Below are positions 1-64,000 of a stretch of DNA of 64,000 bases, one piece after another. Position 1 is the first letter of the stretch, and every line of letters starts with the position of its first letter. The DNA is from an uncultured Armatimonadota bacterium (GTDB lineage Bacteria > Armatimonadota > Fimbriimonadia > Fimbriimonadales > Fimbriimonadaceae): positions 124,001-188,000 of the forward strand of contig CAIYLG010000014.1 of assembly GCA_903927025.1 (NCBI GenBank), read 5' to 3'. The notes beneath the pieces are model-generated. The model was not told the DNA's origin and made no database searches. It saw only the letters and a list, made by a program, of their open reading frames with translations. A program made the position numbers and the translations under genes.

Positions 1-567
1 AGGTCACTCGTTGAGTCAGCAGACCTGGTGACTCCAGACGGGAATGGAATCCTGTGGGCAGGAAAGTACAAGGGGCACCGATTTGCCGAACGCGTCAGCG
101 GTGTAGACATCCTGGAGCGCCTGTGTGCGCTCAGTGCGGAGAAGGGTTACAGACTCTACTTTCTTGGCGCAGAGCCAGGGATTGCTGATTTGGCGGCCCG
201 CCAGCTCCAAGCTAAATACCCCGGCTGCAAGATCGTGGGATCACACCATGGATACTTTCCGTCGGACAGCGACATTGAGGTTGCCCAGAAAATCGCAATG
301 ACTCAGCCTGATGTTCTTTTTGCGGCAATGGGAATGCCGCGCCAGGAGCAATTCATACGTGCAACTGAGGATCTTATAAGAGCTAAGGTTGCGATGGGTG
401 TAGGGGGATCCTTTGATGTTTATAGCGGCAAGACCAAGCGCGCACCGATCCTCATTCAGCGGATAAAGCTCGAGTGGTTGTGGCGATTGATGCTAAACCC
501 GTCCAAAATTTCGAAGGTTAGGCTGTTGCCTCGATTCGTACTCCTCGTAAGGAAGGAAGGACGATGA
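1..567 (+). CDS. WecG/TagA/CpsF family glycosyltransferase, 5' truncated by window edge
   Basis: The reading frame is open from the first base, so the gene begins upstream and about 188 C-terminal residues are visible. Family hallmarks are readable: a VTPDGNGILWAGK stretch (the usual xPDGxGxxWA motif), YFLGAEPG, the GYF segment, and PDVLFAAMGMPRQEQFI, where family members carry the conserved G(M/S)PxQE. These enzymes transfer N-acetylmannosamine or a similar aminosugar to a lipid-linked acceptor at the inner face of the membrane during teichoic acid, enterobacterial common antigen or exopolysaccharide synthesis. The basic, aromatic C-terminal end (RLMLNPSKISKVRLLPRFV) is typical of the membrane-associating tail. 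The stop overlaps the ATG of the next gene by 4 nt (ATGA), indicating translational coupling, although the neighbour is in cofactor metabolism. The sugar specificity cannot be told from sequence. Confidence 0.88.
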   Translation, partial: RSLVESADLVTPDGNGILWAGKYKGHRFAERVSGVDILERLCALSAEKGYRLYFLGAEPGIADLAARQLQAKYPGCKIVGSHHGYFPSDSDIEVAQKIAMTQPDVLFAAMGMPRQEQFIRATEDLIRAKVAMGVGGSFDVYSGKTKRAPILIQRIKLEWLWRLMLNPSKISKVRLLPRFVLLVRKEGR

Positions 568-1115
568 GAATATATACGAAATCGGGCGATGCAGGGGACA
601 CTGGGCTCTACGGTGGAGACCGAATCGCAAAGCAAAGCCCTAGAATTCACGCGATAGGAGACGTTGACGAGCTGAACGCGGCCATTGGATTGGCACGTGT
701 CTACTCGGGCGGATCTGAATTGGATCCGATCCTCTATCAGATCCAGAATTGGCTCTTTGACACGGGTGCCGAACTTGCATGCGCCCCAGGCAGTAAGTTT
801 TCAGTCGCTGCAGTCCAGCAGAGGCACTCTGAACTCCTTGAACAGTCCATGGATGAACAGTCGGAGGCTCTTCCGGAACTGAAAAACTTTATCCTGCCAG
901 GTGGTTCGGCGTTGGCCTCCCACCTTCACATTGCGCGAGCGGTTTGTCGCCGAGCAGAGCGATCGGTCCTGGCGCTTCATGAGTTGGAACAGGTTAGGGA
1001 AGAGGTGCGTATCTTTTTGAACCGACTGTCCGATTGGCTCTTCGTCGCTTCGCGAACCGCAAATCATGTTGAGAACGTCAACGATATTGCGTGGAAATTA
1101 TCGGAGAACATCTGA
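564..1115 (+). CDS. PduO-type ATP:cob(I)alamin adenosyltransferase
   Basis: 183-residue protein of the usual family length. It opens with IYTKSGDAGDTGLYGGDR, the N-terminal ATP-binding signature of PduO-type adenosyltransferases (T-x-x-GD-x-G-x-T). VDELNAAIG follows, then the arginine-rich helix HIARAVCRRAER and the C-terminal LNRLSDWLFVASR, all characteristic. The enzyme transfers the 5'-deoxyadenosyl group from ATP to cob(I)alamin, making coenzyme B12 in the cytoplasm. The ATG overlaps the stop of the preceding glycosyltransferase by 4 nt. No B12 biosynthesis genes are near, so a salvage or repair role is likely. Function is well supported by motifs; the partner enzyme is unknown. Confidence 0.93.
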   Translation: MRIYTKSGDAGDTGLYGGDRIAKQSPRIHAIGDVDELNAAIGLARVYSGGSELDPILYQIQNWLFDTGAELACAPGSKFSVAAVQQRHSELLEQSMDEQSEALPELKNFILPGGSALASHLHIARAVCRRAERSVLALHELEQVREEVRIFLNRLSDWLFVASRTANHVENVNDIAWKLSENI

Positions 1116-1116
1116 A

Positions 1117-1875
1117 ATGAACCTTAACTCTCTCGTTCTGCTTCTCAGCATGGTTTCTGCACCCCAGGGGGATGCGGCTGGAACTAAGTCGACCCCGTCC
1201 GAGATTCTCACGAAGATGTTTGCACGGTACGCATCGGCGAACTCGATTTCGGGAACTATTGCGATGACTCAATCGGCCAACGGTGCATCCATACATACGA
1301 ACACCGAATTGCAGTTTGATCGTCCATCTCAGCTTTATCTTCGGCAGGTCCGTGATGGCAGCACCGCCCGACAATGGCTGGTGACGAGCGACGGCACCGA
1401 GTGGACCTATGACCGACCGGAGAGTCAATCTGGTGCATTTGGGAAGCCACGATATCGAGAGTACGTCACTCAGCACGGGTATCGGATGACTATGTCTGAC
1501 TTCCTGACTGGAGCTAGCTCGAGCTTGGGAGATGTAAACGCCATGCTCATCTCAGCAATGTCTTCCAAGGAATGGATGAAGAGGCTCACCGGACAGTGGG
1601 CGTCGCTGCAATATGATGGAAAGTCAACGCTTGACGGCCAGTCCGTCCTAAAGATATCAGGTCAATATCGTGAGAATCCGAGCCTGGCTCCAAGTGGCAC
1701 GTTTGAGATCTACGTCTCCGAAGCCGGTGACTTCCTTCGGTACGCGACTCGCCAGCGAATGCAGTTTCCGAAGATTTCGCAGGACCCAATTGAGATCGTG
1801 ACAGTGTGGAATTCAACCCTCAAAATTGGTGCTGTCACTGATCCAAAACTGTATCGCGTCGTCATTGCTAACTAA
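1117..1875 (+). CDS. Secreted LolA-like/DUF2092-like protein
   Basis: The start chosen is the ATG one base after the stop of the adenosyltransferase gene; an in-frame upstream start would only add residues overlapping that gene. The N-terminus (MNLNSLVLLLSMVSAPQGDAAG) is a short hydrophobic signal-like segment, so export is expected. Residues 30-110 (ILTKMFARYASANSISGTI..., Q-FDRPSQLYLRQ, WLVTSDGTEWTYDRP) resemble the first strands of LolA/LolB-like or DUF2092 folds, where a small protein or lipid-binding half-barrel reports on an averaged coat. The 252-residue length fits that family. The assignment rests on pattern only; it may be an unrelated secreted beta protein. It is probably co-transcribed with the two upstream genes. 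Confidence 0.6.
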   Translation: MNLNSLVLLLSMVSAPQGDAAGTKSTPSEILTKMFARYASANSISGTIAMTQSANGASIHTNTELQFDRPSQLYLRQVRDGSTARQWLVTSDGTEWTYDRPESQSGAFGKPRYREYVTQHGYRMTMSDFLTGASSSLGDVNAMLISAMSSKEWMKRLTGQWASLQYDGKSTLDGQSVLKISGQYRENPSLAPSGTFEIYVSEAGDFLRYATRQRMQFPKISQDPIEIVTVWNSTLKIGAVTDPKLYRVVIAN

Positions 1876-1967
1876 GGAATTGACGGGGTGTAGTGATTTC
1901 TGACCACACCACGTGAAAAGGTTGTTTTTGACGCCTCAAAATATACGTTTTTGGGTAGATTGATTAC

Positions 1968-2219
1968 ATGGTCCTCGGTGGAACAGTCGCAATGAGTTTT
2001 GCTGGTCTCAAAAAGGGAATGCTCGCCAAAGTAACTCGGATCAATTCAAGCTCTCATGAGCTGGACCGATTGCAGGAAATGGGGCTCACCGTCGGAACGA
2101 CCTTCAAAGTCGTGAAAGTGGCGCCATTCGGTGATCCGGTTGAAATTGACCTGCGCGGCTATAGGCTATGCCTAAGAAAGCGTGAAACCGAAGAATTTGA
2201 AGTAGAACCGGTTGCGTAG
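1968..2219 (+). CDS. feoA: FeoA, ferrous iron transport accessory protein
   Basis: Small SH3-like FeoA protein. The diagnostic C-terminal stretch APFGDPVEIDLRGYRLCLRKRE matches the family signature (PxGDPxEIxxxGxxLxLRxxEA), preceded by LDRLQEMGLTVGTTFKVV. FeoA works with the membrane GTPase FeoB in Fe2+ uptake. The ATG used here gives 83 residues and sits 6 nt after a TAGATT box, as if leaderless. An internal ATG at 1992, with a GGTGGA ten bases upstream, would give a more typical 75 residues, so the start is uncertain. The last bases overlap feoB, whose TTG start lies inside the feoA stop region, so the two are translationally coupled. Confidence 0.93.
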   Translation: MVLGGTVAMSFAGLKKGMLAKVTRINSSSHELDRLQEMGLTVGTTFKVVKVAPFGDPVEIDLRGYRLCLRKRETEEFEVEPVA

Positions 2220-4392
2220 CCCCGAGCCAACTCCAACTGAGAGTGGACAGCAGCCTCTCATCGCCCTGGTTGGCAATCCCAACGCAGGAAAAACCACCCT
2301 TTTCAACACTCTGACTGGTTCCTTTCAGAAGGTCGGGAACTACCCAGGTGTCACTGTTGAAAAAGTGTCTGGCACCCTTATGCTGGGAAGCCAAGCTATC
2401 GAGTGCATTGACGTGCCCGGTCTTTACTCGATGGTTCCCGTGTCAGAAGACGAACGCGTTGCCGTCGAAGTCATCGAAGGAAAGTTGAGCGGTTCGCGTC
2501 GGCCCGACTTGTTGGTCTGCGTTCTGGATGCGACGAACCTGGAACGGAATCTTTTCTTCTTCAGCCAACTTGCGGAGGGAGGACAGTCCATTGTGGTCGC
2601 GCTGACCATGACGGACCGTCTTGCACAGAAGGGACACCAAATCGACCTTGCCAAGATGTCAAACCTCCTTGGGGTTGAGATCGTGCCGATGGTAGGGCAT
2701 AAGGACAAGGGTATTCAGGAGCTTAAGGATGCGATTGAGCGAAATTTGGCTCATCCACGGTTCCCTCAGTTTGAAATCGGTTTCCCTGATGCCCTAGAGA
2801 CGCGTGTGGCGCTGCTGAGAGAGCGCGTAGCGCGGGTGGGAATTGACTTTACCAAGGCAGATGTTCGGCAAGCGCTTTTAGACGCCGACCATCCTTTCAA
2901 TCGGTTTCTGGACGATTTCCCGGAGATGCAGGAAGCGTTTAGCCAAGCGCGAGCGCAACTTGCCGTTGAAGGTGTCCATCACTACGGAATCGACGTTTCA
3001 ACCCGGTACCAATGGGCAAGCGTTGTCCAGCGTGCGGTTGATAAAGAAGTTTCTGCGGCGCCAAAAGGGAGATCGCTGACTGATCGCATCGATGTGGTGC
3101 TGACCCATCGTGTTTTTGGCCTTCTCGTCTTTACGGCGCTGATGTATCTGGTTTTCCAGTCCATCTACACCTTCGCACAGCCGCTGATGAACGGAATCAC
3201 AGCTTGCTTTGACTGGCTGAAGAGTGAAATTCGCCCGTCGTTGGCTTCTGTACCTGTCCTACAGTCCCTGGTGGTAGACGGAGTCATCGCAGGAGTCGGC
3301 GGAATGTTGGTGTTCCTCCCTCAAATTCTGATTTTGTTCTTCTTCGTGGCGATGCTTGAGGGCACGGGTTACCTTGCGAGAGCAGCGTTTCTCATGGATC
3401 GGCTGTTCGGCTGGTGTGGTCTCAATGGAAGAGCTTTCATTCCACTGCTCTCGAGCTACGCCTGTGCCATTCCGGGCATCATGGCCGCTCGAGTGATGCC
3501 GGACCCTAAAAGTCGTCTTGCTACGATTTTGGTTGCGCCCCTGATGTCGTGCAGCGCAAGGTTGCCCGTGTATCTGCTCCTCATCGGGGCGTTTATTCAG
3601 CCCCGCTTCGGGGCAATTGGGGCAGGGATCGCGCTATTTGCGATGCACTTGGTGGGGCTGGTAGTCGCGATTCCAGTGGTTTGGGTTCTCAATCGAAAGG
3701 TTCTGCGCGGCAAGCGGTTGCCGTTTCTTCTCGAGTTGCCACCCTACCAGTGGCCCAAGTGGCGCGATGTCTGGATCTCGATGTATTTTAGGGCGAAAAT
3801 TTTCGTGAAGACGGCTGGCACGATCATCGTCTTTATGTCGATTCTGATCTGGGGGCTCTCGTACTTTCCACGCCTAACGCCACAATCAGCCACTCAGGTC
3901 AAATCTGAATTCGTGCAGAGTCATCCTCACGGATCGGCGGACGACATTCAAAATCAGCTTGACCAAGCCCAACTCGCCAATTCGGTCCTTGGTAGATTTG
4001 GTAAATCAATTGAGCCTGTGTTCAAGCCTGCAGGCTTTGACTGGCGCATCACCACTTCCATTCTCTCGGCTTTTCCAGCACGTGAAACGGTGGTGCCTTC
4101 TCTCGGAATCATCTTCTCGTTGGGTGGAGACGTCGAGAAGAAGTCATCTGACCTGCCCAAGGCGTTGCGCGACGCAACATGGCCGGATGGCAAGCCGTTG
4201 TTCACTCCAGCAACTGCAATAGGGTTGATGGTCTTCTTCGCCCTGTGCGCACAATGCATGGCAACCTTGGCTACCGTGAAGCGCGAGACCAATTCGTGGA
4301 AGTGGGCCGCATTCATGTTTACATACATGACACTGCTGGCCTACATTGGTGCAGTTGCGGTTCAGCAGATTGCCCACCTGTTCGGCGGTTAG
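2212..4392 (+). CDS. feoB: FeoB, ferrous iron transporter GTPase
   Basis: 726-residue polytopic protein. The N-terminal G domain shows G1 GNPNAGKTT (about residue 21), the switch region VGNYPGVTVEK and G3 DVPGLYS. The G4 position, normally NxxD, reads TMTD. A helical GDI-like region follows. From about residue 300 come the membrane gate domains, with the first gate motif GGMLVFLPQILILFF, the segment RAAFLMDRLFGWCGLNGRAFIPLLSSYACAIPG and the second gate near SAFPARETVVPSLG. It imports Fe2+ across the inner membrane. The start codon is TTG, overlapping the end of feoA by 8 nt. Sequence between the gates carries a hydrophilic insert (about residues 560-600). Identity is secure; only the G4 deviation is unusual. 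Confidence 0.97.
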   Translation: MRSPEPTPTESGQQPLIALVGNPNAGKTTLFNTLTGSFQKVGNYPGVTVEKVSGTLMLGSQAIECIDVPGLYSMVPVSEDERVAVEVIEGKLSGSRRPDLLVCVLDATNLERNLFFFSQLAEGGQSIVVALTMTDRLAQKGHQIDLAKMSNLLGVEIVPMVGHKDKGIQELKDAIERNLAHPRFPQFEIGFPDALETRVALLRERVARVGIDFTKADVRQALLDADHPFNRFLDDFPEMQEAFSQARAQLAVEGVHHYGIDVSTRYQWASVVQRAVDKEVSAAPKGRSLTDRIDVVLTHRVFGLLVFTALMYLVFQSIYTFAQPLMNGITACFDWLKSEIRPSLASVPVLQSLVVDGVIAGVGGMLVFLPQILILFFFVAMLEGTGYLARAAFLMDRLFGWCGLNGRAFIPLLSSYACAIPGIMAARVMPDPKSRLATILVAPLMSCSARLPVYLLLIGAFIQPRFGAIGAGIALFAMHLVGLVVAIPVVWVLNRKVLRGKRLPFLLELPPYQWPKWRDVWISMYFRAKIFVKTAGTIIVFMSILIWGLSYFPRLTPQSATQVKSEFVQSHPHGSADDIQNQLDQAQLANSVLGRFGKSIEPVFKPAGFDWRITTSILSAFPARETVVPSLGIIFSLGGDVEKKSSDLPKALRDATWPDGKPLFTPATAIGLMVFFALCAQCMATLATVKRETNSWKWAAFMFTYMTLLAYIGAVAVQQIAHLFGG

Positions 4393-4414
4393 CCCGGAAT
4401 AAATCTAAGGCAGA

Positions 4415-4738
4415 TTAGTTTTCGCCGACTATGACAAGCGCGCCTGCCAGGTCAACTCGGCGAATCCAGAACTCGCGCTTGCCATTTCTAAGGCTGACGC
4501 TTACCAAGAGGTCATCGGTAGCATCTTCATTGCGAATGGATGCATCACCAACATAGATTCTCTCTTGTTGCCGGACGAGTAACTCGGTGAGTTGCCGGCG
4601 TGGGACGGGGCCTTCTGTCGTGGTACTCCCATCTGGCCCGGATATGCGAAGGGCAAGCAGACCCTGGATCGAGGAGGAAACCTCGATTTCGTAGGCTGCT
4701 AGCGCACCTGCTTCGCTATAAAGGGCTATTTCACGCAC
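4415..4738 (-). CDS. Hypothetical 107-residue protein
   Basis: No family recognised. The frame reads like a real small soluble beta-rich protein (EIEVSSSIQGLLALRISG, RIYVGDASIRNEDATDDLLVSVSL, REFWIRRVDLAGALVIVGEN), with no signal peptide or membrane segment. It starts at a GTG and its stop lies 22 bp from the stop of feoB, so the two genes converge. About 270 bp without any recognisable gene separates it from the next minus-strand gene. Could be a spurious frame, but composition and length argue for a genuine gene. Confidence 0.5.
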   Translation of the reverse strand: MREIALYSEAGALAAYEIEVSSSIQGLLALRISGPDGSTTTEGPVPRRQLTELLVRQQERIYVGDASIRNEDATDDLLVSVSLRNGKREFWIRRVDLAGALVIVGEN

Positions 4739-5009
4739 TGCATTTACTATTATGCCGGAGTCACCGGGAAAGTAAAGGGGGAGTTAACTCGATGTAGGCA
4801 AAGAAACGGTCAATCTCCATGCAATGTATTTGATAGTGGTCGAAATCTAGGTTCAAAATAGCCCATTTCGGCCGGGGTCGAGGTTCTGGTAGGTCATCCG
4901 CCGTACCCAGAAATGGGGACAAAATCAGAGTCTTTTTGCCCTGGTTTCGAGCGCTCGTCGGCCCATTGCAGCAGGGGCTTTGGACCTGATGATCGACTAG
5001 GACCAGGAG

Positions 5010-5351
5010 CTATTTGATATAGCAGATCTCAACAATTTGACCCGCGACAAAGAGGAACAGGCAGTTGAGCCGCGGTTTGCTCTTGGCAATCTCTCTCGCT
5101 TCTTCGAAAGTCTTGGAAACTATGTCGCCCGAGAGACCCGCCAGCAATCCCATGTACGTGGTCGCCTCGTCTGGGTCAGGAAAGGTCGCCAACCCATCCA
5201 ACGGTTCGCCTTCTTTGCCCGTCGCGAAGTTGCAAGCGTATTTGTCTCCGCCCACACTTATCAGGAACAGCTTCGACGGAAAACTTCCGTAGCCTTGGTA
5301 TTCCTCCTGTTCAAGGTGAATTCCGAGTGGATTGTCAGAAACCTGTAGCAT
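5010..5351 (-). CDS. Small conserved-looking protein, paralogue of the gene at 24191
   Basis: 113 residues, soluble, no motif of known function. The second half (GLATF, then TFEEAREIAKSKP, then a hydrophobic strand and ICYIK at the end) aligns well with the protein encoded at 24191-24499 (GLAAF, TFDEAREVAKDRP, hydrophobic strand, IHFVR end). The first halves also match loosely (KLFLISVGGDKYACNF against NLFVLHHPASNRYGCF). The two therefore form a small paralogous family. It lies 10 bp downstream of the stop of the KimA-like transporter gene on the same strand and could be the last gene of that operon. Role unknown. Confidence 0.7.
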   Translation of the reverse strand: MLQVSDNPLGIHLEQEEYQGYGSFPSKLFLISVGGDKYACNFATGKEGEPLDGLATFPDPDEATTYMGLLAGLSGDIVSKTFEEAREIAKSKPRLNCLFLFVAGQIVEICYIK

Positions 5352-5361
5352 CGTTCTGTGA

Positions 5362-7233
5362 TTAGTTTAAGAAGTATCGGACGTTGGCGACAACTACGTT
5401 CTTTCGACTGGCCAAAGCTGTCTTCAGCTGAAGAGCCACGTTGTCTGTCAACAGCCTTTGATACCATTTTGTAGACACTGCTTCGGGCACCACGACGGTA
5501 ATGACGAGACCCGGGTTGTCGCTCCTAAGACTGTCGACGTAGGCGAGCATGGGTTCGATCAGTGATCGGTATGGTGACGGAAGCACGACAAGCTCGACTC
5601 CCTGCGAAATTTGCTCCCAGTTCCTCTGGAGTTCAGGAAGGCTGCGCTCGTTGATGGTGATATGAACAGCCTGGCAATCACCCTGTAGGGTCTTGGCGTA
5701 TTTGAGCGCGGCGACGATTCCTCGGTGCACCCGGGGAACCAGAAGCAGCACCTTGTGTTCTGTGACGTCTGGAGTGGGTTCGCTGCTTAGTTCGAGTTGG
5801 CTGGACATCGACTTGTAGCGAGCCTTGATTAGCTTGAACACGCCGTAGATGATGGGAAGCAGGACAAGAACTACCCATGCTCCGTCCGTAAACTTGGTGT
5901 AGGCGATGATCAGGAGAACCACTGCGCAAAGCACGGCGCCCACTCCATTGATGACGATGCTCTTTCTCCAACCTGGCTCGCGAAGCTTGTTCCAGTGCAC
6001 CACCATTCCGATTTGGGAAAGGGTGAATGCGGTAAAGACTCCAATGGCATAGAGCGGCAGAAGCAGATCTAACTGGCCCTTGAAGATGACCACCAGAACG
6101 CCTGACGCGGCGGCCAAGACGAGGATTCCATTGTGGAACACGAGCTTATCGCCCTGGCGAGAGAGGTATCTGGGAAGATATCCGTCTCTGGCGATGAGGC
6201 TCGTCAGTCGAGGGAAGTCGGCAAAGGCTGTATTCGCTGCCAGGATAAGGATCAGTGCGGTGAACAGCTGAACGATATACACCATCCACGACTTTGAACT
6301 TCCGAAAGCATAGACGGCGACCTGATAGGCAACCGTTGTGTAACTCTTATCGTCGTTGGGTAAGAGCGAGAGGTGCGGAATCTTCATTGCCAGAAGGCTG
6401 ATTCCAAGGAAAAGCACGCTGAGCAGGAATGCCATCCATCGGAGAACCTTGGCTGCATTCAACGACTCGGGAGCCTTAAACGCCTGAACGCCGTTACTGA
6501 CGGCTTCAATTCCAGTCAGGGCCGTACAGCCAGCCGCAAACGACCTAAGAACTAAGAAGATAAACGCGTGATTATGCTCTTTACCGTTCCATGGAGTCGG
6601 ATCGACGATTTGATGCGTCCCATGTGTCGTCATGGCTCGGTAGGCACCGAACGCGATCATGATAATGATCGACACCACGAAGCCATAGGTGGGAAAAGCA
6701 AAGATTGCTCCCGACTCCCTGACTCCCCTGAGGTTTGCATAGGCCACAAGACAAATGCAGAAGAGCGAAAGTAGGACCAGGTGGCTAAGCAGAAACGGAT
6801 AGAGCGCAGTGATCGCCAAGACTCCGGCTGCAATCGAAACTGAGACGGTTAAAACGTAGTCAATCAGAAGTGCCGCGCCAGCAAAGAGGCCCGCGGTTTC
6901 TCCTAAGTTCTCAGAGGCTACGATATACGATCCGCCTCCGGATGGATAGGCATGAATGGTCTGCTGATAGCTGAACGCGATGATCACGATCAGCAAGACG
7001 ATCGCGACCGATATCCAAACCTGGGTTCCAAGGTATCCGGCGCTGCCAAGGATGAGAACACCCAAGATCGCTTCAGTAGCGTAGGCGACCGACGACAGGG
7101 AGTCGGAGGAAAATACCGGCAAGCCTAAGAACGGTGACAGCCGTTCGTTATGGGCTTTCGATGTCGGAATCGGTGCTCCTAAGAGGGCGCGCCGGATCCG
7201 TTGCAGGGAAGTAGGTTTTGGCGAATCGTCCAT
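5362..7233 (-). CDS. KimA-like APC-superfamily potassium transporter
   Basis: 623 residues with about twelve membrane helices and a C-terminal cytoplasmic domain of some 140 residues. The N-terminus (LPVFSSDSLSSVAYATEAIL, then AYPSGGGSYIVASENLGETAGLFAGAALLIDY) is typical of the KimA/YdaO branch of APC transporters, which in Bacillus take up K+ with high affinity. The tail (HKVLLLVPRVHRGIVAALKYAKTL..., LVVLPSPYRSLIEPML) resembles the nucleotide-binding-like regulatory tail of that group. It is the fourth gene of a minus-strand run (kinase, regulator, KdpD-like sensor, transporter) and follows the KdpD-like gene by 20 bp. The neighbourhood independently points to K+. A general amino-acid permease is the alternative, less likely given the tail and context. 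Confidence 0.85.
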   Translation of the reverse strand: MDDSPKPTSLQRIRRALLGAPIPTSKAHNERLSPFLGLPVFSSDSLSSVAYATEAILGVLILGSAGYLGTQVWISVAIVLLIVIIAFSYQQTIHAYPSGGGSYIVASENLGETAGLFAGAALLIDYVLTVSVSIAAGVLAITALYPFLLSHLVLLSLFCICLVAYANLRGVRESGAIFAFPTYGFVVSIIIMIAFGAYRAMTTHGTHQIVDPTPWNGKEHNHAFIFLVLRSFAAGCTALTGIEAVSNGVQAFKAPESLNAAKVLRWMAFLLSVLFLGISLLAMKIPHLSLLPNDDKSYTTVAYQVAVYAFGSSKSWMVYIVQLFTALILILAANTAFADFPRLTSLIARDGYLPRYLSRQGDKLVFHNGILVLAAASGVLVVIFKGQLDLLLPLYAIGVFTAFTLSQIGMVVHWNKLREPGWRKSIVINGVGAVLCAVVLLIIAYTKFTDGAWVVLVLLPIIYGVFKLIKARYKSMSSQLELSSEPTPDVTEHKVLLLVPRVHRGIVAALKYAKTLQGDCQAVHITINERSLPELQRNWEQISQGVELVVLPSPYRSLIEPMLAYVDSLRSDNPGLVITVVVPEAVSTKWYQRLLTDNVALQLKTALASRKNVVVANVRYFLN

Positions 7234-7253
7234 GCAGTCAATCGAAAAGCAAA

Positions 7254-8351
7254 TTAGTGCTCGGCAACAGTGGATTCCGTGGCTACCACCAGGATGTCAA
7301 CAGTTTTCAGAGCCTTGACCAACTCCGTCAGCACGGGTGGTTTCAGGAGTTCTTGGAAGCGCGAGCGGTTCGGGTGCCCAATAATTAGGTGGGTTACGTT
7401 TTTTTCCTTCGCAAATTCGATGAGTGTTGGGGCCAGTTCGCCCTTCAGTGTGAAGGTTTTGATACCTAGTCTCTCTGCAAGCTTGAAGTCATCCTCAAGG
7501 ATCTTTCTTTCTCGATCTCCAATACTGCCTTCTTCAACATTTACAGCCAGCACTTCGCCACGCATTCTCTGGCCCATTCTCCACCCTCGTCGAATGAGTC
7601 GGAGGGCGCTGCGAGTTGGGCTGATACAGATCATCACGAGGTCCCTCGTGGCCCAAGGTTTCTCGATCCGTTTTTCCTTTCGATACTCGTCGAGATCCTC
7701 ATCAACGCGACTGGCGGCTTCGCGCATCGCAATTTCCCTTAATGCGTTGAGGTTGCCTACACGATAGAAATCTTTGGACTCCTCTTGGACCGATGGGTGA
7801 AGGATGACGTCCCCTCGCTCTAGTCTTCGAAGAAGGGCTCTCGGCGTGACGTCCACGTACTCAACTTCATCTGCCTCGTGCAGCATTTGGTCAGGAACGG
7901 TGCTGGCGATGGCAATTCCCGTAATATCCGCGATGTTGTCGTTGAGGCTTTCCAGGTGCTGAACATTTACGGTCGAAAGGACTCGTATTCCGGCGCCGAG
8001 GATCTCGTTGACGTCCTGCCACCGCTTCTCGTTCTTCGAGCCTGGCGCATTGGTTGCCTGAAGATCATCAACCAGCACGACTTCTGGCTTTCTCGCGATG
8101 ATCGCGGCAACGTCGAGCTGCAGGTGTCCTCCTTTTTCGAGGGGAGGAATCTGCTCTAGCCCAATGGACAGCACTTCGATCGGAGCCCTGTTTCTGGATT
8201 CGATGATGCCAATAACCACGTCCTGACCGCGACTGGCTCGGCGGTGAGCTTCCTCGAGCATCGCATGGGTCTTTCCAACTCCAGCGGCGTATCCGAGAAA
8301 GATTTTGTGCTTGCCGCCTTGAATAGGCGCGAGGGGTTTACTATCAGGCAT
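7254..8351 (-). CDS. KdpD-type sensor domain plus universal-stress domain, no histidine kinase
   Basis: 365 residues from an ATG that overlaps the stop of the response regulator gene by 8 nt; a TTG 12 nt further upstream is also possible. Residues 15-220 match the KdpD N-terminal sensor domain: Walker A GYAAGVGKT (20-28), VVIGIIES, VLVDDLQATNAPGS (Walker-B region), KRWQDVNEILGAGI, STVNVQHLESLND and ADEVEYVDVTP. Residues 245-365 form a UspA-like domain with the nucleotide-binding pattern (LIIGHPNRSRFQELLK). The usual DUF4118 membrane domain, HisKA and HATPase regions of full-length KdpD are absent, and the gene ends cleanly. It probably senses nucleotide or K+ state and acts on the adjacent two-component system or transporter. 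Family assignment is firm, role is inference. Confidence 0.92.
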   Translation of the reverse strand: MPDSKPLAPIQGGKHKIFLGYAAGVGKTHAMLEEAHRRASRGQDVVIGIIESRNRAPIEVLSIGLEQIPPLEKGGHLQLDVAAIIARKPEVVLVDDLQATNAPGSKNEKRWQDVNEILGAGIRVLSTVNVQHLESLNDNIADITGIAIASTVPDQMLHEADEVEYVDVTPRALLRRLERGDVILHPSVQEESKDFYRVGNLNALREIAMREAASRVDEDLDEYRKEKRIEKPWATRDLVMICISPTRSALRLIRRGWRMGQRMRGEVLAVNVEEGSIGDRERKILEDDFKLAERLGIKTFTLKGELAPTLIEFAKEKNVTHLIIGHPNRSRFQELLKPPVLTELVKALKTVDILVVATESTVAEH

Positions 8352-9114
8352 GTTCTTCAGCAACGCTAACAGTGAGAACCGAATCGATCCAGCGCTTTGA
8401 GCTCAGGGTGAGATCGTCGATGTCGATATGTGCTCCGTCTGGCGCCTCGGCATTCTGCCACAAATAGTTTGCCAATTCCTCCTCGCAAAGCGCCTGCCAG
8501 AACTGGTTTTCTCCTGGGACGCATTCTGAATCGGAATACGCTTTGACAAGCTCCATCACGTACGAGTGCAGAAGGACGTTTATTTTCGACTTGTGGCCCG
8601 TTCCGGAGTTCACCAGGAACGTGCAGTGCATGTCTCCGTTGGCGTCATCAATTGTTTGATGGTCAAGTTCAAAACTGAAGCCGTTGATCGTCGTGCGCGT
8701 GAATTCTTTGCAGGCAAGACCGACCGGTACAGCTGCCAGCTTCTTGGTGGGGCGCTCTAGAGCGGTTTTTACCGCGTTCTTCAGGGTCTCCGGAGTAAAT
8801 GGCTTTCGGAGGAAATCTGACGCTCCAGCTTGGATTGCTTCAAGGGCGAGGTCAATTGTCCCAAAAGCTGTGATCAGAATTAGCTTCGCGGCAGAGCACC
8901 GCTTGAGGATTTCCTTCTGAGCGTCAAGTCCAGACATGCCTGGCATGCGCTGATCTAAGAGCACGGCATCCCAAGTTTTGCCATCGCCAAACTTCTCTAG
9001 GCCCTCTTTGCCGTCTCCAGCAGTCTCGACTTCATAACCGGCGTGAACAAGCGCAAGCTTCATCATCGTCCGGAGGTTAGCCTCGTCGTCAATTACTAAA
9101 ACTCGAGCGCTCAA
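8344..9114 (-). CDS. Response regulator with unrecognised C-terminal domain
   Basis: 256 residues. Residues 1-120 form a CheY-type receiver: acidic pair IDDE, phospho-acceptor D54 in [14 protein letters not shown]82 in LITAFGT and K104 in FLRKPF. After a linker, residues 130-256 ([19 protein letters not shown]..., [41 protein letters not shown]...) do not resemble OmpR-, NarL- or NtrC-type DNA-binding domains, AAA or GGDEF domains. The output may be protein-protein. Its start overlaps the histidine kinase stop by 4 nt and its stop overlaps the KdpD-like gene, so all three are translationally coupled. The receiver is certain; the output is unknown. Confidence 0.9.
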
Positions 9115-10970
9115 GACTTATTGTCCTCGCTGGAAAGCTCACCAGATATAGGCAAAGTAAAGCTAAAAGTGCTTCCTTTGCCAAGTTGACTCTCGACCGT
9201 CATTTCGCCACCATGTGCCTGTACGATTTTTCGTGCTATCGAGAGCCCTAGGCCTGCTCCGCCTTGAGGCGCCCCTGGGACCTGCACAAACCGATCGAAA
9301 ATTCTTTTGCGGTATTCCTCGGGAATTCCAGCTCCATTGTCTTCGACGCTTAAGGTTACTTCATTATGGTTCCTTGATGCGTTGACCCACACGGACCCTC
9401 CTTCTGGAGTGTGTCGAAGCGCATTCCCGACCAGGTTGGTAAGAACTCGGCCGATTTGGAGTGCGTCAGCCTTCACCAATGGCAAATTATCGGGAATTTG
9501 AAGCTTTAAATTTATACTTTTTTTATCTGCCTGAATCTTCAAATTGTCAACGGGATGTTTTGCGAGTTCCATCACAGTAATCGCTTCAAGCTTCGGAGGA
9601 GAGGCTCCTGCTTCTAGCTTGGAAACATCGAGCAAATCTCTCATCAGTCGTTCCAATCTCTCCAGGTCTTCACGCTGGCTAACCAGAACCTCGATCTGAG
9701 TGGGGGTAAGTGGTCCAGCTACACCTTCGATCAGCAGGTGGTTTCCCAGGATCAGAGAGGTGACAGGGGAGCGAAGGTCGTGTGAGGCCACTCCAATGAA
9801 CTCGCTCTTCATTTGGTCCACGATCTTTAGGTGTGTAATGTCCTCTAAGACGGTCACGCTTCCAACAATTCGATCCTCGCTGCCCTTCATGGGGGTAACC
9901 CGGAGCCGATAGGTGCGTCGATCACCTTTGATGGAGAGTTGGACGTGCGAACTTTCATCTTCATTCGCCGAAACATGATCTGCTTTGATCGCGCTGTCGA
10001 TGGCGTGGATCACCCTATGGTCTGAGATGAGCTGAGAAACTGGGATTCTTGGTGAGGCCGGGACTTTTCCGAATATTTGCTCGGCTGCCTTGTTGATTCG
10101 GATCACGTTACTGTCCACATCCGTGACGATTAAGGGGTCGTACATGGATTCGAGTGCGGTTTCCGAAATTCGTTCAAGCTTGCGTATCGTGCGCGCGTCA
10201 GACTGGCGCGCTTCTGCGACCTTTTCAACCATATCGTTGAAAGAGTCTGCGAGCGCAACGACTTCCGCCTGGCTTGCTCGAATAGTATTTGGACTCAGGT
10301 CACCTTCTGCAACCAGCTTTGCGTGTGCGGCAAGCTGGTTGAGAGGGGTGAGAATTGTGCGAACGACTGTAAGCGCAATGATGACGGCAGCAGCGGTGGC
10401 CGAAATCGTAATTCCAACGCTCCGCCAAAAGCCGGTGCGGGAGTTGGCCATCGCTGCGTCATTGTCGTCAACAATGGCCTGCCGACCGGCGAGCAGAAGC
10501 GATTCCGTCAGCTGACGAGTGTCCTTAAGCTGAGGTCGCAGGACGTTTTGAAAGAGGAGTGCCGCCTCGCGCTGTCCATCTAAAGACTTCTCTGAGAAGA
10601 TGCGCTTGGCCTGCTGATCCGTTTTCGCCGCGTCTGCAGCCACACGATTTAAGATTTTTCGCTCTGCGGGTGTCCGCACCATTTGAGCCGCATCGCTATA
10701 TCCCTTAGCGAATGTTGTCGACGCGTGTGCATACGCTATTTCCGCCTCGTGTCGGTCGCCGGTGGACAGGATCGCAAAAGCTGTCTCTTCCTCATGAAGC
10801 GCAGTCGTCATTTCGTGAGCGGCTTGAATCGTCTTGAAATTGCCCTGCAGGACCCGATCAATTGATTTCGTGATGGAAAAGAACTCCACACTTGCACCAC
10901 TCATCACGATGCCCAGAATCAGCACCAGCAACAGGTGGCTGAGGATCAATTGGCTGCGGAGACTGCGCAT
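9111..10970 (-). CDS. Membrane sensor histidine kinase (4-helix sensor, HAMP, PAS, HisKA, HATPase)
   Basis: 619 residues. TM1 covers residues 7-30. An all-helical periplasmic region follows (about 35-180, chemoreceptor-like four-helix bundle). TM2 covers about 185-205 and HAMP about 206-260 ([19 protein letters not shown]). A PAS domain spans about 270-385. The HisKA domain has phospho-accepting H397 in [13 protein letters not shown], and the HATPase has N-box [15 protein letters not shown]1 [10 protein letters not shown]-box IFDRFVQ and G2 [14 protein letters not shown]. It is complete and presumably active. It is the first gene of the operon and overlaps the regulator by 4 nt. The start lies only 36 bp from the divergent moeA start, so the two promoters must overlap. 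The ligand is unknown; gene neighbours suggest osmotic or K+ stress. Confidence 0.94.
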
Positions 10971-11006
10971 GCCCTATTGTGGGGCACCCCGCTGCATACT
11001 TGCGCT

Positions 11007-12197
11007 ATGAGCCGAGAACTGCTCACTTATGACGCTGCACTTGAAATCATGCGGGGTGCCATTCATCCGACAAAGCGCACCGAACGGTTGGCTCTGGAAA
11101 ACGCGGTTGGCAGAATCATCGCGACGGATCTACACGCTGAAGGTGACAACCCTCGCTTTGATAATAGCGGAGTTGACGGATATGCAATCAGCTGCGCAGA
11201 AGATGGGCTGGAAGGGGCCGTGCTGGTGCTCTCTGACTCAGTATCAGCAGGCTCTCAGTCTCTGACGCGCATAGAAAAGGGCACAGCGGTGCGAATCTTT
11301 ACGGGTGCGCCGACGCCTCCCGGAACGTGGGGGATCGTGATGCAGGAGGACGTTTCCCTGAACGGAGGCCGAATCCAAATTAGCCGCATGGTTTCTCAAG
11401 GTGATTTCATCCGTCGTGCGGGAGCCGACTTTCAATTCGGAAAGTTGCTGATGAAGTCAGGGACACGGATCGATCCCAGCAACGTGCCCCTTCTTGCCTT
11501 TAACGGCGAAGTTCGTCCACCTGTTTTCGTCCGACCGAAGGTTGCGGTCATCTCAACGGGGGATGAAATTGTCTCATCTGCAGATATTCCGTCCGGTCCT
11601 CAGATTCGCGACACAAACGGGCCGATGCTTGCGGCACTCACAGGATCCGTTCTTGGGAATTGGCCAGAAATCGTCCTCGTTCGAGACAACCGACAGGAGG
11701 TTGTGGATGCCATCTGGCGTGCTTCGGAACTGAGTGACGTCGTCATCCTGTCGGGTGGCGCTTCGGTGGGAGATCGAGATTTCGTCGCAAGCGTGCTGCA
11801 GCAAATAGGGCATATCCACTTTCACGGAGTCAAGATTAGGCCCGGAAAGCCAGTGCTGTTCGGCCAAGTCGGCGCAAGCTTTGTCTTTGGGCTGCCAGGC
11901 AACCCTGCAAGTTCTTATGTCTGCTTTGAGTTATTCGTGCGTGAGGCCTTGCTGCGCCTCACGGGAGCTCTTGAGCCCCCATTGAGGTGGTGGCCAATGA
12001 GACTGGGGTTTGATCATAAGGCCATGGGCCGAGATGACTTCGTTCGTGCCCGAATGCAAGATGGCATCCTCCAATCTGCAGGCGAACAAGGCTCGTTTGG
12101 AATCATCTCTCCGGCGGAAGCAGAATTCTTGATTCGCTTTCCAGTGGACCAAGATTTGTATTCGGGAGATACTTGTTTAGCGGCTGCTTTGGGTTAG
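11007..12197 (+). CDS. moeA: Molybdopterin molybdenumtransferase MoeA
   Basis: 396 residues from the ATG at MSRELLTYDAAL, the normal family start; an upstream in-frame extension would run into the divergent kinase promoter. Domain signatures are present: NPRFDNSGVDGYAI (consensus DNSAMDGYA), RIFTGAPTP, VAVISTGDEI, QIRDTNGPML, ILSGGASVGDRDF, GVKIRPGKPVLFG and FGLPGNPASSYV. The enzyme inserts molybdate into adenylated molybdopterin in the cytoplasm. A CATACT box lies 6 nt before the ATG, consistent with a leaderless message. No other moa/mob genes are in the window. The AM-to-GV change in the DNSAMDGYA motif is mild. Confidence 0.95.
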   Translation: MSRELLTYDAALEIMRGAIHPTKRTERLALENAVGRIIATDLHAEGDNPRFDNSGVDGYAISCAEDGLEGAVLVLSDSVSAGSQSLTRIEKGTAVRIFTGAPTPPGTWGIVMQEDVSLNGGRIQISRMVSQGDFIRRAGADFQFGKLLMKSGTRIDPSNVPLLAFNGEVRPPVFVRPKVAVISTGDEIVSSADIPSGPQIRDTNGPMLAALTGSVLGNWPEIVLVRDNRQEVVDAIWRASELSDVVILSGGASVGDRDFVASVLQQIGHIHFHGVKIRPGKPVLFGQVGASFVFGLPGNPASSYVCFELFVREALLRLTGALEPPLRWWPMRLGFDHKAMGRDDFVRARMQDGILQSAGEQGSFGIISPAEAEFLIRFPVDQDLYSGDTCLAAALG

Positions 12198-12234
12198 CCG
12201 GCACCAGAAATCGAATACACTTATCTGTGGGACG

Positions 12235-12909
12235 ATGAAGCTTCGCGCGATTACGATTCCTCTTGGATGCCTGTTCGCCTGCCTTGGCGGATTGGTTTGG
12301 ATTCAGGCCAGAGCTCGGAGTGAAACACCCTACTCTGATTCGGTGAATATCATCACGAGTCAGCCGAGGCACCTGATTACTTCCCAGATGCTCGCAGAAA
12401 CTGACGCTGTGCACAACACCTTGGAGCGCAGCTTCAAAGTGCCAGATGTCACAGGCAAACAAGTTGAGCTTGCCTCTCCTCAAGCAGTTCGACCACAGTT
12501 TGTGTATTTTGTTGTGGACGGCTGTCCTTGTAGCTTTGATGCTGAGCCCCTCTTCCACGACATGTACAAGAGATTTAAGGGAAAGGTTGATTTTGTGAGC
12601 GTGACCAATGGGGACCTTCCCAAAGCGAAGCTTTGGAATGCAGAGCTCTCAGTGCCATATCCTGTGATTCCAGACCCTAAGCTCGAAATCATTCACGCCT
12701 ATGGCGCCAAAGCGGCAATCTATTGTGTCCTCGTCGCAAGAAATGGGCATATCGCCAAAATGTGGCCGGGCTACTCTAAAGATCTGCTCTTGGAAATGAA
12801 CCACGAGATGTCTAAGATAGCGGGAGTGGTTGAACAGCCATTTGACACAAAGTACGCTCCGATCACAAAAGCTACTGGCTGCGCCTTTGCCAATGTGGAT
12901 CTCAAGTAG
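12235..12909 (+). CDS. Exported thioredoxin-fold (redoxin/AhpC-TSA-like) protein
   Basis: 224 residues. An N-terminal hydrophobic segment (ITIPLGCLFACLGGLVWIQ) acts as signal anchor. From about residue 65 there is a thioredoxin-like core: FKVPDVTGKQVELAS, then FVYFVVDGCPCSFDAEPLFHDM, where redoxins have their active-site cysteine loop (here C-P-C), then VDFVSVTNGD, VPYPVIPDP and GAKAAIYCVLVARNGHIAKMWPG, typical of AhpC/TSA and TlpA-like proteins. Likely a membrane-tethered, periplasm-facing reductase or peroxiredoxin relative. Upstream, a TATCTG box sits 7 nt before the ATG. About 250 bp without a gene follows it, containing one TTATCCACA (DnaA-box consensus) at 12968 and an 8-bp inverted repeat at 13032/13065. 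Confidence 0.72.
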   Translation: MKLRAITIPLGCLFACLGGLVWIQARARSETPYSDSVNIITSQPRHLITSQMLAETDAVHNTLERSFKVPDVTGKQVELASPQAVRPQFVYFVVDGCPCSFDAEPLFHDMYKRFKGKVDFVSVTNGDLPKAKLWNAELSVPYPVIPDPKLEIIHAYGAKAAIYCVLVARNGHIAKMWPGYSKDLLLEMNHEMSKIAGVVEQPFDTKYAPITKATGCAFANVDLK

Positions 12910-13159
12910 TGCTGTAAGCGCTCACATTGGCCCTAGCGAAACCTAGCGTCCGCTTCCTGTGGAAGAGTTATCCACACGGGTAGTCGAATCTCTATATTTT
13001 TGAACTCCAAATCACCGGTTTGGATCGTCATGTTCCAATAGGATGCCCTAAGTCTGGCCCTTGCATTGGAACGGATGCTCTGTTGATCGTGCAGAGTCTT
13101 TCTAGCTAAAAAGCTCGGTTCCGATTCGGACTTTGTGGCAGTACCGAGATCGGTTGAAC

Positions 13160-14407
13160 ATGAAAGTCGTAAAGTCTCGACCCGCCGCAGCTGCCGAGCC
13201 CAGACGATTGGGTTTTGTTGCAGACATCATCAGGGGTGCCGAGCCGGACAAGGCAGAGCGACCTGATAGGCAGGACGCGGCCGCAGCTGCCGAAGTTCAA
13301 GAGCCAGTTAAGGCTCCGGCGCAACAAAAGTCGAAGCGACTCGTCTCCTTGGATGCATTTCGAGGCTTGACGGTGATTTTGATGCTCATCGTCAACAACA
13401 TCGCGCTGGACACGTTTACGCCCGATGCATTTACCCATGCTGCGTGGAATCAGGGCCTCCGCCTTGCGGACTTTGTCTTCCCTTGGTTCCTTTTGTGCGT
13501 GGGCCTCTCGATTCCGATGTCCTTTGCCTCCTTCAAGAAGAAGGGATTGCCGAGTTGGCGCTTGGACATAAAGATTCTGGGCCGAGCCGCCGGTCTCGTC
13601 GGGCTTGGCTGCGTTGTCAATGCGGCAATCTCGAAGCAATTCGTATTCACTCTCGGAGTCCTGCAGCTGATCGGGCTCGCCTACTTCCTTGCCGCGTACG
13701 CTTACGAGTTGCCGGCAGTCAGACGATTGGTGGTCGCCACCCTGATGCTGGGCGGATACGGGATGGCGCTTCGATTTTTACCGGTACCCGGTGCGCCAGT
13801 TGGCACGTTTACCGAGTCCTCGAATTTTATCGACCATGTGAACCGCACCTATTTGGTGATGTACAACTTGGATGGAATCTTCTCCGCGATTCCAACTGCG
13901 GCCCTGATGATTTATGCTGGACTGGTCGGTGATGCGCTGACGAATCCCAAACTGGATCATCTGCGCCGGATGGTGGTCATGTTGGTCTCGGGCATTGTGA
14001 TGCTGGTTGCGGGCCTCGCGGCAAACAGCATGCTTCCGTACAACAAGCCGACTTGGACCCCGTCCTACCTCCTCGTTACCGGTGGCGCAGGGTTGCTGCT
14101 TCTTTGCGGTCTTTACCTGTTCACGGATGCTCTCAAGTGGAACAAGTGGCCGTTCGTGCTCCTTGTCTTCGGCTCAAACGCAATTTTGGCTTATGTGTTG
14201 CCTGTGTTGGCAAAGGTAATGGTCTTCTCGGTGTGGACCATGAAGTCTCCGAAGGGTAACATCTCCATTCAGGAAGCTCTATTGAATTCACTGGTAAGCC
14301 ACCTTGGCCGCGTATCCGGTGGCTGGGCTTACACATGGATCTACATCGCGTGTTGGTGGGTGATCCTGATGGTGTTCTATAGGAAGAAAGTCTTCCTCCG
14401 CGTTTGA
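13160..14407 (+). CDS. HGSNAT/DUF5009-like membrane acyltransferase
   Basis: 415 residues from an ATG; a TTG nine codons upstream is possible. The first 65 residues are basic and cytoplasmic, then SKRLVSLDAFRGLTVILMLIVNN, the signature of the heparan-alpha-glucosaminide N-acetyltransferase / YeiB-like acyltransferases, followed by about ten membrane helices. LADFVFPWFLLCVGLSIPMSF and the terminal GWAYTWIYIACWW are also typical. These proteins move acyl groups across the membrane to sugar amines or hydroxyls. It ends 15 bp before the large deacetylase/glycosyltransferase fusion gene, so an operon with a role in acetylating the same polysaccharide is a reasonable inference. The acceptor is not known. 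Confidence 0.85.
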   Translation: MKVVKSRPAAAAEPRRLGFVADIIRGAEPDKAERPDRQDAAAAAEVQEPVKAPAQQKSKRLVSLDAFRGLTVILMLIVNNIALDTFTPDAFTHAAWNQGLRLADFVFPWFLLCVGLSIPMSFASFKKKGLPSWRLDIKILGRAAGLVGLGCVVNAAISKQFVFTLGVLQLIGLAYFLAAYAYELPAVRRLVVATLMLGGYGMALRFLPVPGAPVGTFTESSNFIDHVNRTYLVMYNLDGIFSAIPTAALMIYAGLVGDALTNPKLDHLRRMVVMLVSGIVMLVAGLAANSMLPYNKPTWTPSYLLVTGGAGLLLLCGLYLFTDALKWNKWPFVLLVFGSNAILAYVLPVLAKVMVFSVWTMKSPKGNISIQEALLNSLVSHLGRVSGGWAYTWIYIACWWVILMVFYRKKVFLRV

Positions 14408-14422
14408 CGCTTCGGCGACTCA

Positions 14423-17400
14423 ATGGAATCTGAACCGATCTTTTATGACCCGCAGGGCAAGCGCCGAGTGCGGATGTCTCGGTTCGCTGCGATTGTAAGC
14501 ACAATCGTTGCCGTCGCCAGCACACTATTCGCGGTCATCCTTTGCTTCACCATTCCGGCGCTGAGCGATCCGACTACGAAGGCTCACAAGAACGCCGGTC
14601 TGCTCTCAACCCTTCCGGACAGTACGGCACGCCGATCGATCATCTTCGATAACAAGACTCGAAAAGATCTGCTGAGCCTGATCTCGCAGACAAAGAACAA
14701 AGTCAAGAATCCGCCCACGCATGTGGAGAAGATCATTGCAGGGTTCTACGCTCCTTGGGAAGAATCGGGAGTTCACTCGCTCAGCGCGTACAAGGATCAC
14801 TTAACTCATGTGATTCCGGCTTGGCTCTCTCTCAATCCCGATGGCAAGAGCATCAACTATTCGGACTTCAATCTCGACGAGAATCCTAAGAATGAGCGTG
14901 TCTTGGAGATCGCCCACAGTGTCGGGCTGCGCATCGTCCCTCTGATCAGCAACAGTCGGCTCGGAAACTGGAATCCGCAATCTGTCCATCAACTTTTGAG
15001 CTCACCTGCGAATCAGGCTTCGATCGTGAGTCAGCTGCTTTCCTGGGTTGAGAAGAATCGATTCCAGGGCATCAACATCGACTTCGAGGAACTGGAGGAA
15101 GAGGACTATCCGAAGCTTCCACATTTTGTGGCTCTGCTTCACAACGCATTCCATCCTATGCAGCTTGGTGTCAGCGTTGATGTAGAGGCGTCAACGGACT
15201 CGGCTCAAGTGAAGTCCCTTGCCGATTCATGTGACTGGCTGATGATGATGGTCTACGACCAGCATGCTGAAGAGGACCCTCCCGGTCCAATCGCAAGCTT
15301 GGATTGGTGCAACTCGGTTCTTCAAAAGACGCTCAGTATCATTCCGCCTGAGAAGGTCGTGCTTGGTATTGGCAACTATGCCTACGACTGGCAAGAGGGA
15401 AGTACCCAGCCAGCAGACAGCATGAGCTTCCAGGAAGCAATGGACACGGCTAAGGGCTACACCGATGCCGACCCGTCCAAGGTCATTCATTTCGATCCGG
15501 ATAGCCTCAACAGTTGGTTCAACTACCAAGACGACAGCGAAAAAATGCATCACGTCTGGATACTTGATGCGGCGGCAGCCTATAACCAGTGGCTCTCGGC
15601 AAGAGGTTACGGATTGCGTGGTGCGGCAGTTTGGGCGTTGGGGCAAGAGGACCCTGGGATTTGGACCTTTATGGGCCCGACTGCTTTCACCAAGGAAATG
15701 CATCCCTCGTCTCTGGAATCAGTTCGCTTTCCCTACTTTGTGTCCAACGTTGGAAAGGGAGAAATCCTCAGAGTTCAGGATTATCCGACCGAGGGTCGAA
15801 GAAATTTCAAGGTTGACTCAGACGGGCTGATCACCGATGAGCACTATCTTGAATATGCATTTCCTTATGTGCTTCAGCACTCTGGGTACGTCGAGAAGAA
15901 GCTGTGCATCACGTTTGACGATGGACCGGATCCGACCTACACGCCCAAGATTCTTGATGCGCTGAAAGAGCTGAAGATCCCGGCAACATTCTTCATCGTC
16001 GGGAAGAACGCAGAAGAACATTCAAACCTCGTTCAAAGGGAATATGACGAAGGGCATGAAGTTGGGAATCACACTTTTTCTCACCCTGACCTCGGCTCGA
16101 TCAGTTCATTCCGGGCTGAGCTTGAGATCAACGCAACCCAGCGAGTCATCGAAACAATTCTGGGCAAGTCGACCGTTCTCTTTAGGCCTCCGTACAACGC
16201 AGACTCTGAGCCTTCAAGCAAGGAAGAACTGGTCCCAGTTGCCCTGGCCGCTCAGCTCCACTATGTAACGGTTGGAGAGAAGATTGATCCGCAGGACTGG
16301 AATCTGTGGGTCACCAATCGCAACGGCGGGTCAAGAGTCAAAACGGCGCAGGACATCGCCACCGACGTCGTCAGCCAGATCAAGCATTTTGAGTCGTCTG
16401 GAGATGAAGGAAACATCATCCTGCTCCATGATGCCGGCGGCGACCGCGATGCTACGATTGGGGCGCTGAAAATTTTTGTGCCTGAGCTCCAACGGGAGAA
16501 ATATCGATTCGTAAGCGTCGCCGAACTCATGGGCAAAACTCGTGCTCAAGTGATGCCGGATACGCTTCCATCCGAGCGGCTTACGATTCTGCTTGCGAAA
16601 ATTGAATTTGGAGCAGTATTCACGGCGGACTGGCTCTTGGCAATTGGTTTCCTTGCCGCCATTTGGCTCGGCTTCGCGCGCTTGGCGCTGATCATGCCTC
16701 TCGCTCTGATCCACAATTTTAGGCAGAAGCGGTTGATCTATAACCCCGATTTCAAGCCTGAAGTCGCCGTTATTATCGCCGCCTTCAATGAAGAGACAGT
16801 CATAGCGCGCACGATCGCAAGTGCACTTGGATCTGAGTATCCGATCAGCGAAGTGATCGTGGTGAACGATGGTTCAACCGATGGTACTGCTCAGGCAGTT
16901 CAGGAAATATACGGAGATGACCCAAGGGTCAAGCTGATCAATCGAGAAAATGGCGGGAAGTCAGCGGCTCTGAACCAGGCAATTAGGCAGTGCAGGTCGG
17001 AACTGTACCTCTCGGTGGATGCCGATACTCAAGTTGATCCCAGCGCGCTGGGTTACCTCGTTCGCCACTTCGAGGACCCTAAGGTTGCCGCGGTTGCAGG
17101 AAACGTCAAAGTTGGCAACCAAGTCAACATCCTCACGCAGTGGCAGGCGGTGGAGTACACAACTAGCCAGAATATCGATCGTCGTGCTTACGCCCTTCTG
17201 AATAGCATCACCGTCGTTCCTGGAGCTATCGGGGTGTGGCGCACGGAGGCCGTTCAGCAAGTTGGGCTCTATGTTAACGATACGCTGGCGGAGGATATGG
17301 ACCTCACGTGGCGGTTGCGCCAGAAGGGATACCGACTAGAGAATGAGTCTCTGGCGATGGCCTACACAGAGGCGCCTGAGAGCTTCCGATCCTTCTTTAA

Positions 17401-17893
17401 GCAGAGATTCAGATGGGCTTACGGAACCCTTCAATGCCTCGCGAAGCACCGTCGAGCCCTGTTTCACAACGGATTTTTCGGTTGGCTCGCGCTTCCAACT
17501 CTATGGCTGTTTCAGATCGTATTCCAAGCGTTGGCGCCTCTAGTTGACCTTCAGGTCATTTACTCGCTATGCGGCTACGTGGCGGCGTTTGTACAGCATC
17601 GACTCCATCCAGATGCAGAGTTCTCGAACCTGCCGTCCGCGTCTGCGTCATTGATGCAGGTCGGGTTCCTTTATGTGGTGTTCTTTGGTGCTGAACTCGT
17701 CTCTGGCTTTATCGCCTATCGACTGGAGCGAGAGAAATATGGCGCCCTGTGGTGGCTTTTCCTCCAGCGGTTTGCTTACCGGCAGATTATGTACGGGGTG
17801 ATGTACCGGTCCATGATCCGAGCGATTGGGGGCAACCGTCAGGGATGGGGCAAAGTGGACCGCAAAGGGACCGTAAACCTACCCAAACATTAG
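14423..17893 (+). CDS. GH18-like / polysaccharide deacetylase / GT2 synthase fusion
   Basis: 1156-residue, three-enzyme protein. A membrane anchor (about 20-45) is followed by a GH18-type TIM barrel (about 100-430) with FQGINIDFEELE. This keeps the catalytic Asp/Glu pair (D220, E222) of the DxxDxDxE motif but has Q and N at the first two Asp positions, as in YaaH-like hydrolases. A NodB-type polysaccharide deacetylase follows (about 490-700: LCITFDDGPD, GHEVGNHTFSHPDL, LFRPPYNAD, IILLHDAGG). After more membrane helices comes a processive GT2 (about 780-1010: VIIAAFNEE, VVNDGSTDG, LSVDADTQVD, EDMDLTWRLRQKG, QRFRW) and C-terminal helices. It should polymerise an N-acetylhexosamine chain (PNAG- or chitin-like), deacetylate it and trim it. 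It follows the acyltransferase gene by 15 bp. Confidence 0.93.
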   Translation: MESEPIFYDPQGKRRVRMSRFAAIVSTIVAVASTLFAVILCFTIPALSDPTTKAHKNAGLLSTLPDSTARRSIIFDNKTRKDLLSLISQTKNKVKNPPTHVEKIIAGFYAPWEESGVHSLSAYKDHLTHVIPAWLSLNPDGKSINYSDFNLDENPKNERVLEIAHSVGLRIVPLISNSRLGNWNPQSVHQLLSSPANQASIVSQLLSWVEKNRFQGINIDFEELEEEDYPKLPHFVALLHNAFHPMQLGVSVDVEASTDSAQVKSLADSCDWLMMMVYDQHAEEDPPGPIASLDWCNSVLQKTLSIIPPEKVVLGIGNYAYDWQEGSTQPADSMSFQEAMDTAKGYTDADPSKVIHFDPDSLNSWFNYQDDSEKMHHVWILDAAAAYNQWLSARGYGLRGAAVWALGQEDPGIWTFMGPTAFTKEMHPSSLESVRFPYFVSNVGKGEILRVQDYPTEGRRNFKVDSDGLITDEHYLEYAFPYVLQHSGYVEKKLCITFDDGPDPTYTPKILDALKELKIPATFFIVGKNAEEHSNLVQREYDEGHEVGNHTFSHPDLGSISSFRAELEINATQRVIETILGKSTVLFRPPYNADSEPSSKEELVPVALAAQLHYVTVGEKIDPQDWNLWVTNRNGGSRVKTAQDIATDVVSQIKHFESSGDEGNIILLHDAGGDRDATIGALKIFVPELQREKYRFVSVAELMGKTRAQVMPDTLPSERLTILLAKIEFGAVFTADWLLAIGFLAAIWLGFARLALIMPLALIHNFRQKRLIYNPDFKPEVAVIIAAFNEETVIARTIASALGSEYPISEVIVVNDGSTDGTAQAVQEIYGDDPRVKLINRENGGKSAALNQAIRQCRSELYLSVDADTQVDPSALGYLVRHFEDPKVAAVAGNVKVGNQVNILTQWQAVEYTTSQNIDRRAYALLNSITVVPGAIGVWRTEAVQQVGLYVNDTLAEDMDLTWRLRQKGYRLENESLAMAYTEAPESFRSFFKQRFRWAYGTLQCLAKHRRALFHNGFFGWLALPTLWLFQIVFQALAPLVDLQVIYSLCGYVAAFVQHRLHPDAEFSNLPSASASLMQVGFLYVVFFGAELVSGFIAYRLEREKYGALWWLFLQRFAYRQIMYGVMYRSMIRAIGGNRQGWGKVDRKGTVNLPKH

Positions 17894-17900
17894 GGGGATT

Positions 17901-17976
17901 TGGCCCGGACGAAGGGACTCGAACCCCCAACCCTCAGTTCCGAAGACTGATGCTCTATCCATTGAGCTACGTCCGG
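17901..17976 (-). tRNA. tRNA-Arg (anticodon TCG), CCA encoded
   Basis: A complete cloverleaf is readable on the minus strand. The 7-bp acceptor stem begins CCGGACG and pairs with CGTCCGG. It is followed by TAGCTC (D arm), anticodon stem TCAGT/ACTGA enclosing the seven-base loop CTTCGGA (anticodon TCG, reading CGA), a T arm with GGTTCGAGTCC, discriminator G and an encoded CCA. It lies immediately after the convergent synthase gene and borders the mobile region on its other side. Confidence 0.95.
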
Positions 17977-17990
17977 GTTTGCGGTTAGGA

Positions 17991-17996
17991 ATTGTA
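17991..17996 (-). promoter_or_regulatory. Candidate -10 box of tRNA-Arg
   Basis: On the minus strand the sequence reads TGGTACAAT, an extended -10-like element, about 15 nt before the tRNA 5' end. No convincing -35 hexamer was seen. Confidence 0.45.
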
Positions 17997-18249
17997 CCAT
18001 CCAACTAGGGCAGCTTGCCCGGGGACGCTGGCAAACCCCCCACATTTCGAGGATTGCTCTCCATGTGCTGCGTTCCAGCAACCTGGTGACCGGTTCAACG
18101 AACGCCAAAGGCATTCCGAGCATGTAATAGCCTAGGGTTGGCGCTCCTGCGCCTACCCTAGGTCGGGGTGACCGCACGGGAACGACGGCAGTGCGGTTAA
18201 GTCCGGAAGATGGATGGACGTACATTGATTTGGTAGCCTCCGTCTTCAC

Positions 18250-18408
18250 CTTCACCGCAAGTGCCATCCACATGCCGCGCAATTCTGCAGCAGCAGTGCC
18301 TCGGTTGATTCGGCATGTGGCGGCGATTTGCTTCACGCTCGAGCTGTGCGATAGATGCAGACGCGCCACTTCACGAATCTTGTTCATCTCTATAGGTCTC
18401 CTTGACAC
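18250..18408 (-). pseudogene. IS21-family transposase (IstA) N-terminal remnant
   Basis: The frame begins MSRRPIEMNKIREVARLHLS followed by a helix-turn-helix (VKQIAATCRINRGTAAAEL). That is the standard N-terminus of IS21-type IstA transposases (MNKIREVLRLH..., QIAxxLxISRxTV). Only about 50 residues are convincing. The frame stays open to 17890 but the rest does not resemble IstA and runs through the tRNA gene. The catalytic DDE domain and the IstB ATPase are missing, so this is a dead fragment. Its upstream side carries the repeat array expected of an IS21 end. Confidence 0.7.
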
Positions 18409-18498
18409 CTCATGCTCCCAACCCCGCCCAAGGGACGGAGCTATGAGGCCAGACGTGAGACCACGACAAAGGAAGCTTCAGAAACATCGAGTCTCGAG

Positions 18499-18712
18499 TG
18501 TCCGCCCTTCACGCAAACCGCGTTCGCTTTCTCCGCAAATCCCGCCCGCTTAAAACGCAAACCCTGTCCGCTTGAAACGCAATTTGCGTCCGGATTCCGC
18601 GCAATTCGGCATGCGTATTCGTGTCCGGATTAAGGGCCACTTAGTGTCCGGATATTTAGCCCCTACTGTCCGGCTTGAGGACGATTCGGTGTCCGGATTG
18701 AGGTGGATTCAG
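18499..18712. repeat. Tandem array of about nine 22-23 bp units, likely IS21-type terminus
   Basis: Units begin at 18499, 18521, 18543, 18565, 18587, 18622, 18645, 18667 and 18690, each opening with a TGTCCGGATT-like core and mostly carrying GC-AAT towards the unit end; one 13-bp partial unit sits at 18609. The spacing of 22-23 bp equals about two helical turns, as expected for repeated protein binding on one face. Known IS21 elements carry multiple internal repeats at their ends as transposase-binding sites. The position, 90 bp upstream of the istA-like start, fits a left end. The earliest three units are the most degenerate. Confidence 0.75.
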
Positions 18713-18808
18713 CAAATTATTCAAACTGAACAGTTCGGCCAAGGCCAAGGCATCTATGGAACAGCGCTAACAACAGCTTTGCGAATGAGCCTCAGAAAAT
18801 GGGGCCCG

Positions 18809-18843
18809 CATCTACAGTTGCGCTGACTTTCTTTTTGTACGCC
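18809..18843 (-). repeat. 35-bp sequence shared with 22008-22042 (copy 1)
   Basis: 30 of 35 positions match the second copy. On the minus strand both can be read as AY(K/R)KKVSATVD. In copy 2 this belongs to the third RHS-linked small gene. Here the frame stops five codons later, so it is probably a remnant of a related gene or a recombination scar. The surrounding 18713-18951 shows no other gene. Confidence 0.6.
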
Positions 18844-18951
18844 AGGCGCGCGTAGTTTCGGATCGATTGACGTGGAGCCCGAAGGGCACTTTGGCTTTGA
18901 ATGGGCGTCCAGAGTCGCACGCAAAAGATACACGGCGGCAACTCGTGCGCC

Positions 18952-19299
18952 CTATAGAGCCGACATCACTGCTGCCAGGGAATAGCTGCTAAATTTGCCA
19001 TCTGCCCCGTATTTTACGTCGACAGAAGTTTCGCGAAACGAGAACCCGCCGAGCAAAAGGTTTGGAGGGATCATGTCGGTGGTATCTTCGAGGCGTCTGG
19101 GCGCGTACCCTCGCGACTCGAAGCAGTGACGCACTTCTATCTTCGTCCTACCAGGAAGGCAACAGGATGAAGCGTCGTAAATCAAGTTCACCTCAGCCCC
19201 TAGATTTCTCGTCCGGATTTCACTCGAGGCAATAAAGGCGAGGACAGCAATGCATCCGCAGGCTTGAGCGGTTTTAAGGAGTTTCGGAGTGGTGATCAT
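18952..19299 (-). CDS. Small membrane-anchored/exported protein paired with RHS tip 1 (candidate immunity)
   Basis: 115 residues with an N-terminal hydrophobic segment (AQACGCIAVLAFIASS) and no recognised domain; the rest is short strands with three more cysteines. The ATG overlaps the stop of the RHS fragment upstream by 4 nt (ATGA). This coupling, the small size and the position directly after a variable RHS C-terminus are the marks of an immunity gene in polymorphic toxin loci. A signal or anchor would place the protein in the envelope. Function is inferred from context only; there is no sequence homology I can name. Confidence 0.6.
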   Translation of the reverse strand: MITTPKLLKTAQACGCIAVLAFIASSEIRTRNLGAEVNLIYDASSCCLPGRTKIEVRHCFESRGYAPRRLEDTTDMIPPNLLLGGFSFRETSVDVKYGADGKFSSYSLAAVMSAL

Positions 19300-20147
19300 G
19301 GATGGGGAGCGTCGTTATATGGGACTTTGATGTTCCAGCCTGGAGCCCAGGGAAGATCGCCTCCTGGTAATTTTGAGATTGCGTGGCTGTATTGCTTCAT
19401 GAGACCCGCTTTCAGGAGCAAGTAATGAGCCCAGGTATTACTGTTTGCGGTAGCTCCGCCCCAAAGATGCAGACCATCTGTTGGCAGTGGTGCATAGTCC
19501 TGCGGCGGTTTAGAAGCGATGTCAGCCTCAATTGCTTTGAATTTATCGATCCAATGTTTGGCAGGCGAATTATCGTCCACAAGTGTCATTGTACGCCGAT
19601 CTCCGGTTGGCTGCTTATGCCATTTGTCGTAATCCATCGTACCTGTCAACCAAGGTCCAGAATGTGAAACTAGATGACCTACCTTGGCGATGCCAAACCG
19701 CTCGGGCCCACCAGCGAAGCTGTATGGCTTTTCATGGCCGATATTATCGATTACGACGATGCCGCGGTGCCAGCCATATGCAAAAACCCTATAGCTAATG
19801 ACACGAATGATGACCAACCCACTCGGATCCGCGAAGGAAATTGGATTCCCTTCGCAGTACTCATAAACATTTATCCCGCCGTCCAATCCAGCCGGATCAC
19901 GTGAGAGCCACCGGCCAATATTCGGATCGTAGAATCGATTCTGGCAGTAGATGAGCCCGCTGCCGCCTTCGGTGTAGTAGCCGTATTGCCCTTTGTACTG
20001 GAACGGCTGCGAGCTGGCCAAGCTGTAGGCGCTGGTAACCGGGGTAACGGCGGGCAAGGCTGTCGACGGTTTTCCGCAGGAGGTACGCCCGGTTGACCAA
20101 TCGAACTGTATTCGGATTCCCACGCGCTCATCAAAGGAGCCATGCAC
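19296..20147 (-). CDS. Truncated RHS core with variable C-terminal domain (tip 1)
   Basis: 283-residue frame. Residues about 25-110 are the end of an RHS/YD-repeat shell: YKGQYGYYTEGGSGLIYC, NRFYDPNIGRWLSRDPAGLDG, NVYEYCEGNPISFADPSGL. This is the conserved motif after which polymorphic toxins switch to their tip. Residues 112-283 are the tip, with YGWHRGIVVIDN (H127) and NSNTWAHYLLLKAGL (235-249). That pattern recalls papain-like/NlpC-type peptidase tips, but with Ser where Cys would be expected; this is weak. Everything before residue 25 comes from an IS-derived sequence in another frame, so the listed ATG is adventitious and no signal peptide is visible. The frame may be silent or translated from another start. 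It is coupled to the next small gene by ATGA. Confidence 0.7.
   Translation of the reverse strand: MHGSFDERVGIRIQFDWSTGRTSCGKPSTALPAVTPVTSAYSLASSQPFQYKGQYGYYTEGGSGLIYCQNRFYDPNIGRWLSRDPAGLDGGINVYEYCEGNPISFADPSGLVIIRVISYRVFAYGWHRGIVVIDNIGHEKPYSFAGGPERFGIAKVGHLVSHSGPWLTGTMDYDKWHKQPTGDRRTMTLVDDNSPAKHWIDKFKAIEADIASKPPQDYAPLPTDGLHLWGGATANSNTWAHYLLLKAGLMKQYSHAISKLPGGDLPWAPGWNIKVPYNDAPHP
19850..20076 (-). repeat. RHS core duplicate, copy 1 (227 bp)
   Basis: Aligns without gaps and with roughly 90 percent identity by eye to 21312-21538. The copy ends abruptly at 20076, exactly where the transposase-like sequence begins. Coding divergence starts right after the conserved core on the other side. Confidence 0.85.
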
Positions 20148-20250
20148 TCATCGCACAAAGACCGGATCGTGCGAAGAGGATGATCCTCAGGAATCTTGCT
20201 GTCCAGCGAAGTCAAACCGAATAGCTGCTTCTGGGGTTTCTCGCGGCCTA
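20077..20250 (-). pseudogene. IS1182/IS5-like transposase N-terminal remnant
   Basis: The minus-strand frame reads QKQLFGLTSLDSKIPEDHPL, then RTIRSLCDECMAPL and YSSIGQPGVPPA. This closely follows the N-terminus of IS1182-type transposases (xRIPxDHPLRxIR..., LYSxxGRPSIPPE). It breaks off at PPA, where the RHS core copy begins in a different frame. About 58 residues remain and there is no catalytic domain. It marks the recombination joint that beheaded RHS tip 1. Confidence 0.8.
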
Positions 20251-20338
20251 CCACAAAATAGAGACGAACAAGTTTTAAGCAAATAGGCAGGTTCGGCAAC
20301 AGCTTCCTAGCGATCTAAGCGGCCATTTCCGCATCCTG

Positions 20339-20743
20339 CTAGGGCCGCTTGGTAGGCCCCATGAAGTAGTAGAAGCCGGAGTTGTGATCTTTGCAATCGT
20401 AACCTGAAAAGTCCAGCATTTTGGTTTGCTCAAAATGCATTAGATACGAGCCGGAAAATATCAGGATAATCCTGTCATTCGAGGCTGGTATCTGCTTTAA
20501 CGAAAGATCAAAGGTTTTCCCAAGGTCGCTGATGTTCTTTAGGTATTCTAGCTTTGCGCGACTCATTAGCTCTGTAGTTGACTCGGGCCACCTTCCCCAA
20601 ACACAACGAAATCTGTAATAGGCTACGATGTAGTTGCGCCCGGCTAATCGTCCGAAATCTTGCGATATTGACTTCGCGATCTGAATGCAAATTACTAGAA
20701 GAAGCCCTCCAACTAGCGAAAATAAAGAAACTCGTCTTCTCAA
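20339..20743 (-). CDS. Small membrane-anchored protein paired with RHS tip 2 (candidate immunity)
   Basis: 134 residues: basic start MRRRVSLF, one membrane segment (SLVGGLLLVICIQIA) and an extracytoplasmic domain of about 105 residues with no family I recognise. The ATG overlaps the stop of RHS tip 2 by 4 nt (ATGA), exactly as in the first cassette. The gene is complete. As in cassette 1, an envelope location suggests that the cognate tip acts outside the cytoplasm. The immunity role is inferred from organisation. About 90 bp separate it from the IS remnant downstream. Confidence 0.65.
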   Translation of the reverse strand: MRRRVSLFSLVGGLLLVICIQIAKSISQDFGRLAGRNYIVAYYRFRCVWGRWPESTTELMSRAKLEYLKNISDLGKTFDLSLKQIPASNDRIILIFSGSYLMHFEQTKMLDFSGYDCKDHNSGFYYFMGPTKRP

Positions 20744-21699
20744 TGTGGGGGCCGCCCATATATATAATTCCTAGAATGATCATTATAATGCGTCTTGGGC
20801 GGATTATCGAAAGGCTTGATGTAGTGGTATTTCTTTCCCCGTGCCCCAGATGTTGGGTTCACAGTCCATCCTTCGAATCCGTACACTTCGTCGGATAATT
20901 CCAGTAAAGCATTCACCAGATAATGGTCTGAACAAACGCAGCACTCTTCAATATCGATACACTTCAACTTCGGCAAGTGCTTCTTTCTGCGTAATGCAGC
21001 GTATTTGTTAAGATTGTCTGCTTCGACTTTATCATTGTCATCAATATTGTAATAGAGAAGCCCATCATTTCCGTGGCCAACAATTGTGACTGAATTGAAG
21101 GTGTTGCTAGTGAGGATCGCTTTAAATAGCCCGCTGGACATGTTATCAAAATCGTCACGTACGGAGGTGATATTCTTCCATGCCCCAAGCATTGAAGGCC
21201 TGAACAGCATTTTGGAAAAGCGCGCTACCCCTTGATTATCACGAAAGATTATTGCTTCTCTGATTTGGAAACTGTCAAGCCCGTCCGGATCGACTTCCAT
21301 GATCGGATTGTCTTCGCAATACTCATATACATTCAACCCTCCATCCAACCCTGCCGGATCGCGGGAAATCCATCGGCCAATATTCGGATCATAAAACCGA
21401 TTCATGCAGTAGATGAGCCCGCTGCCCCCCTCGGTGTAGTAGCCGTATTGCCCTTTGTACTGGAACGGCTGCGAGCTGGCCAAACTGTAGGCGCCGGTAA
21501 CCGGGGTAACAGCGGGCAAGGCTGTCGACGGTTTTCCGTACGCATCGTATAGAACCGGCGCCTGGAACGAAGGCGCACCCAAGTAACCGTCGACGATCAT
21601 CTCGGTGCTGCAGTTCGAGTCGTAGTTGAAGGTGCGTCTGAATGGTGTCTTGCCCCATTTCAGGAAGATTCTGCGAATTGATATTCCTAGAGGAGTCAT
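20740..21699 (-). CDS. Truncated RHS core with caspase-like C-terminal domain (tip 2)
   Basis: 319 residues. About 20-140 are RHS shell: FRRTFNYDSN, LYDAYGKPS, QYGYYTEGGSGLIYC, FYDPNIGRWISRDPAGLDGG, NVYEYCEDNP, VDPDGLDS. The tip (142-319) has a hydrophobic strand ending in GHG (VTIVGHGNDG, H209), then a strand ending in acidic-Cys (CIDIEECCVC, C253-C256), spaced as the His-Cys dyad of caspase/gingipain-type (clan CD) peptidases. The frame begins after an in-frame stop near 21730. A further ATG at 21784 in another frame overlaps the previous cassette's small gene, so the 5' part is frameshifted or truncated and no signal peptide is readable. The stop is coupled to the next gene (ATGA). Confidence 0.78.
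   Translation of the reverse strand: MTPLGISIRRIFLKWGKTPFRRTFNYDSNCSTEMIVDGYLGAPSFQAPVLYDAYGKPSTALPAVTPVTGAYSLASSQPFQYKGQYGYYTEGGSGLIYCMNRFYDPNIGRWISRDPAGLDGGLNVYEYCEDNPIMEVDPDGLDSFQIREAIIFRDNQGVARFSKMLFRPSMLGAWKNITSVRDDFDNMSSGLFKAILTSNTFNSVTIVGHGNDGLLYYNIDDNDKVEADNLNKYAALRRKKHLPKLKCIDIEECCVCSDHYLVNALLELSDEVYGFEGWTVNPTSGARGKKYHYIKPFDNPPKTHYNDHSRNYIYGRPPH
21312..21538 (-). repeat. RHS core duplicate, copy 2 (227 bp)
   Basis: Gap-free match to 19850-20076. Beyond 21538 this copy continues into genuine RHS sequence, so it is probably closer to the ancestral arrangement than copy 1. Confidence 0.85.
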
Positions 21700-21780
21700 G
21701 TGCGTGGGTACGGCTAGGATGAATTACCTGTGTCCCTGGATCGAAGCGCGGCAATGAACGAGTAGAAAACAAGACTCTCT

Positions 21781-22190
21781 TCATAGTCCCTTCAACTCGG
21801 CAATAACATTGCTACTATACGTTTTGAGAACCGGACGCCTAAAGCTTACGGCTATGGTTGGGTAAATCCCATATCGGGCGATCAGGACGTGCGTGCCCCA
21901 CCCCTTGACTCTTGTTTCCCCATATTCCCGATTCATTTGATCTGTAACCTGACGCAATAGATCTGATTCGATCGCTTTCCATTTAGCTCCATCAAAATCA
22001 GGGTCCTCATCTACGGTTGCGCTGACTTTCTTCCTGTATGCGGATATAAATTTCCCAGGAGCACAGATGCATACATATTCTGATCACCCTCTTCAATATT
22101 GAGGGCGCGTAGGTGCCACCCCCACATCCCTAAAAGGAAGATAACCGATACAGCCATCAAGCGCCCGATAGTGTTCTTCACCAATTTCAT
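21781..22190 (-). pseudogene. Frameshifted small membrane-anchored gene after RHS relic 3 (candidate immunity)
   Basis: On the minus strand an ATG at 22190 opens a frame with a membrane segment (LMAVSVIFLLGMWGWHL) that stops after 59 codons. In the neighbouring frame an uninterrupted stretch of about 85 codons (SAYRKKVSATVDEDPDF, KWKAIESDLLRQVTDQMNRE, YPTIAVSFRRPVL) runs to a TGA at 21781. Joined, they give about 130 residues, the size of the gene in cassette 2, so a single frameshift is likely (mutation or sequencing error). The start overlaps the stop of the RHS relic by ATGA. The end overlaps another ATG (21784) in the same way. Confidence 0.6.
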
Positions 22191-22421
22191 GCAGGTGTCC
22201 CAATTCCCTTCTTCGCTGCAACATCGAATTGCTGTATAGCATTGTTCTGCAAAACCTTCGACGGATCACGTGAGAGCCTTCGACCGATGAATTGGTCCAA
22301 CTCACCCTTGGCTGTCGCACCGACTGAGCGATACCCAGAGACGCCAGCAGATGTTATGAGGTCGGGGTTCGAGGTTTCCTCGAATCGAAGTCAAGTTGCC
22401 ACCACCATCGTAAGCGTGATT
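22187..22421 (-). pseudogene. RHS relic 3 (degraded end of a YD-repeat gene)
   Basis: A YD-repeat motif NHAYDGGGNLTSIRG is readable from 22421 in one frame. In another frame QFIGRRLSRDPS corresponds to the conserved end of the RHS shell (IGRWLSRDP). Only about 20 residues follow before a TGA at 22187 that overlaps the next ATG as ATGA. The variable tip is therefore missing. At least one frameshift separates the two pieces. The relic abuts the 3' end of the DUF1800 gene. Confidence 0.6.
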
Positions 22422-22446
22422 CAGTGGTGCCATTCTGGGCCAAGCG

Positions 22447-23922
22447 TCAGCAGAGCTGCGCTTCCGGTGATGCAAACAGGATCTTGCATAGCTTTCTCAT
22501 CGAAGCCGAAGCTCGGTTTCCGTCCGCGAATGCCTTCGCGGGTCCGCCGATGCCCTCAATTGCTTGTTCGATGACCGCATGCTTTTCTGGACTCAGGGTG
22601 ACGTCGAATAGTTCGAGGATTGCGACAGTGCATTCCTTGCTTGTGGATGTGCTGTGATCCTTAACCACCCGGTCCAGCAGCGCCTGTCCGGGAGCGCCCG
22701 TCTTCCCGCGCGGAGAGAACACGAAATCCTGAAACCGGATGCGCTCCAGCATCGTGGCAGTGGTCAGCCAGGCTTCTCCCCACTTCCACCCGCTCACGTC
22801 GAAGGGGAAGAGCAGGTCGAGGCCCTGGTTCCGCATTGTGCGGGCAAGCTGGCCCACTTCATCACCGGCGACGGGCAACATCGATTGAGTAGGCAGCTGC
22901 GTGGCCGGACGCTTGGAGGACCATCTCGAACCGACGCCGGTTTGTCGGAGCTGAGCCACTGCGAAATCAACGGGACTTTTCACCATCGTGCGCACGCAGC
23001 GATCGCTCCAGAATTCATTGGAATGAGCGATGGCCTTAAGAAGCGGCTTGATGTGGAGATCGTTCTTGTACCAAACCTTGACAAACTTGTCGATGGTGGC
23101 CGGTGTAGGGTCGTCGTAGGCAAAGAAGGAAAAGATCTTCTTCACCATTCGCTTAGCGGTAATAGGGTGATAGGCCAGAGTTCTCAGGAACATGTCTGCA
23201 TCGTAGGCAGCTGTCTTGCCCAGGATGGTCTTATGCCCCATGTCTCGCATTTCTGGCGAGAAGCTCGAAGCAACCAGGGGCCAACCATATTCAATGGCAC
23301 CCTGGATCTTCTTGTTCTGGTCGCCCCCCAGCCTCTCGTTGATCGGGTATCTCAGGCTCCAACCAAGGAAGGTTCGTGAGGCTTCCTGCACGTCTTTTTC
23401 TGAGTAGTTTCCGATGCCGAGGGTGAACAGTTCCATGACCTCGCGCGCGAAGTTTTCGTTCGGATGACCGGGCACGCTCTGGTCGACGTCGAGCCACTTG
23501 AGCATCGCGGGGGTCTTGCTGACATTTGTGAGGAGCGCAGAAAAGCTTCCCGATGCGTTTTCCCGGAGGACGTCAACGTACGTGTGCATCAAGGGTCCGA
23601 AGTCGCATTTGGATCCGCTGATCGCAAAGTGGTTGTGCCAGAAAAGAACGAGCTTTTCTTCGAGGGGGCGCTCGGTGGTGACCATTCGATACTGCCACCA
23701 GCTCCGCACCCGAGTTGGGTCTAGGCCAAACTTTGCGTCTGCCTGGACGTACCACTCCCATACTTCCGGTGTGTGTCCGACTGGCACCTTCTCGTAGTCG
23801 ATGAGGCGATCGATCGTCCCCTCAACCCCAAGGTGGAGATACTTTTCGAGTTCGAGGCGACCGGCTCCTAGGCCGAATCTGCGCAAAAGATGCGAAACCT
23901 TCTCTTCAGCAGTTAGTTCCAT
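22447..23922 (-). CDS. DUF1800 family protein
   Basis: 491 residues starting MELTAEEKVSHLLRRFGLGA, the standard opening of DUF1800 proteins (xxAxHLLxRxxFG). KLVLFWHNHFAISGSK, ENFAREVMELFTLGIGNYSE, DVQEASRTFLGW and KRMVKKIFSFFAYDDP are family hallmarks. Function is unknown. In planctomycetes, Armatimonadota and others these genes usually sit next to a DUF1501 gene; here no partner adjoins, although two DUF1501 genes lie 20-28 kb away. No signal peptide is evident. The 3' end is next to RHS relic 3, so a downstream partner may have been lost. About 270 bp of apparently non-coding DNA lie upstream. Confidence 0.92.
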   Translation of the reverse strand: MELTAEEKVSHLLRRFGLGAGRLELEKYLHLGVEGTIDRLIDYEKVPVGHTPEVWEWYVQADAKFGLDPTRVRSWWQYRMVTTERPLEEKLVLFWHNHFAISGSKCDFGPLMHTYVDVLRENASGSFSALLTNVSKTPAMLKWLDVDQSVPGHPNENFAREVMELFTLGIGNYSEKDVQEASRTFLGWSLRYPINERLGGDQNKKIQGAIEYGWPLVASSFSPEMRDMGHKTILGKTAAYDADMFLRTLAYHPITAKRMVKKIFSFFAYDDPTPATIDKFVKVWYKNDLHIKPLLKAIAHSNEFWSDRCVRTMVKSPVDFAVAQLRQTGVGSRWSSKRPATQLPTQSMLPVAGDEVGQLARTMRNQGLDLLFPFDVSGWKWGEAWLTTATMLERIRFQDFVFSPRGKTGAPGQALLDRVVKDHSTSTSKECTVAILELFDVTLSPEKHAVIEQAIEGIGGPAKAFADGNRASASMRKLCKILFASPEAQLC

Positions 23923-24190
23923 TCAAACACAACCATCAGGGCAAACGACTTTTGAATTCAAAAGTTCACGGAGATTTCACTCTATCAGTTTCCAATCGAT
24001 GCGTGGGCACCCAAATATTCGAGGGGGAGGGGGCTTTCGTGCCGCATAGGCAGACATCCGCCTACTCATGCTTTCGCGTGACTCCATAGAGTGCTGATCC
24101 CGCCGCAATTTTCTAAAACCGGGACCGGAAACGTGCGACTAGCGCCCCAACAAGTAAATAATCCTGCTTGCCTTGAGTTGCGACATGCTT

Positions 24191-24499
24191 ATGAGCGAAA
24201 CACTCATCCTTCCGCTTATGGGTCTTGACGAGACCTTTCCTGAGAACCTATTTGTTCTCCACCATCCCGCAAGCAACCGGTACGGATGCTTCTGCCATGA
24301 GGGAATTCACGGCTTGGCCGCCTTCAGCACAGAGTCCGCCGCGGTCCGTTTTGCCGAGTGGATTGATTTGGTGGGAATGACTACCTGCGAAGTCACTTTC
24401 GATGAGGCTCGCGAAGTCGCCAAGGATCGTCCCATGCCGGTGGTTTCGCTGATGCTTTTGGATTCGCTCCAGAGCCCTAAGATTCACTTCGTTCGCTAG
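24191..24499 (+). CDS. Small protein, paralogue of the gene at 5010-5351
   Basis: 102 residues from the ATG at MSETLILPLMG; two upstream in-frame starts (24185 ATG, 24173 TTG) are possible. Soluble, no known domain. It shares with the 5010 gene the pattern NLF-strand, Y-G/A-C-F, GLA(A/T)F, (V)TF(D/E)EARE(V/I)AK-(D/S)-(R/K)P, a hydrophobic strand and a basic C-terminus. A strong terminator follows directly, so it is monocistronic and separate from groES-groEL. Role unknown. Confidence 0.7.
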   Translation: MSETLILPLMGLDETFPENLFVLHHPASNRYGCFCHEGIHGLAAFSTESAAVRFAEWIDLVGMTTCEVTFDEAREVAKDRPMPVVSLMLLDSLQSPKIHFVR

Positions 24500-24520
24500 C
24501 TGAATTTCTCGAATTGCAGA

Positions 24521-24561
24521 AATCCCCGAGTGGTGCACATTAGCACTCTCGGGGATTTTTT
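24521..24561 (+). terminator. Rho-independent terminator
   Basis: ATCCCCGAGTG pairs with CACTCTCGGGGAT (one bulge), followed by a run of six T. It insulates the small gene from the groES promoter. Confidence 0.85.
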
Positions 24562-24572
24562 GCTAATTTGCG

Positions 24573-24603
24573 TTGACGCCCGCTCGTCCGGCTGGAGTAA
24601 ACT
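24573..24603 (+). promoter_or_regulatory. Candidate groES-groEL promoter
   Basis: TTGACG at 24573 and TAAACT at 24598 form a sigma-70-like pair with a rather long 19-bp spacer. The -10 touches the CIRCE operator, which is the usual layout for HrcA repression. Confidence 0.5.
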
Positions 24604-24630
24604 TTAGCAGTCTGGGTTGGCGAGTGCTAG
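24604..24630 (+). promoter_or_regulatory. CIRCE operator (HrcA binding site)
   Basis: TTAGCAGTC, nine bases, GAGTGCTAG: two mismatches from the CIRCE consensus TTAGCACTC-N9-GAGTGCTAA, located 37 bp before groES. It implies heat-shock control by HrcA, whose gene is not in this window. Confidence 0.93.
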
Positions 24631-24666
24631 CCCAATTCTCAGAACGTGAATTTTGGAGGAACAAAC

Positions 24667-24957
24667 ATGGCAAGTCTAAAGCCGCTTGGCGATAAGGTGG
24701 TCGTGCAGCTCGTTGAGCAAGAGGAGAAGACCGCATCCGGTATCTATCTCCCCGACAGCGCCAAGAAAAAGCCCCAGGAGGGCAAGATTATCGCCGTGGG
24801 TGGCGGCCGAGTCCTTGACAGCGGCGAGCGAAATCAGCTCACGGTCAAGGTTGGAGACCGAGTGCTTTTCAGTAAGTACGGTGGAAATGAAGTGACCGTA
24901 GAAGGTCAGGATTACACCATCCTCGACGAAGATCAGATCTACGCGATTCTGAACTAA
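24667..24957 (+). CDS. groES: GroES, 10-kDa co-chaperonin
   Basis: 96 residues, normal length. [36 protein letters not shown] covers the mobile loop ([10 protein letters not shown]), and [17 protein letters not shown] and [13 protein letters not shown] are typical. GroES caps the GroEL cage in the cytoplasm. The start is the ATG with GGAGGA six bases upstream, not the in-frame GTG at 24646. It is first in the groES-groEL operon under a CIRCE element. Confidence 0.97.
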
Positions 24958-25019
24958 TCGGCACCCGGCACAGCTCATCGGAACACGATGGGCCTTTGTG
25001 TTGCCAGGGAGTTCGTTAA

Positions 25020-26678
<1,659 letters not shown>

Positions 26679-26700
26679 TTTGCCCACAAAGGCAGGTTCG

Positions 26701-26735
26701 AGAGCCCCTCGCGAGAGTTACTCGCGGGGGGCTCT
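26701..26735 (+). terminator. groEL terminator
   Basis: A 15-bp stem (AGAGCCCCTCGCGAG with its complement, one T-G pair) and five-base loop lie 22 bp after the groEL stop, followed by a short T-rich stretch. Confidence 0.8.
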
Positions 26736-26770
26736 TACTTTTGCGGGCCCTTGGAGGTAAAAGCTTTGGT

Positions 26771-28012
26771 ATGACCGCCTATGAATTGGCTCGCAACATC
26801 TACGCTGAATGGGGCGTTGATGTAGAAGCCGCAATTGCTGCTGCACTATCGATTCCGATCTCTGTTCACTGCTGGCAGGCAGACGATGTAGCCGGATTTG
26901 AAGTGAAGTCTGGAGACGTCGATTCAGGCGGAATCATGGCTACAGGGAACTATCCTGGACGAGCTCGAAATGGAGACGAGCTCAGGCAAGACTATGACAA
27001 GGTGTTTTCCCTGGTACCAGGTGTGCACCGAGCAAACCTTCATGCAATCTACGCTGAGACGAACGGTTTGGCGATAGGCAGAGATGAACTCCAGGTAGAG
27101 CATTTTGAGCGATGGATCGACTGGGCGAACAGCATCGGGATCGGTCTGGACTTTAACCCAACCTACTTCGCGCATCCCAAAGCAGCCTCCGGATACACAT
27201 TATCCAGTGCCGATGATGAAGTTCGATCGTATTGGATTCGCCATGGAATTGTTTGCCGCTCTATCGCCGCGGCAATGGCGTCTCGCCAGGGAAGTGAGTG
27301 CGTCATTAACCACTGGATTCCAGATGGATCGAAGGATGCCACTGCAGACAGATGGTCGCCAAGAGCCCGACTCGTTGAAGCATTGGACGAGATTCTCAAC
27401 GAGCCTCTTGCGGGATGTACGGATGCGGTTGAGAGCAAGCTCTTTGGACTTGGCTCTGAGGACTATGTTGTCGGTTCGTTCGAGTTCTACTCCAGCTATG
27501 CTCTCTCCAGAGACACGGTGTTCTGTCTGGACATGGGGCACTTCCACCCAACAGAAACTATTTCTGACAAGCTCTCGGCATTAATGCAGTTCCATCCCCG
27601 TGTGCTCCTTCATACGAGCCGCCCCATGCGGTGGGACAGCGACCATGTCGTGTTGTTCAACGACGACCTTCGAGCGGTTTTCTCAGAACTAGGAAGGGGC
27701 GATGCGTTTGGACGAGCGATCATCGCTCTAGACTTCTTCGATGCAAGCATCAACCGAATCGGCGCTTACGTGGTCGGAGTGCGAGCGACACGAAAGGCGA
27801 TTTTGAGTGCGCTGCTGGAGCCAGCGGCCGAATTGCGACACTTGGAGCTTGAAGGGAAGAATGCACAGAAACTGGCCCTGATGGAGGAATTCAAGACGCT
27901 TCCGTTTGGTGCGATCTGGGACGAACTCTGCCATCGTGCTGATGTTCCCGTCGGGCGAAGCTGGATCTCTGAAATGGAAACCTACGAGGAGCGCGTTCTT
28001 TCGGCTCGATGA
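26771..28012 (+). CDS. rhaA: L-rhamnose isomerase
   Basis: 413 residues, matching the usual RhaA length and alignable end to end: SIPISVHCWQADDVAGFE, GGIMATGNYPGRARN, ANLHAIYAET, LDFNPTYFAHPKA, WIPDGSKD, DAVESKLFGLGSEDYVVGS, LDMGHFHPTETISDK, RPMRWDSDHVV and LDFFDASINRIGAYVVG. It converts L-rhamnose to L-rhamnulose in the cytoplasm, with Mn2+ bound by the VESK Glu and the DMGHFH Asp and His residues. The ATG at 26771 is preceded by GGAGGT at a slightly long 13-nt spacing. No rhamnulokinase or aldolase gene is adjacent, so the rest of the pathway is elsewhere. Confidence 0.96.
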   Translation: MTAYELARNIYAEWGVDVEAAIAAALSIPISVHCWQADDVAGFEVKSGDVDSGGIMATGNYPGRARNGDELRQDYDKVFSLVPGVHRANLHAIYAETNGLAIGRDELQVEHFERWIDWANSIGIGLDFNPTYFAHPKAASGYTLSSADDEVRSYWIRHGIVCRSIAAAMASRQGSECVINHWIPDGSKDATADRWSPRARLVEALDEILNEPLAGCTDAVESKLFGLGSEDYVVGSFEFYSSYALSRDTVFCLDMGHFHPTETISDKLSALMQFHPRVLLHTSRPMRWDSDHVVLFNDDLRAVFSELGRGDAFGRAIIALDFFDASINRIGAYVVGVRATRKAILSALLEPAAELRHLELEGKNAQKLALMEEFKTLPFGAIWDELCHRADVPVGRSWISEMETYEERVLSAR

Positions 28013-28259
28013 AGGTGTCGCAATTAAGGATCCCCAGGAATTTGGAGATGGCGATTGAAATTACTTGTCTCCAAGTCAGAATTGCATTGGTGTGAAGTAC
28101 CCGAAGCTTGGGATGCGCTTCGTCAACTTCTCAGAGGGCCGCTGGGTGCGACCAATCGACAGCAAGCTTTGCTTGGATTGCGTCAGATTCATTGGAAAAA
28201 CTCGCCAATTCTCATTAGTTGTGAACGATAGAGCTGCTCGTTCGTATAGAGTTAAGTGT

Positions 28260-30608
28260 GTGCATGGTGATCGCGCGAGACGTGTTTCGAGGGCTTTGGG
28301 ATTGATTGATCCTCGTTATCTTGCCCTAATGGGTTCTGGTGGGCTGGTTGCTGCCGCTCTCGTTGCGCCCACAGCGTTTCAGAAGCCAAAAACCGTAAAG
28401 CCAGTTCCATCCCCCAGCTTCGCTGGATCGGTTGCTCCTGTTGTCAAAAAGTATTGCGTCTCCTGCCATGCCGGCGGTGGCGCCCCTGCGGGGGTCGACC
28501 TGTCGAACTTCCCAGATGGTGCTTCGGTTCTCAAAGCGCGCGAGCTTTGGAGCCGCGTTTCACAGAATGTCTCCTCTGGCCACATGCCTCCCGATGGTGC
28601 TCCTGCACCAACGAAAGCGCAGCGCGAAGGGATGGTTCGATGGCTCGATCTGACGCTGGTTGGTGACTGTAAGCTCCAAGATCCGGGCCATGTCACCATG
28701 CGCAGGCTGAATCGGCGTGAGTATGACAACACGGTTCGCGACCTCATCGGAATGGATCTCAATCTATCGGAGGATTTCCCGTCGGATGACGTCGGATATG
28801 GATTCGATAATATTGGCGACGTCCTGTCCATCTCGCCGCTTTTGATGGAGAAATACCTCAAAGCCGCGGAGCAGGTGGCCACAAAGGTCATTGAGGTTCC
28901 CGACAATCGACCGATGCATTTTGATGCTGAAAACCTGAAGTTAACTCAGGGTGTGTCTATCTCGGAGCAGGGGCAGGTCTATTTCTTTAGCGAAGGCAAA
29001 GCTACCGTTGAGAAGTATCTCACGATGGGTGGAACCTACCGGTTCAAGGTTGAAGCCTACGGAGAGCAGGCAGGGCCGGATCCAGCAAAGCTCGCAATCC
29101 TAATTGATGGGAAACCCGTTCAAGTTTTTGAAGTCAAGGCAACTGTGGCTCATCCTGCTGTGTATGAGACGTCCCTTGAAGTGGACCCGGGCAAGCATGA
29201 GATTGGGATGACCTTCACCAATGACTACTATCGCCCCGGGCCTCCTCCCCAAGATAGAAATCTTGTTGTTAAGTATCTGGATGTATACAAGCCAGCAGCT
29301 AAGGCAACGGCTGCATCAGAAGCACAGAAAAGAATAGTTTTTGCATCTCCAGTGGGTGCTGACTGGAATACACCCGCCAAGCTGGTGCTGGCACGGTTTG
29401 CCAAGCGTGCGTTCCGGCGCCCTCCGACCGACGACGAACTGAGTCGCCTCGTCAAGATCGTGGACTATGTCAGGAAAGATGGTCAGCCTTATGAAAAGTG
29501 CATCCAGCTGTGCGTTCAGGCGATTCTGAGTTCTCCGCAGTTTCTTTTCAGGGTTGAGAGAGCGGACACATCTGCAAGCCTCAATTCATACGAACTCGCA
29601 TCAAGGCTGTCCTACTTCCTTTGGAGCTCAATGCCAGATGACGAACTTATGGCATTGGCTGGCTCTGGACAGCTTCAAAAGACGGAGACGCTGAAGGCAG
29701 AAGTCAAGCGGATGCTTCAGGATCCTCGAGCAGGATCTTTAGCGGACAACTTTGGCGAGGAATGGCTGAATTTGCGAAAGCTGGCGCTGATCAACCCAGA
29801 CCCAGCCCAGTTTCCAGACTTCGACGAGCATTTGAGATCGGCGATGATGACGGAAACCAAAATGTTCTTCAACGGAATCGTGAAGAATGATCGAAGCATC
29901 ATCGACTTTCTGGACGCCAAGTACACGTATGTAAACGGGCCCTTAGCAAAGCACTACGGAATGACTGGAGTGGATGGAGATGAGTTCAGAAAAGTCTCCC
30001 TTGAAGGAACACCTCGGGCAGGCGTCCTTACCCAAGCGAGTGTCCTTACCCTGACCTCAAACCCAACGCGCACGTCGCCGGTGAAAAGAGGGAAGTGGGT
30101 GCTCGAACAGATCCTCAACACGCCTCCGCCCCCTCCGCCGCCCAACGTAGCAGCACTTCCTGATGATGGAAAGCAGGTTGCTGCCGCGAGCCTGCGGGCA
30201 AAGATGGAACTTCACCGAAAGGATCCAGCCTGCGCAACATGCCACAAGAAGATGGATCCACTCGGGTTTAGCCTTGAGAACTTTGATGCGACAGGCGGAT
30301 GGCGATCCAAGGACGGGAACACTCCCATCGATGCCTCTGGTGTACTCCCAGACGGAACTAAATTCCAAGGGGCGGCTGAGCTGACTGGCCTCTTGATGAA
30401 GAAGAAAGCTGATTTTGTTAGAAGTCTCTCAGAAAAGCTTCTGACGTATTCAATCGGCCGTGGCGTAGAGTCCTATGACAGGTGCGCGGTCGATGCGATC
30501 GCGAAGACTTGTGAATCTACGGGGTATCGTTTTTCTTCTCTAGTAACTGCAGTTGTAACGAGCGACCCGTTCCGCAAGAAGCGGCCAGTCGGAGGAAAGA
30601 GCAAATGA
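28260..30608 (+). CDS. PSCyt-type cytochrome protein with DUF1587/1592/1588/1585-like domains
   Basis: 782 residues from a GTG placed 9 nt after a TATAGA box; the frame is open back to a TTG at 28065, but that extension does not read like protein. A hydrophobic segment (YLALMGSGGLVAAALVAP) is the export signal. A haem-type site follows (KKYCVSCHAGGGAPAGVDLS), then RRLNRREYDNTVRDLIG (DUF1587), a carbohydrate-binding-like region, FAKRAFRRPPTDDEL (DUF1595), ASRLSYFLWSSMPDDEL (DUF1592), TSPVKRGKWVLEQIL...CATCHKKMDPLGFSLENFDATG (DUF1588) and a C-terminal DUF1585. These are surface or periplasmic proteins of planctomycete-like bacteria, implicated in polysaccharide use or electron transfer without proven activity. 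The stop overlaps the DUF1552 gene by ATGA. Confidence 0.88.
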   Translation: MHGDRARRVSRALGLIDPRYLALMGSGGLVAAALVAPTAFQKPKTVKPVPSPSFAGSVAPVVKKYCVSCHAGGGAPAGVDLSNFPDGASVLKARELWSRVSQNVSSGHMPPDGAPAPTKAQREGMVRWLDLTLVGDCKLQDPGHVTMRRLNRREYDNTVRDLIGMDLNLSEDFPSDDVGYGFDNIGDVLSISPLLMEKYLKAAEQVATKVIEVPDNRPMHFDAENLKLTQGVSISEQGQVYFFSEGKATVEKYLTMGGTYRFKVEAYGEQAGPDPAKLAILIDGKPVQVFEVKATVAHPAVYETSLEVDPGKHEIGMTFTNDYYRPGPPPQDRNLVVKYLDVYKPAAKATAASEAQKRIVFASPVGADWNTPAKLVLARFAKRAFRRPPTDDELSRLVKIVDYVRKDGQPYEKCIQLCVQAILSSPQFLFRVERADTSASLNSYELASRLSYFLWSSMPDDELMALAGSGQLQKTETLKAEVKRMLQDPRAGSLADNFGEEWLNLRKLALINPDPAQFPDFDEHLRSAMMTETKMFFNGIVKNDRSIIDFLDAKYTYVNGPLAKHYGMTGVDGDEFRKVSLEGTPRAGVLTQASVLTLTSNPTRTSPVKRGKWVLEQILNTPPPPPPPNVAALPDDGKQVAAASLRAKMELHRKDPACATCHKKMDPLGFSLENFDATGGWRSKDGNTPIDASGVLPDGTKFQGAAELTGLLMKKKADFVRSLSEKLLTYSIGRGVESYDRCAVDAIAKTCESTGYRFSSLVTAVVTSDPFRKKRPVGGKSK

Positions 30609-31945
30609 GTCATGTGATTCCGCGAAGAACGTTTTTGAAGGGAATGGGCACTCTGATGGGATTGCCGCTTCTTGAAGCGATGATGCCCTTGTCCGCGCTT
30701 GCTTCCAGTCCCAAGCTTCGCACAACTCGAATGGCATTCCTGTTCGTGCCAAATGGCATGAGCATGCCGCAATGGACACCTGGCTCCGAGGGCGTTGGCT
30801 TTGCTCTGCCACAGGTTCTGGAACCTCTTCGTCCCCTTCAGGGAGAATTCTCGATTCTCACCGGTCTCTCACAGAGAAATGCATTTGCGTTGGGCGATGG
30901 CCCAGGCGACCATGCTCGATCTGCGGCCGCCTGGCTGACCGGAGTGCATCCAAAGAAGACAGCTGGTGCCGATATCAAAGCCGCCATCTCCGCAGACCAA
31001 GTGGCAGCGGTCAAAATGGGTCACTTGACTCCTTTTGCCTCGATTGAGATCGGCTGCGAGAGAGGTGCTGAGGCTGGCAATTGTGACTCTGGTTACAGCT
31101 GCGCGTATTCAAGCAACATCTCCTGGCGCGGTGAGGCAACTCCGATGGCCAAGGAGATTAATCCGAGGCTGGTGTTTGAGCGGCTGTTTGGAAAGGGTGA
31201 CAAGAACGAATCTATCGAAAGTCGATTGATGCGAACCCGGTACAACCACAGCGTGCTCGACTTCGTAATGGAAGATGCCAGCCGCCTGCGAACGCAGCTC
31301 GGCGACCGAGATCAGAAGAAGCTGGACGAATATTTCACCGCGGTGAGAGAAATCGAGGAGCGGCTCTCGAAGTTTGACCGGGCCACCGCCAACGTTGGTG
31401 CTGGCGGAACTCGAATTCCATCTGGGGTCCCTCATGATTATTCGGACCACATTCGCCTCATGGGCGACATGATGATTTTGGCGTTCCAGGCTGACCTCAC
31501 TCGCGTGGCAACGTTCATGTTTGCGAACGAAGGAAGCAACAGGAGCTACCCAACTGTCGGCGTACCCGAGGGGCACCATGATATGTCGCACCACGGCACT
31601 GACGCGGATAAGCTTAAAAAGAAAGCAATCATCGATCAGTTCCACGTTGCCCAGCTCAGCTACATTCTCCAGAAAATGCATGCAATCAAGGAGCCGGAGG
31701 GATCTCTTCTGGACAACTCGATGGTTGTCTACGGTGGAGGCATTGGTGACGGTGATCGCCACAACCATGACGATCTTCCAATTTTGATGGCAGGGCGTGG
31801 AAGCGGCACAGTTCACCAGGGCGTCCATGCGGTCTATCCGAATGGAACTCCTCTGAATAATCTGTTCCTGTCCATGCTGGACCGAATGGGAGTTCCAACC
31901 GAGAGCTTGGGCGACAGCACCGGCAAGATTCAGCATCTGTTTTAA
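30605..31945 (+). CDS. DUF1552 family exported protein
   Basis: 446 residues. IPRRTFLKGMGTLMGLPLLEAM is a twin-arginine-type signal, then TRMAFLFVPNGMSMPQWTP, FSILTGLSQRNAFALGDGPGDHARSAAAWLTGVHPKKT and MVVYGGGIGDGDRHNHDDLPILMAGRG. All are characteristic of DUF1552, a relative of DUF1501 with an alkaline-phosphatase/sulfatase-like outline. It is always paired with a DUF1592-type gene and here is translationally coupled to one (4-nt overlap). Probably exported folded, through Tat. Catalytic function not established. Confidence 0.93.
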   Translation: MSHVIPRRTFLKGMGTLMGLPLLEAMMPLSALASSPKLRTTRMAFLFVPNGMSMPQWTPGSEGVGFALPQVLEPLRPLQGEFSILTGLSQRNAFALGDGPGDHARSAAAWLTGVHPKKTAGADIKAAISADQVAAVKMGHLTPFASIEIGCERGAEAGNCDSGYSCAYSSNISWRGEATPMAKEINPRLVFERLFGKGDKNESIESRLMRTRYNHSVLDFVMEDASRLRTQLGDRDQKKLDEYFTAVREIEERLSKFDRATANVGAGGTRIPSGVPHDYSDHIRLMGDMMILAFQADLTRVATFMFANEGSNRSYPTVGVPEGHHDMSHHGTDADKLKKKAIIDQFHVAQLSYILQKMHAIKEPEGSLLDNSMVVYGGGIGDGDRHNHDDLPILMAGRGSGTVHQGVHAVYPNGTPLNNLFLSMLDRMGVPTESLGDSTGKIQHLF

Positions 31946-32004
31946 GGCAAAGTGTCACTTGATGCGCGAGAAATTCATTTCTCGGATTTGACCTGCGGAC
32001 ATTT

Positions 32005-32054
32005 GGGCCGTAAGGCCCGTCATATTTGCCAGGAGAAACAATTCTCCTGGCAAA
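32005..32054 (+). promoter_or_regulatory. Two adjacent hairpins before the cNMP-domain gene
   Basis: A small hairpin (GGGCC-GTAA-GGCCC) at 32005-32018 is followed by a perfect 13-bp inverted repeat (32025-32037 with 32042-32054, loop ACAA) ending 3 nt before the next ATG. There is no T run, so it is not a standard terminator. It could be an operator or an RNA structure that controls ribosome access. Confidence 0.55.
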
Positions 32055-32057
32055 TTC

Positions 32058-32528
32058 ATGAAAATCTCAGACGCGATACGCACCAGTTACCTTGCTGCGG
32101 GATTAGCGGCCGAGCATCTTGATTTTCTTGCCTCGATAGGTGAGGTTATTGAATTTGCGGCAGGCGAGGAGATCACGAGGCAGTTTGAGCCTGCCCGCGA
32201 TCTGATGATCCTCTGTCGGGGAAGTGCCCGCATCCATGGAGTTCTCGGCGAGCCAATTGGATGGATCAAGTCCGGAATGCCGATCGGAGAAGTCTCGTTT
32301 CTGGATGGTCGCCCCCGATCTGGCACTGTTGTCGCCCAGGATGCGTGCACCGTCCTAGTTTTGCCTGCCGAACCGCTTTTGGCCCGGATGACGCAATCTC
32401 CAGATTTTTCCTCAGTCATTCTTTGGAATATGTGTCAAGTGCTGTGCAGTCGTTTGCGTGCAACAAATCAGCATTTGGAGGCATTAATGGCGCTAGACGA
32501 GCAAGAATTACGTCCGAGAGCCGTTTAG
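32058..32528 (+). CDS. Cyclic-nucleotide-binding domain protein without DNA-binding domain
   Basis: 156 residues: one Crp/Fnr-type effector domain. The beta-roll is readable (FAAGEEITRQFEPARDLMILCRGSARIHG), and the phosphate-binding cassette is PIGEVSFLDGRPRSGTVVA (consensus GExALLxxxPRxAxVxA), with the key Glu and Arg kept, so cAMP or a similar nucleotide may bind. After the C helix the protein ends without helix-turn-helix, so it is not a standalone transcription factor. A 13-bp perfect inverted repeat lies right before the ATG. Neighbours give no clue about a partner. Confidence 0.82.
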   Translation: MKISDAIRTSYLAAGLAAEHLDFLASIGEVIEFAAGEEITRQFEPARDLMILCRGSARIHGVLGEPIGWIKSGMPIGEVSFLDGRPRSGTVVAQDACTVLVLPAEPLLARMTQSPDFSSVILWNMCQVLCSRLRATNQHLEALMALDEQELRPRAV

Positions 32529-32627
32529 TGAAACCAGGTTCAAATGAAGTGCGTCCAAGAGATTCGAAATATTCATAGTTCCAGTCGCACCATTCATTAA
32601 TGAAAGTGCGTCTAGCCTATGAGGTAA

Positions 32628-32660
32628 CTGCTGGTCGAATCCAGCAGGATGTTCTATAAT
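32628..32660 (+). promoter_or_regulatory. Inverted repeat and TATAAT box before the SBBP gene
   Basis: CTGCTGG, six bases, CCAGCAG (32628-32647) lies just ahead of a perfect TATAAT (32655-32660). The repeat occupies the -35 region, suggesting a regulated promoter for the large secreted protein downstream. Confidence 0.5.
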
Positions 32661-32770
32661 GTCCACGCAACCGTGTGAGGTACCCCTCAGGCGGTGGGTG
32701 TTCTGGTGACGTTCTGCCACTCGTTCAGCCATGCATTTGGGGTTCTACTCGATTTAGAGGTGTCGTACTT

Positions 32771-35700
32771 GTGCTCTTGTTAAGTAATAGCATTCGATGC
32801 GCTGGTTTGTTGGGGGCTGTTGGGCTAATTTTTGGCTCAGCACTCGCTAGCGGGCCGCAAAGCGCTACAAAATCGAAGCAGCTGTCTGTGCCATCGGCTC
32901 AACAGAAGCTGGATCAGGCTTCTGCTCGATTTATTCAAAATTCCGGCCAATGGTCGAAGAAGGCGCTGTTCCTGGCGCGGTCTCAAAATCTGAACGTTTG
33001 GCTAACGCCGCAGGGAGTTAAATTTGACTACTTCCAGCAGAAGCTGACTCAGAAGAAGAATGGCCGCAAGGGACAAGTCGTCACAATGTCATTTAAGGGC
33101 GGTGCTGCTCTTAATCCGGTAGGTGTTGGAGACCTCGGATTCAAGACTCAGTACTTCAAAGGCTCTGCCTCCAAGGCGCAAGCCGCAGGCAATTACCATG
33201 GTGTCGTGGCCAGCAATGTCTATCCTGGCGTTGATCTCCATGCGTATTTCGATCACGAGAAGCCTCGATACGATCTCGTGGTTGCTCCCAAGGCCGACGC
33301 CTCTGCTATCCGACTGAACTTCCACGGAGCTGACAAGACGTCGGTTGCAGGGAATACGATCAAACTGTCTACACAGATCGGATCGCTCTCGCAGGGCAAG
33401 CTCGTCGCTTACCAAATGGTGGGTTCAAAGCGAGTCATCGTTCCGGCGCAGTTTGTTGCGTTTGGCAAAAACGAGTTCGGTTTTAATCTCGGCGCCTATG
33501 ACCATTCCAAGCAGCTCGTGATCGACCCGCTTGTTTATGGCAGCTACTACGGCGGCGACGGTGGATTTGACTCAGTCAACAACATCGTCACGGACAATGC
33601 GGGCGGCGTGTACCTCACGGGCTACACCATGGCTCCAGACTTTCCTGTCATTGATGGACCCTATGGGTATTCATTGCATGGCGGAAAGGATGTCTTTGTA
33701 GCAAAGCTACAGGGCGACGCCTACAACGAAGACTATGCCGCGTACGTGGGTGGAACGCTGGACGACAACAGCCAGTACATCGCGGTTGACCCGTTTGGCG
33801 ACATTTGGATCGCAGGTCGAACGTTCTCGTCCGACTTTCCTGGCAACGAAGTCTATCAGCGGCCGAACGTTCAGTTCCTGACTCAGATGCAGGGTTTCCC
33901 GCCGGTTATCGGTGGCACCTTCCAACTGAGCTACCAGGACAACACTGGCTCCTTCACCACAGCTAACATCAAGTACAACGCAACACCTGCTCAGGTTCAG
34001 GCCGCGCTGGTCGCTGCAGCTGGTGCAGCTGGTGCTTCAATCACTGTTACTTCGAATCTTGGTCTGATCTCTGACGCGAACTCGGCAACCTACCGAATCA
34101 GTCTTCCGTGGAATCTTCCTGGGATGCTGTCCGTCAATCCATTTACGGACACGACGGTTGAAGCTAACCCCTTCTTTCCACCGATTCCTCCAGTGATTCC
34201 GGCGGTTTATGGGGTTACAAAGTATTCAGACATCTTCGTGATGAGATTCCAGCAGAGCTCAACAACTGTGCTTGATCCCACCACGGTTCAGGCTGTGAGG
34301 TTCTTTGGCGGCGACTTTGCCGAGACTCTGGCTGGCTTCTCGATCATGCCGCAGGCGAACCCTGCGACCACCGATCCGGTCATCCTGGCATTCGGTGGAA
34401 CGGTAGCCTCATCGGTTCCAGATATTTCTGGATACCCTGGTGGTCAGGTTGGCTACATTGCCAAGTACGCCTACTCAGGAACTTCAAACGCTTTCACGAT
34501 GGACTCGACTGTGAGTCGGTATGTCGCTGGTGGCAACGGCATCGATCTGACGGGTATTGCTTTGGACTTCCAAGGCAGCACATACGTCGGCGGAACGGTT
34601 CACTTCAACGGCAACGTTGATACGAGCCAGGCACCAGGCAATACTGTATTCACAACAACCTCCGGGGTATTCCCGAACGGTCAGTTGATTAGAAACGACG
34701 ACCTCTTCGTTCAGAAGTACTTCGCCGGAAGCGGCACTCTGGCTTACTCCGCTGTCATCGGTGGCAGCGACTACGATAACGCTGGTGGCTTAGACTTTGA
34801 CCTGGACGGAACCACGATCAACACGGGTAACTGTATCGCAGTTGACTCGAACCTTGATCTGTACATCGTGGGCGTCTCTGGATCCTTTAACTTCCCGAGA
34901 ACTCGAGGTGTGTTTGGTGAAGTCTTCACAAACGCAGCCAACGTCACGGTCACAAAGATCAATTCAGATGCTTCGAAGATTCTCTATTCGACGAACCTTC
35001 AGACAAGCGGCTTGGTGAATCCTTCCGGAATTTCACTTGATGCTAGAGGCGATGCCTTTATCACTGGAAATGTCCACGCCGATTACTACCTGTTCCCAGA
35101 CTCCTTCTCGGAGAATCCGGCCAACGCTGCCAACCCTAACGTTCCAGCAGCTGCTTCTGGCACTCCGATGGGTGCGATTCAGACAACCTCAGATGCATTG
35201 GTTCCAACGAACCTTCAACCAGGTTCGACAATGCCGACGGTTAAGGGCTTCCTTAACATCCTCGATCCTGCTGCCGACAAGCTGGTCTATGGCACCTACC
35301 TTGGTGGCCCTCTAGAAACCAGAGTCTTCGGACCCTACGTTGACAGCTTCGGCGACGTTTGGGTGAACGGTTGGTACACCGATCAGCGCATCTACGTCCT
35401 GTTCGATTCAAGCGGCAATCCGCATGTTTATGCGGACTACGCTTCTGATCCTAAGAACTGGCTGCCAGCTGCGATGATTTCGCCACAGGCGTTCAAGTCG
35501 ACTCCTGATGCTCACGGCGATCAAACGATTGCAGGTGTCCTGTACGGCATTCTGTCTCCGTCCTACCCCTTCTATATTCCCTGGAGCTGGGCTCCATCGA
35601 CGACGGCTCCTGGCGGACCAGTTCCGACAGTCGACGTCGACTATAGAATGGATGGTTGGCTCGACAAGCTGCGAGTAGGACTGGCTTCAGTCTCAAGTCT

Positions 35701-37543
35701 CACAGTTAGCCCAACGACCGTTCCAGGTGGACTCGGCGAGTCAACCACGGGCACCGTCACCCTAACGCAGAATGCTCCAACTGGCGGTGCGGACATCGTC
35801 CTCACCCTCCTCAACAGCACGACGGCGGCATCATTCTCGAGCGTGACTCAGCAGTCGACTCTCGTGGTGACGATTCCTGGTGGTTCAAACTCGGCGACCT
35901 TCACGGTCTACACCGAGGCTGTTCCAACAAACACTCCGGTTGAGGTTCAAGCGTCCTATCAGGGAAGCTTCCAAATCGGACTGTTCACGGTGACTCCTTG
36001 GCTTCAGCAGCTCAGCCTCACGCCGACAAGCGTGGTGGGTGGAAATGCAGTCAGCGGACGCATCACGTTGGCCGCAACGCCTCCTACGGGAAGCGGTGGA
36101 GTCAACGTCACGGTTCTCACGAACAACCCTGCAATCGTCAGCTTCCCTGGCGGTGCAACGGTAAACGTTCCAGAGGGTCAGTCGTCCGTAACCTTCACGA
36201 TCAACACCGCAGGTGTTGGAGTGATCTCTTATCCAACGATTACAGCCTCGCTCTTGGGAGTAGGCGTCACGGAAACACTGACGGTATCGCTGGCTGGTCT
36301 TCAGACCATGTCCTTCAACCCTCCGTCCGTTGCCGCTGGAACTCCATCTATTGGAACGATTGCTCTCAACGGTCAGGCAACTGGACCGTTCGTAGTAAAT
36401 CTGACGTCGGCTGATCCCAGCTACACGTTTGCAGACGCTAAGACGGGTGCCCCGATCACGAGCCTCACGTTCTTGACCGGCGACTCCGCTAAGTCCTTCA
36501 CGGTGGTAACACCTTACGAGGCTGCAAATACGCAGGATGTGATCACGGCGACGGTTCTGCCTCAGGGCAACTATCCGTTCCAGACGATTAGCTCGACTCT
36601 GTATGTGACCGCGATCAACCTAACGGGTCTATCGGTTACACCTAAGTCGCCATCGCCTGGCATCAACGGTGGTTCAACCGCTACCGGTACGGTGACAATC
36701 GGACAGGCTGCACCAACGGGTGGAGTCGTGGTTAACCTTGCTTCTTCCAACACCAGCGTCGCTACAGTGCCTGCAACGGTTACTGTTCCAGCCGGTGCCA
36801 CAAGCGCAACGTTCACGATCAACACCAGCGTGGTTCCGGCAACCGCAACGGCGGTGATCTCTGCTTCGAGAGGCGCCACAACCTATACATCAACGCTGAC
36901 GGTCAACGGTGTCACTTTTGCAGTGTCGCTGTCCTCCTACTCCGTTGTTGGTGGAATCAGCGGCAGCGTAACTGGAACGGTCACCCTGGCCAATCCTGCA
37001 CCTGCAGCAACGGGACTAGCCCTTACGGTCACTCTTCCAGTCGCACAAGACACATTTGCTTACTTCGGCCTGGCTTCAGGCACGAGCACAGCAACGGTGT
37101 TCGTCGCTGGTGGCGCAACCTCAGGCACGTTCACAGTCAACACGTCCGTGGTGCCAGCTACCCAGGAAGTACCGATTTCGGTTTACGTCCAGGGCGGCAC
37201 GCCTCCGGCTACCCCGCAGGTAACTCTTGAGGTTCGAGTCGTTGGTGTGGCTTCGCTGAAGTTCACTCCCACGATGATTCGAGGAAACAACCTTGGAGTC
37301 ACCTACCTTGTGATCACACTCGATGCTCCAGCTCCAGCTGGCGGCACGGTTGTCAGCATCTCCCAGAGCCAACCGCTGCTCCACTTGGCAGCCAGCTACA
37401 CGATTCCTGCAGGATCTCTTTCCTATAAAGTTCCGACAGGAATTACAGCAGTCGCTGTATCTCGTCCGCTGGCCGATGTGGTCACAGCAACTCCGCCAAA
37501 CGGTGGAGGCTCTGCTAGCGCCGTGGTTATCGTCAACCGATAG
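32771..37543 (+). CDS. Giant secreted SBBP-repeat / Ig-like-repeat protein
   Basis: 1590 residues from a GTG with GAGGT eight bases upstream and a clear signal peptide (CAGLLGAVGLIFGSALASG); the frame also allows a GTG at 32675. The N-terminal domain (RFIQNSGQWSKKALFLARS, GVKFDYFQQ, YPGVDLHAYFDHEKPRYDLVV, LVIDPLVYGSYYGG) is the usual head of SBBP proteins. Then come SBBP beta-propeller repeats (VDPFGDIWIAGRT, LDFQGSTYVGGTV, LDARGDAFITGN). From about residue 975 there are six or seven Ig-like modules of 85-95 residues with the recurring pattern P-x-x-V-x-GG, TGTVTL, AP-x-GG, V-x-VPAG-x-(T/S)SATFTI-x-T. Probably cell-surface or extracellular and adhesive or structural. No sorting tail was recognised. 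Confidence 0.88.
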   Translation: MLLLSNSIRCAGLLGAVGLIFGSALASGPQSATKSKQLSVPSAQQKLDQASARFIQNSGQWSKKALFLARSQNLNVWLTPQGVKFDYFQQKLTQKKNGRKGQVVTMSFKGGAALNPVGVGDLGFKTQYFKGSASKAQAAGNYHGVVASNVYPGVDLHAYFDHEKPRYDLVVAPKADASAIRLNFHGADKTSVAGNTIKLSTQIGSLSQGKLVAYQMVGSKRVIVPAQFVAFGKNEFGFNLGAYDHSKQLVIDPLVYGSYYGGDGGFDSVNNIVTDNAGGVYLTGYTMAPDFPVIDGPYGYSLHGGKDVFVAKLQGDAYNEDYAAYVGGTLDDNSQYIAVDPFGDIWIAGRTFSSDFPGNEVYQRPNVQFLTQMQGFPPVIGGTFQLSYQDNTGSFTTANIKYNATPAQVQAALVAAAGAAGASITVTSNLGLISDANSATYRISLPWNLPGMLSVNPFTDTTVEANPFFPPIPPVIPAVYGVTKYSDIFVMRFQQSSTTVLDPTTVQAVRFFGGDFAETLAGFSIMPQANPATTDPVILAFGGTVASSVPDISGYPGGQVGYIAKYAYSGTSNAFTMDSTVSRYVAGGNGIDLTGIALDFQGSTYVGGTVHFNGNVDTSQAPGNTVFTTTSGVFPNGQLIRNDDLFVQKYFAGSGTLAYSAVIGGSDYDNAGGLDFDLDGTTINTGNCIAVDSNLDLYIVGVSGSFNFPRTRGVFGEVFTNAANVTVTKINSDASKILYSTNLQTSGLVNPSGISLDARGDAFITGNVHADYYLFPDSFSENPANAANPNVPAAASGTPMGAIQTTSDALVPTNLQPGSTMPTVKGFLNILDPAADKLVYGTYLGGPLETRVFGPYVDSFGDVWVNGWYTDQRIYVLFDSSGNPHVYADYASDPKNWLPAAMISPQAFKSTPDAHGDQTIAGVLYGILSPSYPFYIPWSWAPSTTAPGGPVPTVDVDYRMDGWLDKLRVGLASVSSLTVSPTTVPGGLGESTTGTVTLTQNAPTGGADIVLTLLNSTTAASFSSVTQQSTLVVTIPGGSNSATFTVYTEAVPTNTPVEVQASYQGSFQIGLFTVTPWLQQLSLTPTSVVGGNAVSGRITLAATPPTGSGGVNVTVLTNNPAIVSFPGGATVNVPEGQSSVTFTINTAGVGVISYPTITASLLGVGVTETLTVSLAGLQTMSFNPPSVAAGTPSIGTIALNGQATGPFVVNLTSADPSYTFADAKTGAPITSLTFLTGDSAKSFTVVTPYEAANTQDVITATVLPQGNYPFQTISSTLYVTAINLTGLSVTPKSPSPGINGGSTATGTVTIGQAAPTGGVVVNLASSNTSVATVPATVTVPAGATSATFTINTSVVPATATAVISASRGATTYTSTLTVNGVTFAVSLSSYSVVGGISGSVTGTVTLANPAPAATGLALTVTLPVAQDTFAYFGLASGTSTATVFVAGGATSGTFTVNTSVVPATQEVPISVYVQGGTPPATPQVTLEVRVVGVASLKFTPTMIRGNNLGVTYLVITLDAPAPAGGTVVSISQSQPLLHLAASYTIPAGSLSYKVPTGITAVAVSRPLADVVTATPPNGGGSASAVVIVNR

Positions 37544-37554
37544 TCACCTGCCAT

Positions 37555-37589
37555 GAGGCCCTCGTCCCTAGTGGACGAGGGCCTCTTTT
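37555..37589 (+). terminator. Rho-independent terminator
   Basis: A perfect 13-bp stem (GAGGCCCTCGTCC) with five-base loop and TTTT follows, right after the SBBP gene and 14 bp before the next ATG. Confidence 0.9.
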
Positions 37590-37602
37590 GTTTTGAGGAC
37601 CT

Positions 37603-39054
37603 ATGACCAGAGGGATTCCACGCGACGTCGTCATCATTGGGGGTGGAGTTGCGGGCCTCAGTGCCTGCATCTACGCTCGGCTAGCAGGACACAATGTCAT
37701 CCTTCTGGAGGCGCTGCCTGCCGTTGGTGGGAAAGCTGCCGGAATTGATACTGCCGGCTATAAGTTAGATCCTGGACCTTCGATTGTCATACTGAAGCGC
37801 CTTTACGAGCGGCTCTTTCTTGACGCTGGCAGACGGATGGAGGATTACCTCCAGTTTCGCCCGCTAAACCCGATTTCTCGAGTCTGCTTCGAAGGGATGC
37901 CCACCGTTGATTTGCCTTCTTCTCGTGTCGAGTGCGAGCGCTTGGTGTCGGATATCGACCCACATGATGGCAGGAGCTTCAAGTCCCTCATGCTGCAGCT
38001 GGATAGGGTCGCCCCTCTCATCGATAAGACCATCTTCAAACGCCCGTTTGACGCGGCCTATCAGCTCCTGAATCCATCGATGATCCAAGTAGCCCGTTAC
38101 CTTGATGTGAGGACCGGCTACCGGCAGTCCGTGGATCGAACCTTTCAGTCCCCGATGCTCCGCGCATTCTTTTATGGGTTTCCTTCCTACGGGGGGCAAA
38201 GTTACGACTCGGTTGCACCGGGCGCGTTCCTCATCCCTTACTTAATGATTCAGGAAGGCGTCTATTATCCGGAGGGCGGGGTTGCTGCAATTCCTGTTGC
38301 TCTGAAACGACTGGCTATTGAGTTGGGAGTCGATATTCGCTTGAATGCGAAGGTAGTCCAGCTGGAACTATCGGGAAATCAGGTGTCATCGGTTCGGCTC
38401 TCAGATGGCTCAACAATTTCGGGAAGTCACTTCATCTGCGGTGCAGACCGCTTGACGTGTCAAAAGTGGCTGGGTAGGGAAGTGTCGGCAGCGCCTAGCT
38501 TTAGCTACTTCACGGTTCATTGGGGATTGAAAAAGCGTTGGGAGTGGCTTCGGCACCACACGCTTCTGATACCAAAGGAATTTGAGAACGGGTTTGAGAT
38601 GCTGTATCGCAAAAAGGAGTTTCCTGATCCCCCGATCATCTATCTCAACGAAACTTCGGGCACAGATGAGAGTGTTGCTCCTGCAGGTTGCTCCAACCTG
38701 TTCGCAGTGGTCACTTCGCCCGCCGAAGAACCGCACTTAGATTGGGTAGGTACGGCAGATATCTTGAAAGAGTCCATCAAGCAACGAATGGCGGGGTTCG
38801 GCATTGACTTCACCGATCAGGACATCGATTTTGAACGGATTCAAACGCCGACATACTTTCGACAGGCCCACGGTAGCTACCGAGGCTCCCTCTATGGACC
38901 GGACGAGTCCCAAAGGCTTTTTGGAATGATGCCGCTTCGGAACTACGATGAGAAGTTAGGGAATCTCTTCTACTGCGGAGGATCGGTGCAGCCCGGAGCC
39001 GGGCTGCCGATGGTCTTGCTCAGCGGTAAGTTTGCCGCCGGCAAGATTCGCTGA
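37603..39054 (+). CDS. CrtI/CrtN-type phytoene desaturase family oxidoreductase
   Basis: 483 residues. The N-terminal Rossmann FAD site is VVIIGGGVAGLSACIYARLAGHNVILLEA, then AVGGKAAGIDTAGYKLDPGPSIV, where carotenoid desaturases have the GG(R/K) and DxGP motifs. GVYYPEGGVAAIPVALKRLA lies mid-protein, and the C-terminal signature is SYRGSLYGPDES...LFYCGGSVQPGAGLPMVLLSGKFAA, typical of CrtI/CrtN/CrtO-type enzymes. The likely reaction is dehydrogenation or isomerisation of a polyprenyl carotenoid precursor at the membrane. No crtB or other carotenoid gene is adjacent, so the substrate is not fixed. The stop is 2 bp from the convergent gpmA stop. Confidence 0.86.
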   Translation: MTRGIPRDVVIIGGGVAGLSACIYARLAGHNVILLEALPAVGGKAAGIDTAGYKLDPGPSIVILKRLYERLFLDAGRRMEDYLQFRPLNPISRVCFEGMPTVDLPSSRVECERLVSDIDPHDGRSFKSLMLQLDRVAPLIDKTIFKRPFDAAYQLLNPSMIQVARYLDVRTGYRQSVDRTFQSPMLRAFFYGFPSYGGQSYDSVAPGAFLIPYLMIQEGVYYPEGGVAAIPVALKRLAIELGVDIRLNAKVVQLELSGNQVSSVRLSDGSTISGSHFICGADRLTCQKWLGREVSAAPSFSYFTVHWGLKKRWEWLRHHTLLIPKEFENGFEMLYRKKEFPDPPIIYLNETSGTDESVAPAGCSNLFAVVTSPAEEPHLDWVGTADILKESIKQRMAGFGIDFTDQDIDFERIQTPTYFRQAHGSYRGSLYGPDESQRLFGMMPLRNYDEKLGNLFYCGGSVQPGAGLPMVLLSGKFAAGKIR

Positions 39055-39056
39055 TT

Positions 39057-39659
39057 CTAGAGGATCTGCTTGGACAAGACGGTTCCGTCCTTCTCAAGTT
39101 CGTAAACCAGGGGAACCGCAGTTCCAAGGTTTAGCTCCAATACTTCTTCCTTGGAGAGTTTGTCCAGCATCATCACAATGGAACGGTTGGAGTTGCCGTG
39201 GGCCACCACGAGCACGTTCTTGCCTTGGCTGATGTCTCCGAGGATGCATCTTTCAAAGAAGGGAAGCGTCCTCGCTGCGGTCATCTCTAGCGACTCGCCA
39301 TTAGGCGGCGGGATGTCGTAGCTTCGGCGCCAGATGTGAACCTGATCCTTTCCAAACTTCTCGGCAGTTTGAGCCTTGTTCAGTCCCTGAAGGTCGCCGT
39401 AGTGGCGCTCGTTCAGCGCCTGATCCTTAATGACCGGAAGCTGAGATTCCATGGCATCCATGATTGTTTGCAGGGTTACCTGGGCACGAGTGAGCGCGCT
39501 TGTGTAGGCAACATCAAACTTCAAAGATGCTAATTTGTGACCAGCCTGCCGAGCTTCTTCGCGACCTTGTGCCGTGAGGGGAACGTCGACCCAGCCAGTG
39601 AACCTGTCTTCGAGGTTCCAAAGTGATTGTCCATGACGGACGAGTACGAGCTTAGGCAT
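39057..39659 (-). CDS. gpmA: 2,3-bisphosphoglycerate-dependent phosphoglycerate mutase
   Basis: 200 residues, slightly shorter than E. coli GpmA. It has [29 protein letters not shown] with the phosphorylated His of [37 protein letters not shown] (catalytic Glu and second substrate-binding patch), [23 protein letters not shown] and [16 protein letters not shown] with the second catalytic His. It interconverts 3- and 2-phosphoglycerate in glycolysis and gluconeogenesis. A TACAAT box lies 9 nt before the ATG. The gene is 36 bp downstream of the dihydroorotase gene on the same strand. Confidence 0.95.
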
Positions 39660-39695
39660 GCGTTGCGAATTGTACCGAGTTGGGGCCGTTCGTCC

Positions 39696-41042
39696 CTACG
39701 GCTTCGGAGGCGAGTTGAACGACAGCATCTGCCCACGTGCCGTTCCGCAAAGCTCCCCGCTTTTTACCGTCGCGGTCCCGTTTAGCAAAACGTGCTCTAC
39801 CCAGCCGGTCAGCATCTCTCCCTCATAAGGGCTCCAGCCGCATTTGCTTTGGACCATTGACCTTTCGAAGATCTGCTTTCGGTGAGGATCGACCAATATG
39901 ATGTCGGCGTCAAACCCGACTTTAAGTCGCCCTTTGCCGGTAATTCCATAGAGCTCAGCAGGGGCCTCACATGCCATTCGCACCAGCGTTTCTGCGCTGA
40001 ACCTGCCTTGTGAAACGAATGTGAGGAGAACGGAGAGCATCGTTTGAACACCTGGCATTCCGCTTGGGCTCGCCGGATACTGCCCAGATTTTTCTTCCAG
40101 CGTGTGTGGGGCGTGGTCGCTGCCAAAGACGTCAAAGATCCCTGCGTCCAGCGCACGCCAAAGGCCCTCGGTGTGGTCCGCAGAACGAATCGGTGGGTTC
40201 ATTTGTGTGAGCGTTCCCAGCCGGTCGTAGCAGTCAGGGGCGGAGAAGTAGAGGTGTTGCGGAGTCACCTCTGCGGTGGTTCGGAGCCCGCGCCGCTTGG
40301 CGTCGGCGATCATTGGCGGTTCTACCGCGGTGGAAACGTGAAGAATGTGGACCGGCTTACCGGTTTCGGCAGAAAGTTGCAGGATTCTCTCCGTTGCCAG
40401 GCGGGCACTTTCGGCGTCCCTGAGGAAAGGATGTTCTCGGGGATGCGGCGCGGAGCTGATAAGAGACTTCCGCTCTTTATTTCGGGGTTCATCTTCAGCA
40501 TGGATTGGACACCTTCGGTTCACCGCATGGAGCACCTTCCTTAGGTGATCATCGTCTCCCACGAGGAGCGGTCCGGTGGAACTTCCCATGAAGATCTTAA
40601 TGCCCGGTGTTCCAGGGAGGGTTTCGAGATGCCCGAGCGCCTCGATATTGTCCGTGGTTGCCCCCACAAAGAAGCCAAAATGACTCCAGGCTCTGCCCCG
40701 CGCTCGGATCAGCTTGTCCGTAAGTGCACCAGCATCGGTTGTGGTTGGGTTGGTGTTGGGCATTTCCAGAATGCTGGTCACCCCGCCCATGATTGCGGCC
40801 CTAGTGCCGGACTCGAGATCTTCTTTATGCTCTAGACCAGGTTCGCGGAAGTGGACTTGGGTGTCGATCAATCCGGGCAAAACCCAAAGATCAGTGGCAT
40901 CAATGACTTCAGCCGCACTGTCGGTTAGAGAACCGATCGCCGTAATTTTGCCATTTGTGATTCCGATGTCTCCGATATTGCGTCCAGCGGAGGTCACGAT
41001 GGTCCCGTTTCGAATTAGAAGATCGAATTGCACTGATCGCAT
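39696..41042 (-). CDS. pyrC: Dihydroorotase (class I, PyrC family)
   Basis: 448 residues, amidohydrolase fold. FDLLIRNGTIVTSAGRNIGDIGI starts the small beta domain. The metal site begins LPGLIDTQVHFREPGLEHKEDLESG, with Gln where most homologues have the first His of HxH. Then ILEMPNTNPTT, IKIFMGSSTGPLL (Lys to be carboxylated), PIHAEDE, HILHVSTA, EVTPQHLYF, the NPPIRS substrate motif and VFGSDHAPHTLEEK with the catalytic Asp. It closes carbamoyl aspartate to dihydroorotate in pyrimidine synthesis. Allantoinase is the main alternative, less likely given NPPIR. It is divergent from xthA with 42 bp between starts. Confidence 0.88.
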   Translation of the reverse strand: MRSVQFDLLIRNGTIVTSAGRNIGDIGITNGKITAIGSLTDSAAEVIDATDLWVLPGLIDTQVHFREPGLEHKEDLESGTRAAIMGGVTSILEMPNTNPTTTDAGALTDKLIRARGRAWSHFGFFVGATTDNIEALGHLETLPGTPGIKIFMGSSTGPLLVGDDDHLRKVLHAVNRRCPIHAEDEPRNKERKSLISSAPHPREHPFLRDAESARLATERILQLSAETGKPVHILHVSTAVEPPMIADAKRRGLRTTAEVTPQHLYFSAPDCYDRLGTLTQMNPPIRSADHTEGLWRALDAGIFDVFGSDHAPHTLEEKSGQYPASPSGMPGVQTMLSVLLTFVSQGRFSAETLVRMACEAPAELYGITGKGRLKVGFDADIILVDPHRKQIFERSMVQSKCGWSPYEGEMLTGWVEHVLLNGTATVKSGELCGTARGQMLSFNSPPKP

Positions 41043-41084
41043 TTTGCCCGATTCGGCACCTAGTTTCGGGTTGAATCAAGAACG

Positions 41085-41858
41085 ATGAAGATCGCGACAT
41101 TCAACGCTGCCTCCGTCCGAGCTAGGCTCCCGATTCTGATTGAGTGGCTGGCCACCGAAGAGCCAGATGTGTTGGCAATTCAGGAGACTAAAGTTGAGGA
41201 CGATAAGTTTCCAATCGCAGATTTTGAAGAGCTGGGCTACAACGTCGCGATCCACGGCCAAAAGGCTTGGAACGGGGTTGCCATCCTTAGCAGATCCTCG
41301 ATCAGTTCCGTTCGCACTGGATTTGGCGACGAATTGTTCCCGAACGATTGCCGGATCATCTCATGCCAGGTCAACGGCTTATCCATCATCAACACCTACG
41401 TGCCAAATGGAAACACAGTAGGAAGCGACAAATTCATCTACAAGCTTGCCTGGCTGGATCGGTTTAGGACCTACCTTGATCAGAACTTCCATCCGGACGA
41501 TCAACTCGTTTGGCTGGGAGACGTCAACATTGCTCCAGAGCCAATCGACGTGTTTGATTCAAAGAGGATGCTGGGTGGCGTCGGTCATCACCCTGACGAA
41601 TTTGTGAGGCTTAAGAAGATCGTTGACTTCGGTCTCGTTGATGTCTTCCGCAAATTCGAACCAGGACCGAATCACTACACCTTCTTCGACTTCACGCTGC
41701 CGCGCAGCGTCGACCGAAATCTTGGCTGGCGAATCGATCACATCTATGCAACTCGCGGCTTAGCTGAAGTTTGCACAGGCTGCTCTATCGATATGGTTCC
41801 TCGGAGCTGGACGAGACCCTCTGACCATACATTTGTGGTTGCTGAGTTTGACTTGTAG
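41085..41858 (+). CDS. xthA: Exodeoxyribonuclease III
   Basis: 257 residues, the usual length. MKIATFNAASVRARLP holds the metal-site Asn, VLAIQETKVEDDKFP the metal-binding Glu, and GWNGVAILSR (read AWNGVAILSR) and INTYVPNG are conserved. Further on are WLGDVNIAPEPIDVFD with catalytic Asp/Asn, DVFRKFEPGPNHYTFFDF, NLGWRIDHIYAT and SDHTFVVAEF with the catalytic His. It removes 3' blocks and cuts at abasic sites in base excision repair. Transcribed alone or from a promoter shared with the divergent dihydroorotase gene. Confidence 0.95.
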   Translation: MKIATFNAASVRARLPILIEWLATEEPDVLAIQETKVEDDKFPIADFEELGYNVAIHGQKAWNGVAILSRSSISSVRTGFGDELFPNDCRIISCQVNGLSIINTYVPNGNTVGSDKFIYKLAWLDRFRTYLDQNFHPDDQLVWLGDVNIAPEPIDVFDSKRMLGGVGHHPDEFVRLKKIVDFGLVDVFRKFEPGPNHYTFFDFTLPRSVDRNLGWRIDHIYATRGLAEVCTGCSIDMVPRSWTRPSDHTFVVAEFDL

Positions 41859-41947
41859 CCGAGAATGAGAATGGACGGAATGGACAAGGTGTTGGAAGAG
41901 TGATCTGAACCCGCCTTGCTCTACCAGGATCGTTGTATGCTATCCAA

Positions 41948-44900
41948 GTGACTGTCAGAATTAGCCAGGCATTCCGCCTTGGCCTCCACGTAACCGGCTT
42001 TTGTGTGCTTGCGGCAGGTGTATGGAGCTTGCCAGGTAAAGCTGGAAAGACTACCGCCGTTAAGAAGATCGACTACAACCGTGATGTTCGCCAGATCATT
42101 ACGAAGTGCTTTACCTGTCATGGTCATGACAGCAAGGCGGTAGCGGCAGACCTTCGGCTCGACCAATTCGACTCCGCAACCAAGAAGTTGCCCAGCGGGG
42201 AGTATGCCATTGTTCCCGGCCACCCGGAGAAGAGCGAACTGATTGAGCGGATCTACGCCAAGAATGCGCTCTTGATGCCTCCCAAATCCAGCAACAAGGT
42301 GCTGAGCGACGAAGAAAAGGCGATTCTGAAGAAGTGGATTGAGGAAGGAGCGGAGTACAAGCAACACTGGGCCTGGGTGAAACCTGTGCGCCCCGCCTTG
42401 CCAGTGGTAAAGCTGAAGTCATGGGCTCGAAATCCGATTGACACTTTCATTCTCGCGACTCTGGAAGAGAAGGGGCTCAAGCCTTCTCCAGAGGCTGACA
42501 ACCGAACTCTCATTCGCCGCGTATCGCTTGACCTCACCGGAATTCCACCGACCCCGGCGGAAGTCAATGCGTTTCTGAACGACAAGTCCCCGAAGGCGTA
42601 TGAAAAGGTCGTGGATCGGTTGCTTGCCTCAAAGCGATACGGCGAAAGAATGGCCATGGATTGGATGGACTACGCTCGGTACGCGGACAGCAACGGCTAT
42701 CAGGCAGACTTCGAACGATATCAGTGGCGCTGGCGAGACTGGGTTATTGACGCCTACAACAAGAATATGCCATTCGATCAGTTCTCAGTTGAACAGCTTG
42801 CTGGAGACTTGCTTCCTCATCCGACTTTGGATCAGCGAATCGCCACCGGTTTCAACAGGAATCACCGAATCAATACTGAGGGCGGAGTCATCGCCGAAGA
42901 GTGGCGCGTCGAAACTGTTATCGACCGAGTCGAGACCACATCCGCGACCTGGCTAGGACTGACATCTGGCTGTGCTCGCTGCCATGATCACAAGTACGAC
43001 CCAATAAGTCAGAAAGACTTCTACAGCATGTGTGCCTTCTTCAACAACGTTCCTGAGTCGGGAACGGGTGTAGAGCGCCCCGAGAATCATCCTCCCTACA
43101 TCGCGGCACCGTATCCTGAACAGACCCGCCGTATCAGTGAGCTCACTTCGAAGTTGGCAATGCTGAACACCCAGATGGCAGGTCAGATTTCCGCCAGTAC
43201 CTCCAAGGCGCTTGCCTGGAAAGGGCCCGACGCGGCAAATACATCAATCTCCTCAGAAGCGGAAATAGCGCGATATACCTTCTCCTCAACACCGACTGCG
43301 GACTCTGCAACTGTGTCTGCACCGAAAGTCGAGGGAGACGTTTCTTTCGATCTGGGACGCTCGACGGGTTCAGCTTCCTTGGGCGAGAAGGGCTACCTCA
43401 ACTTGGGCCAGGCCGGCGATTTTGACGGAAGCAAGCCGTTCTCCTATGGCTACTGGATCAATCCAGGAAAAATGGATGGATCCTCGATTGCCAAAATGGA
43501 CGTTGCCAACAACTACAAGGGTTGGGACTGTTTCCTTCAGGGCGGCAGGCCAGCCCCGCACTTCATAAGCGATTGGCCCTCGAACGCGCTCAAGGTAGTG
43601 TCCAAGCGGGCAGTCCCAATGGGCCAATGGAGCCATATTGCGGTTACTTACGATGGATCAAAGAAGCCTGAGGGCGTAAAGATCTACATCAACGGCGAGT
43701 TAACGGAGCACGATACCGAGGCAAACGCACTGAAGGGATCGATCCAGACACCCGTGCCTCTTCTGGTCGGGCGTCGCACTGGAGACACAGGAATTCAGGA
43801 ACAGGTCGACGACCTCGTCCTCTATAACCGAGTGCTCACTGCCGCAGAAGCAGCTAAATTAGCAAGCGTCAACCCTGCAGTTCCTTACTTGAGAGTTCCT
43901 GCGGAAAGCCGGACCAAGCCTCAGCAGGATGCCATCGTGAAGCTGTATTGCGAGGCGACAGATGCAAAGTATCGGTCCCTGGCTGACCAAGCTAAGGCGG
44001 CGGCGTCGGAGCGAGACAGCATCAAGAGCAAGATCACCACGGTCATGGTCATGGAAGACATGCCAAAGCCGCGAGACTGCTTTGTTTTGATCCGAGGACT
44101 TTACGACAAACATGGAGATAAGGTGGAAGCGGCCACTCCGTCGTTCTTGCCGAAAATCCCTGCTGGCTATCCGAACAATCGATTAGGTTTTGCTAAGTGG
44201 ATTGTTAGCCCAGAAAACCCGCTCACCGCACGCGTCGCCGTGAATCGATTCTGGGAGCGGTTCTTCGGAGCGGGCTTGGTGCCCACTAGCGAGGATTTTG
44301 GAACACGTGCTGAATTCCCAACTCATCCTGAGCTGCTTGACTGGCTGGCGACGGAATTCGTCCGCCTAAAGTGGGATCAGAAGGCACTTCTGAAAGAGAT
44401 TGTTACCAGTGCTACCTATCGGCAGACCTCGGACACTAACCCAGCTGCGCAGAAGATTGATCCTCAGAATCGCTACCTGGCCCATGCTCCTCGTTTCCGA
44501 ATGACGGCGGAAGTCCTTCGTGATCAGGCCCTGTCTGTGGCGGGTCTGCTCGTCGAGAAAATAGGCGGACCTTCCGTTCGCCCGTATCAGCCCGATGGTG
44601 TTTGGGATGAGTTGAACGTATACGGCAATCTTCGCAACTACAAGCACGATAAGGACTCCGGACTTCATCGACGCAGCCTTTACACGATCTGGAAGCGGAC
44701 GGCAGCTCCGCCGGAGATGACACTGTTTGATATGTCAACTCGCGAGACTTGTCGAGTTAGGCGCGCGAGAACAAACACACCGCTCCAAGCGCTGGTTATG
44801 TTGAACGACGTCACGTACTTTGAGGCCGCACGCATCCTCGCGAATCGAATGATTGCCAGCGGGGGAACCTCCCCGGCTGACCGATTGAAGTATGCGTACG

Positions 44901-45124
44901 AGTGGACTCTTTCGCGTCCGCCCTCCCAAAAGGAAGCCAATCTGCTTGAAGCGAGCCTCAGCCGACGAATCGCCCATTATCGAAAGAACCCTGCGGCGGC
45001 TAAGAAGCTGATTTCAATTGGCGATGTCAAGAACACCGCCAAAGCAGACACCGCTGAACTTGCGGCCTACACGGTGTTGGCCAGCACGATCCTCAACATG
45101 GACGAGACCCTTACAAAGGAATAG
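41948..45124 (+). CDS. PSD1-type protein A (PSCyt1-DUF1549-LamG-DUF1553)
   Basis: 1058 residues from a GTG that aligns with the start of its paralogue at 46734; both lie 6 nt after a TATG(C/A)T box. Signal peptide [19 protein letters not shown]. PSCyt1 haem-type site [20 protein letters not shown] and [22 protein letters not shown]1549 with [42 protein letters not shown] and [15 protein letters not shown] concanavalin-like LamG insert (about 445-620: [26 protein letters not shown]). DUF1553 with [33 protein letters not shown] and [19 protein letters not shown]. Envelope protein, proposed roles in polysaccharide handling. Forms an operon with the DUF1501 gene two bases downstream. Confidence 0.92.
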
Positions 45125-45126
45125 AA

Positions 45127-46593
45127 ATGGACCCTCTCATTCAGCTTCAAGATGCAATTAACCGACGAACGTTCCTAAAGGGCGGCGCTGGGCTCGGACT
45201 AACGGCGCTATTCACTCTGATGGGGTCAGATGCGTTTGGATTCGACGGATTTTCGGGCCAGAGAAAGCGCATAGGCGGAATCCCGACTGTGCCTCATTTC
45301 AAGCCAAAGGCGAAGCGCGTTATCTACCTTCATCAGTCGGGTGCGCCGTCACAGATGGACTTGTTCGACCCGAAGCCTGAACTCGATAAGTTCAGGGGCC
45401 AGGATCTTCCTGAGTCGATTCGAAACGGACAGCGACTCACCGGCATGACGTCCGGCCAGAAGTCGTTTCCAGTCGCACCGACGATCTTTAAGTTCAACAA
45501 GCACGGAGAAAGCGGTCTCGAAATTACAGAGTTGATGCCGCACCTCGGAGGCATCATCGATGAACTTTGCTTCATTCGATCGATGAATACGGAGGCAATC
45601 AATCATGACCCTGCCGTAACCTTCTTTCAGACAGGCTCACAGCTTGCCGGACGTCCCAGTTTTGGTTCATGGATGTCCTACGGTCTCGGTACAGAAAATC
45701 GAGATCTGCCGGCATTCGTTGTGATGACTTCAACGGGAACCGGTCGAAAAGATGATCAGCCGCTGTATGACCGTCTGTGGGGGTCGGGATTCCTGCCCAC
45801 CGAGCACCAGGGCGTAAAGTTTCGAAACTCGGGGGACCCGGTGCTCTATCTGTCCGATCCGGATGGAATGGACAAGGCAACGCGCAGAGAGATGCTGGAC
45901 GACCTTTCTGGGCTCAACAAGATTAAGCTCCTCACAGCAAAGGACCCGGAGATTTCTACAAGAATCTCGCAGTATGAACTCGCGTTCCGGATGCAGACAT
46001 CGGTGCCAGAACTCACCGATATCTCAAAAGAACCGTCCTCGGTTAAGGAGATGTACGGTCCAAACGTCCACATTCCTGGATCGTATGCCTACAACTGTCT
46101 GCTAGCTCGAAGGCTCTCGGAAAGAGGAGTGAGATTTGTTCAGCTCTTCCACATGGGTTGGGATCACCATGACGGCCTACCGCGAGCGATTCGTGGCCAG
46201 TGTGAAGATACAGACCAGCCAACTGCGGCCCTTATCAAGGACCTAAAGCAGCGAGGTCTACTTGATGAGACTCTGGTGGTTTGGGGTGGTGAGTTCGGTC
46301 GAACGGTCTACTCTCAAGGTGAGCTGTCCATGAAGAGCTATGGTCGGGACCATCACCCTCGCTGCTTCACCATCTTTATGGCCGGCGCGGGCGTGAAGAA
46401 AGGTGTTGCATACGGAAAGACGGACGATTACTCGTACAACATCGTGGAGAACCCGGTGAGCGTGCATGACCTTCATGCGACAATGCTCAACATTCTGGGT
46501 ATCGATCATACAAGGCTTACATTCCGCTATCAGGGCAGAGACTTTAGGTTGACGGATGTTTCTGGCAACCTCGTCTCAGGAATCATGGCCTAG
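45127..46593 (+). CDS. DUF1501 family protein A
   Basis: 488 residues. INRRTFLKGGAGLGLTALFTLMG is a twin-arginine-type signal. KRVIYLHQSGAPSQMDLFDPKPELDKFRG, DELCFIRSMNTEAINHDPAVTFFQTG, RPSFGSWMSYGLG, NCLLARRLSERGVRFVQLFHMGWDHHD, LVVWGGEFGRTVYSQG, GRDHHPRCFTIFMAGAGVKKG and VSVHDLHATMLNILGIDH give the complete family outline, related to sulfatase/alkaline phosphatase folds (several His/Asp metal-site candidates). Exported, probably folded, with its PSD1 partner; it starts two bases after that gene's stop. Function unproven. Confidence 0.94.
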   Translation: MDPLIQLQDAINRRTFLKGGAGLGLTALFTLMGSDAFGFDGFSGQRKRIGGIPTVPHFKPKAKRVIYLHQSGAPSQMDLFDPKPELDKFRGQDLPESIRNGQRLTGMTSGQKSFPVAPTIFKFNKHGESGLEITELMPHLGGIIDELCFIRSMNTEAINHDPAVTFFQTGSQLAGRPSFGSWMSYGLGTENRDLPAFVVMTSTGTGRKDDQPLYDRLWGSGFLPTEHQGVKFRNSGDPVLYLSDPDGMDKATRREMLDDLSGLNKIKLLTAKDPEISTRISQYELAFRMQTSVPELTDISKEPSSVKEMYGPNVHIPGSYAYNCLLARRLSERGVRFVQLFHMGWDHHDGLPRAIRGQCEDTDQPTAALIKDLKQRGLLDETLVVWGGEFGRTVYSQGELSMKSYGRDHHPRCFTIFMAGAGVKKGVAYGKTDDYSYNIVENPVSVHDLHATMLNILGIDHTRLTFRYQGRDFRLTDVSGNLVSGIMA

Positions 46594-46609
46594 CCTAGGT
46601 CGCCTTTGC

Positions 46610-46639
46610 GGGTCGCTCCGGAACAGATCAGAGCGACCC
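46610..46639 (+). terminator. Hairpin after DUF1501 gene A
   Basis: GGGTCGCTC (46610-46618) pairs perfectly with GAGCGACCC (46631-46639), 17 bp past the stop. There is no T run, so termination is only probable. Confidence 0.5.
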
Positions 46640-46733
46640 ACTTCGCCTCCGGCAGAAGTTGCCTGCAAAATCAGGGCCATTTTGTCCAAAGCGGTCTAAA
46701 ACGCTCAATCGCAGACTGTTGTATGATGGCACT

Positions 46734-49700
46734 GTGAGATTGAACGTGCGGCGTGCTGTCCGCTTCGGAAAATCGGTTCGTATTGGGCTTCAGGTTTCAG
46801 GGTTTTGCGTTTTGTCCGTGGCGGTGTGGAGCCTCCCGGCCAAATTGTCCAAGCCAGCCCCGGCAAAGAAGCTGGATTACAATCGAGATGTTCGCCAAGT
46901 TATTGGCAAGTGCTTTACCTGTCATGGTCATGACAGCAAAGCGGTGGCCGCAGACTTGCGGCTTGACCAATTTGATTCCGCTACCAAGAAGCTGCCGAGC
47001 GGGGAAGTTGCGGTCGTTCCGTTTCACCCCGAGAAGAGCGAACTAATTGACCGCATCTATGCCAAGAATGCGCTTCAGATGCCGCCGCCCTCCAGCAACA
47101 AGACGCTGTCTGAAGACGAGAAGAAGATTCTTGCTCAGTGGATTCGCGAGGGAGCGGTTTATAAGAAGCATTGGGCATTTGTAGCTCCCGTGAGACCCGC
47201 GCTGCCGAAGGTGCGTGAGGTTGGCTGGGCCCGGAACCCGATTGATCAATTTATCCTGGCAAAGCTGGAGGAAGAGGGCCTAAAGCCTTCGCCTGAAGCA
47301 GACAAGCGGACGCTGATTCGTCGTGCCACCCTTGACCTCATTGGTGAGCCTCCCACGATCTCCGAAGTTAACTCGTTCCTCGCCGACAAATCTCCCAACG
47401 CGTACGAGAAGGTAGTGGACCGCCTTTTGGCCAATCCCAAGTTTGGGGAGAGGATGGCCATCGACTGGATGGACTGTTCTCGCTATGCAGACAGCAACGG
47501 TTTCCAATCGGACTATGAGCGCTTCCAATACCGCTGGCGCGATTGGGTTATTGATGCCTACAACAAAAACCTTCCGTTTGATGAGTTTACAGTCGATCAG
47601 CTAGCAGGCGACCTGCTTCCGCATCCAACCGTTGAGCAACAGATGGCTACGGGGTTCAACCGAAACAATCGAGTGAATACCGAGGGCGGAATCATCAGCG
47701 AGGAGTGGCGGATTGAAATGGTCATTGACCGCGTGGAAACCACCGCGGCGACATGGCTCGGACTCACTGCAGGTTGCGCACGATGCCACGATCATAAGTA
47801 CGATCCGCTCAGCCAAAAGGAGTTCTACGCCCTGAACTCCTACTTCAGCAATATTCCAGAGGAAGGAACTGGGGTGGATGCCGCAGTCAATCAGGTGCCC
47901 TTTATCAAGGCTCCATACCCAGATCAGCAGAAGCAAATGGCTGCGATTCAGGCAAAGCTTGCATCTGCCGAGAAGGTCGAAAAGACGTGCATGGCAAGCG
48001 ATGCCCCCAAAGCTGCCGAGTGGAATCCGACGACGGGAATCACGCTGTCTGCGGTTCCAGAGGGTCAAATCGCAAGATATGCCTTTACCGCTCCGGTTAC
48101 CGTTGATGGGAACGGAATCCCATCCCCCAAAACTTTTGGCAAGCCAAAGTTTGAACTTGGACGAGCTTCCGGGTCCGTTTCTACCGGCGGGGACAACTAT
48201 TTAGACCTCGGGCAGGTCGGAGATATCGATGGCACCAAGCCGTTCTCCTATGCGCTTTGGGTGAACCCCAAAAACGGAAGCGGTTCCCCGATCGCCAAGA
48301 TGGATGCCGCGCATGACTATCGAGGATGGGATCTCTACCTGCAGGGTGGACGACCGGCGACCCATTTCATCAATAAGTGGCCAGAGAACGCCATGAAGAT
48401 CACCTCGAAAATGGCGATTCCAAATGGAAAGTGGAGCCATATCGTGGTGACTAACGATGGCACCAGAAAGGCTGGCGGCCTGAAGATGTACATCAACGGC
48501 AAGCTAGTCGGCTCGGATACAGAGGCAGATGTCCTGAAGGATACGATTCACACAGACGTGCCTCTCACCGTTGGTCGAAGAAGTGGGAGCGACCAGTTTG
48601 AGGGCGAAGTTGACGATGTTGCCCTCTTCAGCCGTGCCCTTACTGCAAGCGAAGCAGAGAAACTGGCCAGCGTGAGCCCAGCGGCTCCTTACCTGCGAAT
48701 TGAACCAGCCAAGCGAACTGCGGATCAGAAGAAAGCGCTTGCAGAGCTATGGGCTTATGAGAATGACCCAATCTATCGCAAAGCCGAGGACAACCGAAAG
48801 AACCTTGCCGCTTCGCGAGACATGCTCGATGCTGTGATTCCCACTGTCAGCGTCATGCAGGAGATGGCCAAACCGCGGGACTGCTATGTGCTTATTCGTG
48901 GAGAGTATGACAAGCATGGCCCTAAAGTGACGGCTGGAGTCCCTGCGTTTCTCCCCCCGATTCCAAAGGGTTATCCCAACAATCGGCTTGGGCTGGCTAA
49001 GTGGATCGTGGATCCCAGCAACCCACTGACTGCACGAGTAGCCGTGAACCGATTTTGGGATCGATTCTTCGGAGTCGGCATCGTGGCAACAACGGAAGAC
49101 TTTGGAACTCGCGCGGAATATCCCAGCAATCCAGAGCTTCTTGACTGGCTTGCCACTGAGTTCATTCGGACAAAGTGGAACATGAAGGGTCTCATTAAAG
49201 AGATGCTGACGAGCGCCACCTATCGGCAGTCCTCAGATGTGAATCCGGAGCTTGTGAGGCGCGATCCAAACAATCGGCTGCTTGCGAGGGGACCTCGGTT
49301 TAGACTTCCTGCTGAAGTTCTTCGAGACCAGGCGCTCTGTGCTGCCGGTCTGCTCGTTGAAAAGATTGGCGGAAGGTCCGCACGGCCATACCAGCCCGCC
49401 GGTATTTGGGATGAGACGGCCGCATTTGGGAACCTGGTCAACTACAAGCACGATATGGGAGAGGGCCTCTATCGCAAGAGCCTCTACACGATTTGGAAGC
49501 GCACGGCATCTCCTCCCGAGCTGACCCTATTTGATGTTCCATCTCGTGAGATCTGCCGAGTCAATCGCCCGAGAACGAACACGCCGCTTCAGGCTCTCAT
49601 CATGCTGAACGACGTAACCTACGTCGAAGCGGCAAGGAACTTCGCAGCGAGAATCATTCAGCGCGGTGGAAAAACCGCTCAATCCCGAATGCGCTATGCA

Positions 49701-49928
49701 TACGAGACGCTGCTGTCTAGAGAGCCGAGCGCTAAAGAACTACAACTATTAGAGACTGGGATTAAGCGCGACTTGTCCCACTACAAAGCCAACCGAAAGG
49801 CAGCTCTGAAGCTGATTGCGGACGGCGACTCCAAGACGGGTTCAAACCTAGATCCTGTCGAACTCGCGGCATACACGATTACAGCCAGCGCCATCTTGAA
49901 CTTGGATGAGACGCTCACGAAGGAATAG
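46734..49928 (+). CDS. PSD1-type protein B (PSCyt1-DUF1549-LamG-DUF1553)
   Basis: 1064 residues from the GTG that aligns with paralogue A. Same order of parts: signal RIGLQVSGFCVLSVAVWSLP, haem-type [23 protein letters not shown]1549 ([30 protein letters not shown] in two stretches, [14 protein letters not shown]), LamG (LDLGQVGDIDGTKPFSYALW, KMYINGK) and DUF1553 ([37 protein letters not shown]). It is near-identical to A in PSCyt1 and DUF1549 and most divergent around the LamG region, which is where a carbohydrate ligand would bind. The DUF1501 gene B follows after 3 bp. A tandem duplicate with probable ligand divergence. Confidence 0.92.
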   Translation: MRLNVRRAVRFGKSVRIGLQVSGFCVLSVAVWSLPAKLSKPAPAKKLDYNRDVRQVIGKCFTCHGHDSKAVAADLRLDQFDSATKKLPSGEVAVVPFHPEKSELIDRIYAKNALQMPPPSSNKTLSEDEKKILAQWIREGAVYKKHWAFVAPVRPALPKVREVGWARNPIDQFILAKLEEEGLKPSPEADKRTLIRRATLDLIGEPPTISEVNSFLADKSPNAYEKVVDRLLANPKFGERMAIDWMDCSRYADSNGFQSDYERFQYRWRDWVIDAYNKNLPFDEFTVDQLAGDLLPHPTVEQQMATGFNRNNRVNTEGGIISEEWRIEMVIDRVETTAATWLGLTAGCARCHDHKYDPLSQKEFYALNSYFSNIPEEGTGVDAAVNQVPFIKAPYPDQQKQMAAIQAKLASAEKVEKTCMASDAPKAAEWNPTTGITLSAVPEGQIARYAFTAPVTVDGNGIPSPKTFGKPKFELGRASGSVSTGGDNYLDLGQVGDIDGTKPFSYALWVNPKNGSGSPIAKMDAAHDYRGWDLYLQGGRPATHFINKWPENAMKITSKMAIPNGKWSHIVVTNDGTRKAGGLKMYINGKLVGSDTEADVLKDTIHTDVPLTVGRRSGSDQFEGEVDDVALFSRALTASEAEKLASVSPAAPYLRIEPAKRTADQKKALAELWAYENDPIYRKAEDNRKNLAASRDMLDAVIPTVSVMQEMAKPRDCYVLIRGEYDKHGPKVTAGVPAFLPPIPKGYPNNRLGLAKWIVDPSNPLTARVAVNRFWDRFFGVGIVATTEDFGTRAEYPSNPELLDWLATEFIRTKWNMKGLIKEMLTSATYRQSSDVNPELVRRDPNNRLLARGPRFRLPAEVLRDQALCAAGLLVEKIGGRSARPYQPAGIWDETAAFGNLVNYKHDMGEGLYRKSLYTIWKRTASPPELTLFDVPSREICRVNRPRTNTPLQALIMLNDVTYVEAARNFAARIIQRGGKTAQSRMRYAYETLLSREPSAKELQLLETGIKRDLSHYKANRKAALKLIADGDSKTGSNLDPVELAAYTITASAILNLDETLTKE

Positions 49929-49931
49929 CAG

Positions 49932-51407
49932 ATGGACTTTGTAGATCCGGTACTTCAGCTTCAAGATTCGATCAACCGACGCACGTTCCTCAAGAGGGGA
50001 AGTGGCCTTGGTTTGGCCGCCCTCTTCACGATGCTCGGAGGTGATGTGTTTGCCTCCCTGGACACCAGGCAAAAAATGCAGCGAGTGGGCGGGCGCTCCG
50101 ACTTGCCCCACTTTGCTCCCAAAGCTAAGCGGGTCATCTACCTGCATCAGTCAGGTGCTCCATCGCAGATGGATCTCTTTGACCCGAAGCCAGACCTGGA
50201 AAAGTTCCGCGGACAGGAGTTGCCAGACTCGATTCGGAATGGTCAACGGCTGACGGGAATGACATCGGGTCAAAAGAAATTCCCAGTTGCGCCGACGATC
50301 TTCAAGTTTGCTCCCCATGGCCAGAGCGGCTTGGTGGTGAGTGAACTGCTTCCACACCTCGCTGAAGTGATCGACGAATGTTGCTTCATTCACTCGATGA
50401 ATACGGAAGCCATCAACCATGATCCTGCGATCACCTTCCTCCAAACGGGCTCGCAGCTTGCAGGAAGACCGAGCATGGGAGCGTGGCTATCGTATGGGCT
50501 TGGAACTCAAAACAAAGACCTCCCTGCCTTTGTCGTCCTAACTTCAATCGGCCACGGCAACACCAACGACCAGCCTCTATATGATCGGCTCTGGGGTTCT
50601 GGGTTTTTGCCCACCGAGCATCAGGGAGTCAAATTCCGAAACACGGGAGATCCTGTGCTCTATATTTCGGATCCAGACGGCATTGACAGAGGAACTCGAC
50701 GCGACATGCTGACCGAGATTGCTGATCTCAACCGCATCAAGCTGCACAGCGCGAAAGATCCCGAGATTTCCACCCGCATCTCGCAGTATGAGCTCGCCTT
50801 TCGAATGCAGGCATCCGTGCCAGAGCTAACCGATATTTCAAAGGAGCCCTCCAGCATCTTGGAAATGTACGGGCCTCACGTAAAGACGCCCGGTACCTAT
50901 GCGTACAACTGCTTGCTGGCAAGGCGCTTGTCTGAGCGAGGTGTAAGATTTGTTCAGCTCTACCACAGAGGCTGGGATCAGCACGGAGACCTGCCCAATC
51001 AGATTCGTCGGCAGTGCGATGATACGGATCAGCCTTCCGCAGCGCTGGTCAAAGACCTAAAGCAGAGGGGACTTCTTGATGACACGCTGGTCGTTTGGGG
51101 AGGGGAGTTCGGTCGAACCGTCTATTCCCAAGGCAACCTATCGATGACGGATTACGGTAGAGACCACCATCCACGCTGTTTCACTATCTGGATGGCTGGA
51201 GCAGGCATCAAGAAGGGAGTGTCTTACGGGAAAACAGACGATTACAGCTACAACATCGTCGAAAACCCAGTTTCCGTACATGACCTTCATGCGACGATCC
51301 TGAACCTCTTGGGAATCGACCACAAGAAGCTCACGTACCGGTATCAGGGGCGAGACTTCCGTCTTACGGATGTATCTGGCGAACTCGTTCACGCCGTCAT
51401 GGCGTAG
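49932..51407 (+). CDS. DUF1501 family protein B
   Basis: 491 residues, strongly similar along its length to DUF1501 protein A: INRRTFLKRGSGLGLAALFTMLGG signal, VIYLHQSGAPSQMDLFDPKP, CFIHSMNTEAINHDPAITFLQTG, LARRLSERGVRFVQLYHRGWDQHGDLP, VVWGGEFGRTVYSQGN, YGRDHHPRCFTIWMAGAGIK, SVHDLHATILNLLGIDHKKL. Differences include R for M and Q for H around the GWDHHD region (RGWDQHGD). It starts three bases after PSD1 gene B and a terminator hairpin follows. Confidence 0.94.
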   Translation: MDFVDPVLQLQDSINRRTFLKRGSGLGLAALFTMLGGDVFASLDTRQKMQRVGGRSDLPHFAPKAKRVIYLHQSGAPSQMDLFDPKPDLEKFRGQELPDSIRNGQRLTGMTSGQKKFPVAPTIFKFAPHGQSGLVVSELLPHLAEVIDECCFIHSMNTEAINHDPAITFLQTGSQLAGRPSMGAWLSYGLGTQNKDLPAFVVLTSIGHGNTNDQPLYDRLWGSGFLPTEHQGVKFRNTGDPVLYISDPDGIDRGTRRDMLTEIADLNRIKLHSAKDPEISTRISQYELAFRMQASVPELTDISKEPSSILEMYGPHVKTPGTYAYNCLLARRLSERGVRFVQLYHRGWDQHGDLPNQIRRQCDDTDQPSAALVKDLKQRGLLDDTLVVWGGEFGRTVYSQGNLSMTDYGRDHHPRCFTIWMAGAGIKKGVSYGKTDDYSYNIVENPVSVHDLHATILNLLGIDHKKLTYRYQGRDFRLTDVSGELVHAVMA

Positions 51408-51417
51408 CGCCAACTGT

Positions 51418-51452
51418 GCAAGGCCCAAAGCCTCTGGGATTTGGGCCTTTGC
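51418..51452 (+). terminator. Terminator hairpin after DUF1501 gene B
   Basis: GCAAGGCCCAAA pairs with TTTGGGCCTTTGC (one bulge), 10 bp past the stop; only short T runs. Confidence 0.6.
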
Positions 51453-51463
51453 GTCACGTGGGC

Positions 51464-51496
51464 TACAATCGAATTAGCACATCACTGTGCTAATTC
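51464..51496 (+). promoter_or_regulatory. TACAAT box overlapping a perfect operator-like palindrome
   Basis: TACAAT at 51464-51469 is followed at once by GAATTAGCAC, six bases, GTGCTAATTC (51471-51496), a perfect 10-bp inverted repeat ending 7 nt before the next ATG. Half-sites resemble CIRCE (TTAGCAC/GTGCTAA) but the gap is much shorter, so HrcA is unlikely. Confidence 0.65.
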
Positions 51497-51503
51497 AACT
51501 CGA

Positions 51504-51842
51504 ATGACCTGTACACGCTGTGGCCGCCACTTAAAGCATGGAGAGACCCTCTGCCTGAATTGTGGTGAGCCTGTACTGTCCGTCATCAACCCAAAGATTC
51601 GCGAGAAGCCAAGCGATATCATCAGTTGCCTGGTGATTGGGCTCTTTGTGATCTTTGGCATTCCCGCTCTGCTGTTTGGCGGCTATCTGCTGTTGCTGGG
51701 AATGGGAGTTGTCGGATCGAACAGCAAGCTGAAGGATGGTGGAACGATCACCGTCCTTGTCTCCATCATTCCACTTGGGGTCTTTGTGACCCTCTTGGCA
51801 TTTGTTGTTCGAGTGTGGTTTGGAAACCGTTCAGCAGACTAG
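51504..51842 (+). CDS. Zinc-ribbon plus two-helix membrane protein
   Basis: 112 residues from an ATG 7 nt after a perfect palindrome. The N-terminus MTCTRCGRHLKHGETLCLNCGEPV is a CxxC-x(11)-CxxC zinc ribbon, followed by a linker and two membrane helices (IISCLVIGLFVIFGIPALLFGGYLLLLGMG and TITVLVSIIPLGVFVTLLAFVVRVWF). Such small proteins are common and poorly characterised. The ribbon is expected on the cytoplasmic face. Nothing ties it functionally to the flanking genes. The palindrome suggests tight transcriptional control. Confidence 0.75.
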   Translation: MTCTRCGRHLKHGETLCLNCGEPVLSVINPKIREKPSDIISCLVIGLFVIFGIPALLFGGYLLLLGMGVVGSNSKLKDGGTITVLVSIIPLGVFVTLLAFVVRVWFGNRSAD

Positions 51843-51903
51843 GTTTTCGGAAATCGTAGCTCAACTAGATCCTTAGAGACCGGGATTGGGGTCAAATGAG
51901 GCC

Positions 51904-54192
51904 ATGCTGTCGATGACGCTGGCATCCATCCTTCTTGCGCTCCAGCTAAGTTCCCGTGGACCCAATCTGGTCGTTAACTCCTCTTTCAAAGCTGACCTTT
52001 CCGGTTGGGACGCCATTTGGTCTCGTGAGGCGAATGTTGCCTCTGCCGTCATCGAGCAGGGTAGATCCGATAGTCGTCGTGCGGTCGTAGTACGGCATAC
52101 CGGCACCAAGGACTGGTCCCTGGCTCAGCAAGAGCGAATTGCGGTTAAGCCGCGTCAGGTTTATGAACTTTCTGGCTGGGTGAAGTCGGAAGGCGGTAGC
52201 GGAACCCTCTCCGTGGTGCTCCAGAACAGCTCTGGGGTTGTAGTGGATTGGTCCTTTGGCGCGATCCAAGCAACAGGAACGGGATGGCAGTTTGTGCACA
52301 GATCTGTGTTGGTTCCCAAAGATGCCGCAAAGGTTCAATTCAGAATTATCGGTTCAGGGCCGGGAATCACCTCGGTAGAGGCACCCTCTTTTCAACTTGC
52401 AGGCGTGGTTCCCGAGCTCAAAGTGCAGCCAGTGACTCTGGATTCAGCGAAGTCGCACGTAACGATTTTTTCTGACGGAGCCGTTGAGCTGACGGCTGGA
52501 AAAGCCTGGCGATTTCGACCCTGGGGCAACGAATTCGTGGCAACTTCGCTCAAGCGCGTGGGACCCTCGGACGCAGAATTTACCGCCCTGGACGTCTCAT
52601 CAGGGAGTTCAGTGGTCAATCGAATCCACCTCGATCCGAAAAGTGGGGAAGTGGAAGTTTCAACCGATGCGCCAGACACTTCACAGATGTTCGGAGCCTT
52701 TCCTTCGGCCCTTGAATCTCACCCCGGTGACTCGCTGATCGTTCCCATGAACGAAGGATTGAGACTACCGGTTGAAGATAGGACGCTTGACGGTTGGTCC
52801 CTGATTACCTACGGGGGCCACGGACTCTGCATGCCGTGGACGGGTCTGATGGATCGGTCTGGTGCCGGAGTGATGACGATTCTAGAAACTCCAGACGATG
52901 CCGATGTCGTTTTCCAGCGGACGGAGGGAGTTCTGTCCTTTTCCCCTCGATGGGAAATTTCCAAAGGGAAGATTGGCTACCGGAGGATGCTTCGTCTGTG
53001 CACTTTCCAGAATGGCGGCTACGTCTCGATGGCCAAGCGGTACCGCAAGTACTCCATGGAGCACGGACTCTTCAAAACCCTTGCGCAAAAGCGAGTGGAG
53101 AACCCAAACGTTGACCGACTCATCGGAGCCGTAAATGTGTGGAACTGGGATTTGGATCCGCTTCAAACTTGCAAAGACCTCAAGCAGATGGGGTTTGATC
53201 ACGTGCTGTGGTCACGCGGCGGAACTGCATCCCAGGTTCGGGAGATCGCCAAGATGGGCTACCTGCCAGGTCGATATGACATTTTTCAGGACATTTGGGA
53301 TCCCAAGCACAGCCTCCCATGGATGCCCACTGAGGGCTGGCCCGATGATTTGGTTCTCGAAGAAAATAGCGATTGGATGAAGGGTTGGGCGCACCCGGAC
53401 AAACATCCGGATGGGACCATCACGTGGTATCAGGGCGGCGTGATCAGCTCGGGCAGAGGATTGGCTCGGGCGAAGCGGCAAATTCCAGCGGATCTGGCAA
53501 AGATTCCATATATGGCTCGATTCATCGACACGACAACCGCAAGCCCGTTTCGCGAGGACTATAACCCTGCTCATCCGTTGACTCGGAGCCAGGACCGGCA
53601 AAACAAAATGTCGCTGTTGGAGTTCTGTTCAAAGGACATGAGACAAGTCGTTGGAACAGAGACTGGGATTGACCCCTCTGTGCCGGTGGTGGAGTACTAC
53701 GAGGGCATGATGAGCCTTGGACCCTTTCGGTTGCCAGATGCAGGCACATTCATGATGGAGTACCGGAAGCCAACTCCAGAATTCCTGAAATTCCAGGTGG
53801 GTTACGGGTTCCGAATACCACTGTGGGAGCTTGTCTATCACGATTGCACTGTTGCTCAATGGTATTGGGGAGACGCTTCGAACAAAGTTCCAGAGGTCTG
53901 GGATCAGCGTGATCTTCTCAATATCCTGTACGGCACAGCTCCTCTGCTCATGTTCGATAAGGATCGGTGGGGACGAGAGAGAGATCGAATGCTCCAGACG
54001 TATAGGAACGTGTGCGAGTGGAATCGAAAGATTGGCTACGACGAGATGCTCTCTCACGAGGACGTCACCGTCGATCATCGCGTCCAGCGAACAACCTGGA
54101 GTTCCGGGCGCGCTGCGACGGTGAATTTTGGCAACGAGCCGTTCCAGGGAATTCCCGCGAAGTCGTTCCGAGTCTCGTCTGTCAATCACTAG
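51904..54192 (+). CDS. Secreted candidate glycoside hydrolase with N-terminal CBM-like domain
   Basis: 762 residues from ATG (a second ATG at 51913 is possible), with signal MLSMTLASILLALQLSS. Residues about 25-170 have a jelly-roll carbohydrate-binding outline (NLVVNSSFKADLSGWDAIW, YELSGWVKSEGGSG, RSVLVPKDAAKVQFRIIG). The rest resembles DUF5696/GH101-like enzymes: a beta-sandwich region, then a barrel-like part with VNVWNWDLDPLQTCKDLKQMGFDHVLW, GRYDIFQDIW, YMARFIDTTTASPFREDYNP, VVGTETGID and VVEYYEGMMS. Aspartate/glutamate residues in the FIDTT and GTETG strands are candidate catalytic residues. Likely degrades an external glycan. The family is not certain. Confidence 0.6.
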   Translation: MLSMTLASILLALQLSSRGPNLVVNSSFKADLSGWDAIWSREANVASAVIEQGRSDSRRAVVVRHTGTKDWSLAQQERIAVKPRQVYELSGWVKSEGGSGTLSVVLQNSSGVVVDWSFGAIQATGTGWQFVHRSVLVPKDAAKVQFRIIGSGPGITSVEAPSFQLAGVVPELKVQPVTLDSAKSHVTIFSDGAVELTAGKAWRFRPWGNEFVATSLKRVGPSDAEFTALDVSSGSSVVNRIHLDPKSGEVEVSTDAPDTSQMFGAFPSALESHPGDSLIVPMNEGLRLPVEDRTLDGWSLITYGGHGLCMPWTGLMDRSGAGVMTILETPDDADVVFQRTEGVLSFSPRWEISKGKIGYRRMLRLCTFQNGGYVSMAKRYRKYSMEHGLFKTLAQKRVENPNVDRLIGAVNVWNWDLDPLQTCKDLKQMGFDHVLWSRGGTASQVREIAKMGYLPGRYDIFQDIWDPKHSLPWMPTEGWPDDLVLEENSDWMKGWAHPDKHPDGTITWYQGGVISSGRGLARAKRQIPADLAKIPYMARFIDTTTASPFREDYNPAHPLTRSQDRQNKMSLLEFCSKDMRQVVGTETGIDPSVPVVEYYEGMMSLGPFRLPDAGTFMMEYRKPTPEFLKFQVGYGFRIPLWELVYHDCTVAQWYWGDASNKVPEVWDQRDLLNILYGTAPLLMFDKDRWGRERDRMLQTYRNVCEWNRKIGYDEMLSHEDVTVDHRVQRTTWSSGRAATVNFGNEPFQGIPAKSFRVSSVNH

Positions 54193-54298
54193 TGAGTTCA
54201 TTGCGATGCGCGGTGGTAAACTCCACCGTTCGCTTGCCCGATGATGGGCCGAGCAACGCCCTGCCCTTCTATCCCTATTAACTAAGAGGACCTTCAGC

Positions 54299-55315
54299 GT
54301 GGCCAAACAAGCCGAGAAAAAGAACCTAGAATCGCCTGCAGATCTCGAGCAGTACTACCGAGACATGCTTTTCATCAGGCACTTTGAAGAGAAGTGCAAC
54401 GTGGCCTACCGCCAAGGAAAGGCGGGTGGATACATGCACGTCTACATCGGCATGGAAGCCCTCGCCGTTGGCTGGATGCACAGCATCCGCAAAGGGCATG
54501 ACAATGTCATCACCGCGTATCGCGACCACGCGCATGCTCTCCTCCTGGGCACAGACCCAGTAGCCGTAATGGCGGAGATCATGGGTCGAAAAGCCGGCAC
54601 CGCTGGTGGAAAGGGCGGCTCGATGCACATTTACGATCCAAAGAACGGAATGTTCGGTGGTTGGGGCATCGTTGGCGGGCACATCCCTCTGGGCGCCGGC
54701 CTCGCCTTTGCGTCCAAGTATCGCGAGGACGACAAAGTCACCCTGAACTTTATGGGAGACGGTGCCGCAAACCAAGGCGTCGTGTTCGAGACGTTCAATA
54801 TGGCATCGCTTTACGAGCTTCCGTGTATCTTCATCATTGAGAATAACGAGTTCGCAATGGGTACTCGACTCGAGTATCACGCCGCCGACACCGAACTTTG
54901 GAAGCGAGGCGCTCCGTTCGGCATCAAATCCGAGCGAGTGGACGGCATGGATGCGCTCCAGATGAAGAAGGATGCGCAGCGAATTGTGGACTGGGTTCGA
55001 AAGGAGCAGAAGCCGTACCTCGTCGAAGTCATGACCTATCGATACTCTGGTCACGGCGCTGCCGACAACGACCGTCAGCTTTACCGCACCAAGGAAGAAG
55101 AGGCGGAGAACCTAAAGCGCGACCCAATCAAGCGACTTGAGGCCGTTCTCATCGAGAGAAACATTGCCAACGAAGAGAAGCTTGAGGCGATCGATGCGGA
55201 GATTCAGGAAATCGTTGAGAAGATTTACGCTGAAGCTGACGCTTCACCATTCCCCGATGTGGAAGAAGTCTACGACAACATCTACAGCGATATGACCGTG
55301 GAGCAGGGACACTAA
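54299..55315 (+). CDS. pdhA: Pyruvate dehydrogenase E1 component, alpha subunit
   Basis: 338 residues from a GTG with GAGGA eight bases upstream. DMLFIRHFEEKCNVAYRQGKAGGYMHVYIGMEALAVG, YRDHAHALLLG, GRKAGTAGGKGGSMHIYD and GGHIPLGAGLAFASKY are present. The thiamine diphosphate motif starts GDGAANQG and ends IIENNEFAMGT. HAAD-like phosphorylation-loop residues are replaced by ADNDRQLYR. It decarboxylates pyruvate (or a branched 2-oxoacid) with the beta subunit. The stop overlaps the pdhB ATG (TAATG). No E2 or E3 gene follows in the window. Confidence 0.94.
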   Translation: MAKQAEKKNLESPADLEQYYRDMLFIRHFEEKCNVAYRQGKAGGYMHVYIGMEALAVGWMHSIRKGHDNVITAYRDHAHALLLGTDPVAVMAEIMGRKAGTAGGKGGSMHIYDPKNGMFGGWGIVGGHIPLGAGLAFASKYREDDKVTLNFMGDGAANQGVVFETFNMASLYELPCIFIIENNEFAMGTRLEYHAADTELWKRGAPFGIKSERVDGMDALQMKKDAQRIVDWVRKEQKPYLVEVMTYRYSGHGAADNDRQLYRTKEEEAENLKRDPIKRLEAVLIERNIANEEKLEAIDAEIQEIVEKIYAEADASPFPDVEEVYDNIYSDMTVEQGH

Positions 55316-56298
55316 TGGCTGGATCGATTGAAATGACCTATCGAGAGGCTCTTCACAAGAGCATGCTCGAGGAGATGGATAAGAACGCGGACGTCTTCCT
55401 GATGGGTGAAGACATCGGCCGATATGAAGGAACGTTCAAAGTCACGAAAGGGCTGTTCCCGAAGTATGGCCACCGCCGAGTTATCGACACTCCCATCACT
55501 GAAGCTGGATTTGCTGGCATCGCAACCGGTGCAGCAATGGCTGGACTTCGACCTATCGTCGAGTTTATGACGATGAGCTTTTCCATCCTCGCGATGGACC
55601 AGATCATCAACCACACCGCCAAAGTTCACTACATGACCAATGGCGAAGTGAAGTGCCCCATCGTTTTTCGGGGTCCTGGTGGAGCGGCTAAGCAGCTTTC
55701 CGCACAGCACTCCCACTCAATGGAAGGGTGGTACGCCCACGTTCCCGGTCTAAAGGTGGTATGCCCAGCAACACCTGCGGATATCTACGGAATGATGAAG
55801 ACGGCCATCGACGATGACAATCCTGTCATCGTTTACGAGAATCCGGGCCTTTACACCGTCAAGGGCATCGTTCCAGACGATCCTGAGTTCAAGATTCCGT
55901 TCGGCAAGGCTCAGATCCTTCGTGAGGGCAAGGACCTCAGCTTGATCGGCTACAGCCGAATGACTCATGTCAACCTCGCGACAGCAGAACTCCTTGCCAA
56001 AGAAGGGATCGAAGCTGAAGTTGTCGACGTTCGGTCGCTGTTGCCGCTCGATACTGAAACCATCTACGCTTCGGTTCGAAAGACGCACCGAGCAGTCGTG
56101 GTTTACGAAGACTGGCGAAGCGGTGGATTTGGAGCAGAGATTGCCTCACGCATCGGCGAAGACTGCTTTGATGACCTGGACGCACCGGTGATTCGCGTCG
56201 GTGGACTCAACGTGCCAATGCCCTACGCTCGAGTTCTTGAACTCCAGTGTATTCCCGATGAGAACGACGTTCTCGCTGCGGTTCACAAGCTCAAGTAG
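55315..56298 (+). CDS. pdhB: Pyruvate dehydrogenase E1 component, beta subunit
   Basis: 327 residues. MTYREALHKSMLEEMDKNADVFLMGEDIGRYEGTFKVTKGL, VIDTPITEAGFAGIATGAAMAGLRPIVEFMTMSFSILAMDQIINHTAK, FRGPGGAAKQLSAQHSHSMEGWYAHVPGLKVV and EAEVVDVRSLLPLDTETI are textbook E1-beta. HSHSMEGW fits the pyruvate rather than the branched-chain type. It forms the alpha2-beta2 E1 with PdhA and is translated in coupling with it through a one-base overlap. A terminator follows. Confidence 0.95.
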   Translation: MAGSIEMTYREALHKSMLEEMDKNADVFLMGEDIGRYEGTFKVTKGLFPKYGHRRVIDTPITEAGFAGIATGAAMAGLRPIVEFMTMSFSILAMDQIINHTAKVHYMTNGEVKCPIVFRGPGGAAKQLSAQHSHSMEGWYAHVPGLKVVCPATPADIYGMMKTAIDDDNPVIVYENPGLYTVKGIVPDDPEFKIPFGKAQILREGKDLSLIGYSRMTHVNLATAELLAKEGIEAEVVDVRSLLPLDTETIYASVRKTHRAVVVYEDWRSGGFGAEIASRIGEDCFDDLDAPVIRVGGLNVPMPYARVLELQCIPDENDVLAAVHKLK

Positions 56299-56311
56299 TC
56301 ATTCGACCCAT

Positions 56312-56348
56312 AATGCCGCCCGTTTCTTCAGGAATGGGCGGCATTTTC
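56312..56348 (+). terminator. Terminator after pdhB
   Basis: AATGCCGCCC pairs perfectly with GGGCGGCATT, followed by a short T run, 13 bp after the stop. The following 150 bp to the TPR gene contain no gene. Confidence 0.78.
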
Positions 56349-56505
56349 GCTTATTGGACCAATATTCAGTTAAGCAGGTGTGCTGAGCCGAATTAGATGC
56401 GGGCGATGTTAAAAAGTTCGTAAAAAAGTGGCGATTAAGGATTGTTTTTCACAAATTCGTCGTAACCTGCATGCATAGAATCAGTTTAAGTAATCAGAGG
56501 ACACA

Positions 56506-56925
56506 ATGAGTTACCCAGGAATCGAAGCACTGATGCAGAGGCAAGCTTGGGATGAGGCGATTATGGAGTGCAAAGCTGCCCTTCAGCTTCAACCAACCAG
56601 CGCGTTGTTGAACGGCTACTTGGGCATGTGCTATTTCCGTAAAGCGGAATATGCGCTGGCCGTTGAGCCATTCAGAAAGGCGTCCATTTTGGATCCGAAG
56701 TTCTGGCAGGCCGGGGCCAAACTCGCTCAATGTTACGACCGTCTGAAGCGGTATGAAGAGGCTTACGAAGTCGCGAAAGACTGGTTAAAGGTTAAGCCCA
56801 ATGACCACACGCTACAAGGACTGGTTGACGCCTTGAAGCATCAAGTTCGAGGCAACAAGATTGAAGGATGGGAGCGAACCGCTCACCTTGCACACCGAAT
56901 ACAGTTTGCGCAACAGGAAGACTGA
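56506..56925 (+). CDS. TPR-repeat protein
   Basis: 139 residues, soluble, preceded by AGAGGA at good spacing. Helical repeats of about 34 residues are visible: WDEAIMECKAALQLQPTSALLNGYLGMCYFRKAEYALAVEPFRKASILDPKFWQAGAKLAQCYDRLKRYEEAYEVAKDWLKVKPND in successive stretches, matching the TPR pattern (W-LG-Y-A-F-P) for at least two and a half repeats. No other domain. Probably a protein-interaction module; the partner is unknown. It is convergent with cysK and shares a bidirectional terminator. Confidence 0.88.
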   Translation: MSYPGIEALMQRQAWDEAIMECKAALQLQPTSALLNGYLGMCYFRKAEYALAVEPFRKASILDPKFWQAGAKLAQCYDRLKRYEEAYEVAKDWLKVKPNDHTLQGLVDALKHQVRGNKIEGWERTAHLAHRIQFAQQED

Positions 56926-56971
56926 GATGGACGCGCAACGGCACTAGCTCACGAACTGAGTGTCTTAAACT

Positions 56972-57008
56972 AAGAAGGGCCCACTGCGAGCAGCAGTGGG
57001 CCCTTCTT
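56972..57008. terminator. Bidirectional terminator between TPR gene and cysK
   Basis: Perfect 16-bp inverted repeat (AAGAAGGGCCCACTGC, loop GAGCA). The stem ends are A/T-rich, so transcripts from either strand end with pyrimidine-rich tails. Confidence 0.88.
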
Positions 57009-57020
57009 AATGCACTCGGC

Positions 57021-57935
57021 TTAGAACAGGCCTTCTACGGAGAGGTAGCGCTCACCTGTGTCATAGGTGAAAGTAAGGATGGTGCTTCCGGCAGGAATTT
57101 CCGGCAACTTCTGCGCGACGGCGGAAAGCGAAGCGCCTGAAGATACTCCGACGAAAATTCCTTCCTCAAGCGCCGCTCGCTTGGCGTATGTGAAGGCGTC
57201 CTCTTCGGTTACCTGAATCACTCCGTCCAGAATGTTGGTGTGGAGGTTCTCGGGGATAAACCCGGCACCCACTCCCTGAAGCTTGTGGGGTCCTGGTGCC
57301 CCACCACTGATGACCGGAGACTTACTAGGCTCAACTGCGTACACCTTGAGGTTAGGGAACAGCGGCTTGAGAGTTTCCGCAACACCAGTGATGTGACCAC
57401 CCGTGCCGACGCCAGTGATCAGGTAGTCAACACCCTCTGGGAAGTCTGCGAGAATCTCCTTGGCGGTTGTTTCAGCGTGGACTTTGATGTTGGCAGGGTT
57501 GCTGAACTGCTGGGGCTGGAATGAGTTCGGGGTTTCGTTAGTCAACTCTTGGGCTCTGGCGATGGCTCCCTTCATTCCCAATTCTCGAGGCGTCAGCTCA
57601 AATTTGGCGCCATACGCTGCCATGAGTCGTCGACGCTCGATGGACATCGACTCTGGCATGACGAGAATAAGTGGGTAGCCCTTTACCGCCGCGACGAGAG
57701 CAAGACCAATTCCGGTGTTGCCAGATGTTGGTTCGATGATGATGCTCTTTCCGGGGATTAGGACTCCGCGAGCTTCTGCATCCTCAATCATGCTGAGGGC
57801 AATCCTATCCTTGATGCTTCCACCGGGATTGGATCGCTCGAGCTTTGCCCATACGTTGTGGGACTCGCCAAAGAGGCGATTGATTTTCACGTGGGGCGTA
57901 TTTCCGATGGTTGCGAGGATATTGCTGGCTTTCAT
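57021..57935 (-). CDS. cysK: Cysteine synthase (O-acetylserine sulfhydrylase)
   Basis: 304 residues from the ATG at [18 protein letters not shown]; the frame extends 47 codons upstream into cysE but that part is not CysK-like. PLP lysine K42 lies in [12 protein letters not shown]. The substrate loop is [20 protein letters not shown], then [26 protein letters not shown] and GVSSGAS with the PLP N1-contacting Ser. It makes cysteine from O-acetylserine and sulfide. AAAGGAAA precedes the start. It follows cysE by 13 bp, forming a two-gene cysteine operon. The terminal residues (EGLF) do not end in the Ile that CysE needs; the interacting C-terminal Ile is on CysE (EFNI). Confidence 0.95.
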
Positions 57936-57948
57936 ACTGTGTTTTCCT

Positions 57949-58806
57949 TTAGATATTAAATTCAAGTTCCGAATCGATCCCAACTTTCCGAGGACGAACC
58001 TCAGTGTTGCGGCCGACAATGGAAAAGGGAGGGATGGACTCGGTAATCCAAGCGTTTCCTCCGACGATGGAGTCATTTCCTACGATAGTGTCTCCGCCAA
58101 GAATCGTCGCGTTCGCATAGACAACAACGTTGTCAGCGAGGGTGGGGTGACGCTTACTGGAGGCGTAATCCTTCTGGACGACGAGAGCGCCTAGAGTGAC
58201 GCCTTGATACACTTTCACCCCATTCCCAATTTCAGCGGTTTCGCCGATGACGATGCCGGTTCCATGGTCGATAAAGAAGGATCTGCCTATGGACGCGCCC
58301 GGATGGATGTCAATCCCAGTTCGCTCGTGGGCATGCTCTGCGAGTAGACGAGGCAACAGGGGGAACTTCAATACGTGAAGTTCATGGGCGATTCTGTGGA
58401 TGGCAATCGCGAAGAATCCCGGGTATCCCAGGATCACCTCGTCCACGCTCACGGCAGCCGGGTCACCGTGAAAGATTGCTCGGGCATCGAGGAGCAAAGC
58501 GTGATAGATGGACGGGAGGCGAGTGATGAACTCGTGGCCAATATCGCCAGTGGGAAGTTCGTAAAGCCCCCGAAGAGATTCCAGAATCTGGTTCAGGTTG
58601 ACTTCCAGTGCATGGATGGAAAGCTCAAGCTGAGACGCGTTGACCTCGATGTGATCGGAGAAATGCGGGAACAGGGCGCAAAGGGCTCCATCCGCAAAGC
58701 GAACCACTCCGGCGCGTATCTGTCCTGGAAATCGATGCTGGCTGCGCCGAAGCATCAACTCCTCGACTAATTCGCTGTAACGGTTCGCGGATGCCTCCAT
58801 TGCCAC
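57949..58806 (-). CDS. cysE: Serine O-acetyltransferase (EpsC/CysE type)
   Basis: 285 residues from a GTG preceded by AGGA; an ATG two codons on is the alternative. The N-terminal helical domain is longer than in CysE of E. coli, as in the EpsC branch. The left-handed beta-helix carries [43 protein letters not shown], with catalytic Asp and His of the HGTG region, then [20 protein letters not shown]. The protein ends in Ile (EFNI), the residue CysE inserts into the CysK active site to form cysteine synthase complex. It acetylates serine. Operonic with cysK. Confidence 0.94.
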
Positions 58807-59074
58807 ATATTTCCTACGATTGCATGGTACTGGACGTCCGCTTTGTGATGCACCTCGGAGAGCAAGGTTGAGGTTCGAACCGCATAGTTGAAAGAATACT
58901 TAGTCGATAGACTTATGAAATTAGCTGACGGAGAGGTCTTGCAATCAACCAGATTCTGGCCGTTGAGGGATGAAACATACTTTATATTGTCTGGGCGTCG
59001 AAGAATTCCCCGGCATAGCTTGCAGGGGAATCAAGAATCCTTTAGGCTTATCTCATGCAGGGAGACTTCCGCAG

Positions 59075-59995
59075 ATGACCCTTTCCGCCAATACAGGTAA
59101 AAAGCGTTCGGGTCAGCATTCGTTTGATCATGGAATCAACCATGTTGTGGCCAGCAAGGACGGCAGATTGATTGCCACGAGCGACGTCGACATGAATGTT
59201 CGCGTTGAGTCGAACGGGAACTGCGTGTTCGATCAAAATTTCCAGTCTGAGAACGAGAAGATTCGCCCTACCGACCGCATAAGAGGTCTTTGCTTCTCCG
59301 AAGATTCCTCTCTCCTATGGGTTGCTTCTGGCGACCGCGTTCTAGCGTTCTCAACCCGGGCCTGGCTTCAAGTCTGGGAATACGTCGCTCCGCGTTCTTT
59401 CGGATTTCTGATCATCTCACCGATCGCGCTTGATTCAAGCAAAACTGGCGACTTCGTGGGGGCATTCGACAATGGAACGATGTCGATTTGGTCTCAGGAC
59501 GGAATTCGGAAGCACACCATTCGTGACAACGATTCTCCGCGATGGTTGAGGTATTCGGAGGACGGTTCCTCAATCATGGGTACCGACAGCTTTAGCGTCT
59601 GTCGATGGAACTTGCATGGCGGCAAATCGAAAGAGAAGATAGCGCTTTCGGATCGTGCCTTTGGGTTTGCGTCCTCGCCGGATTGTAAAACCTTTGCGAT
59701 TCGAACTCTCAGCGAAATTTTGATCTGGGATTTCGATTCGAGAACCATTCTCAGCAAATTTAGAGTAGGGGCCAGCATTCCTCTGCTTGCTTTTCATCCC
59801 TCAGAACCGCTTGTGATTTACGGTGAGCAGAACTGCATTCGGGTTGTGGATTATTCGGGCCAAGTGCTTGAGGAGAAATCGCTCGACGTTGCCTCCGCCT
59901 TGAGCATCGGTTTTGCCGATGGAGGAAAGAGATTGTTGGTTGGATGTACGGAATTGAATCTCATCCAGTCCGATTTTTCTGTTCAGGCTGTTTGA
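59075..59995 (+). CDS. WD40-like beta-propeller protein
   Basis: 306 residues from an ATG with GGGAG ten bases upstream; the frame allows an ATG at 58970 that would add 35 residues of unclear nature. Blades are recognisable by repeated patterns: HVVASKDGRLIATSDVDMNVRV, GLCFSEDSSLLWVASGDRVLAFST, LRYSEDGSSIMGTDSFSVCRWNL, FASSPDCKTFAIRTLSEILIWDFDS, LLAFHPSEPLVIYGEQNCIRVVDYSG and IGFADGGKRLLVGC, giving six or seven WD40-type blades. No signal peptide, so probably cytoplasmic. No enzyme domain. Function unknown. Confidence 0.65.
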   Translation: MTLSANTGKKRSGQHSFDHGINHVVASKDGRLIATSDVDMNVRVESNGNCVFDQNFQSENEKIRPTDRIRGLCFSEDSSLLWVASGDRVLAFSTRAWLQVWEYVAPRSFGFLIISPIALDSSKTGDFVGAFDNGTMSIWSQDGIRKHTIRDNDSPRWLRYSEDGSSIMGTDSFSVCRWNLHGGKSKEKIALSDRAFGFASSPDCKTFAIRTLSEILIWDFDSRTILSKFRVGASIPLLAFHPSEPLVIYGEQNCIRVVDYSGQVLEEKSLDVASALSIGFADGGKRLLVGCTELNLIQSDFSVQAV

Positions 59996-60042
59996 GTGGA
60001 CTTAACGGGGATTCCTAGCGAATTTCCGAAGTATCTTTAGCT

Positions 60043-62304
60043 GTGTTCAAGTTTCTGACCGCCTGTTTGATGGCGTCCATCTGCATCGCTGCATCTGCGC
60101 AGTTGGCTCCGTCGGTTTGGCCCAAGTTCCGTGGCAACCTGGCCAACACTGGCGTAGGCACTGGGTTTAGCGCAACCAACAAGGTTCTGTGGTCCCAGAG
60201 TGTTTCCTCGGGAACATTCTCGCCGTCGTCGCCCGTGGTTGCGGTGGACGGCACGGTTTACGTCGGGTCGGGAGCAAACAACTCCATGGTGGCCCTCGAT
60301 GGCAAAACCGGAAAGATCCTTTGGACCGCGGGCACGTCCGGAGCAGTGACGGGATCAGCCGTCGTGCAACAGGACGGTTCAGTGTGTTTTGGATCCGAGG
60401 ATGGTGTGCTGTATTGTGTGGACGGCGCAACTGGAACCTTGAAATGGTCTGTGACAACTGGTGGCTCGATTACCGGTTCCCCGACTGTGGATTCGAGCGG
60501 CGTGCTGTACGTTGGTTCAGAAGATCGCAAGCTTTATGCCGTCGATGGAGCCACCGGGAAAGTTAAGTGGACGTTCCCAGGAGGGGCCCAGTTCACCTCC
60601 TCGCCTGCTCTCGGAGCGGATGGCACCCTTTACATCGGATGCAACGACTCATCCCTTTATGCACTTAATTCGGCTGACGGATCTATCAAATGGTTCTTCG
60701 TTGCAGGAGGCCCGATAAGGGGAGCGCCTGCGATTGCTGCAAATGGCACGGTCGTCGTCGGCTCCGAGGATCAGAACCTTTACGGACTGCGCGGCTCAAC
60801 CGGAAAGGTGCTTTGGAAGTACGTCACAAATGGCCAGATTAATACGTCACCTGGTATTTCTCCTTCCGGCACGGTGGTTGTAGGTTCCGTGGATGGCTTT
60901 GTGTACGGAATTCGAGCAGTTGACGGCGCCAAACAGTGGGCGTTCCCAACTGGGGGTGGAGTCGAGTCAAGTGCCTCATTCTCCAATTCGGGCCTCATTT
61001 ATATCGGGTCGGACGATGGCTACGTGTACTGTCTCAAGTCGACGGGAGCACTCGCCTGGAAGTATTCCACCGGCAGGCCGGTGCAAAGTTCTCCGACTCC
61101 GGGAGCAGATGGAACGATGTACGTCGGCTCTCTAGATGGCAACTTGTACGCTTTTACAACGACTTATCCGGGACCACGCCCGACAGTTCTGTCCGTGGCC
61201 CCCGCTACGATTCCCGCCGGAATGCCCTGCATCGGCACTGTCACGCTTGATAACCCGGCGCTGTACGGCGGCGCAACTTTGAAGGTAGCGTCGAGCCAAT
61301 TGTTTGCCGTCGTTCCCAGCACGGTCACCGTTCCGTACGGATCGAACACAACGACATTCCCGATTGCCACATCAACAACGGGGACAAATTCCAGCGTCAA
61401 AATCACCTGCACGTGTAATGGTCAGTCCGCTACGGCAGTGCTTACGATTGGCCCTCCTCGCTTGGACACGATCGTCATTGATCCTGGTAGTGTTCTGGGA
61501 GGAACCCAAGCGCATTGCACCGTGACTTTGAGCAGCACAGCCAGAGCTGGAGGAGTGGTGGTTTCCCTGTCTAGCAACAACTCGGCAGTGGTTCCACCCT
61601 CAGCGATTACGGTTCCGTCAGGGCAGTCTTCAACAACGTTCTCGATTCGGACGCTTGGAGTGTCACAGGACAAAGTTGGAAAGGTGACGGCAACCGCAGG
61701 GGGACACTCAGCCTCGGCGATGCTCACCGTATCCGCCGCGGCATTATCTTCGATTCAGCTCCAGCCTCAATCTGTGGTTGGAGGCCAAAGTGTGAATGGT
61801 ATCGTCACATTGAACGGACCCGCTCCATCGGGAGGGGCCACAGTGAGACTTCATGCGACTGTTGCGTATCTCGTTCCACCCTCTGTCGTCATCATTCCAG
61901 CAGGGAAGAGCAGCGCAACGTTCATCGCAAAGACGGTGAGCGTCGCAGCCCCTCAGACGGTGACTCTTTCTGCGAGCTACCTGACAGGACAGCAACACTG
62001 TTCGCTTGGAATTGACCCACCGCAGTTGCTTTCGGTGGTGTTGAAACCGGCTACGGTGAAGGGTGGGGCAAGCTCGATTGCCACGGTAACAATTTCTGCG
62101 GCAGCTCCCTCGGGAGGTTTGTACTTGAAGGCGTCGTCAAGTGCATCCCAGGCTGCTGTCCCCGTCAATATATTTGTCCCAAGTGGACGCACGAGCGCTC
62201 AGTTCACGGTTAAGACAACTAAGACTGGGACATCAGGGGGAAGCACGATCACCCTTTCGTTCCTTGGAGTGAGCGTTTCGGCGTTCCTCTCGATAACCCC
62301 CTAG
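60043..62304 (+). CDS. Secreted PQQ-like propeller with C-terminal Ig-like repeats
   Basis: 753 residues from a GTG 5 nt after a TATCTT box. Signal peptide FLTACLMASICIAASAQLAP. Residues about 25-375 hold seven or eight PQQ-like blades, each with VDGTVYVGS or similar then LDGKTGKILWTAGTSG-type ends (G-x-x-x-W). No catalytic quinoprotein residues were noted, so this is a BamB-like or surface propeller. From about 385 to the end are four Ig-like modules with the same pattern as in the giant SBBP protein (P-x-x-V-x-GG, VTL, A-x-x-GG, VPSGQSSTTFSI). Exported, probably binding or structural. Ends just 29 bp before the beta-helix gene. Confidence 0.85.
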   Translation: MFKFLTACLMASICIAASAQLAPSVWPKFRGNLANTGVGTGFSATNKVLWSQSVSSGTFSPSSPVVAVDGTVYVGSGANNSMVALDGKTGKILWTAGTSGAVTGSAVVQQDGSVCFGSEDGVLYCVDGATGTLKWSVTTGGSITGSPTVDSSGVLYVGSEDRKLYAVDGATGKVKWTFPGGAQFTSSPALGADGTLYIGCNDSSLYALNSADGSIKWFFVAGGPIRGAPAIAANGTVVVGSEDQNLYGLRGSTGKVLWKYVTNGQINTSPGISPSGTVVVGSVDGFVYGIRAVDGAKQWAFPTGGGVESSASFSNSGLIYIGSDDGYVYCLKSTGALAWKYSTGRPVQSSPTPGADGTMYVGSLDGNLYAFTTTYPGPRPTVLSVAPATIPAGMPCIGTVTLDNPALYGGATLKVASSQLFAVVPSTVTVPYGSNTTTFPIATSTTGTNSSVKITCTCNGQSATAVLTIGPPRLDTIVIDPGSVLGGTQAHCTVTLSSTARAGGVVVSLSSNNSAVVPPSAITVPSGQSSTTFSIRTLGVSQDKVGKVTATAGGHSASAMLTVSAAALSSIQLQPQSVVGGQSVNGIVTLNGPAPSGGATVRLHATVAYLVPPSVVIIPAGKSSATFIAKTVSVAAPQTVTLSASYLTGQQHCSLGIDPPQLLSVVLKPATVKGGASSIATVTISAAAPSGGLYLKASSSASQAAVPVNIFVPSGRTSAQFTVKTTKTGTSGGSTITLSFLGVSVSAFLSITP

Positions 62305-62333
62305 TTTCAACACGCTCTGTATACTGGGCGAGA

Positions 62334-64000
62334 ATGTTGATTCTGGCCCACCTCCTGGCGATGGCTTCCGTGGTAACTCTGTCCGTCAATCCTCACGGAA
62401 GCGACGCCAATTCAGGCCTTCCCGGTCACCCGTTACTTTCTTTAAACGGCGCGAGGCTGGCGGCTAGGAAATATAGCGACAGGACGGTCGTCGTTGAATT
62501 CGAAGGCGGGACCTATCGTCAAGTCGAGCCGGTCAAGTTTGAATTGCGAGACAGCGGTCCCAGGATCTATCGGTCTAAAGGGAATGGAAAGGTGATCCTT
62601 TCGGGCAGCCAGGCCTTTACTCCTGTTTGGAAGCCGTTCCGGGGGGCAATCCTGCAGTGCCAGGTGCCGAAGGGATTCCGCGCAGATCAAATCTTCATTG
62701 GTGGTCAACGGCAGATTCTGGCTCGATATCCGAATGAAGATCTAAGCGTTCCTATTCTTCACGGATTTGCCAGTGATGCGATTTCCTCTGCCCGAGTCAA
62801 AGGGTGGCATGACCCGCGAGGCGCCTACCTTCACGCGATGCACTCCGAAATGTGGGGGGATTTTCACTACCGCATCAAGGGCAAAGATGGATCAGGGAAC
62901 TTGCAGATGGAGGGTGGTTGGCAAAACAACCGTCGCATGGGAATGCATCCCCAGTATCGCTTTGTAGAAGGAGTCTTTGAAGAACTCGATTCACCTGGAG
63001 AATGGTATCTCGATGAAAACAGGGGGACGCTCTACTTCTATCCCCGCATCGGAATGAAGTTGGATGGGGCAATTGTTGAAGGGGTCAGATCGAGAGGCCT
63101 CCTCGAAGTGGATGGTGCATCCGGTCTGCGGTTTGAGGGACTAACTTTTCGGCACACCGCGAGGACGTTCATGGACAATCGTGAACCTCTGCTTCGAAGC
63201 GATTGGACCATCTATCGTGGCGGTGCGATTCACTTCAAAAATGCCGAGGAATGTGAGGTGGTCGATTGCGACCTGACCAACCTTGGCGGAACCGCAGTCT
63301 TCATTGACGGAATGAATAGCAACATCGCCATTCGTCGATGTTCGATCTCCCATGTTGGTGCGAATGGCGTGGCATTCGTCGGAAGCCCTTCTGCCGTAAG
63401 GAACCCGCTCTTTGAATACGGTGAGCGGCAGTCACTTCAGGCTATTGACTCAACTCCTGGGCCGAAGGGCAACGAGTTCCCGGTCAACTGTGTCGCAGAA
63501 GATTGCCTTCTCTCCTACGTTGGTGAGGTTGAGAAGCAAAGTGCCGGCGTTGAAATATCGATGTCATCCGACATCACAGTGCGGCACTGCTCGATTTGGC
63601 ACACTCCGCGCGCAGGAATCAACATTGGGGACGGCTGCTGGGGCGGTCACTTGATTGAAGGGTGCGATGTTTTCGATACTGTTTTGGAGACTGGAGACCA
63701 CGGCTCGTTCAATTCTTGGGGCCGAGATCGATATTGGGGTCTGACCGATGAGGACATGAACCTTGGTAAGCGTCCGGACCTCGCGCTCCTCGATACCGTC
63801 CGGCCGATTGTCTTGCGAAACAACCGTTGGAGGTGCGATCACGGCTGGGACATCGATCTGGATGATGGCGCGTCCAACTATGTCATTGAGAACAACCTGT
63901 GTCTGCACGGAGGAATCAAGAATCGCGAAGGGTTCTACCGAACGGTTCAGAACAATATCATGGTGGGCAACTCTTTCCACCCCCATGTGTGGTTCCTGAA
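62334..64000 (+). CDS. Secreted right-handed beta-helix protein, 3' truncated by window edge
   Basis: Open frame from ATG to the window end, about 555 residues visible, no stop. The signal is MLILAHLLAMASVVTLSVNP, then HGSDANSG, the usual opening of parallel beta-helix glycan-active proteins. Successive coils are readable: GLRFEGLTFRHTART, ECEVVDCDLTNLGGTAVFIDG, NIAIRRCSISHVGANGVAFVG, DITVRHCSIWHTPRAGINIGDG, IEGCDVFDTVLETGDHGSFN and NYVIENNLCLHGG. Family relatives include polysaccharide lyases and glycosidases. The DHGSFNSWGRDR and DIDLDDGASN segments are the best candidates for a catalytic or metal site. A TATACT box lies 8 nt before the ATG. Confidence 0.85.
   Translation, partial: MLILAHLLAMASVVTLSVNPHGSDANSGLPGHPLLSLNGARLAARKYSDRTVVVEFEGGTYRQVEPVKFELRDSGPRIYRSKGNGKVILSGSQAFTPVWKPFRGAILQCQVPKGFRADQIFIGGQRQILARYPNEDLSVPILHGFASDAISSARVKGWHDPRGAYLHAMHSEMWGDFHYRIKGKDGSGNLQMEGGWQNNRRMGMHPQYRFVEGVFEELDSPGEWYLDENRGTLYFYPRIGMKLDGAIVEGVRSRGLLEVDGASGLRFEGLTFRHTARTFMDNREPLLRSDWTIYRGGAIHFKNAEECEVVDCDLTNLGGTAVFIDGMNSNIAIRRCSISHVGANGVAFVGSPSAVRNPLFEYGERQSLQAIDSTPGPKGNEFPVNCVAEDCLLSYVGEVEKQSAGVEISMSSDITVRHCSIWHTPRAGINIGDGCWGGHLIEGCDVFDTVLETGDHGSFNSWGRDRYWGLTDEDMNLGKRPDLALLDTVRPIVLRNNRWRCDHGWDIDLDDGASNYVIENNLCLHGGIKNREGFYRTVQNNIMVGNSFHPHVWFL

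Follow-up and report, generated by a model that had tools for sequence, protein, structure and literature searches.

Here we describe a locus of an uncultured Armatimonadota bacterium, located between a tRNA-Arg gene and a DUF1800 gene, that is probably an inserted and decaying array of orphan Rhs-CT/immunity cassettes. The remains of three Rhs cassettes lie on the minus strand in this interval of the window (the whole 64,000-nucleotide stretch of DNA analysed), and we infer enzymatic and immunity functions for the cassettes (Table 1). The arrangement itself is already known from other bacteria; the lineage is new, as are two tip families that lack Pfam models. Stores of orphan Rhs tips now include one from the little-studied Armatimonadota, with two testable tip families, both of which would probably act in the periplasm.

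In 2 genomes of the same genus (G004 and G019), a gap of about 40-75 bp separates the tRNA-Arg gene from the DUF1800 orthologue (77% identical), so that the window carries 4.4 kb extra at a site that is empty in both relatives. The simplest reading of this comparison is that the 4.4-kb block was inserted in the lineage of the window; its loss from G004 and G019 would be a possible, albeit less simple, alternative. In a further genome, G012, the DUF1800 gene has different neighbours. Debris of IS1182 and of immunity genes is scattered between and beside the cassettes. An IS21-type relic, suspected from the sequence at 18290-18390, was unconfirmed on checking. A plasmid search with the DNA of the locus recovered, among the matches listed, the tRNA gene only, and a search with tips A and B yielded no match.

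Table 1. Features of the Rhs cassette locus and its borders in the window.
Feature	Position	Strand	Remarks
tRNA-Arg (tcg), left border of the presumed insertion	17901..17976	-	ARAGORN; conserved neighbour in G004 and G019
Presumed inserted block holding the entire array	18004..22446	.	Between tRNA-Arg gene and DUF1800 gene
Immunity-like gene relic, 41 nt	18802..18842	-	Direct repeat D6; matches part of the small gene of cassette 3 at 85% identity
Presumed immunity gene A (115 aa, hydrophobic anchor at the N-terminus)	18952..19299	-	ATG overlaps tip A stop (ATGA)
Cassette A, whole (core and tip)	19296-20075	-	
Tip A, predicted permuted NlpC/P60-like domain (172 aa + stop)	19296..19814	-	His17, Asn124-Ser125-Asn126
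Rhs-associated core, cassette A (GKPST...DPSGL)	19815..20075	-	TIGR03696; own-genome search
IS1182-family transposase N-terminus remnant, abuts core A	20075..20242	-	NCBIfam NF033551, E 3.7e-4
Presumed immunity gene B (134 aa, hydrophobic TM-like segment at the N-terminus)	20339..20743	-	TTG overlaps tip B stop (TTGA)
Cassette B, whole (core and tip)	20740-21537	-	
Tip B, predicted caspase-like (clan CD) domain (178 aa + stop)	20740..21276	-	His68 (GHG), Cys112
Rhs-associated core, cassette B (...DPDGL)	21277..21537	-	TIGR03696; own-genome search
Cassette 3 presumed immunity gene, frameshift near 22050	21781..22190	-	Three-frame translations
Cassette 3 Rhs core relic: frameshifted, internal deletion, tip lost	22187..22446	-	Three-frame translations
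DUF1800 gene, other border of the array	22447-23922		

The minus strand carries two copies of the C-terminal Rhs-associated core (NCBIfam TIGR03696, E 1.5e-21 and 4.5e-21). The core is 87 residues long in both cassettes A and B, with 90% identity at the amino acid level and 89% DNA identity over 237 nt; upstream of core B, Rhs homology seems to extend to about 21640. Immediately after DPSGL in A and DPDGL in B, the two sequences diverge into unrelated tips of 172 and 178 residues, i.e., the tips start directly behind an Rhs core ending in DPxGL, as orphan modules do. The differences between the two cores fall chiefly at silent sites (dN 0.086, dS 0.57), which speaks for past selection on the core rather than for its current use. 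A computed scan upstream of both cores found no Shine-Dalgarno-led start, so the tips are probably not made here, although the small genes might still be. Both tips and both small genes read open over their full length, and each tip stop overlaps the start of the small gene by 4 bases. The original prediction had all such overlaps as ATGA, which is the case at 19296-19299 and 22187-22190; the sequence at 20740-20743 is TTGA, with a TTG start. Of the reading frame proposed as the Rhs part of cassette A, the core is confirmed, and part of the stretch upstream of it overlaps the IS1182 transposase relic (19874-20299).

Tandem tip fragments with immunity genes and without translation start signals have been described as orphan rhs-CT/rhsI and cdiA-CT/cdiI modules (Poole et al. 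2011, PMC3150448), and the locus can therefore no longer be regarded as an undescribed system, as had been suggested. It shares with the orphan rhs-CT/rhsI modules of that study the start of the tip fragments from a conserved core motif (DPxGL for Rhs), the lack of start signals (computed here), the tandem array with a small gene behind each tip and IS disruption in some, and tips related to those of full-length proteins elsewhere. Unlike in the usual case, no full-length rhs gene lies upstream at the locus, where the DUF1800 gene is found instead; we take the position behind a full-length rhs gene to be typical of orphan modules, not defining. Further differences from the described modules are the phylum, the tip families and the fact that one cassette has already been destroyed.

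That cassette is cassette 3. Three cassettes of one design had been proposed, and cassettes A and B do share it (core, different tip, and overlapping small gene), whereas cassette 3 is frameshifted, with a deleted core and a lost tip. The Rhs piece of this cassette occupies two frames, YDGGGNLTSIR and GELDQF running directly into IGRRLSRDP with most of the core missing, and the frame stops about 20 residues past SRDP. Judged by these frames, cassette 3 is a destroyed wreck with no tip left. A further gene, supposedly coupled by ATGA at 21784, appears from the frames to be an out-of-frame ORF running into the Rhs fragment or leader of cassette B, and we do not retain it. The cassette 3 small gene has no relatives in 291 genomes of the phylum. 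The YDGGGNLT stretch is comparable to the intact full-length Rhs gene on contig 7 of the same genome.

The state of cassette 3 brings up the main rival explanation, namely, that the whole block is inert debris, consisting of last-stage Rhs pseudogenes with tips and small genes devoid of current function. Besides the frameshift and deletion in cassette 3, the IS remnant abutting core A, the additional immunity relic and the Rhs fragments without leading start signals all fit this explanation. Against it stand the open frames of tips A and B and of both small genes, the predominance of silent differences between cores A and B, and the catalytic-looking residues, which are intact in both tips. 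We thus consider inert debris rather unlikely, if a serious contender, and prefer the reading as a decaying array of orphan cassettes.

Tip B has the more recognizable fold. The Foldseek matches of its model, which is poor within the first 46 residues (residues 14-46), were headed by the CHAT protease 8tl0 (E 5.3e-5; VIA: Z 8.2, rmsd 4.3, 124 aligned), followed by Tce1, gingipain, legumain, and clostripain; nearly all structural matches below 8tl0 belong to clan CD. Sequence searches gave no match above the Pfam cut-off for tip B itself, weak matches only for its relatives (DUF6345, C13, C50, and C25), and weak separase/CHAT/legumain matches among profiles of solved structures. Gly67-His68 and Cys112 are invariant in all 19 sequences, in agreement with the clan CD dyad of His-Gly and Cys behind successive strands. 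Collectively, the model and these matches strongly indicate a clan CD (caspase/CHAT/legumain-like) domain, which would act as a peptidase. Tip B thereby resembles the Tox-Caspase domain of polymorphic toxins (Zhang et al. 2012, PMC3482391) and the CHAT/C11/C13/C25 members of clan CD in its predicted caspase-like fold and His/Cys dyad, and Tox-Caspase also in its C-terminal position in an Rhs protein, but it is short (about 150 aa) and too distant in sequence for any Pfam cut-off. As most caspase-like domains found in polymorphic toxins serve as releasing peptidases (Zhang et al. 2012, PMC3482391), one could suppose that the tips release or process the Rhs carrier and are not its toxic payload. 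However, the domain stands behind the core at the very end of the protein, only the partner gene follows downstream, and C-terminal versions likely act as toxins according to the same study, rendering a processing role improbable.

Tip A required structural comparison. It has no match above the Pfam cut-off, chance-level matches only among profiles of solved structures, and no useful match in a viral fold library; its AlphaFold2 model (pLDDT 82) gave no Foldseek match below E 0.1. Structural re-alignment with VIA placed TseH on top, with a middling Z of 8.7 (rmsd 4.1, 136 aligned), followed by CLN5 and 2A proteins, which we take to belong to the same papain-like fold class as TseH. His17 is kept in 5 of the 6 full-length tip A sequences, and its box precedes the nucleophile box. 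At the helix start, where the fold class has Asn-Cys, all 8 sequences read Asn-Ser-Asn; the catalytic Cys (NC box) is missing, with Ser at the expected position, and tip A is therefore not filed as a member of Tox-Act1 or TseH. A Cys-type Rhs tip of G033 has a His box that matches that of tip A (hhalign, pair E 2.7e-4), with a probability of only 42% over 20 columns.

Tox-Act1, a relative of TseH, is a phospholipase that acts in the periplasm and has a membrane-associated immunity protein (PMC12994826). Tip A is similar to Tox-Act1/Imm-Act1 and TseH (PMC12994826) in its predicted fold, in the His box before a helix-capping nucleophile box and in its membrane-associated partner, and it probably works like enzymes of this type. 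It differs from Tox-Act1 and TseH in lacking any sequence match to Pfam families and in being Rhs-borne and probably Sec-exported, not type VI; its partner has one N-terminal anchor, in contrast to the two TM helices of the Imm-Act1 type. The most interesting point of the locus is the serine, which stands where the permuted NlpC/P60 toxins described so far have their catalytic cysteine. The tips had been called unlike any nameable family: both are without a Pfam match, but tip B falls in a recognizable clan and tip A resembles a described fold class. Neither continues the Rhs shell; both are predicted to form enzyme domains of their own.

Matches to tip A were found in seven genomes, including that of the window, and nearly all are located behind an Rhs core. 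In G007, from the same genus, a 1666-aa full-length Rhs protein ends in a tip that is 70% identical to tip A, and the function of this intact version could be tested there. The arrays of G145, a relative from the same family, contain several tip A copies; the tip and arrays of G145 are the same as those of record CP021424.1 (Armatimonadetes bacterium Uphvl-Ar2). A scan of GTDB contigs with the tip A of the window gave no named relative, and one with its relative gave only the G145 organism. The tip B profile has matches in 20 genomes, in part as Rhs tips, including a distant relative in a 1444-aa Rhs frame of G159, and in part as stand-alone proteins. The occurrence of tip B relatives without an Rhs core (in G052, G046, G014, and G013) might suggest stand-alone secreted or cytoplasmic enzymes, e.g., a defence peptidase, that merely borrow Rhs sequence, but both tips of the window are in frame behind a core with no usable start ahead of it, tip A relatives are nearly all behind an Rhs core, and anchored partner genes sit directly at the tip stops, making this the least probable of the explanations and a very doubtful one.

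The small genes had been predicted to encode membrane-anchored proteins, and N-terminal hydrophobic segments are indeed present in A and B, the anchor of A being weaker than that of B (mean hydropathy 1.83). Together with the predicted separate enzyme domains and the occurrence of tip A on a full-length Rhs protein of a relative, these anchors support the view of the cassettes as orphan Rhs tip/immunity modules. By sequence, gene A has no homologue in 291 genomes of the phylum, gene B has no relatives among 61 related genomes, and neither has a Pfam match above the cut-off. The partners of tips A and B mostly carry an N-terminal membrane anchor or a lipobox, anchored partners being found in 9 of 11 tip A/B cases versus 4 of 17 for other Rhs tips (Fisher p 0.006; a small sample from a motif search of fetched loci, with rows that are not independent). 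Other Rhs tip types sometimes have anchored partners too. The anchoring suggests that the toxins would act in the periplasm or at the outer face of the inner membrane.

Between the window and G007, the partners of tip A have no detectable homology despite the 70% identity of the tips, and profile comparison of tip A partner genes gave no support for a single family. Position and anchoring, not family membership, are hence the grounds for assigning them as immunity genes, and the unlike partners point either to very fast change of the immunity gene or to a partner swap. By eye, the tip A partners all end in a strand-[D/E/K]G-strand pattern. Tentatively, tip A may found a toxin family with a permuted NlpC/P60-like fold, in which the invariant serine of the Asn-Ser-Asn box would serve as the nucleophile on envelope lipids or peptides and membrane-tethered immunity proteins in the same position would have diverged beyond recognition while the toxin stayed 70% identical; we regard this as a speculative and rather unlikely proposal.

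For the decaying array of orphan cassettes, the following scenario can be envisioned. The tips would be toxins that are silent here and usable only after recombination onto a full-length Rhs carrier, tip B acting as a caspase-like cysteine peptidase and tip A, with Ser replacing Cys, as an acyl or peptide hydrolase of the permuted NlpC/P60 type. The two would work in or from the periplasm, where the small anchored proteins would neutralise them, and the copies that were kept could provide immunity against neighbours or serve as a store of parts.

The original prediction noted the absence of a full-length RHS gene, which is true of the locus but not of the genome, where other Rhs loci include full-length genes. 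One of these, on contig 7, encodes a protein of 2340 residues whose N-terminus is signal-peptide-like and whose core is 61% identical to those of the window. Among the full-length Rhs genes found in the 66-contig draft, none has a core that matches closely (best 61% aa, 71% nt), which leaves the array with no evident partner for recombination. A TssC homologue was not found in the genome, which makes export of the Rhs carrier by Sec likelier than by type VI. Other genomes that carry these tip families also show the layout of a tip and an adjoining small gene, indicating that the arrangement is more than chance. Full-length Rhs genes followed by arrays of displaced tips occur in relatives, e.g., in G033, with seven cores in 12 kb.

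The window's own genome carries a full-length Rhs gene, whose 2340-aa product has a signal-peptide-like start and an N-terminal part formed by a long run of repeats that are Ig-like in appearance. At an Rhs locus of a relative, G033 (L100), the full-length gene ends in a Cys-type, NlpC/P60-like tip and is followed by six more displaced cores. Several near-identical copies of the cassette with the putatively permuted NlpC/P60-like tip (tip A) and its partner gene, part of them truncated, lie inside a stretch of ~27 kb in Armatimonadetes bacterium Uphvl-Ar2 (loci L095 and L096), and relatives of the caspase-like tip (tip B) occur as stand-alone forms, without an Rhs core, at loci L108, L110, L116 and L121.

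Within the inserted block, direct repeats of the TGTCCGGAT and ACGCAAACC types recur, possibly representing IS ends. To the left of the block, a single 1156-aa ORF combines glycosyl hydrolase 18, polysaccharide deacetylase and glycosyltransferase 2 domains.

Coordinates of the features described
Feature	Sequence	Position	Strand
Full-length Rhs gene	Locus L022	2950-9972	
Multidomain ORF	Window	14423-17893	+
Direct repeats	Window	18500-18715
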